From the NCBI GenBank assembly GCA_028820845.1, contig JAPPII010000123.1, positions 1-62,377 of the forward strand: DNA of 62,377 bases. Reading direction: 5' to 3'. Source of the DNA: Candidatus Poribacteria bacterium (GTDB lineage: Bacteria > Poribacteria > WGA-4E > WGA-3G). Numbering within the stretch: the first letter of the stretch is position 1; each line of letters begins with the position of its first letter. Made by a program: the position numbers and the translations under genes. The notes under the pieces are model-generated. The model made no database searches. It had not been told where the DNA came from and was given only the letters and a program-made list of their open reading frames with translations. Positions 1 through 62,377 of the stretch are shown one piece after another.

Positions 1-126
1 GCCCCTGCCTTTTGACGAGGCAGCATAACTTTACAATACAGTCCAAACTTTAGTACGGAACTTAGTAATCTTGACAAAAAAGGCTTCTAATCCGCAATAT
101 TTACATGCATGATGGACTGGAAAGGT

Positions 127-155
127 TTGACATACATATTCAACGATGCTATAAT
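127..155 (+). promoter_or_regulatory. sigma-70 promoter of hicBA
   Basis: A perfect TTGACA (127-132) and perfect TATAAT (150-155) are separated by 17 bases, and the hicB start lies about 80 bases downstream. In the leader, an interrupted hairpin (175-194, arms AAG..GGAC and GTCC..CTT) is followed by six T residues, so a weak attenuator is possible. No gene was recognised in bases 1-126. Confidence 0.75.
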
Positions 156-233
156 TTTAAAAGTTAATAGACACGTAAGGATGGACATAGTCCCTTATTT
201 TTTCGCACATGAGTAAGGAGAAAGCCTGAAATC

Positions 234-437
234 ATGAAATTAAAGATTATCATTCACGATGCTGAAGAAGGCGGATATTGGGCAGAAGTGCCTGCGATCG
301 CGGGGTGTGCGACACAGGGTGATACGTTTGAAGAGCTGCTTGAAAATATCTATGAAGCGATTGAAGGTTGTTTATCTGTGGATGTTGATGCCATAGAAGT
401 CACTGGAAAAGATAGAGTGATGGAGATAGCGGTTTGA
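234..437 (+). CDS. hicB: HicB-family antitoxin, short form
   Basis: This 67-residue protein is the antitoxin of a HicBA pair; HicB folds like a partial RNase H and covers the active site of HicA. The fingerprint is visible: an N-terminal strand, then EGGYWAEVPAIAGC, TQGDTFEELLENIYEAIEG and a short C-terminus. It ends soon after the HicB core, so the C-terminal DNA-binding domain of longer HicB proteins is absent; autoregulation, if any, must be indirect. An AAGGAGAAA ribosome site sits upstream of the ATG. The gene order here is antitoxin first, and its stop overlaps the toxin start (TTGA), which implies translational coupling. Confidence 0.9.
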   Translation: MKLKIIIHDAEEGGYWAEVPAIAGCATQGDTFEELLENIYEAIEGCLSVDVDAIEVTGKDRVMEIAV

Positions 438-640
438 AAGCGTTGACGGGGAAAGCCTTCTGCCGTTTATTGGAGAAACGAAGTTGGCAGCTGAAGCGCA
501 TTAGAGGTAGCCACCACATTTATGCTAAAGAAGGAATTCCGGTTCGACTCTCTGTGCCTGTCCATGGGAATAAGACCCTCAAACGTGGATTGCAAAGACA
601 CTTTATGAAAATCAGTGGAATTGAGGAAAATGAATTGTAG
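434..640 (+). CDS. hicA: HicA-family mRNA interferase toxin
   Basis: HicA is a small double-stranded-RNA-binding-fold ribonuclease that cleaves mRNA and is neutralised by HicB. The 68-residue protein has the family signature LLEKRSWQLKRIRGSHHIY, where the second half contains the catalytic histidine, followed by the basic HGNKTLKRGLQR segment. The start is a TTG that overlaps the hicB stop by four bases, so translation is probably coupled and kept below the antitoxin level. The gene is intact. Homology class is clear; activity is inferred. Confidence 0.9.
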   Translation: MKALTGKAFCRLLEKRSWQLKRIRGSHHIYAKEGIPVRLSVPVHGNKTLKRGLQRHFMKISGIEENEL

Positions 641-652
641 CAGTTAGGAAAA

Positions 653-674
653 GGCGAGGTTCCTCAACCTCGCC
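653..674. repeat. GGCGAGGTT hairpin downstream of hicBA
   Basis: Arms GGCGAGGTT (653-661) and AACCTCGCC (666-674) form a perfect 9-base-pair stem with a CCTC loop. The same arms occur inside the TIR-bordered elements at 50412-50516 and 52734-52837, so this is probably a remnant or relative of that family. There is no T-run, so it is not a canonical terminator. Confidence 0.6.
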
Positions 675-721
675 AACGGCGGGTGTATGGGATTGGATAT
701 ATTCTCTGAATTCGACAATCA

Positions 722-1513
722 CTAACGATAAGATTGTGCGGCTTTAATCCGTCCCCAAGTAAGACTCAACTTTCCGGTGGGTTGGACGGGCAAGCCTTGT
801 GATTCAAAGTTCTGTTCGACTTCTTCTAACGTTAATGCCTTCTTATAGATGCGCACTTCGTCGACCGCGCCGATCAAGTACTCAGCAGTATTGCCGTTTT
901 GGGCGATGTACCAGTTCGTTCCACCGCCGCCTATATCGCCAGCCATCGCTTCTTCCTCTTTGACGAGAGCGCCATCGACGTACAACTTCGCCACATCGGC
1001 TTCGCGGGTCGCTATCACATGATGCCATTCGCCATCGGCATAGTCATCATCGGTTACCCACGCTTTCCTGACGTTGTTCGCTTGTTCGGTATAGTATCGG
1101 AGTTGCCCGGTGTTCTGATTGAAGCCGAGTCGAAAGAAATGATCGTTGAAATCCGTCTTATTTGTTAGGAGATATTGCCAACCGATGCGACTGTTAGGTT
1201 GTTTAAAAAACCAGGCTTCATACGATGCCGGACTTTCCGCGATGTTGAAAATACTTGGTAACTCCACACACTCGGGTTGTCCACCAAACTCGAGTGCTTC
1301 ACCGAGATGGCCTTCAATAGACTTCGGTTGACCGAGGATTGTGCCATCCTTGCCACCCGCAACATCTTTAACTGTATCACCGGCGATGTCGTCTTCGTCA
1401 AGTCTGTAATAACTCACTAACCCATCTGTGACGTAAGCCTCCACCGTCATAATTGTGATGAGAGTAAAGGCAAGCATCATACCCGTTTGAGCGATTAGAT
1501 GTTGGGATTTCAT
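722..1513 (-). CDS. LamG (concanavalin-like) domain secreted protein
   Basis: The start at 1513 is chosen because GGAGAAAATC precedes this ATG and a signal-peptide-like stretch follows (MKSQHLIAQTGMMLAF..., hydrophobic to about residue 26); a longer open frame upstream merely overlaps the Uma2 gene. The mature part of about 235 residues is a single LamG/pentraxin-like jelly roll: YYRLDE, LEFGGQPECVELP, SPASYEAWFFKQP, the WHHVIATREADVAKLYVDG core and IGAVDEVRIYKKAL. Such domains bind glycans or proteins outside the cell. The C-terminus ends in LSLTWGRIKAA, a tail type I associate with this lineage (recollection, not verified). It is 13 bases downstream of the Uma2 gene and probably cotranscribed. 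Confidence 0.75.
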   Translation of the reverse strand: MKSQHLIAQTGMMLAFTLITIMTVEAYVTDGLVSYYRLDEDDIAGDTVKDVAGGKDGTILGQPKSIEGHLGEALEFGGQPECVELPSIFNIAESPASYEAWFFKQPNSRIGWQYLLTNKTDFNDHFFRLGFNQNTGQLRYYTEQANNVRKAWVTDDDYADGEWHHVIATREADVAKLYVDGALVKEEEAMAGDIGGGGTNWYIAQNGNTAEYLIGAVDEVRIYKKALTLEEVEQNFESQGLPVQPTGKLSLTWGRIKAAQSYR

Positions 1514-1526
1514 GATTTTCTCCTTG

Positions 1527-2231
1527 TTATTCGGTATTGGCTCGCAAGCGGGCGAGTTCTTCTCGGAGCCGTTCGACTTCAGTTTCTGCCTTCTGTCGTG
1601 CGGCGGCTTCTTGCTCAACGCGTGCTTCAGCAGCTTCAGCGGCGGTTTGAAGCCACTTCTTTGCAACCGGATCATAAATCTCGAAATGCTCACCCCGTAA
1701 ATGAAAATCTAATCCGAGTGCACCGGAATGAAGACCCTCATCAACACTGGGTTGAATCTCTACATACACGCCATCAACTAACGTAAAACCCATCAGTGGT
1801 GATGGCAGATACTGACGTTCAGCATCGTAGAGGAAATAGTCCTGAATCCCCATTCTGGCATAGTGCTCCATCTTAGTAGTTAGGTCGTTTTCGTAGGTGC
1901 TTGCGCTGGAGAGTTCCATCACGAAGTCGGGAGACTTACCTTCTTCCCAGACTTTGTAAGTCCGCCGCTGCTTCCGACCAAGCCCGAAAGCGATAAGGAC
2001 ATCCGGCGAGATTGCTGTCCGACGGGGACCCTCTATATCATACATCATAATATCCCCGGAAATATAGACATCTGGATATTGTTCAAAATGTGCTTCGAGT
2101 GTCTGCAGTATTCGTATTAGTATCTCTCTGTGCATGTCACTGGCTGCCATAGGTTTTCCATCCGTTTCGGGGTAAAGTTCCGTGTCCGTAGGCGCATAGG
2201 GGATCGGAGGACCCTTTAGATAAGTTTGCAT
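1527..2231 (-). CDS. Uma2 (DUF820) family PD-(D/E)XK nuclease-like protein with coiled-coil tail
   Basis: Uma2 proteins have a restriction-endonuclease-like fold and are greatly expanded in cyanobacteria and some uncultivated phyla; their role is unsettled. Seen here: LYPETDGKPMAASD, YISGDIMMYD, ISPDVLIAFG (active-site PD), PDFVMELSSAST (the E of the D...ExK-type core), then YFLYD and YLPSPLMGF. Residues 195-234 form an Ala/Glu/Arg-rich coiled coil ending ELARLRANTE. The protein closely resembles the one at 25393-26211 in both the N-terminal block and the coiled-coil tail, so they are paralogues. Confidence 0.8.
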   Translation of the reverse strand: MQTYLKGPPIPYAPTDTELYPETDGKPMAASDMHREILIRILQTLEAHFEQYPDVYISGDIMMYDIEGPRRTAISPDVLIAFGLGRKQRRTYKVWEEGKSPDFVMELSSASTYENDLTTKMEHYARMGIQDYFLYDAERQYLPSPLMGFTLVDGVYVEIQPSVDEGLHSGALGLDFHLRGEHFEIYDPVAKKWLQTAAEAAEARVEQEAAARQKAETEVERLREELARLRANTE

Positions 2232-2358
2232 TGGTGTTTCTCCTTTTGGGTAAAATGCATAAAGAACACGTTTTAAGGCTGTGTACCGATATCTGAATTA
2301 CCTGTTAAGTATAACCGAAAATAAGGGTTGCGTCAAGAAGTTTTCAGGTAATACCCCT

Positions 2359-3819
2359 TCAATCTAACGGAAATAGGGGGCGGCGGACGTTGTGGTATTC
2401 AAAGTGCAACGGATTCACGGCAGTTAATCCGGGTGTATCTACCTCAATAATGTTTCCTGCTATCGGTTCGTACGCTGCGCGATAGGCGACGGCGGCTTTG
2501 ACGACGATCATCCGCATTGACTTCGGATCAATGCCGAGACTATATAACTGCTGTAGGCTAAACGGGGTCTGCCGTCTACTCGTCAACGCGACCAACGACC
2601 CTCCAAGGTCAATCACAGTCGTCAATCCCTGATTGTGGTATCGGGCGCCGCCGTGTCGGGGTTCCGTCTCGATGTATTGACCGTCGTGGATAAGTCGTAC
2701 CTTCCCATTAATTGCGACTGGATCGCCGTGCAGATTGTCCATCTTCCCACCGACTTGGAGCGAGACTGCTTCTCCGACACCTGCCTGAATGCACGCTTGC
2801 ACGCCTTCCGGATCGTAGAGGACAACGACGAATCCCGACGCGCCTTGTGCTATCAATTCCGCTAAGATGAAGGTGCTGTCCCCGGGTGAACCGCCGCCGA
2901 TGTTATCCCCCATCTCGACGAGAATCACAGGTTGTTGGGCGGCGTCAAGAGAGATGGCTTGCTGCACGGCTTGTGCTGCGTCGGGTAAATCGAGGGTGAG
3001 CTGCCCGCGGCTTTCCCATAACATGTCGGATAAGCGGTGGGCTTCTGCTTGTGCGAGCTGCGGGTTGTTGTCAGTAACAACGACGAAGGCAGGACCTGCT
3101 TCATAGACATCGGCATACGGGTAGCCTACGGAGGCGTTGGTGACAAGGACGTTGGGATCTTGCTCTATCTGTTTTGCGGCGTTCAGAATGGTGCGCATGG
3201 GTTCGGCATTCGTGACGTGATACCGGATATTGAGGAGCATCGGCGGTTTGGCGAGTGCTTGGGTTGGATTCACCTCGTCCTTGAGTATCCGCATCATCAG
3301 TTCTGCGGCTTGTAGCCCGCGTTGCCGCTGATCGATGTGTGGGGTCGTCTTATAGATGACGAGTGCTGTCGATTCGGCGACCATCTGTTCAGAAACATTG
3401 GCGTGTTGGTCGAGGGTAACAACAATGGGTAGGTCTCGACCGAGGGCATCTCGCAGTCGGCGTAGGACTTCACCGTCCCCGTCAGGATAACTTTCGGCGA
3501 CCATTGCGCCGTGGAGTGCGAGCAAAACGCCTTCATATTGCGGGACGGCTTTGAGGTGCTGGATGAGCATATCGGTAAGTCGGTCGAAAGCGTCGTCCGT
3601 CACGGGTCCTGCGGGTGTTGCGGAAGCCATCATCATCGGATACGCTGTGTAATTGTAGTCCGTCGCGCCTTGAATAAAGCCGCCTATTTCGTGATGTGAT
3701 TCTCCCCACGTTTTAATTATATTGCTGGCGTAGGTATGGGAGAACGCTGCGTAATCGGTGGGTGTGTCGCTGAAGGTATTCGATTCGTGCATGATGCCGC
3801 CGATGGCGATTGTGGTCAT
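2359..3819 (-). CDS. M81 family metallopeptidase (MlrC/microcystinase-like)
   Basis: The 486-residue protein matches the MlrC family in length and layout. MlrC hydrolyses linearised microcystin; relatives are probably broad amidohydrolases or peptidases. Visible motifs: GGIMHESNTFSD at the N-terminus (metal-binding His/Glu), ALHGAMV, DQHANVSEQM, IYKTTPHIDQRQRG, and the C-terminal domain with GDNIGGGSPGDST. No signal peptide is seen, so it is cytoplasmic. It stands alone, transcribed divergently from the HD gene; its substrate cannot be told from the sequence. Confidence 0.88.
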   Translation of the reverse strand: MTTIAIGGIMHESNTFSDTPTDYAAFSHTYASNIIKTWGESHHEIGGFIQGATDYNYTAYPMMMASATPAGPVTDDAFDRLTDMLIQHLKAVPQYEGVLLALHGAMVAESYPDGDGEVLRRLRDALGRDLPIVVTLDQHANVSEQMVAESTALVIYKTTPHIDQRQRGLQAAELMMRILKDEVNPTQALAKPPMLLNIRYHVTNAEPMRTILNAAKQIEQDPNVLVTNASVGYPYADVYEAGPAFVVVTDNNPQLAQAEAHRLSDMLWESRGQLTLDLPDAAQAVQQAISLDAAQQPVILVEMGDNIGGGSPGDSTFILAELIAQGASGFVVVLYDPEGVQACIQAGVGEAVSLQVGGKMDNLHGDPVAINGKVRLIHDGQYIETEPRHGGARYHNQGLTTVIDLGGSLVALTSRRQTPFSLQQLYSLGIDPKSMRMIVVKAAVAYRAAYEPIAGNIIEVDTPGLTAVNPLHFEYHNVRRPLFPLD

Positions 3820-3837
3820 GGGTGTTTACCTCAATTG

Positions 3838-4050
3838 GGCTGTCAGCAGTCAGGGCGTTCCGTTCCGCTACGCTCCACTTCACTCTCAGCAGTCAGAAGT
3901 CAAAAGTTTGGTGCGGTAAAGTTTAAAAGTGTTCTAAAGTGTAACTAAAGTTGTTGGGTCGTCAAGCATAACTTTGAACTTGCAAACTTTTAAACTTGGT
4001 TTCCGTCCTGATTGCTGAAAGCGTAGCGACCTGATCGCTGATGGCTAATA
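3838..4050. repeat. TCAGCAGTCAG-type dispersed palindromic repeats
   Basis: The 335-base space before the HD gene holds two TCAGCAG-type blocks: 3838-3900 (GTCAGCAGTCAGGGCGTTCC... to CTCAGCAGTCAG) and about 4010-4048 (GATTGCTGAAAGCGTAGCG, CTGATCGCTGATGGC). The first is close to the reverse complement of the block translated inside tamB at about 17097-17150 (GAGTGGAGCGGAGCGGAACG). See the tamB entry and findings. Confidence 0.65.
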
Positions 4051-4059
4051 AAAAATCTA

Positions 4060-4089
4060 TTGACGGGTACACTGAAAATAGTGTATCAT
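4060..4089 (+). promoter_or_regulatory. promoter with internal palindrome, HD-isomerase-selD operon
   Basis: TTGACG (4060-4065) and TATCAT (4084-4089) are 18 bases apart. The spacer carries a perfect inverted repeat TACACT-GAAAAT-AGTGTA that overlaps the -10 region, placed as a repressor operator would be. The first gene of the operon starts 65 bases downstream. Confidence 0.5.
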
Positions 4090-4154
4090 TTAACCACATT
4101 TAGAGTAAAGTTGATAATTGTTTATAGGCACGCATTGGAATCGGAACGCGGAGT

Positions 4155-4871
4155 ATGTCGGAGAACAGGACTCGGAAGAATCAGATTGAAGAAGCTATAG
4201 AGGTCGCTGCCGAAGCCCATCAGGGTCAGTATCGGAAAGGGACACGTACGCCTTATATTACACACCCTTATGCGGTTGGACTCATTTTAATGGAGGCGGG
4301 GTGCTCGGAAGCGGTAGTCGTTGCGGGTATTTTGCACGACACAGTTGAAGATACCGATCTGACCTTGGAATTTATTCAGGAACACTTTGGTGAGTATGTC
4401 GCAGGCATTGTTGATGGTTGTTCGGAGAACAAGGCATTGCGGTGGCGGGCACGCAAGACGGAACGTATTGAAGCACTCCGGTGGGCGAGTCCAGAAGTCT
4501 GCACTGTAACCTGTGCTGATAAACTTCATAACCTACGGACGATTATATCCGAGTATGATGTGATTGGCGATGCTGTCTGGGAACGGTTTCACGGCGGTGT
4601 TGAAGATCAGGCGTGGTATTATCGGAGTGTTCTTGATGCGATTTCCGAACGAGATGCGTCTTTACAAAATGGACTTATACATGTGAAACTATCTGAACCT
4701 AACAGCGGTGTGTCCCCCCACTCCGATGTGAAAGATCCTATACCTCAACACCATGCTTCTGATGGCGATAACGTTCAGAAGCTGTCGGAGACAATAGATG
4801 TTGTAAATCCTCAACTTTTTCAACAGTTTCAGCAAGCTGTAGCCTATCTATTTCAAGGAGAATCTCAATGA
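4155..4871 (+). CDS. stand-alone HD-domain hydrolase, SpoT/Mesh1-like
   Basis: Residues 1-150 match the hydrolase domain of RelA/SpoT proteins: AAEAHQGQYRKGTRTPYITHPYAVG, GILHDTVEDT (the HD metal pair followed by ED) and TCADKLHNLRTI. There is no synthetase, TGS or ACT domain, so it would be a small alarmone hydrolase that removes pyrophosphate from (p)ppGpp, or a related phosphohydrolase. The last 75 residues are low-complexity and unassigned. It opens a three-gene operon; its stop overlaps the next start (ATGA). Family is clear; the substrate is inferred. Confidence 0.82.
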   Translation: MSENRTRKNQIEEAIEVAAEAHQGQYRKGTRTPYITHPYAVGLILMEAGCSEAVVVAGILHDTVEDTDLTLEFIQEHFGEYVAGIVDGCSENKALRWRARKTERIEALRWASPEVCTVTCADKLHNLRTIISEYDVIGDAVWERFHGGVEDQAWYYRSVLDAISERDASLQNGLIHVKLSEPNSGVSPHSDVKDPIPQHHASDGDNVQKLSETIDVVNPQLFQQFQQAVAYLFQGESQ

Positions 4872-5767
4872 AGATTGCGTACGCTTTTAGACGATGTTCA
4901 TTATATCCCTACAACGGTGCAGGATTCCCTACCGGTGCCGCAGATCGAAAACAATTTTTGAGTAAAGTTAAAGAGATTGGCTTTGACGGAATTGAACTTC
5001 CGGCGATGAACCTACCTGATACTGAAGTTGCAAATCTCCGCTCCGAATTGGAAGGTGCGGGTGTGCCGTGTGTTGCGATCCGCGGCGGTGGTGGTGCAGC
5101 GCATCCGCGTGTTGCTGCTGCGAACAAGCGGAGCATGATAAACGCTGTCGAGTTTGCTGCAAAGGTCGGTGCGGGTGTTGTTAATTCCACGGTTACCACG
5201 CCACCTCGCGACCCGAATGGGAAAGGCACATACCGTGGTGAATCCGTTTCGCAAGGTTCAAGTCGTCTGGCGACGAACGCCGACTATGAACGGACGGCGG
5301 GTGCTGTAAGCGAAGTTGCTGGTGTTGCGGCGGATCTCGGCGTTGAGCTCTCCATTGAGATTCATCAGAACTCGATTGCTGATAACAGTTGGTCGGCATT
5401 GCATCTGCTTGAATTAATCGATGCCCCGAACGTGGGTATAAATCCGGACTTAGGCAATATTTATTGGACTTACGATATTCCAGAGGAATCGTGTGAAGAT
5501 GCGATTGCTGTGCTTGCCCCACACGTTAACTACTGGCACTGCAAGAGTCTCTATCGGGTGCATCTTCCGGATCAGGAACTGGCTATCTACGTCCAAGTCC
5601 CACTGCCTGATGGTGAAATCGACTACCGCTTTGCAATCTCGGCGTTGGTAGAGGCAAACTACAGCGGCTATTGTGCGATTGAAGGTGTTCGCTACGGCGA
5701 CCAGTTTCTCCAAGATGGTCGGAGTGTGGCGTACGTCAAGTCCGTGTTGGCGGATTTGGGGGAGTAG
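4868..5767 (+). CDS. sugar phosphate isomerase/epimerase (AP endonuclease 2-like TIM barrel)
   Basis: A 299-residue xylose-isomerase-like TIM barrel. Seen: GFDGIELPAMNL, the central metal-ligand region ELSIEIHQNS, VGINPDLGNIYW, VNYWHCKSLY and GYCAIEGVRYGD, the usual places for the Glu/Asp/His metal site. These enzymes interconvert sugars or polyols such as inosose or erythrulose phosphate; the substrate cannot be fixed here. An AAGGAGAA ribosome site lies inside the end of the previous gene, with ATGA overlap, and the stop codon is followed immediately, without a gap, by the selD start. Confidence 0.82.
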   Translation: MKIAYAFRRCSLYPYNGAGFPTGAADRKQFLSKVKEIGFDGIELPAMNLPDTEVANLRSELEGAGVPCVAIRGGGGAAHPRVAAANKRSMINAVEFAAKVGAGVVNSTVTTPPRDPNGKGTYRGESVSQGSSRLATNADYERTAGAVSEVAGVAADLGVELSIEIHQNSIADNSWSALHLLELIDAPNVGINPDLGNIYWTYDIPEESCEDAIAVLAPHVNYWHCKSLYRVHLPDQELAIYVQVPLPDGEIDYRFAISALVEANYSGYCAIEGVRYGDQFLQDGRSVAYVKSVLADLGE

Positions 5768-6811
5768 ATGACCAAACAGAAGATTCGACTCACAGCGACA
5801 GTGAAATGTGCGGGATGAGCGTCAAAGCTGGCTCCGGGTGAGCTTGCGCACATTTTAGATAAGATTCCGAAGTCCACGGATCCGAACCTCCTTGTCGGGA
5901 CCGAAACTTCCGATGATGCCGGGATTTATCGTATCTCCGACGAATTTGCTCTCGTCAATACCGTGGACTACTTCACGCCTATTGTGGACGATCCCTATAC
6001 ATTCGGTGCGATCGCTGCGACGAACTCACTCAGCGATGTCTACAGCATGGGTGGCGTTCCGAAAACGGCGTTGAACATTACTTGTTGGCCGAAAGCAGAT
6101 TTGGATTTGTCGATTCTTGGCGATATTGTTCAAGGCGGCACCGAAAAGGCGATTGAAGCGGGCGCTGCACTTGTCGGGGGTCATACGGTAGATGCGCCGG
6201 AACTGATGTATGGACTTTCGGTGACGGGTCTTGTGCATCCCGAAAAGTTTGTCAAGAACTACGGGGCGCGTCCAGGGGATGTCCTCATTCTGACCAAAAA
6301 TCTCGGCATTGGTATCCTTACCACAGGACTGAAGTTTGATAAAATCAGCGATGCGGTCCTGCCACAAGTCGTTGAATCGATGACCCGACTCAATGCATCG
6401 GCATCGAAGGTGATGTTGAAGCACGGTGTGAGTGCTTGTACGGATGTTACTGGGTACGGCTTGTTGGGACACGCTTCGGAGATGGCAGCGGGAAACAATG
6501 TTCGGCTAAAGATTGACAGCGGTGCTGTTCCTTATTTCCCCGATGCCCCCGGACTCGTTGCGCAGGATACCTATACGCAAGCCTATCTTGCGAATATGGC
6601 GTTCCTTGCGGATAAGGTTACGTTCCACACGGATAACGAGGCAGTGCGTCATATCTTGATGGAGGCGGAAACATCGGGTGGTTTGCTGTTCTCGCTACCG
6701 GCTGAGAATGCTGATGCAGCGTTAGCAGAGCTCCACGCTGCTGATTGTCCAGAGGCTGCTGTTGTTGGAGAGGTCATGGCAACGGACACGGCACATATTG
6801 AGGTGTTTTAA
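5768..6811 (+). CDS. selD: selenide, water dikinase (selenophosphate synthetase), itself a UGA selenoprotein
   Basis: SelD makes selenophosphate from selenide and ATP for selenocysteine synthesis. Reading starts at the ATG abutting the isomerase stop and continues through an in-frame TGA at 5816-5818 (residue 17): the context KCAG-U-ASKLAPGEL lines up with the catalytic Cys17/Lys20 loop of E. coli SelD, where Sec or Cys is standard. Downstream, ETSDDAGIY, NTVDYFTPIVDDPYTFG (nucleotide and metal site), GGHTVD, CTDVTGYGLLGH and ETSGGLL complete a 347-residue protein of normal length. A stop-to-stop reading would lose the N-terminal glycine-rich loop. The TGA is therefore read as selenocysteine rather than as a nonsense mutation. 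Confidence 0.92.
5819..5850 (+). promoter_or_regulatory. candidate bacterial SECIS element in selD
   Basis: Just after the selD UGA a small hairpin can form: GCTC (5831-5834), loop CGGGT, GAGC (5840-5843), extendable by AAGCT/AGCTT in an alternative register. Position fits a bacterial SECIS, 12 or more bases after the UGA, but the loop differs from the one in fdhA, so the exact fold is uncertain. Confidence 0.45.
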
Positions 6812-7040
6812 TGGTTAGTGGTTGATAGTTTTTAGTTAATGGTATAGTTTGGACACTTGTAGCATAGGAAACTGTTAGCCTGTGCATCCATATCTTCGAT
6901 TTTTCTGAGGGTTCCTTACACAGGCCTAACTCACAGAAAAGTAAATTCGGATGCACCAGGGGGTAGCCCCAGCGGGGCGAAATGTTTATAGAAACGCCGT
7001 ATCCGCAAGACATAAGCCCCAGCGGGGCGAAATGTGTGTA
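6812..7040. repeat. repeat-rich intergenic region before tnpB element 1
   Basis: Three things are seen. 6812-6845 carries the GGTTAATGGTTGATAG-type tail repeat found after several genes here. 6882-6956 is a long hairpin with arms GTGCATCC/GGATGCAC and TTTTCTG/CAGAAAA. A 21-base word containing the palindrome GCCCCAGCGGGGC followed by GAAATGT occurs at 6965-6985 and 7015-7035, exactly 50 bases apart. Confidence 0.7.
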
Positions 7041-7166
7041 AAAACTAATTTAACCAATTCCAAAACTACTAATTGCGAAAAAAAATAAAGGATAAACTTA
7101 ACAGGTTTCCCAATGCTTTAGCATTGGGTCCAACCCGCGTGTTTCGTGCGTTAGTAGCAAAAAAGA

Positions 7167-7196
7167 TTTACTTTTAAGTCTGTTTTGTGATATGAT
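7167..7196 (+). promoter_or_regulatory. tnpB promoter, copy 1
   Basis: TTTACT (7167-7172), an 18-base spacer and TATGAT (7191-7196). The equivalent position in copy 2 has TTGACG-18-TATAAT, so spacing and placement are conserved. Confidence 0.55.
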
Positions 7197-7202
7197 ACTC
7201 GT

Positions 7203-7287
7203 ATCAGGTTAGCGGACATACAGAGCGTGACTGCAAAGTTACGTGTCCGCTTCCCACTCTGTAGAGGATAAACGTCTGATACCTGAT
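7203..7287 (+). ncRNA. structured, pseudoknotted 5' leader of tnpB, copy 1
   Basis: Four helices can be drawn and all are supported by compensatory changes against copy 2 (45025-45103). Outer helix: ATCAGGT (7203-7209) with ACCTGAT (7281-7287). Helix b: AGCGGACA (7211-7218) with TGTCCGCT (7244-7251). Helix c: ACAGAG (7220-7225) with CTCTGT (7257-7262). Helix d: CGTGAC (7226-7231) with GTTACG (7238-7243). The order a-b-c-d-d'-b'-c'-a' makes c cross b, an H-type pseudoknot around hairpin d. The only SD-like sequence, AGAGG at 7263-7267, lies inside the fold and far from the ATG. Confidence 0.72.
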
Positions 7288-7294
7288 AGTCTCC

Positions 7295-8380
7295 ATGATA
7301 AAAACACACAAAATCACATTAAGACCGAATAGCGAGCAAGTTGCATGGTTTTATCAGCAATGCGGATATGCGAAGTTTGCCTACAATGCTGCATTGTTTG
7401 ATTTTAAGACAGCACTTGCCTCAGACACCTTTTTATCAAACAATCGTCTTGCGAATCGATTTAATGAAAAAAAGAAATCTTTTGATTGGACGCAAGCACA
7501 AGATCAACGTGCTGCAAAATATGCTATAGATAACCTCGGACGTGCGATAGAAAACTGGGTTACCAAGCGAGCAAAATTTCCAAAGTTTAAGAAACGCGGT
7601 TGTAAACATGCCTACACGACGGACGAGCAATCTGTCAAGTTTGATAACAAACGTATCAAGCTACCTAAAATCGGTTGGATACGCACTTTTGAGCAGTTGC
7701 GATTTATCGGTAAAATCGTATCTGTCACCATCTCGAGGACAGCACACCGTTGGTTTGCGTCTGTATCGGTAGAAGTGGAGAACAGCGAAGTCGTTGATAT
7801 ATCAACACACCCCACGATCGGTATAGACGTAGGTATCAACACTTTAGCAACCCTTGATGATGGGACGAAATACGAGAACCCGAAACCCCTTAAGCGATAT
7901 GAGCGCAAACTCAAACGCGAACAACGCAAGTTAAGCCGAAAGGTGTTCTTAAGTCAGAATTGGTATAAGCAGAAGCGGAAAGTGGAGCGTATCCATTATC
8001 GCATTGCTTGTATCCGAAAAGACGCACACCATAAGGCAACGACGGCTATTGTGAAATGTACCAGTCGTATCGGTATTGAGACGCTTCAGGTTACCAACTT
8101 ACTGAAAAATAAGAAGCTCGCGAGGGCATTATCAGACGCTGCACTGGGAGGCTTTCTTGAGAAACTGCGGACGAAAGCTGAAACGCTTGGTATTCCGATT
8201 GTCCAAGCGGACAGGTTTTTCGCAAGTAGCAAGAATTGTAGTCACTGTGGAGACAAGAAAGATGCCTTAACACTTTCGGATAGGCAGTATCACTGTAGCA
8301 CTTGCGGAACGTCCATAGACAGAGACGTAAACGCAGCAATGAACTTAAAGCATGTCGCGGTGGGATACACCGAGACGTAA
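7295..8380 (+). CDS. tnpB: TnpB RNA-guided nuclease of an IS200/IS605-type element (copy 1)
   Basis: TnpB is the transposon-encoded, omega-RNA-guided DNA nuclease ancestral to Cas12. The 361-residue protein has the N-terminal helix-turn-helix/WED region (QQCGYAKFAYN), then a split RuvC domain: GIDVGI (Asp178), GIETLQV (Glu262) and SIDRDVNAAMN (Asp344), with a zinc ribbon C315-x2-C318...C334-x2-C337 between the last two. All catalytic residues are present, so the nuclease should be active. The ATG has no ribosome site close by; the leader RNA lies directly upstream. It differs from copy 2 mainly by lacking a ~25-residue insertion before the first RuvC motif. Confidence 0.93.
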   Translation: MIKTHKITLRPNSEQVAWFYQQCGYAKFAYNAALFDFKTALASDTFLSNNRLANRFNEKKKSFDWTQAQDQRAAKYAIDNLGRAIENWVTKRAKFPKFKKRGCKHAYTTDEQSVKFDNKRIKLPKIGWIRTFEQLRFIGKIVSVTISRTAHRWFASVSVEVENSEVVDISTHPTIGIDVGINTLATLDDGTKYENPKPLKRYERKLKREQRKLSRKVFLSQNWYKQKRKVERIHYRIACIRKDAHHKATTAIVKCTSRIGIETLQVTNLLKNKKLARALSDAALGGFLEKLRTKAETLGIPIVQADRFFASSKNCSHCGDKKDALTLSDRQYHCSTCGTSIDRDVNAAMNLKHVAVGYTET

Positions 8381-8470
8381 AACGCTTGTGGAGTTTCTGT
8401 AAGCCCTCCACTTGCGGGAGGCACGAAATGACGAAACAAGAAGCCCATGACTTTAGGCATGGGAGTATCA
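8340..8470 (+). ncRNA. predicted omega RNA scaffold of tnpB copy 1
   Basis: By analogy with characterised TnpB systems, the guide scaffold overlaps the tnpB 3' end and runs to the right end. Conserved with copy 2: the GTGGAG...CTCCAC hairpin just after the stop codon, GGGAGGCACGAAATGACGAA, and the terminal CTTTAG hairpin. The guide would begin immediately after GAGTATCA, that is, with the first codons of native pyrE (AAAAGCAGAACTTGC...). Confidence 0.55.
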
Positions 8471-9015
8471 CAAAAGCAGAACTTGCAAAACAGATTCGTG
8501 TTGCTTCATATCTCACGGGTGAATTCAGGCTCCGTTCTGGAAATATTAGTAATTTCTATTGGGATAAATACCGATTTGAGAGTGATCCGGCACTGTTGAT
8601 GGCAATTGCTAAAGAGATGGCGAAACTCCTACCATCGCGTTGTGACGGTTTGGCAGGCTTGGAGTTAGGCGGGATCCCGCTTGCGACTGCGGTCTCGCTG
8701 CAGACAGGCATTCCGTGTTTCTATGTGCGCAAAGCGGCGAAAACCTACGGCACTTGTAACCTTATAGAAGGCGGTGCTGCGGCTGGGAGCAATCTGGTCG
8801 TGATAGAGGATGTGATTACGACTGCTGGGCAGGTCTGTACATCTATTGAACAGATACGTGCTGTGGGCTACACAGTGGAACACGTCGTTGCAGTTATTGA
8901 TCGTCAGGCAGGGGGTGCGGAGAAAATCCATGCGCTTGGGTGTTCATTTGCGTCGGTTTTTACGCTTGAGGCGTTGGAGGCAAATAGCGGACCGCGAACT
9001 GCGAACCGCGAATAG
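8428..9015 (+). CDS. pyrE: orotate phosphoribosyltransferase whose start is donated by the tnpB element
   Basis: PyrE joins orotate to PRPP in pyrimidine synthesis. Core motifs are clear: LTGEFRLRSGNISNFYWDKY, the glycine loop LAGLELGGIPLATA, KAAKTYG and the PRPP motif VVIEDVITTAGQ. The family usually starts near TKAELAKQ. Here the frame is open back through the transposon right end; the start chosen is ATG 8428, with GGGAGG five bases upstream, giving the extra peptide MTKQEAHDFRHGSI encoded wholly by element DNA. At the other end the last seven residues (PRTANRE) and the TAG stop lie in a GAACCGC-type repeat. Thus both ends of this enzyme come from repetitive DNA. Confidence 0.88.
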   Translation: MTKQEAHDFRHGSITKAELAKQIRVASYLTGEFRLRSGNISNFYWDKYRFESDPALLMAIAKEMAKLLPSRCDGLAGLELGGIPLATAVSLQTGIPCFYVRKAAKTYGTCNLIEGGAAAGSNLVVIEDVITTAGQVCTSIEQIRAVGYTVEHVVAVIDRQAGGAEKIHALGCSFASVFTLEALEANSGPRTANRE

Positions 9016-9022
9016 CGAACTG
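8988..9022 (+). repeat. GAACCGC heptamer repeat at the pyrE 3' end
   Basis: AGCGGACCGCGAACTGCGAA... continues through CCGCGAATAGCGAACTG. It encodes the C-terminal PRTANRE and supplies the TAG stop. Confidence 0.75.
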
Positions 9023-9053
9023 AGATTAGTTATACAGAAAGTGATAAGAGAAA

Positions 9054-9830
9054 ATGAAGATACTGTTTATCGGAGATATTGTTGGAAACCCGGGGAGAAC
9101 GGCGACAACGCAATTTCTCAACGAACATCGAGATAAGTATGATTTTATTGTTGCAAACGGAGAGAACGCAGCAGGCGGTAAAGGGTTGACGTTTGAAATT
9201 GTGGATCAACTTTTGGCATCGGGTGTTTCCGTTATTACGACAGGCAACCACGTCTGGGATAAGAAAGAGATTTTAGACTTTATAGACACAACCCCGCAGC
9301 TGATACGCCCGGCAAACTACCCTGCAGAAGTGCCAGGACGCGGCGTAGCGATTGCCACGTCAAGTGATGAACAGACCCAACTCGGTGTCATCAATCTCGC
9401 CGGTCAGATTTTCATGAATAGGTACACCAACCCGTTTCATGCCCTTAATACAATTCTCCTTGAAATGAAATCAGTGACACCGTATATCCTCCTCGACTTC
9501 CATGCAGAGGCGACCTCCGAGAAGATCGCAATGGGATGGCACGCCGACGGTAGGGTCAGTGCGGTGGTTGGGACGCATACACATGTGCAGACAGCGGATG
9601 CGCGTATCCTGCCCGAAGGCACGGCTTACATTACCGATGTCGGTATGACGGGACCGCATGACTCCGTTATCGGTACACGGGTCAAGGAAGTAATTGACGG
9701 GTTTCTGACAATGATGCCTACACGGTTTTCTGTCGCGAAAGACAACGTCAAACTTTGTGCCGTTGAAATAGAACTCGACGAAGGGACAGGGATGGCGGTG
9801 AGTATTGTGCCGCGTCAATATCAATATTAA
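9054..9830 (+). CDS. ymdB: YmdB-family metallophosphoesterase
   Basis: The 258-residue protein is a full-length member of the TIGR00282/YmdB family; the Bacillus protein is a 2',3'-cyclic nucleotide phosphodiesterase linked to RNA turnover (often beside rny). The dinuclear metal site is visible: FIGDIVGNPGR, NGENAAGGKGLT, TTGNHVWDKKE, DFHAEATSEK and VGTHTHVQTAD. The start has an AAGAGAAA ribosome site. It follows pyrE after 38 bases and is probably in the same transcript. Confidence 0.92.
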   Translation: MKILFIGDIVGNPGRTATTQFLNEHRDKYDFIVANGENAAGGKGLTFEIVDQLLASGVSVITTGNHVWDKKEILDFIDTTPQLIRPANYPAEVPGRGVAIATSSDEQTQLGVINLAGQIFMNRYTNPFHALNTILLEMKSVTPYILLDFHAEATSEKIAMGWHADGRVSAVVGTHTHVQTADARILPEGTAYITDVGMTGPHDSVIGTRVKEVIDGFLTMMPTRFSVAKDNVKLCAVEIELDEGTGMAVSIVPRQYQY

Positions 9831-9833
9831 TTA

Positions 9834-9996
9834 GCGGTCAGCAATCAGAAATCAACGGTATGAATGCCTTAGGGCATTCCCCGGCTGCGCTTTCAGCAGT
9901 CAGCAAAGACGCAAGCTTACCGAACACGGCTTTTCTTCTCTGACCACTGAGAGGGTTGTATAGCAACCCGCCCCGACTTCTGACAGCCACTATTGA
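9834..9996. repeat. TCAGCAA/TCAGCAG repeat block between ymdB and xseA
   Basis: The gap is filled by GCGGTCAGCAATCAG, a GAATGCC-TTA-GGGCATTC hairpin, GCTTTCAGCAGTCAGCAAAG and GGGTTG-TATAG-CAACCC. The same words are found at 3838-4050 and inside tamB. No promoter was recognised. Confidence 0.6.
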
Positions 9997-10015
9997 GAGG
10001 TTTCGTTAGACAAAT

Positions 10016-11257
10016 ATGCAGATGCAACTGGAGATGTCAGTACCAACAAAGACTGTCCACAGTGTCAGTGAAATAACGGGTCTGCTGAAAAGCCTGATAG
10101 AACAACATCGCCCGTTTCAAAATGTATGGGTTCGCGGTCAGGTGTCAAATTGCAGTTTCCCTCGTTCTGGGCATATCTATTTCACGCTCAAAGATGAGAA
10201 CACCCAAATAAGTTGTGTCCTTTGGCGGAGCAGTGCATCTCGGTTTCGTTCTTTCCTCCGCGACGGTGAAGAGGTGGAGCTACAAGGCAAAGTTACGGTT
10301 TATGGGCCGCAAGGCAAATATCAGATAACGGTGAGTCAGGTGAAGCCGCTGGGAGTAGGAGCGTTACAAAGGGCGTTTGAAGCATTGAAGCAGCAACTCA
10401 CTGAGGAGGGTTTATTTGATCCGGCGCACAAAAAACCGTTACCGAGTTTTCCGAAGAAGATTGGCGTTGTTACATCAGCGTCCGGTGCAGCGATTCAAGA
10501 CATCTACCAACAGTTGCACAAACGGTATCGACTGGCTGAAGCCGTGCTACATCCAACGCTTGTCCAAGGTGAGGGTGCAGCAGAGGGTATAGTTCATGCG
10601 ATTCGGGTGCTGAATATGCACGATGATATAGATGTGTTAATCGTCGGTCGCGGTGGTGGCTCAGTCGAAGACCTTTGGGCATTTAATGAGGAGATTGTTG
10701 CGCGTGCGATTTTTGCTTCCAGAATACCGGTGGTGTCTGCAGTAGGACATGAAACGGATTTCACCATCTCTGATATGGTAGCCGATCATCGGGCACCGAC
10801 ACCTTCTGCGGCAGTCGAACACATCGTTCCAGATCAATACGAACTTTTCGAGAGATTGGAGGGTACTGGCGCGTGGCTCCGGAAAATAATATCAGATCGG
10901 TTAACGGCACACAAAACGCAGCTTCAGGAGTTTGAGACGCGTCTCTCTCCAACGCGTCGCATGGAGGCTATCCATCAACTCGCTCAGAGAATAGACGACT
11001 TAGAAACCGCGAGTCGGAATGCGATGGAACGGCGGCTTTCTGATGGTAAACGCGATCTCCAAGCATTTGCGCACCGTCTCAACGCACTGAGTCCGTTGGC
11101 GACTTTAGAACGCGGCTATAGCATCAGTCGAAAAGTGAGTGGTGAAGTACTGACCTCAACGCAACAGGTGTCGGTGGGCGATAAAATCGAGGTGCAGTTG
11201 GCACACGGACATCTTGCGTGTCGCGTTGAAGAGGTTCGGGATGCAGAGAATGATTGA
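10016..11257 (+). CDS. xseA: exodeoxyribonuclease VII large subunit
   Basis: ExoVII degrades single-stranded DNA from both ends in repair. The 413-residue protein has the N-terminal OB fold ([25 protein letters not shown]), the catalytic core [66 protein letters not shown]-like block, then a long helical C-terminal part and the closing LERGYSI segment. The first ATG is used but the ribosome site is weak; the second methionine (residue 3) is possible. It precedes xseB by 149 bases. Confidence 0.94.
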   Translation: [413 protein letters not shown]

Positions 11258-11406
11258 GAAGGTGGTTATGGGTTGTGGGTTATAAGTTATAAGTTAAGAG
11301 GTTTCTCTGTAACAATCTCGCTGTTCTTGACGGTTCCAAGATGGTATTGAAATATCTATTTATTTTTGGAAGGCACTATATAATTCATCACAAATTGAGG
11401 TAAGGC

Positions 11407-11613
11407 ATGACTTTTGAAGAAAAACTCACTAAATTATCACAAATTGTTGAAAAATTGGAGGAAGGTAGCGACTTGCCTCTTGAGAGTTCCCTGAAACTTT
11501 TTGAAGAAGGTATCGGCTTGGTCGTATCTTGCAGGGAGATGCTCGAAACTGCGGAGCAGCGGGTAACGAACCTCCTTGAAACAGATGAACCGCAAACCGC
11601 AAACCGCAAATAG
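11407..11613 (+). CDS. xseB: exodeoxyribonuclease VII small subunit, repeat-derived tail
   Basis: A normal XseB of about 60 residues, FEEKLTKLSQIVEKLEEGSDLPLESSLKLFEEG, with a GAGGTAAGGC ribosome site. The final residues DEPQTANRK and the TAG stop are encoded by a CCGCAAACCGCAAACCGCAAATAG repeat (from 11590), the same type that ends pyrE. Small subunits bind along XseA helices, and the tail is outside the conserved core, so function is probably kept. Confidence 0.9.
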   Translation: MTFEEKLTKLSQIVEKLEEGSDLPLESSLKLFEEGIGLVVSCREMLETAEQRVTNLLETDEPQTANRK

Positions 11614-11636
11614 CGAAAAAACAGGAATTCATAAAT

Positions 11637-13490
11637 ATGTTCTTAGAAAAAATCAACAGCCCCGCGGATCTCAAAACACTTGAAATTGATGAACTGAAAA
11701 CGCTTGCTGAGGAGATGCGTGCTTACCTACTGGAAGTGCTTTCTGAACATCCGGGTCACTTCGCTCCGAACTTCGGCACGATTGAGTTAGCAATAGCACT
11801 GCATACCATCTACGATACACCGCGCGATAAACTAATTTGGGATATTGGGCATCAAGCCTATCCACATAAACTGCTTACGGGTAGAAGAGAAGCGTTTCCA
11901 ACGATCCGCCAAAGTGGTGGGATTAGCGGATTTCTCAGCAGAGCCGAGAGTGAGTACGACGTTTTTGGTGCCGGACATTCGAGCACCTCTATCGCTGCTG
12001 CGTTAGGGATTGCGACAGCACGCGATCTTATCAATGAAACTTACAAAGTCGTTGCTATCATCGGCGACGGTGGATTAACAGGTGGGATGGCGTTTGAAGC
12101 CCTCAACGCCGCTGGCGACTTCAGAAACGATATGCTTGTGATCCTCAACGACAATAACATGTCGATTTCCGCGACTGTCGGTGCGTTCTCAAAACATTTT
12201 CATAAAGTCACAAGTTCACCACAATACAATTTTCTTCGCTCAAGAGCGAAAGAGTTCATGAACCTGATTTCGGAGGATGCCAAGCAGATAGCCCGTAAAA
12301 TCGAGGCATCGCTGAAGTTAGGGACGCTCTTTGAGGAGTTTGGGTTCCGCTACTTCGGTCCGCTTGATGGCAACGATTTAGAGGCACTGATACCCGTATT
12401 GACAGGGATCCGTAACCTAACCGGTCCAATTCTGCTGCATGTTGTGACGGAAAAGGGACGGGGTTATGCGCCAGCGGAGGCGGATCCGGTCGGTTTCTAT
12501 AGTGTCAGTGGTCCTTTCAACCTTGAAACAGGGAAAACGACCAAGCCAAAACCTGCGACGCCTTCCTATACAGAGGTATTCAGCCAAACGCTGATTGAGT
12601 TAGCGAAACGTGATACTCGTATCGTGGGTGTAACGGCAGCGATGCCGGGTGGAACCGGACTTGATAAGTTCGCTGAAGTGTTTCCGAGTCGGTGTTTCGA
12701 TATCGGATTAGCGGAGCAGTGTGCGGTTACGTTTGCTGGGGGGCTCGCTGCGCAGGGAATGCGTCCGGTTGCTGCCATCTATTCGACATTCCTCCAACGG
12801 AGTTATGACCAAGTTTTACACGATGTGTGTATCCAAAACCTTCCCGTCATTTTTGCGTTGGACAGAGCCGGACTTGTCGGTGCAGACGGTCCGACGCACC
12901 ACGGCGTTTTCGATCTGGCGTATCTCCGTTCTCTTCCGAATATGGTGGTGATGGCACCGAAAGATGAAGACGAGTTGCAGTCGATGGTGAAAACGTCGCT
13001 TGTTTATGAAGGTGGTCCGATTGCGTTTCGCTATCCACGTGGGACGGGTGTCGGTGTAAAGATGGCATTGGAACTCCAGCCACTCCCGATTGGTAAGAGC
13101 GAGATTATCCGGGAAGGCGAGGACGTGTTGGTCATCGCTATTGGCAACCGCGTCTATCCTGCATTGGAAGCGGCGCAAACTTTGGCGGATTCGGGCATCT
13201 CGGCAACGGTTATTAATGCTCGATTTGTGAAACCGCTGGACACTGAGACGATAGTTCCGCTTGCAGAAAGTATCGGCAAGGTGATTACAGTTGAAGATGG
13301 TGTGGTGATGGGTGGTTTTGGTAGTGCTGTCTTGGAAGCACTTGCTGCAGCCGATGTTACGAACGTGCAAGTCACGAACCTCGGCATCCCAGATGAATTT
13401 ATTGAGCACGGTGATGTCCAACATCTTTATGCGTTGTGTCAGTGTGATGCGAACGGAATCGCCCGCGCTGCGAAGATGATGGCTGGTTAA
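11637..13490 (+). CDS. dxs: 1-deoxy-D-xylulose-5-phosphate synthase
   Basis: Dxs condenses pyruvate with glyceraldehyde 3-phosphate using thiamine diphosphate, the first step of the MEP isoprenoid pathway. The 617-residue protein has SEHPGHFAPNFGTIELAIAL, the ThDP loop GDGGLTGGMAFEALN, NDNNMSIS, the catalytic LAEQCAVTFAGGLAAQG, DRAGLVGADGPTHHG and a C-terminal transketolase domain with GGFGSAVLEAL. It starts 23 bases after xseB, in a common xseA-xseB-dxs-tlyA gene order, and is separated from tlyA by one base. Confidence 0.95.
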   Translation: MFLEKINSPADLKTLEIDELKTLAEEMRAYLLEVLSEHPGHFAPNFGTIELAIALHTIYDTPRDKLIWDIGHQAYPHKLLTGRREAFPTIRQSGGISGFLSRAESEYDVFGAGHSSTSIAAALGIATARDLINETYKVVAIIGDGGLTGGMAFEALNAAGDFRNDMLVILNDNNMSISATVGAFSKHFHKVTSSPQYNFLRSRAKEFMNLISEDAKQIARKIEASLKLGTLFEEFGFRYFGPLDGNDLEALIPVLTGIRNLTGPILLHVVTEKGRGYAPAEADPVGFYSVSGPFNLETGKTTKPKPATPSYTEVFSQTLIELAKRDTRIVGVTAAMPGGTGLDKFAEVFPSRCFDIGLAEQCAVTFAGGLAAQGMRPVAAIYSTFLQRSYDQVLHDVCIQNLPVIFALDRAGLVGADGPTHHGVFDLAYLRSLPNMVVMAPKDEDELQSMVKTSLVYEGGPIAFRYPRGTGVGVKMALELQPLPIGKSEIIREGEDVLVIAIGNRVYPALEAAQTLADSGISATVINARFVKPLDTETIVPLAESIGKVITVEDGVVMGGFGSAVLEALAAADVTNVQVTNLGIPDEFIEHGDVQHLYALCQCDANGIARAAKMMAG

Positions 13491-13491
13491 T

Positions 13492-14445
<954 letters not shown>

Positions 14446-14580
14446 TGGTTGATAGTTAATAGTTGTTGGTTAAGAGTGTTTCTGTAACAATTACCCCTTC
14501 TTGGCATACGCCAATTATAGGCAAACTTGTTACCCCAAAGTGATGAGTTTTGTGACACTTGCGTAACTGGGAACTGAAAA

Positions 14581-21180
<6,600 letters not shown>

Positions 21181-21186
21181 TTTGTT

Positions 21187-21307
21187 TTAGGTTATAAGTT
21201 ATAAGTTAAGAGGGCTCTGGTGCCAATTTAACTTAACTTGGTGTGCGCTGATGAAGGGGTAAATTGTAGTGGGAACCTCTTAACCAAAATCCAAAAACTA
21301 ACAACCA
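21187..21307. repeat. long-arm inverted repeat between tamB and tamA
   Basis: GGTTATAAGTTATAAGTTAAGAGG (left) and CCTCTTAACCAAAATCC...CTAACAACC (right) flank a GC-richer middle. Similar arms occur after other genes in the window (11272, 14446, 35873, 36970, 38601). Confidence 0.55.
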
Positions 21308-24300
21308 ATGACTTATTTTATCCTATTCTTGTGCTGCTTTTTTTTTAGCTCTGTGTATGCGGACGCACCCATAGAAATCACAAGCACGCGCGTTGCAGAG
21401 ATAGAATATCAGATTGATAAGCAACCTGTAACGTCAACTACAGAACAACTCAACATTCTCAGAAACCAGACAGCGGTAGGAATTGGTGATGCGTTCTCTC
21501 GGTACGCTATTCAACAAAGCGTTAAGGCACTCTACGCGACACAGCAGTATGCTCAAATCCATGTCTATGCCCAAGATGGTATTGATGGGGTTACGCTAAC
21601 CTATCAACTGACCCCTTTCGCACGTATCGAAGAAATCATGATCCTCGGTGTTTCGGACAGTGAATTTAGAGTCGCCATCGACGAGGTATTGACATCGAAA
21701 CCGGAAGGTACATATATCCCTGAAATCATCAAGACCGATATTAGCCGTATTAAGCGGGTGTGCGAAGATTATGGGTATTTTGGCGCAAGTGTCGCAGTTT
21801 CAGATATCCCATCCGAAGTTGAATCGCAGGAATCAGGGAACCATCGTCCCGCCAGCGTCAGGTTAATCTATGAGATAACCTTGGGCGATGCCTCGTCTAT
21901 TAAGGAGTTGCAAATTCAGGGAAATTCTGCTATTCCCACGTACCGACTTGAAGCCGCTTGCACCTTCAGCCGGCAGCATCCGGTTTATAACAAATCCGGT
22001 GTGGATGCCGATGTAGCATTGATGCAAGCGATTTATCGAGAAAATAACTATCCGACTGCTACTATCGCACCGACCTTTTTCCGTGAAACCGGTGTGCTGC
22101 GATTTGAGGTGAGTGAAGGCAAGCGCGTGAATTTTAAGTTCGTTACGGATGACGGTGAAGTTCCCTTATCGCTTCAAGATACGTTCAGGGCAGATATAGT
22201 TCCGCTAATAACTACTTCCACAACTGCTGTGTGGGAACGGCGGATAAAATCTTATTTTAAAGCGGCGGGTTATCATGACACAACTGTGGACGAGGAAGTC
22301 GTGGATGCTTCAGAAATCATGCTTACGATTAACCCTGGGATGCAATATGTGGTCAGTCGTGTCAGTTTTGCGGGGAATCGTGCGTTTTCGGATGTAGAAC
22401 TCCTCCGGGAAATGACGATAAAACCGATTATAGGTTTTATACCGAATCTGCAAGCCCGCATCACCAAAGGGCTGTTCCGACGAGAACAGCGGCAGTTTTT
22501 TTTTGAACAAGAACTTGATACAGATGTGCATAAGTTGAGTCTTTTATATGGGAGAGCGGGTTATCCGAATGCGGCTATCAGAGCGACCCTCGATAAACAG
22601 AAATCAGAAGGTCAGACCGTCGGTGAAATCGGCATACGTATTATCATTGTTGAGGAACATAAGGAGATGATCCACCGGTGGGACATCGGTGGGAATTGGG
22701 CATTGGATACTGCTACGCTTCTCGAACGCTTGCAAGACGAACTTCCACTTCCACAACCGAATACATCCCTCAAGCGGAATGTCTACCAAGATGCGATTCT
22801 GAAAGCCTATCGTGAACTCGGATACATTGATGCCGTCGTCATTGGCACCTACCTGCCAGAGACGGAAACACCCGTTTTTCAAACAGCAGGTGATTTTTCG
22901 GCATCCCTCACAGAAGGCAAACTCCCCTTAGAAGTTCGGAATACCTTTAGAAAGCATAACCTTGGACTTGAAGGCGTTTTCGTAGCTACCAATGTTGGTG
23001 AACGCTGGAGCCTCCAAGACTTTGAGGGTAACCCTCGCTATACACTGATACAACGGGCAACGCACCTTGAAGTTTTTGAACACGGTATTCTCCGCCTTAC
23101 TGTGGTTACAGAAGGTGAACAGGTGGCGTTTGGAAGATTCTATTTTGAAGGTGATACGGATGTGGTAATGCAGCATGTGCTTGAACGGGAGGTCCGACAT
23201 CTTGAAGGAACGCTTTGGACATCGGCGAAGTTAAGCCGTGCGCAACAAAGCCTCTACAGTTTGGGACTTTTTCGTGGTGTCCAGGCGGAGCGTCTCAGAA
23301 TCGAACAACTCACGGGTCAAAATGAGGTCGGAGAAAATCTTAAAACCAATTCCGTTTCGATAAGAGTAGAGAAACATGAGTCGCGAGCGTATAGTATCGG
23401 TGGTGGCTATAGTTTGGCAGAGGGTCCTCGCTTGACAGGTGAGTTGACGGACAGCAATTTTCTGTTTAAGAGGAACATCCGAGGACGCTTGCGTGCGGGG
23501 ATCGGATGGCGGAATGAGTTAGGGTATCTCTTGAATGCAACGCTCACCAAGCCGTGGCTTATCGGACGCACGCGTGGCAGTCTACAGTTATCTGCGAGGA
23601 AATTGGAGATAGACGATTACGTGCGGGCACTGCAAGGGAGTTTCATCCTCAGTAGGCGACTATCGCAATTTGACTACGTTGATTTACGATATAGCTACCG
23701 AGACTTGAGCCAACCGGTTCCACCCCTGATGCAAGACGACCAGCCGGTGTCTGCCCTATTGCAAGAATGGGATCCGTATCAGACGACTGTCAGTAGTTTG
23801 CGTTTCTCTTGGACCTATGATAGCCGTGTGCGATACCTAAACCCTACAGACGGTATGTATAATGCACTTACACTTGAATATGCGGGTGGTTTTTTGCAAG
23901 GGGAAACAGGTTTCGTCAAAACAACAACCGACACACGTTATTATCAGAAGCTTGTGGGTGGTCTTGTGTTAGCGACGGCCCTTCGACTGGGTGTTACGAG
24001 TGGCTTGCGTTCCAATCGACGGGCGGAACTCATCTCTTTTGAGCGGTTTTGGGCGGGCGGTAGTACGACGGTGCGAGGCTATGCGGAACGTTCTCTGGGT
24101 CCAGCAGACAGGACGGGTATTCATCGTGGCGATGTGCAGTTCATTTTTAATACAGAGCTGCGGTTTCCGATCTATTCTGCGCTCCGCGGTGCTGTCTTTT
24201 TTGATACGGGAAATGTCTGGGGTTCGTTGGAGGATGCTAACACCTCAACGCGTCTGCCATCTTCCGTCGGTACTGGAGTTTATGTGGATTTAGGTGCTTT

Positions 24301-24391
24301 GACTGCTGGCATCGATTATGCGATTCCGTTTGGATACGCTCCAGCCACTGTTACGAATAGGCTTCACCTGCGTCTTGGGAGTACGTTTTAA
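21308..24391 (+). CDS. Omp85-superfamily outer-membrane protein (TamA/BamA type)
   Basis: A signal peptide (about residues 1-19, hydrophobic, cleaved after VYA) is followed by several POTRA domains (roughly 25-690; for example LQIQGNSAIPTYRLEAA, VSRVSFAGNRAFSDVELLREM, FGRFYFEGDT) and a C-terminal Omp85 barrel of about 330 residues with SIGGGYSLAEGPRLTGEL, WAGGSTTVRGYAERSLGP (the VRGF/Y-like lid-lock motif) and a last strand ending RLHLRLGSTF with terminal Phe, the beta-signal. At 1027 residues it has more POTRA repeats than E. coli TamA or BamA. The location directly after tamB argues for a TamA role; BamA cannot be excluded. Confidence 0.88.
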   Translation: MTYFILFLCCFFFSSVYADAPIEITSTRVAEIEYQIDKQPVTSTTEQLNILRNQTAVGIGDAFSRYAIQQSVKALYATQQYAQIHVYAQDGIDGVTLTYQLTPFARIEEIMILGVSDSEFRVAIDEVLTSKPEGTYIPEIIKTDISRIKRVCEDYGYFGASVAVSDIPSEVESQESGNHRPASVRLIYEITLGDASSIKELQIQGNSAIPTYRLEAACTFSRQHPVYNKSGVDADVALMQAIYRENNYPTATIAPTFFRETGVLRFEVSEGKRVNFKFVTDDGEVPLSLQDTFRADIVPLITTSTTAVWERRIKSYFKAAGYHDTTVDEEVVDASEIMLTINPGMQYVVSRVSFAGNRAFSDVELLREMTIKPIIGFIPNLQARITKGLFRREQRQFFFEQELDTDVHKLSLLYGRAGYPNAAIRATLDKQKSEGQTVGEIGIRIIIVEEHKEMIHRWDIGGNWALDTATLLERLQDELPLPQPNTSLKRNVYQDAILKAYRELGYIDAVVIGTYLPETETPVFQTAGDFSASLTEGKLPLEVRNTFRKHNLGLEGVFVATNVGERWSLQDFEGNPRYTLIQRATHLEVFEHGILRLTVVTEGEQVAFGRFYFEGDTDVVMQHVLEREVRHLEGTLWTSAKLSRAQQSLYSLGLFRGVQAERLRIEQLTGQNEVGENLKTNSVSIRVEKHESRAYSIGGGYSLAEGPRLTGELTDSNFLFKRNIRGRLRAGIGWRNELGYLLNATLTKPWLIGRTRGSLQLSARKLEIDDYVRALQGSFILSRRLSQFDYVDLRYSYRDLSQPVPPLMQDDQPVSALLQEWDPYQTTVSSLRFSWTYDSRVRYLNPTDGMYNALTLEYAGGFLQGETGFVKTTTDTRYYQKLVGGLVLATALRLGVTSGLRSNRRAELISFERFWAGGSTTVRGYAERSLGPADRTGIHRGDVQFIFNTELRFPIYSALRGAVFFDTGNVWGSLEDANTSTRLPSSVGTGVYVDLGALTAGIDYAIPFGYAPATVTNRLHLRLGSTF

Positions 24392-24394
24392 TTA

Positions 24395-24450
24395 GCAGAT
24401 AGCGGACCGCATACCGCGAATCGCGAAGAACGGTACGCGATAAGCGAACA
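24395..24450. repeat. GAACCGC-type repeat between convergent tamA and permease genes
   Basis: AGATAGCGGACCGCATACCG, CGAATCGCGAAGAACGGTACGCG and ATAAGCGAACAACGC, a degenerate version of the heptamer block that ends pyrE. It fills most of the 67-base gap. Confidence 0.65.
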
Positions 24451-24458
24451 ACGCTTAA

Positions 24459-25388
24459 CTACTCTGATTGTTCGTAGGGTCTTCCTAACGCGAGGGGTGC
24501 TTCGGCACGCCCGACAAAACCTGCTAAAACTGCTAAGCAGAGGACGTAAGGTAGCATTAAGAATACCTGATACGGAATACCCCATCCCAGTGCTTGAAAC
24601 CGTGCATCGAGGGCTGTACCGAGTCCGAAAAGCAACGCTGCACCGCACGCCTTCACAGGATGCCACTTCCCAAAGATGACAATCGCTAAAGCAATAAACC
24701 CACGACCGACTGTCATGCCGGGTGTAAAATACGGGACATCGGCGAGGGAGAGATAGCCGCCAGCGATACCTGCCATCGCTCCGGCGAATAATAAACACAT
24801 TGTTCTCAGACGGAGGACGTTAGCACCGGCAGCGGCGATTGCTCTTGGATGCTCACCGCAGGCGCGTATGCGGAGTCCCGGTTGCGTATGGTAGAGGAAG
24901 AAATAGACACAAGGCACCGACAAGAATGCAATGTAGACGAGAACATTGTGTGCAAACAGCGCACTCCCGATAAAAGGGACCTGTGAGAGCAGAGGAATAT
25001 CTATTTGCTGAAACGCTGGTACGCCTTGTGCCATTCCTGTTTCGCCAAAGAGCTGCTGATAGATAACCTCAGTCAATCCTAATGCCAAGAGTGTCATTGC
25101 TGTGCCGATGATGACTTGGTCGCCACGCAGTCTTATTGCGAATAGCGCAAAGAGTGCGGCGGCGAGAAGCCCGCTGAGTCCTGCCATCAAAAGCCCGAAC
25201 CACGGTGCAATCATAACGAGTTCTGCTGTGTAGAACGAGCCAACCATCCCGAAAAATGCCCCGAAGAGCATCATCCCTTCGATACCGATGTTCAGCACAC
25301 CGGCGCGCTGGGAGATGACCTCACCTGATGCGGCGAGTAGGAGTGGGGTTGCTCCCCGAATTGTTGCTGAAAGAATATCTTCAAACAT
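24459..25388 (-). CDS. BMP-type nucleoside ABC transporter permease 2
   Basis: One of two membrane subunits of a BMP/Nup-type purine nucleoside importer (YufQ/NupQ-like). The start is set at ATG 25388 (MFEDILSATIRGATPLLLAA); the open frame continues upstream only as a shadow of the Uma2 coiled coil. About eight or nine hydrophobic helices, with the family motifs GEVISQRAGVLNIGIEGMMLFGAF and GRGFIALAIVIFGKWHP. It is separated from the rest of the importer operon by a Uma2 gene and a MITE-like element, so the operon appears to have been split by insertion. Confidence 0.88.
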   Translation of the reverse strand: MFEDILSATIRGATPLLLAASGEVISQRAGVLNIGIEGMMLFGAFFGMVGSFYTAELVMIAPWFGLLMAGLSGLLAAALFALFAIRLRGDQVIIGTAMTLLALGLTEVIYQQLFGETGMAQGVPAFQQIDIPLLSQVPFIGSALFAHNVLVYIAFLSVPCVYFFLYHTQPGLRIRACGEHPRAIAAAGANVLRLRTMCLLFAGAMAGIAGGYLSLADVPYFTPGMTVGRGFIALAIVIFGKWHPVKACGAALLFGLGTALDARFQALGWGIPYQVFLMLPYVLCLAVLAGFVGRAEAPLALGRPYEQSE

Positions 25389-25392
25389 TTTT

Positions 25393-26211
25393 TCAACTAT
25401 TACTTCTGGTGCCTCGTAATCGGGCGAGTTCGGCGCGGAGGCGTGCGTTTTCCGACTCTGCCTCAGCGCGAGCCATCGCCTCCTGACGGGCGAGCGACTC
25501 CGCAGCTTGCGCACGGACGGTCGCCTCCTGGCGGGCGAGCGACTCCGCCTCAGCACGGGCAGTCGCCTCCTCAGCACGGACAGTCGCTTCCTCAGCACGG
25601 GTTTCTGCTACCACTTCGGGCAGCTGAAGCCATTCATCTTTGACAGGATCATAAAACTGTAAATCCCCGTCCACACAATGCACATCTAAACCCAGACTCA
25701 ACGCGTGAATGCTACCAGCCGCATCCGGCGACACTGCCTGATACTGACCGGCTACTAACCGAAAACCCATCAAAGGCGAAGGTAGATACAGACCTTCTAT
25801 ATCCGCCAAGAAATACTCCGAAACCCCTAACTCAGCGTAAAGATCTAACTTCTCCGTCAAGTCTCCTTGATATGTGGTTTTGCTCGACAACTCCATCACG
25901 AAATCTGGGGGTTTGCCTTCTACCCAGACCTGATACGTCCGACGCGCCTTCCGACCTATCCCGAAAGTGACAAGTACATCCGGCGATACGACGCGACGCG
26001 GGTCCCCTTGAACATAATACATCAGGATATCCCCAGAGACATACACATCTGGGGTGTCACGAAAAAACGACTCAAGTCCTCGGAGGATCCCTATCAACAC
26101 ACGTCTATGCTCGTCACTTGCTGCCATCGGTTTACCGTCAGTTTCTGGATAGAGGCTGTGTTCTTCGGTCGGGACATAGCCGAGACATCCTTCCTTTTCA
26201 AACATCGCCAT
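25393..26211 (-). CDS. Uma2 family nuclease-like protein with repetitive coiled coil
   Basis: Residues 1-200 share the Uma2 core with the gene at 1527-2231: SLYPETDGKPMAASDEHR, YVSGDILMYY, VSPDVLVTFG, PDFVMELSSKTTY, YFLADIE, LYLPSPLMGF. Residues 200-272 are an Ala/Glu/Arg coiled coil built from imperfect units (RAEEATVRAEEATARAEAES, SLARQEATVRAQAAESLARQ), which look freshly expanded from a 21-45 base repeat. It sits inside the ABC importer operon, four bases from the permease start. Role unknown. Confidence 0.8.
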   Translation of the reverse strand: MAMFEKEGCLGYVPTEEHSLYPETDGKPMAASDEHRRVLIGILRGLESFFRDTPDVYVSGDILMYYVQGDPRRVVSPDVLVTFGIGRKARRTYQVWVEGKPPDFVMELSSKTTYQGDLTEKLDLYAELGVSEYFLADIEGLYLPSPLMGFRLVAGQYQAVSPDAAGSIHALSLGLDVHCVDGDLQFYDPVKDEWLQLPEVVAETRAEEATVRAEEATARAEAESLARQEATVRAQAAESLARQEAMARAEAESENARLRAELARLRGTRSNS

Positions 26212-26310
26212 CCTTGTTCTCCTTATTATGTCTGTATCAAGATCAAAAAAAGCGCGATACCCTTGAAAAATCGATTTGCATGCAACGCGAATTATCCAAA
26301 CTTTAGTATA

Positions 26311-26445
26311 ATACCAATTCTAATTGATAATTCCTCTTAAAAGGTTGGCTATTTTTCAGCACTGCTCGGTGCGGTTAGAAACCGCACCTACTGGGTGTGA
26401 CGTGAGTGGGTTCGGTTAATGCGAGATAAACTTTTAGAAATGGTA
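26311..26445. mobile_element. 135-base MITE-like element, copy A
   Basis: Identical base for base to the reverse complement of 52898-53032. Imperfect terminal inverted repeats TACCAATTCTAA (26312-26323) and TTAGAAATGGTA (26434-26445) match at 11 of 12 positions; a TA at each end could be the target duplication. The centre holds a perfect hairpin (GGTGCGGTT, AGA, AACCGCACC). It encodes nothing. It accounts for most of the 316-base gap between Uma2 and the first permease. Confidence 0.85.
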
Positions 26446-26527
26446 CAATATAATTGTAATGGACGGTAAGTATTTTGTCAAGATTTCCTGAAAATCAACG
26501 CAATAATTGAGTTTACCGATCCTCTGC

Positions 26528-27598
26528 TCATGCCTCTTCTTTTTTCACCTCAGAATGCGAGGAGGCACGCTTGCGGAACAATTGAACAGAACTATAACCG
26601 ATAACGAAAAGTAGGATTGTCGCTTGCATCACCAGCGTTACTTTGTCAGAGATACCGACCTCCCGCTGCATACTATACGAACCCGTCGTCAAAGCACCGA
26701 ATAGAAGGGCAGCAGCGACCGTTACCAACGGATTCAGTTTCGCTAACAGTGCGACAGCAATTGCCGTGTAACCGTATCCGGGTGAGAAGTTGAGAAAGAG
26801 TCGGCGGGTCAATGCAGTGAGTTCAATTGCGCCGCCGAGTCCTGCAAGTGCGCCGCTGATGAAAAAGACGCGGAGGGTGTTGTGAACAATCGAGATTCCT
26901 GCGGCTTCTGCTGCAGCTGCGCCTTCTCCTACGGCGCGGAGTTGAAATCCGAATGCCGTCCGAAAGAGGACAAACGTAAGGATAATCGCCAGTACCACAG
27001 CGAGAATAATGCCGAGGTGGACCCGATGCGGTGGAATAATGCGAGGCAAGAACACCCATTCGGCTATTCGGTCGCTCTGTGGACCGCGTTGCGCCGCTTC
27101 CTGCAATGGCCCTCCGTCTATCATCATACCCACCAGATGAAGGGCGACGTAGTTCAACATAATCGTACTGATAACTTCGTTGACCCCGCGCGTCACCTTG
27201 AGAACTGCGGGAATGAGTCCCCAGATTCCACCTGCGAATGCCGCGAAGCAGAGACAAATTGGCACGGCAATCCACGGGGTTTGCGGGAAAATTGGAGCGA
27301 GTTTTGTTCCGAACCACGTCGCTGTGAGTGCACCTATCAGAAATTGCCCCTCGGCACCGATATTCCAGATTCCACATCGGAATGCCATCGCGACCGAAAG
27401 CCCAGCCATCAAAAACGGTGTGCTTTTCACGAGTGTCTCTCCGAACTTGCGTCCGTTGCCGAAAGCGCCACTTACGGCTGCCTGATAGGCTTCCAGCGGG
27501 TTATAGTGGGATAACAACATTATGATGGCGTTTGTAACAAACGCACTTACGAGGATTATGGCAGGTGTTAGAGCCCAGCGAAGGTTGATTCTTTTCAT
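26528..27598 (-). CDS. BMP-type nucleoside ABC transporter permease 1
   Basis: The second membrane subunit (YufP/NupP-like), 356 residues and about nine or ten helices, with the diagnostic FGNGRKFGETLVKSTPFLMAG, AFRCGIWNIGAEGQFLIGAL and GVNEVISTIMLNYVALHLV. The start overlaps the ATPase stop by four bases, showing tight operon coupling. It should pair with the permease at 24459-25388. Confidence 0.92.
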   Translation of the reverse strand: MKRINLRWALTPAIILVSAFVTNAIIMLLSHYNPLEAYQAAVSGAFGNGRKFGETLVKSTPFLMAGLSVAMAFRCGIWNIGAEGQFLIGALTATWFGTKLAPIFPQTPWIAVPICLCFAAFAGGIWGLIPAVLKVTRGVNEVISTIMLNYVALHLVGMMIDGGPLQEAAQRGPQSDRIAEWVFLPRIIPPHRVHLGIILAVVLAIILTFVLFRTAFGFQLRAVGEGAAAAEAAGISIVHNTLRVFFISGALAGLGGAIELTALTRRLFLNFSPGYGYTAIAVALLAKLNPLVTVAAALLFGALTTGSYSMQREVGISDKVTLVMQATILLFVIGYSSVQLFRKRASSHSEVKKEEA

Positions 27599-29199
27599 AA
27601 CCCTTCCCCCGTCATTAATAATCCGAGTGCCTCAATGTCATTGCGCTGTTCAGTGGCTTCGATGAGTGTGCCTCTGGACATAACGTAGAGCCGGTCGCTC
27701 AATAGTAAAACCTCGTCAAGTTCTGTTGAAATTAATAAAACGGATTTTTTTTTCTCGCGTTGTGCCAATAGATTCTCATGGACGTAGTGCGCGGCGTTGA
27801 CATCTAAACCGCGTGTCGGGTTAACGGCAATAAGGAGATCGGGTTGCAGCGAGATTTCTCGGGCAAGGACGATTTTCTGTTGGTTGCCCCCGGAGAGAGA
27901 TGATGCAGGAATATCAGCGATAGGTGGACGGATGTCGTAATCGGCGATCAGCTGCACCGCTATTTCTTGTTTTTGCTTTTGGTTGAGGATATTATAGTGT
28001 GCGAGGTTTCTGAGGTGTGTTACGTTTAGCAGGAGGTTCTCCGTGACTGAGAAGGCTGCAATGACACCTGTTGTTTGTCTATCTTCAGGGATATAGCCGA
28101 CCCCGCGCTGTCGCACAGCTTTTGTGCCTTTAGGGTTAGCACCTAAAATGTTTATCGTTCCAGATGCGGTGTGTCGTAAACCTATGATTGCCTCGGCGAG
28201 TTCGCGCTGCCCGTTGCCATCAACGCCAGCGATACCGACGATTTCGCCGCGGTGGGTCTCCATAGAGACATCAGAAACTGCGACCTCATTGCGATCACCG
28301 AGGACTGTCAGATTTGTAAGTTGGAGTACGGTTTCCGGCGGCTCGTTTTCATGTTCTGAATTGGCTGAACGTTGGACATCCTCGATGTCTTCTCCAACCA
28401 TCTCCCTTGCGAGTTCCCGTGCAGTCAGTTCTCCGGTCGGACCAAGATAGACCTTTTTACCGCGCCTTAAAACGGTTATCCTATCGCTAATCTCTAAAAC
28501 CTCTTTCATTTTGTGGCTAATGAAGATGATGGCGCGACCGTCTGCTTGGAGTTTGCGAAGGACCGTGAAGAAACCTTCGACCTCTTGTGGGCTGAGGACG
28601 GCTGTGGGTTCGTCAAGGATTAGGATACGCGCATCAACAGCGAGTGCTTTTAGGATCTCTACGCGTTGCTTTAAGCCCACGGATAGACTGCGGACCAGCG
28701 CACTTGGATCAACACTCAAGCCGAACTGTTCGGAGAGTGCTTCAGTGATATGAATAGCCTCCTCCTTCTTGAACCAAAGGGAGTGGAAGAATGGAAGCGT
28801 GGAAGCGTCGAAAAGAGATTTCAACCCCTCCTTCCTATCTGTCCGCAGTTGTCCAAGAGCCAAGGCGATATTTTCGGCGACTGTGAGGTTTTCAATCAGC
28901 ATGAAATGTTGATGCACCATACCGATACCGTTGGCGATCGCATCGCGTGGTGACTTGGCGTGTAATCTATACCGCCAGTTTTCGCGATCCGTGACATAAA
29001 TGCGTCCTGCTGATGGTTGGTAGAGTCCATAGATGAGATTCATCAGCGTGGACTTACCGGCACCGTTCTCGCCTAAGATGGCGTGGATCTCACCGGCTTG
29101 TAATTCAAAATCAACGCTATCAACTGCGACGATGTCGCCGAAGGTTTTTGTGATACTCCGAAGTTCAAGGATACTTTTTAAACTATTTAATCTGGTCAT
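27595..29199 (-). CDS. BMP-type nucleoside ABC transporter ATPase (two ABC domains)
   Basis: Tandem nucleotide-binding domains energise the importer: first Walker A GENGAGKST, signature LSVGLKQRVE, Walker B ILILDEPTA; second GVDGNGQRE, LSGGNQQKIVLARE, LLIAVNPTRGLD, the degenerate second site typical of this family. ATG 29199 is preferred; GTG 29217 is possible. Residues ~120-148 (RTDRKEGLKSLFDASTLPFF...) are an insertion relative to the family, encoded by a GGAAG/CTTCC repeat like the one in tlyA (28780-28850). Promoter candidate at 29233-29261. Confidence 0.92.
   Translation of the reverse strand: MTRLNSLKSILELRSITKTFGDIVAVDSVDFELQAGEIHAILGENGAGKSTLMNLIYGLYQPSAGRIYVTDRENWRYRLHAKSPRDAIANGIGMVHQHFMLIENLTVAENIALALGQLRTDRKEGLKSLFDASTLPFFHSLWFKKEEAIHITEALSEQFGLSVDPSALVRSLSVGLKQRVEILKALAVDARILILDEPTAVLSPQEVEGFFTVLRKLQADGRAIIFISHKMKEVLEISDRITVLRRGKKVYLGPTGELTARELAREMVGEDIEDVQRSANSEHENEPPETVLQLTNLTVLGDRNEVAVSDVSMETHRGEIVGIAGVDGNGQRELAEAIIGLRHTASGTINILGANPKGTKAVRQRGVGYIPEDRQTTGVIAAFSVTENLLLNVTHLRNLAHYNILNQKQKQEIAVQLIADYDIRPPIADIPASSLSGGNQQKIVLAREISLQPDLLIAVNPTRGLDVNAAHYVHENLLAQREKKKSVLLISTELDEVLLLSDRLYVMSRGTLIEATEQRNDIEALGLLMTGEGL
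28780..28850. repeat. CTTCCA octamer repeat inside the ABC ATPase gene
   Basis: On the minus strand, AGATAGGAAGGAGGGG is followed by CGCTTCCACGCTTCCATTCT and TCCACTCCC. It is the same purine-arm/pyrimidine-arm design as in tlyA, again multiple-of-three in effect, inserted between the first Walker A region and the signature motif. Confidence 0.65.
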
Positions 29200-29232
29200 C
29201 GTTCCACTTCGTTTCACGATGGTTTTTGGTTA

Positions 29233-29261
29233 AGTCTAACTATACTCTAGTGTTCTGTCAA
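29233..29261 (-). promoter_or_regulatory. candidate promoter of the BMP ABC transporter operon
   Basis: On the minus strand TTGACA (29261-29256), 17 bases, TAGACT (29238-29233). The -35 box lies within the end of the MITE-like element 29247-29376, so the element may have donated it. Confidence 0.5.
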
Positions 29262-29376
29262 CTTTCAAATGATGGGAACCCCAGTTCGTAGTAGTGCGAT
29301 TTATCGCACGTCAGAAACGGGCAATGAATTGCCCTACTACGAACGACCTGTCAGTTTAGATGTGACAGACTACTAG
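29247..29376. mobile_element. 130-base MITE-like element with nested hairpins
   Basis: Ends CTAGTGTTCTGTCA (29247-29260) and TGACAGACTACTAG (29363-29376) are inverted repeats matching at 12 of 14 positions. Inside are GTGCGAT-TTATCGCAC, GGGCAAT-GAATTGCCC and an outer CGTAGTAG/CTACTACG pair. No coding capacity. The remaining bases to the next gene show nothing else. Confidence 0.65.
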
Positions 29377-29460
29377 GGATGAAAAGCTTTTTAACAATTG
29401 AAATACTGGCAGCAACTCCGAATTGATTCTAAAAAAACGCTAACCGCGGATGGTTTCTAT

Positions 29461-30327
29461 TCATGGGGACACCCACTTTTCTGTTCTTGCTGGTGTCAGT
29501 TCGTCATCATAAGCGATAACTCGAAGTGCGATTTTCCAACGTTCACCTGCTGATGTAGATATTGCACCCGTCCACGTTGGATTATAGAGTGCCATTCCGT
29601 AATCCCGAATGAACCAGGGGCCACGAACACCTTGATCGAGTATGCTCATTAAGACCCCGAACTGCCCGTGTCCGGTTAGCATGTTCTGGTAGGCAACGAA
29701 ATCTGATTCGCCTTCGTGAACGACTTCAACACCGCCTTTGCGTCCGTCGTCTCCGAGTACGATCCCCCCCATAACAGGCAAGAGTCTCGGTTCAACACGG
29801 ATGCCGATGCTCCCAAATTTTGTCTGTGGATAGGTAACCGCGCCGTAAGATGCAATTTTTTCACTCGTCATATCACAGACTGTGGCATCACTGAGGGCAT
29901 AAAGATTAACCGTCCGAATTTCGTCGATTAACGGTTCTTCGTGTTCATCCCGCCAGATAACGTTTTGAACGAACTGAACACCGGTCTCATGGGGAGTGAT
30001 GTCAATGTCTTTCTGCGTGTCCATCCGTCCTAATTTCTCAAAGACTTTGTCTGTAAAGGAACGGCGGGGTGGTGATGCCCAAAAACCTGCTTCCCTATCG
30101 CCGACCTGTACGGGTCCTTGTCCGACGAAAATACCGTTGTGGAAGGGATGATCAAAGGCGAATTCTTGGACGACAGTATGTCCTGCAGGTGTGTAGAACG
30201 GAAAGACGAAGGGTCGGTAAAAATTCGCGCCAACGCCGCCTAAGCAGCGTCCTGTCTCGCTTTGGAAGACCAAATGCGTTTTGGCATTTATTTTAACTTC
30301 AAAATTGTTTTTCATGGGATGCGGCAC
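29461..30327 (-). CDS. PmoA family protein (DUF6807)
   Basis: The 288-residue protein shows the DUF6807 pattern: FYRPFVFPFYTPAGHTVV, the FDHPFHNGIFVGQG motif (HPHH-like), GFWASPPRRSF, and a C-terminal GPWFIRDYGMALYNP. Members are annotated as methane oxygenase PmoA by name transfer, but they are soluble, beta-rich and usually found near sugar catabolism genes; function is not established. GTG 30327 is used because AGGAGGGAA lies ten bases upstream, while the alternative ATG at 30315 has no site. Confidence 0.72.
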   Translation of the reverse strand: MPHPMKNNFEVKINAKTHLVFQSETGRCLGGVGANFYRPFVFPFYTPAGHTVVQEFAFDHPFHNGIFVGQGPVQVGDREAGFWASPPRRSFTDKVFEKLGRMDTQKDIDITPHETGVQFVQNVIWRDEHEEPLIDEIRTVNLYALSDATVCDMTSEKIASYGAVTYPQTKFGSIGIRVEPRLLPVMGGIVLGDDGRKGGVEVVHEGESDFVAYQNMLTGHGQFGVLMSILDQGVRGPWFIRDYGMALYNPTWTGAISTSAGERWKIALRVIAYDDELTPARTEKWVSP

Positions 30328-30522
30328 GTAGGCGTTCCCTCCTTATAGAAAAGCACCAATGGTATTCCGACGATGGGAGGCTTCTTTTGTGCCTGTGGGA
30401 GGCTTGAAAGTAAAAGGCTGAACAGAAAAGATTATAACAGATAGATGTTCGATTTGCATAGGATCTACGCAAAAATGTCTAATTAATTCTAATATCTACT
30501 ATAAACGTGAAACAGTATTAGA

Positions 30523-30783
30523 TTAGGAAAGGAACGCCTTGAGTGCCCCGCCGACCCCTATCACCGCGGCGATCCGGAATAGCCAGTCGACCAGCTGTTT
30601 CTGATACGTAGCGACGGCTTTTGTTCCGGCGACAGTTTCTTCAACTCTCCGAAGCCGATCATCTAAAGCCTGTATGTCTGATCGGACACCTGAAATATCG
30701 GATGCGACCTGCGTCTTGAGTTCCGAAATATCGGATCGCAATATCTCGAACATATCTTTTGTCGTCAGTTGGTTGTCGTTCAC
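30523..30783 (-). CDS. small coiled-coil protein with C-terminal membrane helix
   Basis: A short protein of about 86 residues: an N-terminal coiled coil (DISELKTQVASDISGVRSDIQALDDRLRRVEETV) followed by a hydrophobic C-terminal helix (LVDWLFRIAAVIGVGGALKAFL). GTG 30783 is preferred because GGGGAAAGG precedes it; GTG 30807 is also possible. It resembles small XhlA/DUF-type membrane-anchored coiled coils but no function can be given. It is divergent from the BMP genes and shares their control region. Confidence 0.6.
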   Translation of the reverse strand: MNDNQLTTKDMFEILRSDISELKTQVASDISGVRSDIQALDDRLRRVEETVAGTKAVATYQKQLVDWLFRIAAVIGVGGALKAFLS

Positions 30784-30845
30784 TGCCTTTCCCCTTTCTG
30801 ACTTCACGTCCTATTTTCTTTGTTATTAACCTAAACTGCTGACTC

Positions 30846-30947
30846 GTGCTAAAGACATTATAGCACATTTTTTGGAAATATGTCAAAGATTTTTTCCCGA
30901 GCCGACAATATTAGCACTTTACTTTTTCCACGTAAACGTGCTATACT
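30846..30947 (+). promoter_or_regulatory. promoter and four GTGCTA/TAGCAC half-sites before the BMP genes
   Basis: Half-sites GTGCTA (30846-30851), TAGCAC (30861-30866), TAGCAC (30912-30917) and GTGCTA (30938-30943) form two inverted pairs. The last overlaps a -10 box TATACT (30942-30947), with TTTACT 18 bases upstream. A palindrome CACGT-AA-ACGTG (30930-30940) lies in the spacer. This arrangement suggests a dimeric repressor acting on the divergent genes. Confidence 0.5.
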
Positions 30948-30984
30948 TGTATCAAACATTTCTACAAAGAAGGGAAATTTTGAC

Positions 30985-32049
30985 GTGATACAAATATTTT
31001 ATAAGTTACGAAATAACATTGCATATTCTGCTTTATGTGTATGCCTTTTTATAGTGGGATTCGTATTAATCGGGAACGTACGTCTTGACGCAAAAGAGCA
31101 TGAGAAATTTAAGGTCGCTATGCTGCTTCCGGGTTCAATTAGTGACGCAGGCTGGAATGCTTTGGCGTATGAAGGACTTAAAGCGATTGAAAAAGAATTA
31201 GGCGCAGAGATCAGCCACGCTGAGACTCGGACCCCTACGGATCAGGAAGAACAGTTCCGCGCTTATGCCCTTGATGGTTACAATATGGTGTTTGGACACG
31301 GGTATGAGTTTCAGGACCCGGCGAAAGCAGTCGCACCAGATTTTCCTGAGACGATTTTCATTACCTCTTCGGGTGGCACGATTACCGATAACATCTCGGC
31401 AGCAAACTTTCGTGTTGAGCAGCCCGCCTATCTGTTAGGGATAATTGCTGGCATGATGACCCAGACGAATAAGCTTGGTGTTATGGGTGGACAGAATATC
31501 CCGTCTGTGAATAGCACATTTATGGCGTTTGAAGGCGGTGCGAAGCGCGTGAACCCTGATGCAGAAGTATCTTGGGTATACGTGGGGAATTGGGAAAACA
31601 TCGGCAAAGGCAAGGAGCTTGCACTCGCGCAAATTAGCGAAGGCGTTGACTTTATTTTTCCAAATGCTGACGCAGCTGGACTTGGTGCATACGAGGCGGC
31701 TGAGATTTTTAACAAATCTGAAACTGCCGAAAAAGAGGGAAGGATGGTATACACGTTCGGCGCGAACCGGGATAAGAGCGATATATCCCCAACTGTGATT
31801 GCGAACGCAGTAATTACACCCGACGCGTTTGTGCAGATTGCCAAGATCATTAAAGAAGGCAAATTCAAGCCACAGATTTATACCTTTAACATGCTAACAG
31901 ACGAAGCGATTACGCTTACCTATAGTCCGGCATTGAAGGATAAGGTGCCGGAAGATGTGCAAAGAGCCGTTGAGGATGCCAAAGCGAAAATCCTTGCTGG
32001 CGAATTGAAAGTGCCGCAGATTGATTTCAGTGAAAGCGCAGAGGAATAG
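30985..32049 (+). CDS. BMP family substrate-binding protein 1
   Basis: A periplasmic binding protein of the basic membrane protein/PnrA family, which binds purine nucleosides for the importer encoded on the other strand. GTG 30985 is chosen (AAGAAGGGA nine bases upstream); it gives a signal-like stretch YSALCVCLFIVGFVLIG. Family motifs: KVAMLLPGSISDAGWNALAYEGL, VFGHGYEFQDP, FRVEQPAYLLGIIAGMMTQTNKLGVMGG, FMAFEGGAKRVNP, FIFPNADAAGLGAYEAA. It is 60-70 percent similar by eye to the next gene, a tandem duplicate. Confidence 0.9.
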   Translation: MIQIFYKLRNNIAYSALCVCLFIVGFVLIGNVRLDAKEHEKFKVAMLLPGSISDAGWNALAYEGLKAIEKELGAEISHAETRTPTDQEEQFRAYALDGYNMVFGHGYEFQDPAKAVAPDFPETIFITSSGGTITDNISAANFRVEQPAYLLGIIAGMMTQTNKLGVMGGQNIPSVNSTFMAFEGGAKRVNPDAEVSWVYVGNWENIGKGKELALAQISEGVDFIFPNADAAGLGAYEAAEIFNKSETAEKEGRMVYTFGANRDKSDISPTVIANAVITPDAFVQIAKIIKEGKFKPQIYTFNMLTDEAITLTYSPALKDKVPEDVQRAVEDAKAKILAGELKVPQIDFSESAEE

Positions 32050-32055
32050 TCGTAA

Positions 32056-33123
32056 ATGAAAAAGAATTGCTGGAAATTGCGAGATAGGATCGTAAATCCT
32101 ACGCTTATTGTATGTTTCTTGGCAATCGGTTTCATATTAGGGTGTGAGAGGGTTCCGGATAGTGGCAAAATTGTCTCTCCGCCTGCGCCTGAAACGCTCA
32201 AAGTCGGTATGCTGCTTCCGGGTGCCATCACTGACGAAGGGTGGAATGCTTTAGCACACGATGGATTGAAAGCTATTGAAACCGAACTCGGTGCCGAAAT
32301 AGACTATGTTGAGAGTTTAACGCCATCTGTCTGGGAAGCAGATTTTCGTGCTTATGCTATGGATGGCTATCACCTTATCTTCGGGCATGGTTACGAGTAT
32401 CAGGAAGCAGCCATAGCCGTTGCACAAGATTACCCTGAAATCGTCTTTATTACGTCTGCCGGAGCAAGCGGTGCTGTTCGTGAGAATGTCGCGCCGATTG
32501 TCTTTCGGCTTGAACAAGCCACCTACCTCTTGGGTATGATAGCAGGTATGATGACCCAAACAGACAAGATCGGTATTGTTGGCGGGCAGGAGCTTCCATC
32601 TGGTAGCAGCACGTTTATGGCGTTTGAAGGGGGCGTAAAAAGCGTTAATCCTGACGCGGTTGTGCAACGTGCCTACGTAGGAGACTGGGAAAACATCGCG
32701 AAGGCAAAGGAATTGGCACTTGCCCAGATACAAGAAGGCGTTGATTTTATTTTTCATAACGCCAACGAAGCGGGAATTGGTGTGTTTGAAGCCGTCGTCT
32801 TGGCGCAGGATTCTGGGAAAACCGTTTATTCCTTCGGTGCTAACCGAGATCAAAGTGCTGTTTCCCCGCGTGCAGTGCTTGCGAATGCCGTCATTACACC
32901 GAGAGCCTATGTACAACTCGCGACGGCAGTCAAAGAGGGGACTTTTGAATCCAAACTCTATGTCTTCACAATGACAACCGGTGGCGCAATCGCTTTGACT
33001 TATAACCCAGAACTGAGGGATCAGGTACCTGAAGAAGTTCAGCAAAAGGTTGAGGAAGCGAGAGAGCAAATTTTAGCTGGCACATTAGAGGTTCCACAAA
33101 TCGATTTTAGTGGAGAGGAATAG
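32056..33123 (+). CDS. BMP family substrate-binding lipoprotein 2
   Basis: Second tandem paralogue, six bases after the first. The N-terminus carries a lipobox (LAIGFILGC, Cys about residue 30), so this copy is lipid-anchored while the first has no obvious lipobox. Motifs repeat: KVGMLLPGAITDEGWNALAHDGL, IFGHGYEYQEA, FRLEQATYLLGMIAGMMTQTDKIG, FMAFEGGVKSVNP, FIFHNANEAGIGVFEAV. Differences in the ligand pocket region (PNADAAG vs HNANEAG) may reflect different nucleosides. Confidence 0.92.
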   Translation: MKKNCWKLRDRIVNPTLIVCFLAIGFILGCERVPDSGKIVSPPAPETLKVGMLLPGAITDEGWNALAHDGLKAIETELGAEIDYVESLTPSVWEADFRAYAMDGYHLIFGHGYEYQEAAIAVAQDYPEIVFITSAGASGAVRENVAPIVFRLEQATYLLGMIAGMMTQTDKIGIVGGQELPSGSSTFMAFEGGVKSVNPDAVVQRAYVGDWENIAKAKELALAQIQEGVDFIFHNANEAGIGVFEAVVLAQDSGKTVYSFGANRDQSAVSPRAVLANAVITPRAYVQLATAVKEGTFESKLYVFTMTTGGAIALTYNPELRDQVPEEVQQKVEEAREQILAGTLEVPQIDFSGEE

Positions 33124-33173
33124 CCTGTTCGGTAGAAGCGGCCTCAGGTCGCGACACTTTGAGGTTTATCGCG

Positions 33174-35873
33174 ATGAGACATACAATAGAAATTGATGGT
33201 GTTGAAGTCTCTTTCTCTGAGGATGAAACCATCCTTGAGGTTGCACAACGTCATCAGAAAGAAATTCCAACGCTTTGCTACGATCCGAGGCTTGAACCCT
33301 TTGGAGGATGTCGCCTCTGTATTGTTGAATTAGAAGGTGCGCGAAATCCTGTTGCATCCTGTACAACCAAAGCCACGCCTGGTATGGTTGTTCGCACTTC
33401 AACCGATACAATAGAGGCGTATCGGAAGACGTTGCTTGAAATGGTTGTCGGTGAGAATCGCGAAGTTGATGTCTCTCCATTGCGCGGCTACGCCTCAGCG
33501 GAACTTGCTGACCTCCGCGACAGGTACGAAATTAACGGCGGACGTATCACGGGTGCAATATCCGGCACAAGTAAAGCCGATGATGACAATCCGTTTATTC
33601 TCAGAGATTATGAACTTTGTATCTCGTGTTATCGGTGTGTCCGCGTCTGTGCTGAGCAAGAGGGTGACCACGCCATTAACGTCATGAATCGCGGCTTCCA
33701 TACCCAGATTACGACCGAATTTAATGGACTTCTCAAAGACTCTGCCTGTACGTTTTGTGGGCAGTGTATTCAGACCTGTCCGACCGGTGCACTCGCTGAC
33801 AAAAAGGCATTCCGTGCCGTTGATGAAGTTGCGGAGGCTGTTCCTGAGAAGACGCGCACGATTTGTCCGTATTGCGGGGTCGGGTGTTCCGTTGATATGC
33901 TGACGCAAAACGAAAAGATTGTCGGTATCCACCCCGCTATGGACGGACCTGCGAATCAGGGTGCGCTCTGTGTGAAAGGGCAGTTCGCTTACGACTTCGT
34001 TCAACATCCCGATCGGTTGAAAACGCCTCTTGTTCGCGGTGATGACGGTGAACTCCACGAAACTACATGGGATGACGCACTTGATAGTGCCGCCGAAGGC
34101 TTCCGAAAGGTCAATGTTGAACACGGTAGACATAGCGTCTACGGTGTTGCTTCTGGGCGCGCACCGAGCGAAGCGGCGTATCTCATGCAGAAGTTTATCC
34201 GTGCGGGGTTTGGGACGAACTATATCGACAATTGTAGCCGTGCCTGACACGCCCCGACCGTTGCCGGTCTGGCAGCGACAATCGGACGTGGGGCGATGTC
34301 TAATCCGCTCGTGGATATGGAGAAACCGGATGTTATCTTCTGTATCGGTACGAATATGACCGAGTGTCACCCGGTTGCAGCGACGGGACTTAAGAAGGCG
34401 GTCGCCCGCGGTGCGAAGTTGATCGTGGCGGATCCGAGACGCATCGGATTGGCGGAGATGTCGCATCTTTACTTGCCTCTCCGCGTCGGTTCAGATACAG
34501 CCCTACTTCTCGGCATGGCACACGTTATCGCTCGTGAAGGCTTGATTGACGAAGACTTCATCAAAAATCGCACGACCGGATTTGATGCGTTCTTTGAACA
34601 TATCAGTCAATGGACACCCGAATGGGCGGAAACAATTACGGGTGTGCCTGCAAAGGATATTGAGACAGCAGCGATGTGGTATGGCAGCGCGAACAAGGGT
34701 GCTATCTATTACACATTAGGAATCACAGAACATATTTGTGGTGTTGAGAATGTCCAAAGCCTGTGCAATCTTGCCTTGATGACCGGTCATGTTGGACGAG
34801 AGGGAACGGGTATCAACCCGATGCGTGGGCAAAACAACATCCAAGGGGCAGGGGATAGTGGGGCATTACCAAATAACTATCCCGGCTTCCAAGCTGTCAC
34901 AGATCCAGCACATCAAGCGAAGTTTAAAGCGGAATACGGCAGAGAGATTGACTTAGAGAAGGGTATCACGAAAGTGACGGCGTTAGAACTGTGCGGTGAT
35001 AGCATTCATGCGATGCTGATTGATGGTGAGAACACGCTAATTTCTGACCCGGATCGAGAGCATTGCGAACACGCGCTGCGTTCATTAGCACATCTTGTTG
35101 TCATTGACATCTTTCTGACTGAGACTGCTGAGCTTGCTGATGTTATCCTACCAGCAACGGCATGGGGTGAAACAGATGGTGTATGTACGAATACAGAGCG
35201 TCGCGTCCAACGGATGCGTGCTGCAGTACCGCCCGCAGGTGATGCTAAACCGGACTGGTGGATTATCTGTCAGATTGCCCAACGTCTTGGGTTTATAGGT
35301 TTTGACTTCGATACGCCAAAACCGATTTTCAACGAACTCTGTCGAGTCTCGCCTATCTATGCTGGATTGGATTGGGACCGCATTGAGAGAGGTGAGTATC
35401 AATGGCCCGTCCCGCATAAAGAACATCCGGGGACACCGAGGCTTCACGAGGAGACGTTTGTCAATGGACGCGGTATCTTCTCGAATGTCCATTACCGAGA
35501 TCCTGCTGAGACGATTAGCGAAGAATTCCCGGTATGGCTCACAACAGGGAGACGTCTACAGTCCTATCACACGCGAACGCAAACAGGGAGAGCGGAAGGG
35601 ATTGATTACCTCTTACCGGAAGAATCCTTGGAGGTCAATCCCGTTGATCTTGAGAGATGGCAATTAGCAGACGGGGAGTGGTGTCGGATGAGCAGCGCGC
35701 GGGGGAGTATCAACATCAAAGTCAAAGCGACGGCTCGTTCGCCGCGTGGCACGGTTTTCGCCAGTTTCAGTTTTGCGGATGTGCCGGTCAATATGTTGAC
35801 GGGTTCTGGCTACGACCCGGTTACTCACACGGCTGAATTGAAGGTGTGTCCAGTGCGGTTGGAACCGCTTTAG
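33174..35873 (+). CDS. fdhA: formate dehydrogenase alpha subunit, selenocysteine-containing (UGA read through)
   Basis: A molybdenum/tungsten bis-MGD formate dehydrogenase. Order: N-terminal [2Fe-2S] domain (LCYDPRLEPFGGCRLC ... VASC), NuoG-like region, two 4Fe-4S motifs (CISCYRCVRVC and CTFCGQCIQTCPTGAL), the MGD-site cluster (ICPYCGVGCSVDM), catalytic domain, and C-terminal molydopterin-binding domain (VWLTTGRRLQSYHTRTQTGR). The in-frame TGA at 34245-34247 (residue 358) falls in NCSRA-U-HAPTVAGL, exactly where catalytic Sec or Cys sits, and a SECIS follows at once. Sequence on both sides belongs to one protein of 899 residues. The start ATG has GAGG nine bases upstream. No diaphorase, membrane or FdhD partner is adjacent. 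Confidence 0.94.
34248..34285 (+). promoter_or_regulatory. bacterial SECIS element in fdhA
   Basis: Downstream of the UGA, GTTGCC (34260-34265), loop GGTCT (34266-34270) and GGCAGC (34271-34276) form a six-pair hairpin. Both the loop GGTCT and the preceding TGACACG match the well-studied E. coli fdhF SECIS, in which SelB binds the same loop and a bulged U. Confidence 0.85.
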
Positions 35874-36044
35874 TTGGTTATTAATTTTCAGTTATCGGTT
35901 AAGAGGGGTTTGTGCCACGAGAGTGTAATATAACCCATGTTGCTATCCTTGTATCATAATCTTTTAGATTGTGTCTATGCGTCTGCAAACTAAAAGTTTG
36001 CGCTACAAAATACTGCTAAATAAACGGAGTCAAGGAGAGACGCT
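35874..36044. repeat. tail repeat and hairpin after fdhA
   Basis: TTGGTTATTAATTTTCAGTT resembles the AGTTGTTGGTTA-type tails elsewhere. GCAAACT-AAA-AGTTTGC (35985-36002 region) is a perfect hairpin. No clear promoter. Confidence 0.45.
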
Positions 36045-36350
36045 GTGGATTGGAAATCACGCTGGACTGAACAGTACGCGAATGTGGACGCTTTAAAACA
36101 GGAGTTACAATCTGAGGGTTTCAGTGCTTATGAATGGAGTGGCCGTCCGGGGGGTGCGTATCTCGACTACATCCATACCCAAGATGAAGTCGTTTGCGTC
36201 CTGTCTGGCACAGCAGATGTGAAAGTTGCCGAGGCAACTGGGACTGTTGAAGCCGGGGATCGGATGGATGTTCCTGCGAATACCTATCATTCAATTACTG
36301 TTACGAGCGAGGAACCTCTGGTCGTTTTGACAGGAATGCGAAAGACTTAG
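36045..36350 (+). CDS. small cupin-domain protein
   Basis: A 101-residue single cupin: GGAYLDYIHTQDEVVCVLSGTADVKV is motif 1-like, and AGDRMDVPANTYHSITV is motif 2 with the last metal histidine. One or two of the usual metal ligands of motif 1 (HxH) are reduced to a single His, so the metal site may be altered. The start is GTG with AAGGAGAGA upstream. Role unknown; it follows fdhA by 171 bases but is probably independent. Confidence 0.75.
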   Translation: MDWKSRWTEQYANVDALKQELQSEGFSAYEWSGRPGGAYLDYIHTQDEVVCVLSGTADVKVAEATGTVEAGDRMDVPANTYHSITVTSEEPLVVLTGMRKT

Positions 36351-36403
36351 GCGTATAGAATTACTTAGATCATTCTAAAATCTACCATAATAGGAGCGCA
36401 AAA

Positions 36404-36973
36404 ATGGACACCCAAGAGGTTCGTCAATTCCCGCCTGAGCGTCTTCCGCATGAGAGTCCCAAAATGACGTTAGCGGAATTCCTCGAAAGCGATTTAGAAG
36501 GATATGAATACATTGAAGGAGAATTAGTGTCGATGCCACCAACCTCATTGGAACATGGGTACATTAGCGTGAACCTAAGTTCGCCGTTACACTTGTACGT
36601 CCGCGAAAACCAACTTGGGCGTGTCCTTATATCAGATACAGGTTTCCGTGTTGGCGAACGGATGCTGGTCCCTGATATCGCCTTTATTTCAAATGCCCGG
36701 CTTCCTGACGATCAGCGCAAAACATCTCCAGTCCCGCCAGACCTTGCCGTGGAAGTTGTTTCGCCTTCGGACAAGTTGTACCAAGTTGAAGAAAAGGCTT
36801 TCGCTTACCTTGAGGCAGGCACACAGTTAGTATGGGTGATTAAACCTCCTTCTAAAACAGTGACTGTTTACCGTTCAGAAACAGACATCACAGTACTCAC
36901 GCGGGATGACACACTTAGCGGAGAAGAAGTCGTCAAAGGATTCTCTTGCGAGGTGGCCGCGCTTTTTGAATAG
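36404..36973 (+). CDS. Uma2 family nuclease-like protein, short form
   Basis: A 189-residue Uma2 protein without the coiled-coil tail: MTLAEFLESDLEGYEYIEGELV, DTGFRVGERMLVPDIAFIS (active-site PD), PDLAVEVVSPSDKLYQVEEKAFAYLEAGTQLVWVI (E-V and K of the core). It belongs to a different subgroup from the copies at 1527 and 25393, which have an N-terminal LYPETDGKPM block. No partner gene is seen. Confidence 0.85.
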   Translation: MDTQEVRQFPPERLPHESPKMTLAEFLESDLEGYEYIEGELVSMPPTSLEHGYISVNLSSPLHLYVRENQLGRVLISDTGFRVGERMLVPDIAFISNARLPDDQRKTSPVPPDLAVEVVSPSDKLYQVEEKAFAYLEAGTQLVWVIKPPSKTVTVYRSETDITVLTRDDTLSGEEVVKGFSCEVAALFE

Positions 36974-37100
36974 TTAATAGTTATCCGTGAAGAGGGTTCC
37001 CTGTGAAGGCAGACTCTTAACTCATAACCCGGGGAATGCTATTAAGACATTCATACCGTTGATTGAACCATCAACTATCAACCAACAACCATAAACATAG
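36974..37100. repeat. inverted-arm repeat before pepA
   Basis: AGTTAATAGTTATCCGTGAA and GAGGG at the left; CTCTTAACTCATAACCC and CATCAACTATCAACCAACAACC at the right, with a GGGGAATGCTATTAAGACATTC hairpin in the middle. Same family as at 21187. Confidence 0.5.
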
Positions 37101-37112
37101 AAAGGAGCATTT

Positions 37113-38600
37113 ATGAATATTACTGTCAAAACAGGCGGATTTAGTCAAGAGCAGAGCGATGTTATTGCTATAGGTGTGCTGGAAAACCCGGATTTCTATA
37201 GTGCGCCACTTCAAAATATAGAACAGGCACTCGGTGGTCGGATTCGCGAACTCATGAACCTCGGAGACTTCACAGGTAAGCATAAAACGACGAGTTGGCT
37301 GTATACAAACGGGGCTATCAGTACGCCGCGTATACTATTGGTGGGTTTGGGTGAATACCATGACCTCACACCTGAGAGGGTACGCCAAGCAGCGGGACAG
37401 GCTGCACGGGCGATACGGGACATGGGTTTAAGGACGGTTAGCATTCCCATCCCGATAGAAGCCACACCAGAAATAATCCAAGGGGCTACGGAGGCGTGTC
37501 TCCTTTCGCTCTATCAGTTCGATGCGCATAAAACCGAAAGTGGCGATGATGATGAGAAGAAACAAATTGAATCCCTGACATTCTTAGCTGAAAACGAACA
37601 GAGCCGGGCAATGGTGGAAGATGCTGTCCAACGCGGAAAAGTGATAGCCAATGGAACGCTTCTTGCCCGTGATTTGAGTAATCAACCGAGCAATCACCTC
37701 ACACCGATACAACTCGCTGATAAGGCGGTGGCGGTAGCGGAGACCGTCGGACTCGGTTGCGAAATTTTTGACAAAGCGGCGTTGGAAGAAAAAGGGTTCC
37801 GAACCCTTCTCGCTGTTGCACAAGGGAGTGCTGAAGAACCACGCTTTATTATCCTCGAATACGTTCCAGACGGTGAAGGGCAGGATACTGTCGTGCTTGT
37901 CGGAAAAGGTATCACCTTTGATACAGGCGGTATTTCCCTGAAATCTGGCGGCGGTATGCACGAGATGAAGCACGATATGTCGGGTGCTGCTGCTGTGATT
38001 GGTGCGATGCAGGTCATTGGGCAGCTCAAACCGAATGTGCGCGTGATTGGTGTCGTTGCTGCGACTGAGAATATGCCCAGTGGAACGGCTATTAAACCGG
38101 GTGATGTTATTACCTCCTACGGTGGGAAAACGATTGAGATTCTCAACACAGACGCAGAAGGTCGATTGGTGTTAGCGGATGCCCTCGGTTGGTCGGCGCA
38201 GTATAATCCGAAAGGCGTTATCGACTTAGCCACGCTCACGGGTGCTGTGATTACCTGTTTAGGGCATATCGCCGCTGGCGCGATGACCACGGATCCAGAA
38301 CTGATGGCAAAGGTGAAGTCGGCTGCGGTCAAGACACATGAGCGCGTCTGGGAATTACCCCTTTGGGACGATTACGATGAAGGCGTTAAAAGCAAGGTTG
38401 CGGATGTCCAAAACATCGGGGATGGTGGTGCGGGCACGATTGCGGGTGGTGCGTTCTTGAAGAAGTTCGCCGAAGGCTATCCGTGGGTTCACCTCGACAT
38501 CGCCGGGACTGCCTGGGGTATGAAAGGCTCTACGTATATTCCTGAAGGCGCGTCGGGTTATGGGGTTAGGTTGCTCGTGCAACTGGTTGAGGATTGGTAG
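37113..38600 (+). CDS. pepA: leucyl aminopeptidase (M17 family)
   Basis: A cytosolic dizinc/dimanganese aminopeptidase. The 495-residue protein has the variable N-terminal macro-like domain and the conserved C-terminal catalytic half: VGKGITFDTGGISLKSG (metal Lys/Asp), MKHDMSGAAAVIGAM, NTDAEGRLVLADALGW (signature), ATLTGAVITCLG and HLDIAGTAW. An AAAGGAGCATTT ribosome site precedes the ATG. It is convergent with leuA, with a strong hairpin between them. Confidence 0.95.
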   Translation: MNITVKTGGFSQEQSDVIAIGVLENPDFYSAPLQNIEQALGGRIRELMNLGDFTGKHKTTSWLYTNGAISTPRILLVGLGEYHDLTPERVRQAAGQAARAIRDMGLRTVSIPIPIEATPEIIQGATEACLLSLYQFDAHKTESGDDDEKKQIESLTFLAENEQSRAMVEDAVQRGKVIANGTLLARDLSNQPSNHLTPIQLADKAVAVAETVGLGCEIFDKAALEEKGFRTLLAVAQGSAEEPRFIILEYVPDGEGQDTVVLVGKGITFDTGGISLKSGGGMHEMKHDMSGAAAVIGAMQVIGQLKPNVRVIGVVAATENMPSGTAIKPGDVITSYGGKTIEILNTDAEGRLVLADALGWSAQYNPKGVIDLATLTGAVITCLGHIAAGAMTTDPELMAKVKSAAVKTHERVWELPLWDDYDEGVKSKVADVQNIGDGGAGTIAGGAFLKKFAEGYPWVHLDIAGTAWGMKGSTYIPEGASGYGVRLLVQLVEDW

Positions 38601-38607
38601 GTAGTTA

Positions 38608-38649
38608 TTAGTTGTTGGTTATAAATTATAACTTATAACCAACAACTAA
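38608..38649. terminator. 17-base-pair hairpin between convergent pepA and leuA
   Basis: TTAGTTGTTGGTTATAA (38608-38624) and its exact reverse complement (38633-38649) make a 17-pair stem with an ATTATAAC loop. AT-rich and without a clean T-run, it may act as a two-way terminator or be a member of the TTAGTTGTTGG repeat family. Confidence 0.5.
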
Positions 38650-38655
38650 CGAATA

Positions 38656-40209
38656 CTATCCTTCAGATCGGATCTGAATGAGTTTGTTAACAGCATGGAT
38701 ATATGCGCGTGCACTCGCTTCAATGATGTCTGTGCTGGCACCGTGTCCGGTAATGATATTTCCGTTGTCCTGCACCTTCAACGAGACTTCACCGATAGCG
38801 TCTTCACCTTCAGTTACAGATCGTATCTGGTAGTCGATGAGGTTCAGTTGAATGTCAACAACTTTACTGATGGCTTTGAACGCTGCATCAACGGGTCCAT
38901 CTCCGGTTGATGCCATTTCAATAACTTTACCTTCCGTCCGAATTCCGACCGTTGTTGTCGGTGAGATTTTTGTTCCGCTGACCACCTGAATATAGTCGAG
39001 TTCAAAGACAGAGGGGATTGCGCGAATCTCATCGCTCATAATCGCTTCAAGGTCGGCATCCTGTATTGACTTTTTCTTATCAGCGACGCTGAGAAATCTT
39101 TCATAAACCTTTTCCAATTCTTCGGGGTTCACCTCGTAACCGAGTTCGCTGAGGCGGTGCCGAAGTGCGTTGCGTCCAGAACGGGGACTCAGAATGAGTT
39201 GGCTCTCTTTCCATCCAATCTCTTTCGGATCGATGATTTCAAAAGTTACGCGCGATTTGATGATCCCGTCTTGGTGAATGCCAGAACTGTGTGCGAAGGC
39301 ATTCGCGCCAACGATTGCCTTGTTCGGCTGCACCATAATACCCATCGTTCGGCTGACTCGCCGACTAATCGGGACGATTTCCTTAGCATTAATGTCCGTG
39401 TAATACGCTTTGAAGTAATCACGCCGTGTGCGGATTGCCATGACGACCTCTTCGAGTGAGGTATTCCCTGCACGCTCGCCAAGTCCGTTGATTGTGCATT
39501 CCACCTGCCGTGCGCCCTGCTCAATTGCGATGAGACTGTTTGCGACGGCTAATCCAAGATCGTTGTGGCAGTGGACACTAATAATAGCATCATTAACGTT
39601 TGGGACGTTTTCCATGATGCCTTTAATTAATTCGCCGAACTCAGTCGGTACCGTCCATCCGACGGTTTCCGGTATGTTGACGACGGTTGCGCCAGCAGCG
39701 ATAGTGGCTTCAACGACTTCATAAAGGAACGCTAATTCCGTGCGTCCAGCGTCCATCGGTGAAAACTCGACGTTTGCATCAGCGTGGTTTTCACAGAGGC
39801 TTTTTGCGTAGGCGACGGCATCGGTTGCCATGCGAAGTGTATCTTCGGGAGTTGTACGTGTGATCCGCCCCATGTGGATCGGAGAGGTTCCGACAAACGT
39901 GTGGATACGGGCGCGCGGTGCATCTTCAATCGCCTGCCACGCAGCAGTGATGTCCTTCTCCACAACACGCGAAAGCGCGCAGATTTCGGGACCTTCCACT
40001 TCGTTTGCGATCTGTTTGACGGCATCGAAATCACCGGGTGACGAAATTGGGAATCCGGCTTCAATGACATCAACATTTAATCTGGCAAGATGTTTAGCAA
40101 TCTCGAGTTTTTCCTGGATACCGAGTGCGGCTCCGGGGGTCTGTTCTGCATCGCGGAGTGTTGTATCAAAGATGTAGACTTTTTGCTGATTGGCTTCAAA
40201 ATCGTCCAC
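38656..40209 (-). CDS. leuA: 2-isopropylmalate synthase
   Basis: LeuA condenses acetyl-CoA with 2-oxoisovalerate, the committed step of leucine synthesis. GTG 40209 is chosen because GGAGG stands eight bases upstream and the protein then begins just before the conserved [18 protein letters not shown], giving the normal length of 517; an upstream ATG would overlap aroF. Other motifs: [47 protein letters not shown], and a C-terminal allosteric LeuA domain. It is the second gene of an aroF-leuA operon. Confidence 0.92.
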
Positions 40210-40276
40210 GGGTGTGTTCCTCCAAATATTTTTAACGATTAAATCTGGTCGCTTCTCCATTTCATTACGAAAAGGT

Positions 40277-41296
40277 TTAAATTTCACGTCCGACAGCAAC
40301 AGCAATAGGCTTGAGTTCCTGCATTAGTGCCTCGAATTGGTCTGGGAACAGCGACTGCGCCCCGTCCCCTGTCATCGAGTGATCTGGATCGTGATGTACC
40401 TCAAGTAAGAGTCCATCTGCCCCGGCAGCTACAGATGCTTTCGTCATATCACAGACCAAACTCCTGATGCCTGTGCCGTGGCTTGGATCGACAACAATAG
40501 GTAAGTGGCTCAATTCGTGAACGACTGGAACCGCATTCAGGTCGAGTGTGTTGCGGGTGTGCGTTTCAAATGTTCGGATCCCGCGTTCGCATAGAATGAC
40601 CTCCTTATTACCTTCTGAGAGGATATACTCAGCGGCGAGTAGCCATTCCTCGATTGTTGAGGACATGCCGCGCTTGAGGATAACGGGTTTCCGTGCGCGT
40701 CCAACTTCACGCAACAGATAGAAATTTGTCATATTCCGTGTGCCGAGTTGGAACATATCCGTATATTCCCCGACGAGTTCGACTTCGTGTGGGGTCATCA
40801 CTTCGGTGACGATGCCGAGTCCTGTTTCATCTTTCGCCTCTTGTAGCATTTTGAGTGCTTCTTCGCCGTAACCTTGGAAGCTATAGGGACCGGTTCTCGG
40901 CTTAAAAGCACCGCCTCTGATGAAACTCGCCCCAGCCTTTTGAACCAGTTGGGCGATGGTTACGATCTGCTCTGTGCTCTCGACAGCACAGGGACCCGCA
41001 ATAACAGGTATCTCCCTTCCGCCGATCTTTGTGCCGTTGACGACAATAACAGTGGGCTCATCGCCTCGGAATTCACGGGATGCCAACTTGAATGGTGCTG
41101 TAATTGCCATTGTTCGCTCCACACCGGACATTGACTCTATGGGAATATCACCAAGCAACGTTTTATCTCCAATTACACCGATAACTGTATGGCGTTCGCC
41201 GGTTGAGATTTGTGCCTTCAACCCGACGCTCTCAATCCGTTTAACAACAGCATCTATATCTGCCTGTGTTGCATCGGTTTTGGTCACGATTACCAT
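40277..41296 (-). CDS. aroF: 3-deoxy-7-phosphoheptulonate (DAHP) synthase, Thermotoga type
   Basis: DAHP synthase joins PEP and erythrose 4-phosphate, the first step of aromatic amino acid synthesis. Residues 1-70 are the ferredoxin-like regulatory domain of type I-beta enzymes (Tyr/Phe feedback in T. maritima); the barrel has IAGPCAVES, GGAFKPRTGPYSFQGYG, QLGTRNMTNF, KRGMSSTIEEW and VVDPSHGTG. The ATG at 41296 is preferred; TTG 41305 is closer to GGAGGTAG. Directly upstream lie an intrinsic terminator and a Tyr/Leu-rich leader peptide, so it is very probably attenuation-controlled. Confidence 0.93.
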   Translation of the reverse strand: MVIVTKTDATQADIDAVVKRIESVGLKAQISTGERHTVIGVIGDKTLLGDIPIESMSGVERTMAITAPFKLASREFRGDEPTVIVVNGTKIGGREIPVIAGPCAVESTEQIVTIAQLVQKAGASFIRGGAFKPRTGPYSFQGYGEEALKMLQEAKDETGLGIVTEVMTPHEVELVGEYTDMFQLGTRNMTNFYLLREVGRARKPVILKRGMSSTIEEWLLAAEYILSEGNKEVILCERGIRTFETHTRNTLDLNAVPVVHELSHLPIVVDPSHGTGIRSLVCDMTKASVAAGADGLLLEVHHDPDHSMTGDGAQSLFPDQFEALMQELKPIAVAVGREI

Positions 41297-41385
41297 GCTT
41301 TTCAACTACCTCCGCCTTCTTAATAGTAAGTTTTCAGTTTGCAAGCTGCCCTAAAAAGGAACTCTGTTGGAAATCAAGTTTAGTT

Positions 41386-41426
41386 AAAAAAAATACCCAA
41401 CATTGAATTTTTCTTCAACGCTGGGT
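41386..41426 (-). terminator. intrinsic terminator in the aroF-leuA leader (attenuator)
   Basis: On the minus strand ACCCAGCGTTGAA (41426-41414), loop GAAAAA and TTCAATGTTGGGT (41407-41395) give a 13-pair stem with two G-U pairs, then A and eight T residues (41393-41386). It stands between the leader peptide and the aroF start, 90 bases ahead of aroF, so it ends transcripts before the structural genes. Confidence 0.88.
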
Positions 41427-41477
41427 GGTGATAACGAAATCGGTTAAAAATAGCATCGCTTACGGCGCTTCACCACC
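41424..41477 (-). promoter_or_regulatory. candidate antiterminator pairing of the aroF-leuA leader
   Basis: GGTGGTGA (41477-41470), which is the end of the leader reading frame (Arg-Trp-stop), is exactly complementary to TCACCACC (41431-41424). The latter takes the first three bases of the terminator's 5' arm. A ribosome at the stop codon would hide GGTGGTGA; one stalled earlier on Tyr/Leu codons would leave it free. The overlap is short, so other pairings may contribute. Confidence 0.5.
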
Positions 41478-41541
41478 TGGCGTAGCTGTACAGATAAAGG
41501 TACAGGTATAGATACAATCCGAGGCCGGCTTTTAAGAGCAC
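41470..41541 (-). CDS. Leu/Tyr-rich leader peptide of the aroF-leuA operon
   Basis: The frame ends in GLYLYLYLYLYSYARW and TGA. With GTG 41541 as start (AAGG seven bases upstream) it is 23 residues, a normal leader length, with eight Leu, six Tyr and one Trp. The same frame is open back to ATG 41673 (AGGA upstream), which would give 67 residues. Synonymous codons vary (CTA, CTG, CTT; TAT, TAC), so the pattern is held at the peptide level rather than as a pure DNA repeat. Tyr and Trp report on the aromatic pathway (aroF), Leu on leuA. The combination with the terminator 44 bases downstream is the classical attenuator layout. Confidence 0.75.
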   Translation of the reverse strand: MLLKAGLGLYLYLYLYLYSYARW

Positions 41542-41917
41542 GTTTTCGCCTTCAAATTGCACAAAAGGCGTAAAGATAGCCCAAGCGTAAAGAGAACCGT
41601 TCTGTAAAGAAATTGGCGCGATCTGTAGCCGAGGGATTTGTACTGTAGTGGTATTGCTTTGAAGCGTCCGCATTGTCAAGTTCCTATTAAACCCAAATAC
41701 GAAAGGATTCTGCCCCTATGTCCACAAGTAAATTGCACTATTAAAGTGAATATTATGTAACCTTAAGACGTTATTTACGAAAAAGCGTTTATATTTTTTC
41801 TAAGGCATAGCACTTTAATAAAAGACACACGCTGTCATCTCCATTGAAATAACAGATTTTATTATATAATAACACACTTTTTAACACAAGTCAAATTTCT
41901 TTTTACGCAAAAGAGCG

Positions 41918-41946
41918 TTGACGCACAAATCGATGTGTGCTAAGAT
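41918..41946 (+). promoter_or_regulatory. promoter of the uridine kinase gene
   Basis: TTGACG (41918-41923), 17 bases, TAAGAT (41941-41946). The spacer holds GCACA-AATCGA-TGTGTGC, an inverted repeat that could be an operator. This places the transcription start upstream of ATG 41975 and excludes earlier start codons. Confidence 0.55.
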
Positions 41947-41974
41947 AGAAAAAGAACGAGGTTATGAGAAAACT

Positions 41975-42628
41975 ATGAAAAAAGAAGAACATTTTACACC
42001 AATCACCATCGGAATCATGGGCGGTTCCGCCTCTGGAAAGACAACGTTCGCCAAGGCTTTGGAAGAACAACTCTCGGAATTCTCACCCGTCGTCCTGAAC
42101 CAAGACTCTTATTTCCGTAACTGGTCGGAATACTCGGAGGCGGAACGCGAGCGCGTGATTACGGCAAATCATCCGGACGCTGTGTTGTGGGATGCCCTTA
42201 TTACAGACATCAAGAAACTTCGTGAACGCGTTCCTATTGAATTCCCTACTCCGGGGACACGTGCTGCTCAGCGGGATAACGAAAAAACGAGCGTGCAACC
42301 GAGCGATGTCGTTATTGTAGAGGGACACCTCATTTTCTGGAGTGAAGACCTACGCGACTTGATGGACATCAAATTGTTCCTCGATGTAGATGCCCACGAG
42401 CGTGTTCTCCGGCGGATGCTCCGTGATGTCGCGCAACGCGGCGGCGACTTGGAGTGGGCTATCAATTGGTACCGCCGCGATGTCCTTCCGAATTTTCCTG
42501 TCTATACGGAACCCTGCAAACAGTACGCCGACCTAATCATCCCCTTCCAGAATCAAAATCCCGTTGCATTGCACACGCTTGTTGCGGGCATCCGGAGGCG
42601 GATTCAAGAAAATAGAACGTCTTCGTAA
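41975..42628 (+). CDS. udk: uridine kinase-like P-loop kinase
   Basis: A 217-residue phosphoribulokinase/uridine kinase family protein of normal length for Udk, which phosphorylates uridine and cytidine in pyrimidine salvage. Seen: Walker A GIMGGSASGKTTFAKAL, LNQDSYFRNW, NHPDAVLWDAL, the substrate-binding TPGTRAA, Walker B-like VVIVEGHLIF, RMLRDVAQRGGDLEWAINWY and the C-terminal YADLIIP. ATG 41975 is used because the promoter at 41918-41946 covers the alternative starts. Confidence 0.85.
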   Translation: MKKEEHFTPITIGIMGGSASGKTTFAKALEEQLSEFSPVVLNQDSYFRNWSEYSEAERERVITANHPDAVLWDALITDIKKLRERVPIEFPTPGTRAAQRDNEKTSVQPSDVVIVEGHLIFWSEDLRDLMDIKLFLDVDAHERVLRRMLRDVAQRGGDLEWAINWYRRDVLPNFPVYTEPCKQYADLIIPFQNQNPVALHTLVAGIRRRIQENRTSS

Positions 42629-42839
42629 AAAATGCGCGCTGAAAGCACGCCTCTATCCGTCAAAGTCATTTTGACATCACGCTCTGCCACACTGGCAACG
42701 GTGGTGTCAATTTGGCAAACCTAAATTGTCAGCCATTTCTCCACAAATTTCTCTATATAGATATCCTTCCTAAACGGATAGGCACAAAGCATCCCATGTA
42801 CAGCGGGCTGATACGCTTGCCTAAAACTGAAAACCAACT

Positions 42840-42920
42840 TTGGCACGCAATTTGCTTATATGCAAGCAGTGAGGCGAATATGTCTGAAATGCCTCTGAAA
42901 CGATTGGCACAAAACTTGCT
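42840..42920 (+). promoter_or_regulatory. two tandem sigma-54 promoters before hsp20
   Basis: TTGGCACG-CAAT-TTGCT (42840-42856) and TTGGCACA-AAAC-TTGCT (42904-42920) each match the RpoN consensus, with GG and GC exactly 12 bases apart, and lie 64 bases from one another. A short inverted repeat TTGC-TTATA-TGCAA follows the first. Both face the hsp20 genes. The remainder of this 335-base gap shows no gene; an activator site was not identified. Confidence 0.75.
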
Positions 42921-42963
42921 TATAACATTTACATACACACCCAAAACTTAAAAGGAGAAAAAA

Positions 42964-43419
42964 ATGAATTACTTAACGACACGCAGACCGATGAGAAATC
43001 TGTTCAACCTCCACAACGAAATGGGACGCGCTTTCGGAGACCTCTTTGGCTCACAGGAAAGCGGAACGGATACGGAAGAGACCTATTGGATGCCCACGGT
43101 GGATATTTCTGAAACTGAAAACAATTTTGAGATTCGCGCAGAACTTCCAGGGGTTTCCGAGAGTGATGTCAATATCTCAGTAACCGATAACCGTCTGACT
43201 GTGAAAGGTGAAAAACGGCAGGAAGCGGAAACGGAAGGTAAAAATTATCACCGCGTGGAAAGGCGGTACGGTAACTTCCAGCGGAGCTTCACGCTACCGA
43301 GGAACGTTGAGACTTCTAACATTAAAGCGGGATATGCAGATGGCGTGCTGACGCTTACAATTCCGAAGGCAGAAGAAGCGAGGCCGACTGAGATCCCGAT
43401 TATGACAAACGCTTCTTAA
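42964..43419 (+). CDS. Hsp20/alpha-crystallin small heat shock protein 1
   Basis: A 151-residue holdase. The alpha-crystallin domain occupies about residues 40-140: PTVDISETENNFEIRAELPGVSESDVNISV, LTVKGEKRQE, RVERRYGNFQRSFTLP, and GVLTLTIPKAE; the C-terminal I-x-I/P-type motif is IPI (EIPIM). AAAGGAGAAAA precedes the start. Two sigma-54 promoters drive it, an uncommon arrangement for a small heat shock gene. Tandem with a second copy 105 bases downstream. Confidence 0.95.
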   Translation: MNYLTTRRPMRNLFNLHNEMGRAFGDLFGSQESGTDTEETYWMPTVDISETENNFEIRAELPGVSESDVNISVTDNRLTVKGEKRQEAETEGKNYHRVERRYGNFQRSFTLPRNVETSNIKAGYADGVLTLTIPKAEEARPTEIPIMTNAS

Positions 43420-43523
43420 TTCAGTGATCCGGGGATGCCTCATCTGCTGGACAGCAAATGGGGCTGCCCCAACTACAAAAAACGGACGAGGCAGGAAAAC
43501 TTTACACAAAAGGAGAATGAAAA

Positions 43524-43955
43524 ATGACTTATTTGACTTTGCACAGACCGCCAGGAAAGTTGTTCAAATCTTACAATCCATTCTATGGAAGGTTATGGAC
43601 CAAAGTCGACACAGATGGATACAAATGGACACCTTCAGTTGATATTTCTGAAACAAAAGATAATTTTGAAGTCCGTGCGGAACTCCCAGGGATAGCGAAG
43701 GACGATCTTCATATCTCCGTCAAGGACAGCCTCTTAACCCTCAGCGGCGAAAAGCGGCAAGAACAGGTAGATGATACCCAAAACTATCGCCGAGTCGAAC
43801 GACGCTACGGGAACTTTGAACGGAAATTCGCACTCCCACGGGAAGTGACAGCCGACGACATCAAAGCCGAATACACCGATGGTGTTCTGACGGTCTCAAT
43901 CCCGAAACCTGAAGCGGCAAAACCGGCTGAAATTCCAATTACCACTGCAGCTTAA
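43524..43955 (+). CDS. Hsp20/alpha-crystallin small heat shock protein 2
   Basis: A tandem paralogue of the previous gene, 143 residues: PSVDISETKDNFEVRAELPGIAKDDLHISV, LTLSGEKRQEQV, RVERRYGNFERKFALP, GVLTVSIPKPEAAKPAEIPI. AAAAGGAGAATG gives the ribosome site. Both copies share the ETKDNF/ERRYGNF blocks, so duplication is recent or convergence strong. A terminator follows. Confidence 0.95.
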   Translation: MTYLTLHRPPGKLFKSYNPFYGRLWTKVDTDGYKWTPSVDISETKDNFEVRAELPGIAKDDLHISVKDSLLTLSGEKRQEQVDDTQNYRRVERRYGNFERKFALPREVTADDIKAEYTDGVLTVSIPKPEAAKPAEIPITTAA

Positions 43956-43977
43956 TGAACTGTGATTAGAACGAAGT

Positions 43978-44016
43978 AAAAAGGCTGGCGCGTGAATGTG
44001 CCAGCCTTTCTTTTTG
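43978..44016. terminator. bidirectional intrinsic terminator between hsp20 and aquaporin
   Basis: AAGGCTGGCGC (43981-43991) pairs with GTGCCAGCCTT (43998-44008) with one G-U pair, flanked by an A-run on the left and TTTCTTTTT on the right, so it works in both directions between convergent genes. Confidence 0.88.
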
Positions 44017-44031
44017 TCTGCAATGCGTGGA

Positions 44032-44679
44032 CTACGCCTCGCCTTTGTCCTTTAGAACACCGATGTAGAGAAGTGCTGCGAGGATTGCCCCCACGCAGGG
44101 TCCTACAAAGTAGAGCCAGATGTCGGCGTAGTTGCCGCTGACAATAGCGGGTCCCAATGTGCGCGCTGGGTTGAGAGATGCGCGTGTCAACGGTCCGCCC
44201 ATTAGGATACAAAGTGCCAGTGTCAGCCCGATAGCGAGTCCCGCGAAGTTTCCGGCTTTTCCACTGACAGCCGTATTGAAAATTGTATTGACGAGGAAGA
44301 AGGTGAGCACGAGTTCGACGACGAGTCCTTGACCTACGCCGACGTTTTCACTTAAAATCGTTACGCCGAGATCGCCTGGATTCGGTAACACTGCATTAAG
44401 TACAACTGCCCCCAAAATTCCACCGAGGAATTGGACAATCCAGTAACCGATGGCTGCAACGAATTGGATTTCTCCGGCTATTAGGAGACCGAGCGTCACG
44501 GCCGGGTTGATATGCGTGCCAGAGATGTGTCCATACGCGTAAGCAAACACCACAATGACTAAGCCGTGGGCGAGTGCAACACCTACTAAACCGCCTTCGC
44601 CAATTGCTAACGCGCCCGCCCCAATAAAAATCAACGCAAAGGTACCAATAAATTCGGCGATTAAGTTTTTTGTATTCAT
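44032..44679 (-). CDS. aquaporin (MIP family), AqpZ-like
   Basis: A six-helix water/small-solute channel of 215 residues. Both half-helix signatures are present: SGTHINPAVTLG (first NPA) and ASLNPARTLGPA (second NPA with the following Arg of the selectivity filter). The start FIGTFALIFIGAGA is typical of the MIP family. AAGGGGAG lies upstream of the ATG, and a strong promoter is at 44762-44790. Confidence 0.92.
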   Translation of the reverse strand: MNTKNLIAEFIGTFALIFIGAGALAIGEGGLVGVALAHGLVIVVFAYAYGHISGTHINPAVTLGLLIAGEIQFVAAIGYWIVQFLGGILGAVVLNAVLPNPGDLGVTILSENVGVGQGLVVELVLTFFLVNTIFNTAVSGKAGNFAGLAIGLTLALCILMGGPLTRASLNPARTLGPAIVSGNYADIWLYFVGPCVGAILAALLYIGVLKDKGEA

Positions 44680-44761
44680 GAAACTCCCCTTTAGGTTAAA
44701 ATTGAACGGTCGAACGAATGTTAATCTGTCAAGAAAGTGCCTTGTAATCCCTAATAGTAGA

Positions 44762-44790
44762 AGTATAGCAGCCTCTTAATTTTGCGTCAA
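44762..44790 (-). promoter_or_regulatory. aquaporin promoter
   Basis: On the minus strand TTGACG (44790-44785), 17 bases, TATACT (44767-44762). Confidence 0.65.
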
Positions 44791-44988
44791 TAGTGAGGAT
44801 TGCTCAACATTCGGCGTTTTTGCCGATTTTGGTGGAAAAATCGCGATCATGAAGAAATCCGCATTCATTTTGAAGTTGACAATTCCTGGTGTTGGTGTTA
44901 AATTAATTTGAAGGGCATTGTCTAACAATCCCACTGCTTTAGCTTTGGGTCCAACCCGCGTGTCTCGCGCGTTGGCAGCAAAAAACAT

Positions 44989-45018
44989 TTGACGAAAAGG
45001 TGCATTTTGTGGTATAAT
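44989..45018 (+). promoter_or_regulatory. tnpB promoter, copy 2
   Basis: TTGACG (44989-44994), 18 bases, perfect TATAAT (45013-45018). Confidence 0.65.
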
Positions 45019-45024
45019 TACTAT

Positions 45025-45103
45025 ATCAAGTTGGCAGATATTACCAGCGTCATCGCAAGGTGACGTATCTGCCTACCCACTGGTAAGGGGTTAAAGACTT
45101 GAT
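45025..45103 (+). ncRNA. structured, pseudoknotted 5' leader of tnpB, copy 2
   Basis: Same four helices as copy 1 with changed bases on both sides: ATCAAGT (45025-45031)/ACTTGAT (45097-45103); GGCAGATA (45033-45040)/TATCTGCC (45066-45073); TTACCAG (45041-45047)/CTGGTAA (45080-45086); CGTCA (45048-45052)/TGACG (45061-45065). Unpaired parts are the conserved ones: GCAA in the hairpin loop and CCCA between strands b' and c'. Confidence 0.72.
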
Positions 45104-45115
45104 GCTTGAGACACC

Positions 45116-46270
45116 ATGATAAAGACACATAAAATAGCATTACGCCCGAATCGCGAGCAGATTGCGTGGTTTTATCAACAATGCGGTTATGCGAAGTTTG
45201 CCTATAATTCTGCGTTGTCTGATTTTAAGGCGGAACTTGGTAAAGCTAACGTCATATCCATGTATGACCTAAACAAACGCTTTAATCAGGAGAAGAAAGC
45301 GTTTGCTTGGACGCAGGCACAAGACCAACGTGCTGCGATGTACGCTGTCCACAATCTCGGCAAGGCAATAGAGAATTGGAAAGCGAAACGTGCGGCGTTT
45401 CCAAGATTCAAGAAACGTGGTTGCAAGCATGCCTACACAACGGATGAGCAAGCTGTGCGTGTGGAAGGCAAACGTATCAAGTTGCCGAAAATCGGTTGGA
45501 TACGCACTTTTGAGAAGTTGCGGTTTGTGGGTAAGATCGTATCTGTGACGCTCTCAAGAACAGCACATCGTTGGTTTGCGTCTGTATCTGTAGAAGTGCC
45601 ACTGCCTATAGATCGGTGTGGGGTTTCGTCCGAGTTTGTAGATTATTTTGCGTCAACTGTTGATATTGGAACACCTTATCAGATAGAACGTTCTATCTAC
45701 CCCAGTATCGGTATAGACGTAGGTATCAGCACACTCGCAACGCTTGACGATGGCACGAAATACGAGAACCCGAAAGCACTCAAGGGGTATGAGCGAAAAC
45801 TCAAACGTGAGCAACGCAAGTTAAGCCGCAAGGTATTTTTAAGCGAGAACTGGTATAAGCAGAAACGGATTGTGGAGCGTATCCACTACCGCATCGCTTG
45901 TATCCGAAAAGACGCCCACGATAAAGCAACGACGGCACTTGTAAAGTGTGCGGGTCGTATTGGGATAGAAACACTTTTGGTTGCCAACTTACTTAAGAAC
46001 AGAAAACTTGCCAAGGCGTTATCAGACGCAGCACTTGGTGGTTTTCTTGAGAAGTTAAGAACCAAAGCCGAATCGTTTGGAATACCCGTTGTCCAAGCAG
46101 ATAGGTTCTTTGCGAGTTCTAAGACCTGTAGCACTTGTGGGGATAAGAAAGACGACTTAACGCTTTCAGATAGAGAATATCAGTGTAACCGTTGCGGAAC
46201 GTCCATAGACAGGGACCTAAACGCAGCAATCAATTTAAAGAACGTCGCGGTGGGGCACACCGAGACATAA
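45116..46270 (+). CDS. tnpB: TnpB RNA-guided nuclease of an IS200/IS605-type element (copy 2)
   Basis: A 384-residue TnpB with the same N-terminus (QQCGYAKFAYN), RuvC motifs GIDVGIS, GIETLLV and SIDRDLNAAIN, and zinc-ribbon cysteines CSTCGDKK ... CNRCGTS. All catalytic residues are kept. A segment of about 25 residues (PIDRCGVSSEFVDYFASTVD...) before the first RuvC motif is absent from copy 1. An in-frame TGA blocks any earlier start, so translation begins at this ATG without a nearby ribosome site, as in copy 1. Confidence 0.93.
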   Translation: MIKTHKIALRPNREQIAWFYQQCGYAKFAYNSALSDFKAELGKANVISMYDLNKRFNQEKKAFAWTQAQDQRAAMYAVHNLGKAIENWKAKRAAFPRFKKRGCKHAYTTDEQAVRVEGKRIKLPKIGWIRTFEKLRFVGKIVSVTLSRTAHRWFASVSVEVPLPIDRCGVSSEFVDYFASTVDIGTPYQIERSIYPSIGIDVGISTLATLDDGTKYENPKALKGYERKLKREQRKLSRKVFLSENWYKQKRIVERIHYRIACIRKDAHDKATTALVKCAGRIGIETLLVANLLKNRKLAKALSDAALGGFLEKLRTKAESFGIPVVQADRFFASSKTCSTCGDKKDDLTLSDREYQCNRCGTSIDRDLNAAINLKNVAVGHTET

Positions 46271-46360
46271 AACACTTGTGGAGTTTCTGTAAGTCCTCCA
46301 CTTGTGGGAGGCACGAAATGACGAAGCAAGAATCCCACGCCTTTAGGTGTGGGAGTGTCA
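46230..46360 (+). ncRNA. predicted omega RNA scaffold of tnpB copy 2
   Basis: The GTGGAG...CTCCAC hairpin, GGGAGGCACGAAATGACGAAG and the terminal CTTTAG hairpin are conserved with copy 1. The guide would start after GAGTGTCA with AACGGAACTTATAGAGGC. The right end also opens a short frame (MTKQESHAFRCGSVKRNL, 46318-46374), equivalent to the one fused to pyrE in copy 1. Confidence 0.55.
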
Positions 46361-46415
46361 AACGGAACTTATAGAGGCACTTTGTTTAAGAAATAATGTT
46401 GAGAGGAGAATTCTC

Positions 46416-46721
46416 ATGGAAAGAGAAATCAGAAGCGATGTTAAAGGGATTGATCGGTTCATTTTTGAAACCGGAGCGGATCAGGAACAACTTCATCTTC
46501 ATATTTCTGAAGTCGGACCTGGGCAACGCGCGCATCCACCGCATACACACGAGGGACAAGAAATTTTCTACGTATTTTCTGGAGAGGGCGAGGTGCTATT
46601 TGGTGAAGAGACGCATCGTGTCAGAGACAATGAAGCCGTTCACGTCGATTGCCAAGTTCTACACGGGATACGTAATGTCGGTGAGACGCCACTCCGTTAC
46701 GCTGTGATTATTGCTAAGTGA
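46416..46721 (+). CDS. small cupin-domain protein
   Basis: A 101-residue single-domain cupin with full metal ligands: HPPHTHEGQEIFYVFSGEGEV (HxH...E) and VHVDCQVLHGIRNVGETPLRY (distal His). ATG 46416 is preceded by GAGAGGAGAA. It may be a sugar-phosphate isomerase-like or regulatory cupin; the sequence does not say which. The tnpB element ends 56 bases upstream. Confidence 0.85.
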   Translation: MEREIRSDVKGIDRFIFETGADQEQLHLHISEVGPGQRAHPPHTHEGQEIFYVFSGEGEVLFGEETHRVRDNEAVHVDCQVLHGIRNVGETPLRYAVIIAK

Positions 46722-46767
46722 GAGGGGTTGGAAAATCCGGCATTTAACCGTGTTACGCTAAAGTTCT

Positions 46768-47205
46768 CTACTCTGGTGGGTCCTCTATCCATTGCTCCGT
46801 GTATAAATGATAAATGCCGTAGATACCTGCCGCAATCAGCACAATCCCGACCCCTGCTAACCCGCGCCGCACCCAAATCGGTTGTAAAAAGGTTGGTAAA
46901 TTAATAGTCGTCCAACGCGGTTGCAGCAATTTTGACATAGCGATACTGAAATAGAGTACCCCGTATGCAATGAGACCAATGTTGCTTGCGAACGCCTGTT
47001 TTCGCGGCGTGACCGGCAATTTAAAAGGGTTAATAAGGTAATCTCCTGAAAAAATCAAAGTAAGCCCTACTATCAAAAAGGTGGAGAGTATCACGCTGGG
47101 ATAGCCTGAATGTCGGAGCGTTACCAGTAAGCAGATGCTGATACTCCCGAGTAGAAGACTCATTATGCCTTGTAGAATCTGATAATTTCTGTTCTGTGAA
47201 ACCAT
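46768..47205 (-). CDS. small membrane protein, four helices, unknown
   Basis: 145 residues with four hydrophobic helices (about 10-30, 36-56, 72-92, 112-132) and a charged acidic C-terminus. I do not recognise the family. It is 11 bases after the permease gene on the same strand and probably part of that operon. GAAGGTGGGAAA gives the ribosome site. Confidence 0.6.
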   Translation of the reverse strand: MVSQNRNYQILQGIMSLLLGSISICLLVTLRHSGYPSVILSTFLIVGLTLIFSGDYLINPFKLPVTPRKQAFASNIGLIAYGVLYFSIAMSKLLQPRWTTINLPTFLQPIWVRRGLAGVGIVLIAAGIYGIYHLYTEQWIEDPPE

Positions 47206-47216
47206 TTCCCACCTTC

Positions 47217-48197
47217 TTATTCAAATCGGACCCGTGGATCGACCAAAGTGTAACTGATGTCTGTCAGGAGTAAGCTGATAATATATAGGACGGATCCGAG
47301 ATAGACCATGCTTCGGACAATTGCGAAATCTTGCGCCTGAATGGCTTCGATGATAAAACTGCCTAATCCGGGGATTGCAAAAAACGCCTCTATGAGTAAA
47401 CTTCCGAGAAAAAGATACGGGATTGTTGATACCACACTCGTTAAAATCGGAATCATGGCGTTTTTAAGTGCGTGTTTAAAGAGGATTATCGCTTCACTCA
47501 ATCCCTTTGCCCGTGCTGTCCGGACGTAGTCCTGATTGACTTCCTCAAGAAATATCGTCCGATAGAAACGGATCCCTCCACCAATCCCACTCATAATACC
47601 TATCACGACGGGGAGTGCTACAAACTTGAACATATTGGGTCCCGCATCGTATCCAGAAATCGGGAAAAGCCGCAATATCTTACCGAACACCCACTGTCCA
47701 CCAATAATGTAGAAGAGCGCAGAAACAGACATAAGGATAACCGCGAGGATTGTGCCCCAAAAATCGACGTAGGTCGCCCGATAGTAAGCCACAATCATTG
47801 AAAAGACAATATTTGCAGAGAGTCCCAGTAGAAATGTTGGCAGTGCGATAGCAAAACTTGCCCACATTCGTTGTGAAATTTGCAATGTAATGTCAATGTT
47901 GTTCCGATCAGAAGTACCGAAATCGAAGACGAAAAGTTTAATCGACTTCTGGAAAAAGATTGTCTCCGTAAACTGCTTGCTTCCAGATGCCGCCGTATTG
48001 AACCAGAGGGGTAGGTGATAGTTGTTCTGTTTCTTCCAGTTATCGACATCCTCTTGGGTAATGTTTTTTTCCCCAAGTATCTTGCGCGCCATTTGGTCTG
48101 GTGAGTTGACGACAAAAAAGAGCAGAAAGACGAGGATATTCACACCGATTAAAATTGGAATGGCATAAAGGGTTCGACGGATAATATACGTGAGCAT
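47217..48197 (-). CDS. ABC transporter permease, DppB/OppB type
   Basis: A 326-residue peptide-transport permease: N-terminal IRRTLYAIPILIGVNILVFLLFF, six helices, and the EAA loop NQDYVRTARAKGLSEAIILFKHALKNAMIPILT; ends LLTDISYTLVDPRVRFE. It lies 51 bases downstream of the binding protein. The usual DppC and ATPase genes are not in the window. Confidence 0.9.
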   Translation of the reverse strand: MLTYIIRRTLYAIPILIGVNILVFLLFFVVNSPDQMARKILGEKNITQEDVDNWKKQNNYHLPLWFNTAASGSKQFTETIFFQKSIKLFVFDFGTSDRNNIDITLQISQRMWASFAIALPTFLLGLSANIVFSMIVAYYRATYVDFWGTILAVILMSVSALFYIIGGQWVFGKILRLFPISGYDAGPNMFKFVALPVVIGIMSGIGGGIRFYRTIFLEEVNQDYVRTARAKGLSEAIILFKHALKNAMIPILTSVVSTIPYLFLGSLLIEAFFAIPGLGSFIIEAIQAQDFAIVRSMVYLGSVLYIISLLLTDISYTLVDPRVRFE

Positions 48198-48247
48198 TTG
48201 TTAATAATTTGCCCCAATCGCTTTTGATTAGGAGAAACAGTGAAAAT

Positions 48248-50383
48248 CTACTGCGTGCCTCGTTCGCGTTTCCAAATTGTGATGATTGCCGGAATTGTAC
48301 ACAGAATGAGAAATGCAGCACAGACCCATAGGGGCCAGAGAATTGGCTGATTCCATTCTTGACGACTTTCGGATCGTTGTTCCCCATCAATGCGGCGATA
48401 TTTAAGTGTGTTGTACCCTGTGGAAGTCGGCTTGTTATTTTTCAGCCATTGATGCGATAGACCAAAATTAACAGGGTGGAAGACGAAGACCCAAGGTGCA
48501 TCGCGTTGTAGCAGACGGTTCATCTCACCGATTATCTCCAAGCGTTCTGGTGAATTTGCCATATTTTTCATCTTTTCAAAGCGCTCGTTGAATTCTGGAT
48601 TATCGTAGTTGGCAGCGTTTTCACCGTCGTGCAGTGTCTTACTATTGGGTCCGTAGAGCAGAAACATGAAGTTTTCTGGATCCGGATAGTCGGCATGCCA
48701 TCCCCAACGGATGATTTGGAAGTTTCCGTTCTTAACTTTATCTCGAAAACGGTTGTAATCGGTGGTGCGGCTTTCCATAGTGATACCGAGTTGTTCTAAC
48801 TGTTTCCGCATCCATGTTAAAGCGGCTGAGGCACCCGCGGATGTCCATGTGTTGTCAAAGGAGATAATGAGCGGGTTTCCGTTACTATCCTGTCCACCCG
48901 GATAGCCTGCTTCTGCGAGGAGTCGCCGAGCTTCCTCAATAGACTTGCGACTCGGTCGGTTGGACTGTGGATCCCAATCGTGTGTATACGGGTTTATACC
49001 GTCTGGACCTTCCAGATAGCCGAAGATACCGGGTGGAAGTGGACTGTGTGCGGAAACGCCGCGTCCGTTGAGGAAAATTTCAATGTATTCCTCGTTATCC
49101 AATGCTATCGAAATCGCTTGCCGAAGTTTCCGTTTTTCTGCAGTGTATCCACCGACAGTATCATCAAGCATATTGAAGGCGAAGTAAACGGATGTCGGTT
49201 CTACGCTGATACGTAGGGCTATCTGCTTTGATTTCAATACATCACTTGCCGCAGGATCACCCGTACTATCGAAGGCGACCGCCCTATCAAACGTATCCGA
49301 AGGGATGCCGGAATTGTCGTAGTAACCTTGTAAGAACTTGTTCCAACGCGGGATGGACTCTTTTTCTAATTTGTAGACGGCTTTTGGTATAAAGGGAATG
49401 ATTTTCGCTGCGTCATCCAAAAGTCCCGTTTCTCTATCGCTGGGTTCGCCACTTGATGGGTAGTGTTCAACCCTAAAGTTTTCGTTCTTAACGAGAACTA
49501 TTTCCTTATGTGCAATGAGGGTCTCTATCCTGTAGGGGCCCGTTCCGACAGGAAATCTATCAATTGTGATGTTTCGTTCTGTCATAACGGGTTGTCCATA
49601 AAAGTCAATTGCCTCGCGAGGCATCGGTGAAAAGAACGGCATCGCTAACCAGTACACAAACTGCGGATATTTCGCTTTGAGGGTGACTCTATAGGTGTAG
49701 CGATCAACAACTTCCACCCCAGGGAAAGACGGATCTATTTGTCCATCGGAGAGAGCATCAGAGTAGGCTTCCATACCGAGAATATAATCTTCTAACGTGC
49801 TCGAAATAGGACACGTGACTTTGGGATCCGCCATGCGTTTAATCTGGTAGACGTAATCCGCTGCGATAAGCTCGCGCGTCCCGGTCATTGGAAAATCTTT
49901 AACTTGTGTAAATCCTTTTACATCTGCCTTTGTTAAATTGTGGTAACGCCATTCGCCCGCTTCAGTTTTAGCGAAACAGGGGTGTGGTTGGTACATGATA
50001 CCCGGACGGATGCGCACCTCATACACAGCGCGCGCGACAGACGCTGCGGGCGTGTTTTGTGGCAAGGGTTCGCCGTCGGTATCGAAATAGCGAGGTTGTG
50101 GGACCGCCTCTGCTGTCAGTGGGATCAACTCGTACGGACGTTTCAAGTAGTGATATTGTAACGGGGGTTCGTAAATCTGCTGGATGAATCTGTATTCGTC
50201 GGAACTATATGACATTGCCGGATCGAAGTGTTTTGGCTCCGCACTGAACGTGTTGTAGTAGATTGCCTCATCGTGTTCAGACTTCGGATATGGATTGTTG
50301 GGAACACCACAGCCGATGCCGAAAACAATTAGCATTAGGAGTGTGCAATATTGGCTTGAAAATTTTGGCAATTTAATTCTCAT
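48248..50383 (-). CDS. ABC transporter substrate-binding lipoprotein, family 5, with C-terminal membrane helix
   Basis: A large oligopeptide-type binding protein. The N-terminus has a lipobox (LIVFGIGC, Cys at about residue 25). The family-5 core is visible (EPKHFDPAMSYSSDEY, VYEVRIRPGIMYQPHP, GTGPYRIETLI, LRQAISIALDNEEYIEIFLNGRG, WGWHADYPDPENFMFLLYGPN). At about 711 residues it is longer than standard OppA (about 540) and ends in a transmembrane helix (WPLWVCAAFLILCTIPAIITIW) plus basic tail, so both ends would be membrane-bound. ATG 50383 is preferred over TTG 50386. Confidence 0.88.
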   Translation of the reverse strand: MRIKLPKFSSQYCTLLMLIVFGIGCGVPNNPYPKSEHDEAIYYNTFSAEPKHFDPAMSYSSDEYRFIQQIYEPPLQYHYLKRPYELIPLTAEAVPQPRYFDTDGEPLPQNTPAASVARAVYEVRIRPGIMYQPHPCFAKTEAGEWRYHNLTKADVKGFTQVKDFPMTGTRELIAADYVYQIKRMADPKVTCPISSTLEDYILGMEAYSDALSDGQIDPSFPGVEVVDRYTYRVTLKAKYPQFVYWLAMPFFSPMPREAIDFYGQPVMTERNITIDRFPVGTGPYRIETLIAHKEIVLVKNENFRVEHYPSSGEPSDRETGLLDDAAKIIPFIPKAVYKLEKESIPRWNKFLQGYYDNSGIPSDTFDRAVAFDSTGDPAASDVLKSKQIALRISVEPTSVYFAFNMLDDTVGGYTAEKRKLRQAISIALDNEEYIEIFLNGRGVSAHSPLPPGIFGYLEGPDGINPYTHDWDPQSNRPSRKSIEEARRLLAEAGYPGGQDSNGNPLIISFDNTWTSAGASAALTWMRKQLEQLGITMESRTTDYNRFRDKVKNGNFQIIRWGWHADYPDPENFMFLLYGPNSKTLHDGENAANYDNPEFNERFEKMKNMANSPERLEIIGEMNRLLQRDAPWVFVFHPVNFGLSHQWLKNNKPTSTGYNTLKYRRIDGEQRSESRQEWNQPILWPLWVCAAFLILCTIPAIITIWKRERGTQ

Positions 50384-50411
50384 CAATTTTCTTTAACGAA
50401 CAACCGGGTAT

Positions 50412-50516
50412 TATAGTAATGTTTAGAATTAATTAGACGCTCCACACCGGCGAGGTTAGAAACCTCGCCTACCAAGGGCGGGGTGAATGTCTCTTTATTT
50501 TTTAGGTTTTACTATA
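50412..50516. mobile_element. 105-base TIR-bordered element, copy A
   Basis: TATAGTAA (50412-50419) and TTACTATA (50509-50516) are perfect inverted ends. The centre is GGCGAGGTT-AGA-AACCTCGCC. It is similar, in opposite orientation, to 52734-52837. Non-coding. Confidence 0.7.
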
Positions 50517-50563
50517 GATGCGATTGTTCAGGCACAGAGACCTGAACAAACGGATAAGTATTG

Positions 50564-51649
50564 CTAAAACGCATACAAGACGGTTAGGGATACCAAAGGA
50601 CCGAATTCAAAGGCATCCTTCTCTTCATATACACCGTCTAACAATGCCCCACTGTCGTCATAGAGCGTCTCTTGGGTCAAGGGCAACATAAGTGCCACAG
50701 ATAGTGGAATGTTATAGGGCGTTAAAATCGAGGCACCGACAGATGCCATGCTGAACCGGAGTCCAGAGTTGATGTCGAGTTCCGCAGCCCAATAGGCGTA
50801 GGATTGATAGAAACCGAAGTAACTCGTCTGAAGTGAAAGCCAATCGTTGAAGCGATAGTTTAGACCGGCTGTGTAGGAAATCTCTCTGGATCCGCGATAC
50901 GTCTTGCTATTTTCATACAACGGGAGTTTCCCGCGGAGACTTGCATTGGCACCTAATCCCTTGTAAAGTGGGAAACTGTAATGCAGGTCTGCGATTGGAT
51001 TGAAGGTTCCGGTACCGAACTGGATATGAAGATGTTCGAGTCCAGCGTCCCCTAATTTCCACGGATCTTCTTCAGTCTTGCCAAAGGGGACGGTTGTTCC
51101 GATACGTCCTATTAAGAAATCGTTTTCCATCAAGAAACCTGTCGTCCGGTATCCCAACAAAACGTCTGTGTCTCTGGGGCCCGTGTAGGTCTCGTTTCGA
51201 TGATGGTTATTCCGATTGCGGACAATCGCTTCGAGTTCTGCTTGAGAAACCGGTTCAATCTCCTCAATAGTTGCCTCTTGGACTTTGGCTTCGTAAGGGA
51301 TATTCGCTTCGAGTGTCCACTGTGGGTTAAATTGGTATTGCAACCCGACATCCACGCGATAAATATTGAGTGTAACGTGGTGTCGATGTAGGGGGACGTT
51401 TATTACTTTTCCATCAGGCGAAATCCCTTTCGTTTCTAAGTGTCCACCTTGTGCATCGAACCATCGCATCATACTGACAGTTCCCTGGAATCGCTTCATC
51501 TCTTCTGAAGTCAAACTGACTTCACTTAACCGAATCCCGCTACGCGGGATTGTGGGGTTGCTTCACGCCCCTCAGCTTTCTTGTACGAAACCGAGAGGTA
51601 GCAAGATAAATTGGAAGCAGATCAGTAGCAAAAGAATCCGAGTCATCAT
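50564..51649 (-). pseudogene. outer-membrane beta-barrel gene split by two in-frame stops in a palindromic insertion
   Basis: The upstream part, in the same frame, is a signal peptide MMTRILLLLICFQFILLPLGFVQES, starting at 51649 in an ATGA overlap with the aldo/keto reductase stop. It hits TGA at 51574-51572 and again at 51565-51563. Then the frame reopens into a 316-residue barrel-like protein (NIYRVDVGLQYQFNPQWTLEA, TTVPFGKTEEDP, LNYRFNDWLSLQTSYFGFYQ, end LTVLYAF with terminal Phe). Between lies AATCCCGC-TAC-GCGGGATT (51533-51551). A TTG at 51514 would give a protein without a signal peptide. The family looks like MetA-pathway/transporter-type barrels; not certain. Confidence 0.6.
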
Positions 51650-52596
51650 AGAGGATTTCCGTCCGTTTCCAAGTTGAGCCACTGGACTTCGGCGTCGGAG
51701 AGTTCCAGTGCTACGGCTCCGAGCGAGGAGTCCAATTCTGCTATAGTTAGCGGTCCGACAACCGGCAAAACCGGGAAAGAAAGATTGAGGCAATATGCAA
51801 GGGACACCTGAATAGGGGAGCAGCCGGATTTTGCGCTTAATTCCTTTGCGCGTTCGAGCCTTTCAAAGTTATCGTCGTTGTAATAGACGCGCACCATATC
51901 TCGGTTTTCGCGGTTCTCCGGTGTAAATGCGCCGCTGAAGAAGCCACGTGCCTGTGAGGACCACGGCATCAACGGGAACTGGCTTTCGTTATGCCACTTG
52001 CGTGCGGCATCATCCACACAAACACAGCCTGCCCACATCGGTTCCATCGGGACTGCCAGGCTGATGTTGTTGCTGCAAGACACAAATCCGGCGAGTCCAT
52101 TTTCAGCGGCGTAGGTGTTGGCATCAATGATGCGTTGTGGCTCCCAGTTAGAAGCGGCGATGGCGCGGATACGTCCTGCACCTATCTCCTCATTCAGATA
52201 GTCAATAATTGTGCTAACCGGAATCACAGGGTCATCGCGATGGAGCATGTAGAGATCAATAGAGTCAGTGCGGAGCCGAGCGATACTCTCATCAAGATCG
52301 GCTTTGAGTTCTTCGGGGGAAAGACGGGGACGTGGCACTCTACCTTGTGGGTGTCCCCCTTTATCAATGAGGAACACGTCGTCGCGGTTGTTGCGTTGGC
52401 GCGTCCAGAGTCCGATGAGCATTTCGCTATCACCACCGCCATAGCCGTGTGCGGTGTCAAGTGCGTTTCCACCTGCCTCAAAGAATGCGTCCAGCATTTC
52501 GACGCTGTAGTCAAATTTCAGCGGCGAAAACATCATAGTCCCCAGAATCAGTTGTGAAATCTCTTTGTTGACTCCAGGAATTTTTATTTGCTTCAT
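51646..52596 (-). CDS. aldo/keto reductase
   Basis: A 316-residue NADPH-dependent TIM-barrel oxidoreductase. ATG 52596 is taken, giving MKQIKIPGVNKEISQLILGTMMF; a longer frame upstream is only MITE sequence. Motifs: NALDTAHGYGGGDSEMLIG (catalytic Asp/Tyr), DDVFLIDKGGH (Lys), LDESIARLRTDSIDLYMLHRDDP (His), VLPVVGPLTIAELDSSLGA. The stop overlaps the start of the barrel gene. Substrate unknown. Confidence 0.9.
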   Translation of the reverse strand: MKQIKIPGVNKEISQLILGTMMFSPLKFDYSVEMLDAFFEAGGNALDTAHGYGGGDSEMLIGLWTRQRNNRDDVFLIDKGGHPQGRVPRPRLSPEELKADLDESIARLRTDSIDLYMLHRDDPVIPVSTIIDYLNEEIGAGRIRAIAASNWEPQRIIDANTYAAENGLAGFVSCSNNISLAVPMEPMWAGCVCVDDAARKWHNESQFPLMPWSSQARGFFSGAFTPENRENRDMVRVYYNDDNFERLERAKELSAKSGCSPIQVSLAYCLNLSFPVLPVVGPLTIAELDSSLGAVALELSDAEVQWLNLETDGNPL

Positions 52597-52733
52597 TCCA
52601 AACGGTTTCCTTTTTATTTCAGCGTTCGGGTCGAGCCCTTTGTAATTAGGATATTGTGTGAATACGAAAGAATTATAGCATATTCTCAATCTAAAATCCA
52701 GCAGGAAGCAGCAAATCAGTAAATGCCACAAAC

Positions 52734-52837
52734 TATGGTAAACCTGAAAAATAAATAGACATTGGCCCCTCACTTGGTAGGCGAGGTTTCTAACCTCGCC
52801 GGTGTAAAGTGTCCAATTAATTCTAAGGTTTACGATA
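52734..52837. mobile_element. 104-base TIR-bordered element, copy B
   Basis: TATGGTAAACCT (52734-52745) and AGGTTTACGATA (52826-52837) match as inverted repeats at 11 of 12 positions. The centre is GGCGAGGTT-TCT-AACCTCGCC. Similar over most of its length to the reverse complement of 50412-50516. Confidence 0.7.
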
Positions 52838-52870
52838 AATGAAGTTAAAAAAAATAATTCGGTAATGTCC

Positions 52871-52891
52871 GGTGCGGTTACAAACCGCACC
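52871..52891. repeat. GGTGCGGTT hairpin next to MITE copy B
   Basis: GGTGCGGTT-ACA-AACCGCACC, the same hairpin as at the centre of the adjacent 135-base element but with a different loop; probably a remnant of a second, nested copy. Confidence 0.6.
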
Positions 52892-52897
52892 TACTAA

Positions 52898-53032
52898 TAC
52901 CATTTCTAAAAGTTTATCTCGCATTAACCGAACCCACTCACGTCACACCCAGTAGGTGCGGTTTCTAACCGCACCGAGCAGTGCTGAAAAATAGCCAACC
53001 TTTTAAGAGGAATTATCAATTAGAATTGGTAT
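52898..53032. mobile_element. 135-base MITE-like element, copy B
   Basis: Reverse complement of 26311-26445, identical at all 135 positions by direct reading. With 50412-type copy B it fills the 554-base gap between the PhyH gene and the aldo/keto reductase. No gene is seen in the rest of that gap. Confidence 0.85.
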
Positions 53033-53150
53033 AAATTTAGGGAAAACTAAGTTTAGGGAAAATTGGAATTACCGATTTAAATTCTTAATGTTCATAAAGT
53101 TTGTGCTACAAGCGAGCCGAGGGGCAGGTATTTCCACTGACAGTGTTGTA

Positions 53151-53987
53151 TTAGCTCCAACATCCTTCCGTGTATGCTTCACGATCGAATAATTTCCGAC
53201 GGAACGGGGTCGCGTTCGCCATCCATTCATCCGGGATCTCTTGGGTGTAGCGGTGGGGAGGACCGGCTTCCTTGAAAATGTCGATGGCGAAAATGCGATA
53301 AGGTTGCGGAGAATTTATCGGTTTCTCCTCAACGGCGTGGAAGATACGAGCATTGATGTAAACCATACTTCCAGGCGGCAGGTCAAGCCTTTTTTCTTTT
53401 AATTTGCGTCCTATCTCGTGGTCAAAGTCGCCTGCGAGCATTCGTTCTGGGGTTGCTTCTTTCGTCGGTGCGACCTTATGGCTACCGGGTATCACTTTGA
53501 GGTTTCGATCGCCACGTGTGAAGCCATTTGGGTAGTACAAAATCTGAATGTAATAGTTATCGCGCTCGGCGAGGTTAACAGGATTCTCATGTTTCCAATG
53601 ATGGTGATCTTGATGGTATCCGAGTGGACCGACCCCACGGGGTGCAATGTTAAGGGCGGAATGGCAGAAGTGGTATGCATCTCCGATAGTGGCGCGTATC
53701 AGTGCTGTAATGAAAGGGTCGTCAATGAGTCGGTCGCTGTATTCACCGCGATCGTTCCATGGACGAATGAAATAGGGATGCCGTTGGTCCTCACCGTTAT
53801 TCAACGCTTCAAGGTACTGACGTACCGGGTCAAAACGTTGCGTAATCTCCTCAATTAATCCCTCTCGTCCATCGTCTGTGAATACGTCTGGATAAACGAT
53901 ATAACCGTCGTTATGAAAAGCGTCAATATCTGCCTGTGAAGGCTCGGATAGTCGGAAAAGTGAATCAAATGTAGTCGTGGTTTTCAT
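53151..53987 (-). CDS. phytanoyl-CoA dioxygenase (PhyH) family protein
   Basis: A 278-residue Fe(II)/2-oxoglutarate oxygenase. Facial triad: GYHQDHHHW (HxD) and the distal His in NARIFHAVEEKPI, with the 2OG-binding Arg in QPYRIFAIDIF. N-terminal DAFHNDGYIVYPDVF is the usual opening. The family is expanded in marine and sponge-associated bacteria. The substrate is unknown; the nearby sulfatase and oxidoreductase suggest catabolism of sulfated or hydroxylated organics. Confidence 0.9.
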   Translation of the reverse strand: MKTTTTFDSLFRLSEPSQADIDAFHNDGYIVYPDVFTDDGREGLIEEITQRFDPVRQYLEALNNGEDQRHPYFIRPWNDRGEYSDRLIDDPFITALIRATIGDAYHFCHSALNIAPRGVGPLGYHQDHHHWKHENPVNLAERDNYYIQILYYPNGFTRGDRNLKVIPGSHKVAPTKEATPERMLAGDFDHEIGRKLKEKRLDLPPGSMVYINARIFHAVEEKPINSPQPYRIFAIDIFKEAGPPHRYTQEIPDEWMANATPFRRKLFDREAYTEGCWS

Positions 53988-54019
53988 GGTTTAACTCTTT
54001 TACATTTTTAGCAACCAAT

Positions 54020-54697
54020 TTATAATTGCTCAGCAACAATAGCTTTTAAAATTTGCAGGACGCGTTCGGCTTCAAAAATCTCATTATAGACTCGCGAAAA
54101 TTCAACAGTGAATGTCGGCTTTTCTGTTTCAATACCATCAACGCTTCCTCGAACAAAAGTCCAACTTTCAGAAACGGTGTAGCACCCGAAAATTTCTTGG
54201 GGGCCTTTAGGTATTACTTCTGATTGTCCCTCTACTTGACTTTTCCAATTAAGCCACGCGGCAGCGAGCATTTCACCGTAGAGTTGAATCTGAGGGTCGG
54301 AAGAATGAACACCGCGTTTTGCTTCATGGACAATGAGATAGGGCGTTTGCGGTTTTCCCGCGGCAGCCGGAGCAAGCGCACCATCTGCCTCACCTTCGAG
54401 TTGAAAAGTAGGATAAGTCGCTTTCAGAGGAATACCGGTCCATGCTTGAACGTAAGCCTGCTCGGCGAGTACCAACAGTGGATAGATTGCCCGCGCCCAA
54501 AGCGTTGCTTCATTCATGACTACCAAATCCCGTTCTCGCAAAATTGATTTGAGGTAAGCAATTTGAGCACCCTCCGCTGGGGTCAATTCGCTTTTTGGCA
54601 TGTTTTCCCACCGATCAGACACACCAACTTGTATACGGATGGTTACGAGTGCCCTAAGCGTTTCTTCGGATAATTGCGCCAAACTATAGGATTCCAT
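54020..54697 (-). CDS. unknown protein with PD-(D/E)XK-like motif, type 1
   Basis: A 225-residue protein with no family I can name. It contains LEGEADGALAP ... PYLIVHEAKRGVHSSDPQIQLYGEML, the E...D...ExK plus trailing Gln pattern of restriction-type nucleases, as in many cyanobacterial orphan proteins. It is 33 bases upstream of phyH on the same strand. GGAGG precedes the ATG. Not related in sequence to 57451-58056, which has its own core. Confidence 0.55.
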   Translation of the reverse strand: MESYSLAQLSEETLRALVTIRIQVGVSDRWENMPKSELTPAEGAQIAYLKSILRERDLVVMNEATLWARAIYPLLVLAEQAYVQAWTGIPLKATYPTFQLEGEADGALAPAAAGKPQTPYLIVHEAKRGVHSSDPQIQLYGEMLAAAWLNWKSQVEGQSEVIPKGPQEIFGCYTVSESWTFVRGSVDGIETEKPTFTVEFSRVYNEIFEAERVLQILKAIVAEQL

Positions 54698-54755
54698 ATT
54701 TTAAAACCTCCTACTTTGACGGGGCAGAACATCGCACCTATCAGCGCGACTATTC

Positions 54756-56228
54756 TTACATCCGGCTGTGTCCCTCTTCCTCAAACTTCTGCAGGAGTGC
54801 TGTGAGTCTTCCCACGATCTCTGGATATGTATCCCACACATTGTTCATTTCCCCTGGATCATCGTAAATATGATAGAGTTGTCCGGGTGTATTAGGATTG
54901 GGACGACCATCGCGAGGTGGGGGCCATCCGCCTGAACCTTGCGTCCCCAAAATCAGTTTCCAATCGCCGTGTCGGATAGAAAAAACACCCGTGCTGGAGT
55001 GATGCACGATAGCGGAGCGTAATGGATATTCCGTCTCTTCTCCCAATAACGCGGGTAAGACATTACAACTGTCGTGACCTGCGTCGTCAGGGACTTCTGT
55101 TCCGACAATCGCGGCGCACGTCGCCATAAGGTCTGTGAGGCAGGTTAGGGCATCGGTTTCAGTGTTCGGTGCGATGACACCAGGCCAACGCGCAATCAGC
55201 GGCTCACGGTGTCCACCCTCCCAGATATGCGCTTTGTACCCGCGCCAGTCACCGCAGGACTTGTGGTCGTAGAGATGATACGGCATCGGACTATCATCGC
55301 CTTGGATTCGGTCACCGGGTAAGGCACCGTTATCGCTCGTAACAAAGATGAGCGTGTCGTCCGTTTTACCCGTGTGCTCTAATGCATCCATAACCTCGCC
55401 GACCATCCAATCGACAAGCCAGACAAGATCACCGCGTGGACCGGCACTGCTCTTACCGCGTGCAAAGTCAGGCACAACTGCTTCCGTGCAGGGTTCGTGT
55501 GGGGCAGAAGGGGTGAGATAAAAGAAAAAGGGAGCATCGGTATCGGCTTGTCCTTCAATGTATTCGACCGCTTTCTGCGCGATAATAGGGTCGGCATCCT
55601 TGTGCTCCCATCCGGGGACCATCATGCCACGGCGACTTGTAAATTCTGCCACGTCATGATAGGTACTTGGAATTTCGACAAAGGTATCGTTCGCAATAAA
55701 ACCGTAAGGCGGTTGGCATGTCGGACAACCCGCATTTCCGTAGAAATAGTCAAAGCCGATATCTATAGGACCCCCAGTTAAAGGTGCAGTGAAATCAATA
55801 TGTTCTTCCAATTCGCGCTCGGCATTTTGCCAAGGGAGCGGTGCATTGAAATCAAAATCGTAGCCGGGGACTGTTGAGAATTCGAGTCCCAGATGCCATT
55901 TACCGACACAGGCGGTGTTGTAGCCAGCATCTTTCAGGAGTCCAGCGACCGTCAAACGTTCGCGTTCAATAAGCGGTGGTTCGTATCCGTAAAGCACGCC
56001 GTGTTTGAGTCGGCTCCGCCAGCAGTAGCGTCCGGTGAGGACACCATATCGTGTGGGTGTACAAACAGCAGAAGGGGAGTGGGCATCGGTGAAGCGGATT
56101 CCTTCTTGGGCGAGTTTATCCATGTTCGGGGTGGGAATCTTTGACTCAGGGTTATAGCAGCCGACATCGCCGTATCCCATATCGTCTGCCATGATAAAAA
56201 CAATATTGGGCAAGTTATGTGTATCCAT
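54756..56228 (-). CDS. type I sulfatase (formylglycine-dependent)
   Basis: A 490-residue arylsulfatase-family enzyme. FIMADDMGYGDVGCY is the N-terminal metal site; SPSAVCTPTRYGVLTG contains the CxPxR motif (Cys56) converted to formylglycine by FGE; GKWHLG, FFFYLTPSAPHEP, FVTSDNGALPGDR and HIWEGGHREPLIARWPG follow. There is no clear signal peptide, which is unusual for this class. Probably acts on sulfated glycans. Confidence 0.93.
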   Translation of the reverse strand: MDTHNLPNIVFIMADDMGYGDVGCYNPESKIPTPNMDKLAQEGIRFTDAHSPSAVCTPTRYGVLTGRYCWRSRLKHGVLYGYEPPLIERERLTVAGLLKDAGYNTACVGKWHLGLEFSTVPGYDFDFNAPLPWQNAERELEEHIDFTAPLTGGPIDIGFDYFYGNAGCPTCQPPYGFIANDTFVEIPSTYHDVAEFTSRRGMMVPGWEHKDADPIIAQKAVEYIEGQADTDAPFFFYLTPSAPHEPCTEAVVPDFARGKSSAGPRGDLVWLVDWMVGEVMDALEHTGKTDDTLIFVTSDNGALPGDRIQGDDSPMPYHLYDHKSCGDWRGYKAHIWEGGHREPLIARWPGVIAPNTETDALTCLTDLMATCAAIVGTEVPDDAGHDSCNVLPALLGEETEYPLRSAIVHHSSTGVFSIRHGDWKLILGTQGSGGWPPPRDGRPNPNTPGQLYHIYDDPGEMNNVWDTYPEIVGRLTALLQKFEEEGHSRM

Positions 56229-56269
56229 TGCAGGCTCCAGATTGGCGTTGTGGCGATGAGGTATCGCGC

Positions 56270-57349
56270 CTATGATAATTTCGCCTTTAGCTCAGCGAGG
56301 TCCTTGTCAATTGAAGCTTCTTTAGCATAACTCGAAAATTCGCGTTCTGATCTCGTATCTTGATATGCGACATCCATTTCAGCGGCAGCTTTTGCCAGCG
56401 TCGCTGCCTCAGTTGCGTCTTGTTCCATCTTCGTAAGCGTCTTAAATGCCTCATTGTCTTGTATCTCATTTAGCATCTCACGGAGGTGTGCTTCGGCATC
56501 AACATTCCTGTGTTGTGCGACAACGACAGCCTTTTTCCCTTCCACCTGCGTCATCTGCTGTTGAAGATGTTCAAGGAGATCACTGAGTGCTCGAACCACC
56601 TGTTTTTGATCTTCCCACTGTGCTTTATATTTATCTGATAATCGCCGATATTCGTTTCGTTTTTCAAGGTCTTCGCGAGCCAAGTCTTCACGTCCAGCGT
56701 TAAGGTTAATAACAGCCCGTTCCTGCCACCTTTCCACTTGGGTGACAGCTCCTTCGTAAGCGTCCTGAAACTGCTTTTCAACGCCGATAGAGGCGTCAAC
56801 TTTCTGGCGTGCCGCTGAGAGTTTACTTTTCATCTCAGCGATTGCAGCCTCTAAAACCCTTTCAGGTTCTTCGGTTTCGGTGTGTTCCAACTCCGGTTCA
56901 AATTCCACAACGACCGTCTCAGCGAATTTATCTCCGAGGCGTTGCCGTTTCTTTCCGAATGACCAGAAGAAGTCCAGTGGTTGAAGAATACCTGCAAATC
57001 GCCGAAGGAAGGCATCTTTGAAGGTGCAAGGTTTACCGTCTTTTAGCCGGACGACCTGTAGAGACAGTAATTTTTTTCCGATGCCCTGACCGTTTCTGAA
57101 ACCGTCTATGAAAAATAGACCGAATGCCCATAAAGCAGCACTGATAAGGGCATAGACGCTGAATGTAACACTCGCTTTCAACATATTAGAGAATCCTGTG
57201 TCGAAAAACAAAATTGCTCCCACCGCAAAAAGAAACCCGAAAACCGATTGCGCGGCACCTATGAGTGCGATGTCTATAAAGAGAGCGTATAACCGCTTCA
57301 TTCGGGGTGCTAATTTGAATTCTTTTCTTGCGATTTTAATAGACCTCAT
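56270..57349 (-). CDS. RDD membrane domain fused to PspA/IM30-like coiled coil
   Basis: Residues 1-150 form an RDD domain: RMKRLYALFIDIALIGAAQS, two more hydrophobic helices, DGFRNGQGIGKKLLSLQVV and FLRRFAGILQPLDFFW ... KRQRLGDKFAETVVV. Residues 165-359 are a long coiled coil of the PspA/Vipp1 type: LEAAIAEMKSKLSAARQKV, YEGAVTQVERWQERAVINLNAGREDLAREDLEKRNEY, VRALSDLLEHLQQQMTQVEG. PspA proteins are ESCRT-III-like membrane remodellers normally recruited peripherally; here a membrane anchor is covalently attached. GGAGG supports the start. Confidence 0.75.
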   Translation of the reverse strand: MRSIKIARKEFKLAPRMKRLYALFIDIALIGAAQSVFGFLFAVGAILFFDTGFSNMLKASVTFSVYALISAALWAFGLFFIDGFRNGQGIGKKLLSLQVVRLKDGKPCTFKDAFLRRFAGILQPLDFFWSFGKKRQRLGDKFAETVVVEFEPELEHTETEEPERVLEAAIAEMKSKLSAARQKVDASIGVEKQFQDAYEGAVTQVERWQERAVINLNAGREDLAREDLEKRNEYRRLSDKYKAQWEDQKQVVRALSDLLEHLQQQMTQVEGKKAVVVAQHRNVDAEAHLREMLNEIQDNEAFKTLTKMEQDATEAATLAKAAAEMDVAYQDTRSEREFSSYAKEASIDKDLAELKAKLS

Positions 57350-57450
57350 TCTAAGATAGCCTCCTTGCTATTAACATAGAGTACACAAGAAGAAAAAAGG
57401 ATAGGGAAATTTAGAACACCTCGTAACGCGGTATGTCTATATTTCTTTTT

Positions 57451-58056
57451 TTAGGCTTTCTGATCTACCATACTTGAGAGAATCCCGAGGATCTTATCGC
57501 ATTGCGCGATTGTATAGACTGTCATATCAATATGCAGCTTCTGTCCCTCTAATTTAAGGAATTGCCACTCTGTTCCTGTCGTGCTAGCCCCATAAACAGA
57601 GGGTATACTGTTCTTTTTCTCGTGATTAAAGTGCTGTGCTGCGATCATCTCAGCAACACATTGTCCAAATCCGAGTTTAGGTTCAGCGTTCTTTGCCTCA
57701 ACCAGTGTGATGACCGGTGCCTCCAGAAAAAATTGCTCTGGCGACAAACTTATTAAAAAGTCGCATACGCCCGTTAAACCCTTCTCTGCATCGACACTGA
57801 AATCAATCCCGGAAAAGAGACTGATGCGGCGATCAAAGTGCTCTCGGAGCTCAAACAAGACATTCGCAACTATCAACTCCGAGCGTGCTTTCTCTGTTCC
57901 TATCGCAACGGCTAAAGGAACTTTTTTTTTCAATTCCTCCGTGAAATATGAACTCGGGGTTACGGGTTCTATTCCAGAAAAGAGATCTATAGACCCAATC
58001 GTTTGCAATTCAAAAGCTGTTCGCACTGATTCCAAAGTAAAGTTGCTGTAAGCCAT
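57451..58056 (-). CDS. unknown protein with PD-(D/E)XK-like motif, type 2
   Basis: A 201-residue protein: SELIVANVLFELREHFDRRISLFSG, LTGVCDFLISLSPEQFFLEAPVITLVEAKNAEPKLGFGQCVAEMIAAQ. The D...E-x-K and following Q match the nuclease-like core; similar stand-alone proteins occur in cyanobacteria. An AGGAGG site precedes the ATG. No partner is evident. Confidence 0.6.
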   Translation of the reverse strand: MAYSNFTLESVRTAFELQTIGSIDLFSGIEPVTPSSYFTEELKKKVPLAVAIGTEKARSELIVANVLFELREHFDRRISLFSGIDFSVDAEKGLTGVCDFLISLSPEQFFLEAPVITLVEAKNAEPKLGFGQCVAEMIAAQHFNHEKKNSIPSVYGASTTGTEWQFLKLEGQKLHIDMTVYTIAQCDKILGILSSMVDQKA

Positions 58057-58111
58057 CGGATAAACCTCCTAAGTATGAGAAGGCTAAAACACAGACCCCG
58101 CGTTCAATACA

Positions 58112-59170
58112 TCATAAAGTTGGCACGGTCACTGCGACTTCGCGTCCACCGGCGTTTGAGGAGTCAATCACGCCTTGAATGATAACGTTTGTGAGCATCA
58201 CGCCATAAGGATCAATCGGTGACGGTTTACCTTCACGGACGGCATCAACAAAGGCGGTATCTTCTGCGCGGAACACGTCAACCGATTCAAACTCAGTGAA
58301 CTCCTGATCAAAGATTTCGCCGTCTTTATCGCCATAGACGCGGACCCCTTCCTCTGGTCCTCGGACTTCACCGATACCGAGACGGAGTCCGGCTTTCTTG
58401 CCGAGGAAAATCGTACCGCCGAGCGAATCCATGTTCATGCACCAACAGGTCTTGAAGACCATGCGCGCCCCGTTTTCAAAGACGACCCAACCGACTCCAA
58501 AATCTTCAACCTCGGTTTCCTTAAGTGCTGGATTCCATGTGTTGTGGAGGCTGAGATAGTTAGAGGTAATGCCAGAGACGGCAACAGGTTTGGGGTGTCC
58601 CATCAGATAGAGCGCGGTATCTAAGGCGTAAACGCCGATGTCAGCGGATGCACCCAAACCGGCTGTCGCTTTTACGATAAAACTCCCGCCCGGATTTCCG
58701 CGGCGGCGGTCGGCAACGGTTTCGACGTAATAGATGTCGCCTAAAGTGCCAGCATCAACGATTTCTTTTGCTTTAATGACTTGTGCTGAGTATCTGAGTT
58801 TGAGTCCGATCATTAGAATTTTATTGTTTTCTTTTGCGGCACGCCACATTGCAGCGGCGGCATTAAGTGTCGCCTCCATCGGCTTTTCGCAGAAGACGTG
58901 TTTACCGGCGTTGAGCGCGGCGACAGTCGGGGCGGCATGTACCCCTGTTGGCGTACAGACGTAGACTGCCTCAATCTCGTCCATTTTGAGCATTTCGTTG
59001 TAGTCAGAAAATGTGCGTTTGATGCCCCAACGCTCTTTCGCGCGTTCGAGGTTTGCTGGCACGAGGTCGGCGGCGGCGATTATTTCTGCGCCATCAATGT
59101 TAGCGATGGTGCCACAATGCGCCTGTGCGATACCACCTGCGCCAATTAAGCCTAATTTAACTGTTCTCAT
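58112..59170 (-). CDS. Gfo/Idh/MocA family oxidoreductase
   Basis: A 352-residue NAD(P)-dependent sugar/polyol dehydrogenase. ATG 59170 has GAGGAGACC upstream and gives MRTVKLGLIGAGGIAQAHC (Rossmann GxGGxA); VYVCTPTGVHAAPTVAALNAGKHVFCEKPME contains the EKP motif, and the C-terminal domain has the ADIGVYALDTALYLMG active-site His-replaced region. Substrate unknown; likely carbohydrate catabolism with the PhyH/sulfatase neighbours. Confidence 0.92.
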   Translation of the reverse strand: MRTVKLGLIGAGGIAQAHCGTIANIDGAEIIAAADLVPANLERAKERWGIKRTFSDYNEMLKMDEIEAVYVCTPTGVHAAPTVAALNAGKHVFCEKPMEATLNAAAAMWRAAKENNKILMIGLKLRYSAQVIKAKEIVDAGTLGDIYYVETVADRRRGNPGGSFIVKATAGLGASADIGVYALDTALYLMGHPKPVAVSGITSNYLSLHNTWNPALKETEVEDFGVGWVVFENGARMVFKTCWCMNMDSLGGTIFLGKKAGLRLGIGEVRGPEEGVRVYGDKDGEIFDQEFTEFESVDVFRAEDTAFVDAVREGKPSPIDPYGVMLTNVIIQGVIDSSNAGGREVAVTVPTL

Positions 59171-59484
59171 TTTGGTCTCCTCATTAGATATATCTCCTCT
59201 TGATTGTATCCTATTTTTCTTTTGCAAGTCAAGGGAAAATTGAATCGCGGATTAGGGGTGGGTATCTGTCTGGATCGCGGAGGACGCGGATTTTTCACAC
59301 ATCTTGTCGTCAGAAGCAGGATTTGCGGGATTATTAGGATTGTGGATAGGAGTTGACGGATAGGGATTAGCGGTGGGTATCTGTCTGAATCACGGATTAT
59401 CGCGGATTGCGCGGAGGACGCGGATTGGGAGCCTTTTTTGCGAGGTTCGCCTAAGTTTCGTAGGAAGGATATGTTTATAGAAAC
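59171..59484. repeat. intergenic direct repeats (GGTGGGTATCTGTCTG type)
   Basis: GGGTGGGTATCTGTCTGGATC...GCGGAGGACGCGGATT (about 59254-59292) recurs as GCGGTGGGTATCTGTCTGAATC...GCGGAGGACGCGGATT (about 59358-59427), the second with an extra ACGGATTATCGCGGATT. Repeats of CGCGGAT-type words are common in large bacterial genomes. No promoter or gene seen. Confidence 0.65.
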
Positions 59485-59865
59485 TTATACCGGAACTTTC
59501 GTCGATTTGTGACTCAATGCAGCAAGACACGCACCTAACATATTCTCAACCTCTTGCCGTGTATCATCCCGCAACGGCCCCGAAAGCGCAGCGCGATACA
59601 GATTCACCGCGCGACTCGGTTCTCCTGCCTTCTCATAACACGATGCTGCACTGATACGATGGATCGCACCCTCTAATTCTCTACCAAGTGCATCAAGCAT
59701 CGGTGCGATATGTTCCTCATAAGTCGCAGCAGACAGCCAAAGCGGTTGTGCCGTTTCCGTCATACCCACTTCCCAAAATGCTTGTGCTTTGGAGAGGATC
59801 TCTGACTTTCGACTCATGGTCTCTTTGAGGGTCTTTGTATAAGGTTTCGTTTTTGAGGCAGACAT
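59485..59865 (-). CDS. unknown helical protein (TPR-like)
   Basis: ATG 59865 is used (GGAG eight bases upstream). The 126-residue protein reads as TPR-like helical repeats (SKAQAFWEVGMTETAQPLWLSAATYEE, GAIHRISAASCYEKAGEPSRAVNLYRAAL). It starts four bases after the end of the next upstream gene, so the two form an operon. A binding partner or adaptor role is plausible but not shown. Confidence 0.6.
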   Translation of the reverse strand: MSASKTKPYTKTLKETMSRKSEILSKAQAFWEVGMTETAQPLWLSAATYEEHIAPMLDALGRELEGAIHRISAASCYEKAGEPSRAVNLYRAALSGPLRDDTRQEVENMLGACLAALSHKSTKVPV

Positions 59866-59869
59866 ATTT

Positions 59870-60415
59870 TCACTCCGTCCAAGGATGATAAGAAAATCGT
59901 ATAAGGTGCCCAAATTCGGAAAAGGCACAGACAACAACATAGGCATCTAATCCAAATGGATTCTCTAATGCTTGTCCGATCTTTTCTCGGTGCCGTCGTG
60001 TTAATTCAGACGCTGTTTCTGTACCACTGATTTCAAGAACGTTTTGCATGTCTAATGAGCGATAGTCGGCTCGGTCACCATAATTTGTTACATCCAATTG
60101 GCCGAGATTGACAATATTAGGCGTGAGAATAAACGCCAGGGCTGACGCAGCCATCTCTACTATCGGCTTCGTTTGTATAGTTGATCGTAAACGCTCCGCT
60201 TTTCTCTCCGTTTCCCCTGACCACGAAACTTCAAGCATAAACTGTGTTTCTTCACCAAGCCAGTCAGAAACAATATTCTCACATGTAACTTCAAACGCTG
60301 CCGGTGGATCTGAATACGAACGCATCATTGCTACGCATGCCACAATATGTGCCTCAAGAAACAGACGCGGATGCCAATCTGAAATTTTCTCAATAGCACA
60401 TTTAAACGTTGGCAT
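59870..60415 (-). CDS. unknown protein, operon partner of the TPR-like protein
   Basis: 181 residues, no family recognised. The N-terminal half (FLEAHIVACVAMMRSY, WLGEETQFMLEVSWSGETERKAERLRSTIQ) and the segment DYRSLDMQNVLEISGTETASELTRRHREKIGQALENPFGLDAYVVVCAFS look like a mixed alpha/beta enzyme or recognition domain; the latter is suggestive of, but not convincing as, a nuclease core. No toxin-antitoxin family matches. Confidence 0.5.
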   Translation of the reverse strand: MPTFKCAIEKISDWHPRLFLEAHIVACVAMMRSYSDPPAAFEVTCENIVSDWLGEETQFMLEVSWSGETERKAERLRSTIQTKPIVEMAASALAFILTPNIVNLGQLDVTNYGDRADYRSLDMQNVLEISGTETASELTRRHREKIGQALENPFGLDAYVVVCAFSEFGHLIRFSYHPWTE

Positions 60416-60566
60416 GATTACTACGCAACCTGTGAAAATTGTCTCAGTTTATGAGCTTTTCATGGAACCGAATGTCTTTCTACATTTTACCATAGTCTTT
60501 CGTGTGAAGCAAGAAAAAATCTTTTATTGAAGGGCATTACAATTGTTATTGCTGGGTCAAGTTCAT

Positions 60567-60596
60567 TTGATGTCTAGGACAAATTTATGTTAAAAT
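60567..60596 (+). promoter_or_regulatory. candidate promoter of the AbiTii gene
   Basis: TTGATG (60567-60572), 18 bases, TAAAAT (60591-60596). The rest of this 331-base AT-rich gap shows no gene. Confidence 0.45.
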
Positions 60597-60746
60597 AATA
60601 AAATAGAGGGAATCCGAACAAACTGAAGTGTTAGTGAAAACTACACTACAGAAAAGCACACGAATTACCCAAAACTCAGGACAAATTGACAAGTTTTTTA
60701 AACAGAAAAAGTAACTTAATCATAAAGTTAGTGTTTGGAGGTTGAA

Positions 60747-61646
60747 ATGAATTTATTGGAAGACATTCAAAACGCTGCAGCTGATTCCTCAAGTGATGTG
60801 GGAACTTTACTTAGGAAGTGTAAAATTCTGGCAGCGCGCCTAAACAGCCAACAACTTGAAGATTGGATAACTTGGGAGTCCAGCGGTTACCCGGAGGAGG
60901 TTCCCGTACCAAAATACCGAGTATGGCAACTGCAAGTAAGAGGGAATTTCTTGGGGTCTCATTCTAGTTTGAGCCACGCACGGGTTCCTGCGATGAAGTT
61001 ACCCAAAAGTGTACAAAAGAGTTACAATGAATATGAGTGTCGATTTAGTATTGCCTCGGTTGAGTCCGCTATAGAGAACGAGAATCGCGTTGTTCTTACA
61101 ACAGGCGGGTTGGCATCGACTTTAGGCAAAAGTGTATACCCGAGTATGACTTGCGTAGAATGTTGGGCGGAATTCAGTGTGGGAGATTGTATTGAACTAC
61201 TTAACGCAGTGCGTAACCGCGTCTTGGATTTCACACTAGCTCTTTGGAAAGAAAATCCAAAGGCTGGTGAAACGAGCTCAGATGCTCAAGAGGGGCTTAG
61301 TTCAGATAAAGTAACACAAATATTTAATACAACAGTCTATAGTGGAACTGGAAATCTCGTCGGAACAGCAAACAATTCATCCGTAGAATTCAATAACATA
61401 CAAGGTGATTTTGAGGCGGTTCGTCAGGAATTGAAAAATAATGGCGTGTCCGAAGAGGAAATAGCAGAATTGAAGGCTGTCTTGGTTGAGGATAGACCGC
61501 CTCAGTCTTCTAATCAATTTGGTCCTAAAGTATCTTCTTGGATAGGTAAAATGATAGAAAAGGCTGCAAGTGGTACTTGGAACGTTTCAGTAGGAGCAGC
61601 TGGAAATCTATTGGCGGAAATAATTTCCAAATATTATGGGGCTTAA
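60747..61646 (+). CDS. AbiTii-domain abortive-infection-type protein
   Basis: A 299-residue protein with GGAGGTTGAA at its start. The N-terminal domain matches AbiTii: MNLLEDIQNAAADSSSDVGTLLRKCKILAARL, QLEDWITWESSGYPEEVPVPKYRVW, GNFLG, PAMKLP. It then has a variable linker, and IFNTTVYSGTGNLVGTANNSS, QGDFEAVRQELKNNGVSEEEIAELKAVL and GPKVSSWIGKMIEKAASGTWNVSVGAAGNLLAEIISKYYG, an amphipathic or membrane-associating C-terminal segment. AbiTii families are annotated as phage-abortive-infection; mechanism unknown. Composition is clearly more AT-rich than the window average. Confidence 0.8.
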   Translation: MNLLEDIQNAAADSSSDVGTLLRKCKILAARLNSQQLEDWITWESSGYPEEVPVPKYRVWQLQVRGNFLGSHSSLSHARVPAMKLPKSVQKSYNEYECRFSIASVESAIENENRVVLTTGGLASTLGKSVYPSMTCVECWAEFSVGDCIELLNAVRNRVLDFTLALWKENPKAGETSSDAQEGLSSDKVTQIFNTTVYSGTGNLVGTANNSSVEFNNIQGDFEAVRQELKNNGVSEEEIAELKAVLVEDRPPQSSNQFGPKVSSWIGKMIEKAASGTWNVSVGAAGNLLAEIISKYYGA

Positions 61647-61811
61647 GGGTTTAAAAATAACAAATTAATTCCCAAGATATTATTGGGCATAGAGTGCCAC
61701 GACCTTCACATACAGTATCATTAGTTTATTCCCGCTATATTGGCATCTCACGAAAATAATAAGGGCATCGACGATATTCAGCGCGTATTGCCCAGAACTA
61801 AGGAGAAAATT

Positions 61812-62369
61812 ATGTCAGAAATCATAATATCCAGTTATCAAGTAAATAGCGAACCTTTAACGACGTATAATTTACAATTTCAAAAAATTAAGAAAGTTAA
61901 TAATCGCGGTACAGCTTCCACTCCGTGTATTTATTGCGATGAATTTCGTGAATGCTCTGAGGAGCATTTTCTACAAAGGGCATTGGTGGATAAAGAATTG
62001 TTGGAGACGAATTTAGAGCCTATTTTCGGAACTGCCATTTGCCATGAATGTAATAATCGATTCAGAAAAATTGACGATGCTGTTACAAAGGCTTCTTATA
62101 TAGCTGAAACATCTAAAGCACTGAAACAAGAATTAAATTTTAAATCCAATTCACACGCAAGTAATCAGGTAGATAATCAATTATCCAGTAGAGGTGTGAG
62201 ACTGATACACTATTTAGTTTTAGATTCAAAGTTCCCTTTCTTATGTCGTAATAGGAGGACACAACGGAATAATTTTAATTTTTTACATATTCCCATCCCT
62301 TTAGCCCCTCAAATTATTTTTATTCGCAATAAGTATTTTTGGACACACGAAAAGTGCCGTGGACCTTGA
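61812..62369 (+). CDS. HNH-like endonuclease candidate
   Basis: ATG 61812 has AGGAGAAAA eight bases upstream; an earlier TTG (61740) is not supported. The 185-residue protein shows CIYCDEFRECSEEHFLQRAL and AICHECNNRFRKIDDAV, a CxxC...EH...CxxCNxxF...D pattern of HNH/treble-clef nucleases that read like restriction or retron-associated HNH proteins. The C-terminal half is unassigned. It is 165 bases after the AbiTii gene on the same strand and likewise AT-rich. The stop lies eight bases from the window edge. Confidence 0.65.
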   Translation: MSEIIISSYQVNSEPLTTYNLQFQKIKKVNNRGTASTPCIYCDEFRECSEEHFLQRALVDKELLETNLEPIFGTAICHECNNRFRKIDDAVTKASYIAETSKALKQELNFKSNSHASNQVDNQLSSRGVRLIHYLVLDSKFPFLCRNRRTQRNNFNFLHIPIPLAPQIIFIRNKYFWTHEKCRGP

Positions 62370-62377
62370 TAAATAAA

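Follow-up and report, generated by a model that had tools for sequence, protein, structure and literature searches.

The aroF-leuA locus and its leader

The window analysed here is a stretch of 62,377 nucleotides (contig JAPPII010000123.1, positions 1 to 62,377) from the Poribacteria, an uncultured, sponge-associated phylum, and the elements described below lie on its minus strand. Two biosynthetic genes are found in succession: aroF (40277..41305), whose product is a DAHP synthase carrying a ferredoxin-like regulatory domain (PF00793, PF18152, NF006421 and TIGR01361), and leuA (38656..40305), encoding a 2-isopropylmalate synthase (TIGR00973, above cut-off, with the LeuA dimer domain PF08502). 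The named relatives of this aroF at 84-100% identity are Poribacteria in every case. Ahead of aroF is an open reading frame (ORF) of 67 codons (41473..41673; MRTLQ...GLYLYLYLYLYSYARW) that closes with the stop codon TGA (41472-41470), has homologues in 34 loci of the same genus and matched no Pfam or NCBIfam family in profile searches. It contains a (Leu-Tyr)x5 tract (41488..41517) as its putative regulatory codons. An intrinsic terminator follows (41386..41426), composed of a 13-pair hairpin (41426-41395; stem ACCCAGCGTTGAA / TTCAATGTTGGGT, loop of 6) and eight T residues (41393-41386). The original prediction of a Leu-Tyr frame ending at 41470, followed by a hairpin with eight T residues, aroF and leuA, thus describes what is present. 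The leader, however, runs beyond the interval it gave, 41386-41541.

By inspection of the sequence, the leader starts at ATG 41673, with AGGAA upstream of this codon. The locus accordingly has the short ORF, with its own start codon and ribosome-binding site, that is typical of leader-peptide attenuators, and likewise an intrinsic terminator between the leader ORF and the first gene, aroF. Farther upstream, a candidate promoter of the sigma-70 type (TTGACT-17-TATTAT, 41866..41894) agrees with the consensus at 10/12 positions and has TG before the -10 element, a weak call given that the scan returned three matches with 1.7 expected by chance. Between this candidate and the leader ORF, a conserved AAACGYTTTTT...AATAACGTCTTA occupies 41758-41795 and the same position in the genus loci. 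In many same-genus loci (L003, L005 and L021 among them) repeats resembling CAGCTTGCAAACCGAAAACTTGCTATTGAAAAG, single or in tandem, lie in the stretch from terminator to aroF; in L006 and L010 a similar sequence sits in frame within the leader ORF, where it adds Leu codons. Elsewhere in the window, on the plus strand, the translation of an ORF at 45116-46270 resembles, by eye, a TnpB-like protein of the transposon-associated kind, with a zinc finger at its C-terminus.

Conservation among Poribacteria

The aroF loci of the phylum were gathered and the DNA upstream of each was inspected. Leader and terminator stand in the same order before aroF in 34/34 same-genus loci with intact upstream DNA, a count that omits L032, a copy from the same species, and L023, which is truncated. 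The arrangement recurs in 20/21 loci of the family's other genera, the exception being L064, which a contig end cuts off, and in seven order-level loci, with the leader of L081/L030 judged by eye. The conservation in related loci by which the original prediction was to be judged is therefore found in genus, family and order, and at all three levels the leaders bear Tyr, Leu or Phe codons. The two genes neighbour each other in the family, and all of these leader-bearing loci have leuA downstream of aroF, in one case about 2.3 kb away. The class-level relatives L066-L068 have aroF-leuA without a leader, and no such leader was found upstream of the aroF paralogues L069-L074 (51-55% identity, no leuA nearby). 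Within the genus the leader measures 56-72 codons and its N-terminus is partly conserved; the terminator is present in all family loci, with 98.1% of alignment cells paired. Of 83 genomes, 27 contain the switch motif GGTGGTG...TCACCACCCRGCGT in its exact form, one copy each and always beside aroF, although this strict pattern misses the spacing of the window itself and of several relatives.

Selection on the Leu-Tyr tract

The tract is maintained as peptide. Across its eight aligned columns in the 34 genus sequences pN/pS is 0.14 (column bootstrap on one third of the sequences: 0-0.29), compared with 0.54-0.71 for the upstream segments of the leader, and the N-terminal part shows little amino-acid constraint by this measure. 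Taken separately, the four Tyr columns give a ratio of 0 and the Leu columns one of 0.39, these being uncorrected pairwise counts on related sequences in which the Tyr synonymous signal derives largely from one column. Tyr is invariant in 34/34 sequences, whereas the Leu columns are mostly Leu and in several genomes hold Val, Met or Phe. Leu is encoded by CTG, TTG, TTA, CTT or CTA and Tyr by TAT or TAC, with changes overwhelmingly synonymous. This variety and the conservation of the tract as peptide dispose of the earlier reservation that it could be a degenerate six-base repeat. Tuning of the tract by rare codons was considered and rejected: Leu codons are chiefly CTG and TTG, never CTC, and Tyr codons are near background.

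In composition, Tyr is enriched 11.1x and Leu 4.1x over background in the genus tracts, and 9.0x and 2.8x at order level, while the remaining genera of the family show a rise in all of Leu, Phe, Tyr and Trp. The enrichment of codons for the products of the operon that marks an attenuator is thus seen for Tyr and Leu at each level. Local residue frequencies give (LY)x4 a chance of about 6e-11 at any one start position. The tracts differ in length by steps of two codons, so that units have been gained or lost while each was held to Tyr with a mostly Leu partner.

Antiterminator, spacing and folding

The predicted antiterminator consists of two helices. In the inner helix, supported by duplex prediction and the family alignment, GGTGGTGA (41470..41477), which overlaps the stop codon and the two codons before it (TGG and part of AGG), pairs with TCACCACC (41424..41431). 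In the outer helix, also from duplex prediction and with 96.9% of its cells paired, 41480..41485 pairs as 41485-41480 with GCGTTG (41416..41421, read 41421-41416) within the terminator 5' arm. The complementarity of GGTGGTGA and TCACCACC at the base of the terminator had been recognised from the outset and is real, but it is not the whole antiterminator. The accompanying caveat, that antiterminator and terminator overlap by only three bases, no longer applies, as the outer helix reaches well into the 5' arm and the full antiterminator takes 6-12 nt of it. In the family alignment 97.8% of antiterminator cells form standard pairs, as opposed to 30-76% with the partner strand displaced by 1-3 columns. 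One outer-helix pair is A-U in 26 sequences and G-C in 18, a change that affects a single pair and may reflect one event. The terminator keeps an invariant G.U pair (columns 142-161) where the outer helix has C-G, and displacement of the outer helix would therefore gain little energy. In order-level relatives GATGGTGGGC with GCCCATCATC takes the same antiterminator role with a different sequence.

The position of the tract relative to this element is closely fixed. Counting back from the first G of the antiterminator strand, 50/54 family loci have a Tyr codon that begins at exactly 13 nt, and in 40/54 a Leu codon directly precedes this position, at -16. The same pair is seen again farther upstream, where 51/54 loci have Tyr at -25 and 49/54 have Leu at -28. 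In order-level leaders Tyr is found at -12 in 4/6. About 13 nt also separate the A site from the leading edge of the ribosome, and so a ribosome waiting on that Tyr codon would just leave the antiterminator strand free.

Folding bears on the switch in two ways. In the transcript that precedes the terminator 3' arm, the antiterminator is part of the minimum-energy fold of 58/58 leaders and sequesters 6-12 nt of the arm. Once the terminator is complete, it is the structure preferred by equilibrium folding whether the ribosome is stalled or not, with a mean probability of about 0.92-1.0 in the stalled state, because a 3-nt slip of the GGTGGT repeat lets the inner helix coexist with the terminator. 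Of the two-state fold put forward as a check on the original prediction, the early formation of the antiterminator was borne out and a difference between the states at equilibrium was not, so that equilibrium folding was discarded as proof of a switch. As the terminator wins at equilibrium in every state, any working switch must be kinetic, and we infer such a step here. Direct-path barriers from antiterminator to terminator, a crude estimate, are modest, averaging 7.1 kcal/mol in the family and reaching 4.9 kcal/mol in the window, which speaks against a switch. A consensus fold also pairs an N-terminal UACCAUC-type segment with GGUGGUG, at a duplex energy no better than that of other leader segments (mean rank 0.52), and a search of the leader by duplex energies found no convincing 1:2 protector stem.

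Leaders of aroF in other phyla

A comparison is offered by the relatives that this DAHP synthase has outside the Poribacteria. In L134, L136 and L144 (Clostridia), L150 (Kiritimatiellaeota) and L155 (Roizmanbacteria), a leader and a candidate terminator likewise stand directly before aroF, but Phe takes the place of Leu beside Tyr. The Phe/Tyr tracts read MKLNNFFNAYFYFYFSTFSQKG (L134 and L136), MKKTFNAQNFAYFYFADYYFNSL (L144), MNTRGFTVFAGWYFAYYYAGFSAVLL (L150) and MIRLAQSAFYFYFFTPLSSGS (L155), and no Leu is found within any of these five aromatic tracts. The gene after aroF is not leuA, which was not found at these loci, but a prephenate dehydrogenase (tyrA) in L134, L136, L144 and L150 and a prephenate dehydratase (pheA) in L155. 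The codon content of aroF leaders thus appears to follow the next gene of the operon, Phe/Tyr for tyrA or pheA and Leu/Tyr for leuA, in an informal contrast drawn from five non-poribacterial leaders, two of them near-identical. If so, the amino acids sensed would be predictable from sequence, and aroF leaders would form a natural series for how leader peptides are re-tuned upon operon rearrangement. A separate arrangement was seen in L126 (2001-4046), where two DAHP synthase genes are in tandem with MQNNSISQELSSFYFFGYYF upstream; the contig is labelled Woesearchaeota, a label that may reflect binning.

Proposed mechanism and the amino acids probably sensed

The computed features of the locus are an ORF, coding-level selection, a terminator, an alternative pairing, conservation, spacing and the link to aroF-leuA. 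Conservation, coding selection, the fixed Tyr spacing and the alternative fold make it highly likely that a ribosome-mediated leader-peptide transcription attenuator precedes this operon. RNA polymerase would transcribe the leader ORF ending in Leu-Tyr codons. With charged tRNA-Tyr (and presumably tRNA-Leu) plentiful, the translating ribosome would reach the stop codon and mask GGTGGTGA, the terminator would fold, and transcription would stop there without entering aroF-leuA. A ribosome stalled on a tract codon would instead relieve this stop: its front edge would halt just before GGTGGTGA, the last tract Tyr being 13 nt upstream, and GGTGGTGA with the adjoining CAACG-type strand would pair with TCACCACC and GCGTTG ahead of the terminator 3' arm, allowing the polymerase to read through. 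The stalled ribosome very probably switches the operon on upon tyrosine shortage, and probably upon leucine shortage too, with Tyr sensing the firmer of the two.

The attenuator itself, then, finds strong support, while the further claim of the original prediction, that one ribosome reports on both pathways, is plausible by comparison. Judged from the sequences, true dual sensing of Tyr and Leu is the likely case. The principal competitor is the same attenuator responding to Tyr (or aromatic supply) only, with the Leu codons serving as hydrophobic spacers or left over from duplication of the unit. The invariance of the Tyr columns where Leu columns accept Val, Met or Phe would fit such a device, as would the two-codon steps in tract length and the position of Tyr as the residue most enriched over background (11.1x, as against 4.1x for Leu). 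A precedent exists in Corynebacterium glutamicum, where an aroR leader (Phe-Tyr-Phe) before aroF is reported to respond to Phe and not to Tyr (PMC11802643); a codon within a tract need therefore not be sensed. Leu is nevertheless the commonest or equal commonest tract residue at genus, family and order level, and it precedes the critical Tyr in 40/54 family loci. Moreover, leuA belongs to the controlled operon, and tracts lacking Leu (Phe/Tyr) occur where leuA is absent. Leu sensing is favoured because tract Leu is confined to operons that include leuA, and a response confined to tyrosine is unlikely, though it merits serious consideration.

Arrest of the ribosome by the leader peptide itself, through nascent-chain sensing of some signal and not codon-wise tRNA supply, would suit the great length of the leader (56-72 codons within the genus), the partial conservation of its N-terminus and the strong amino-acid-level constraint on its tract. 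However, the residues after the tract vary save where the antiterminator RNA fixes them, both repeat number and residues of the tract differ among genera (LYLYLYLY versus LYPFLY), and leader composition tracks operon content, which together leave this explanation improbable. A constitutive terminator accompanied by a chance or non-regulatory small ORF, or by a functionless degenerate hexamer repeat, would agree with the preference for the terminator in all equilibrium folds and with the weakly constrained N-terminal part of the leader; against the cross-family conservation, the tract pN/pS of 0.14, the fixed 13-nt spacing and the conserved antiterminator, it is very improbable. A riboswitch before aroF-leuA, whether a T-box or another that binds tRNA or a metabolite, can be set aside almost entirely: T-boxes do occur in Poribacteria, one of them before ilvB, but the reading frame of the leader is conserved and searches of Rfam, including T-box RF00230 and the amino-acid leader families, gave no leader match at gathering thresholds or at E up to 5.

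Returning to the attenuator, the comparison across phyla leads to a broader proposal, to which we give a slight preference: that the aroF-operon leader is a two-input sensor which would co-regulate the entry enzymes of both pathways upon Tyr or Leu shortage, and that across phyla its codons have been rewritten according to the next gene.

Relation to known attenuators

Multivalent attenuators are familiar from the thr (Thr/Ile) and ilvGMEDA (Ile/Leu/Val) operons of Escherichia coli. There, too, a single leader peptide reports several amino acids, but these belong to linked pathways, while the poribacterial leader would join the aromatic and leucine pathways, which are otherwise separate. The order of ORF, antiterminator and intrinsic terminator is shared with the attenuators of E. 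coli trp and leu and of Shewanella leuA (PMC2659441, for Shewanella). Unlike these, the poribacterial leader has a mixed Leu-Tyr tract, no convincing 1:2 protector stem was found in it, and it bears no sequence relation to them (no Rfam match). In C. glutamicum, leuA is reported to have its own separate leader with four Leu codons (PMC4046766 and PMC11802643, citing Neshat et al. 2014). The aroR and leuA leaders described there resemble the poribacterial one in carrying pathway codons within a short translated ORF that precedes a DAHP synthase gene or leuA, and in acting, or being predicted to act, by ribosome-mediated attenuation. They differ in that C. glutamicum divides between two leaders what the unrelated Poribacteria place under a single, Leu/Tyr-alternating leader before a joint aroF-leuA operon.

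The statement in the original prediction that no mixed Leu-Tyr leader is known to be described agrees with the open-licence literature, in which no description was found of such a leader or of any attenuator in Poribacteria, nor any paper that treats Poribacteria with an attenuator or T-box, or that combines leader peptides, tyrosine codons and attenuation. The mechanism is thus of a known type, apparently not previously described in this phylum. If correct, it would be the first of the leader-peptide kind to be described in Poribacteria, to judge from the open-licence literature searched, and a single leader reporting on two otherwise separate pathways.

Other control elements in the genome and phylum

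No further attenuator of the same kind was found in the genome before trpE and pheA, where it was looked for. T-boxes are widespread, with matches in 77/83 genomes of the phylum at 1-3 per genome; the genome-wide search found none on the contig of the window. In the same genome a T-box leader is situated upstream of ilvB (L177, 3245-3528), and the same is seen in L175 and L176. Leader-peptide control, as predicted for aroF-leuA, and T-box control would thus stand side by side within one genome.
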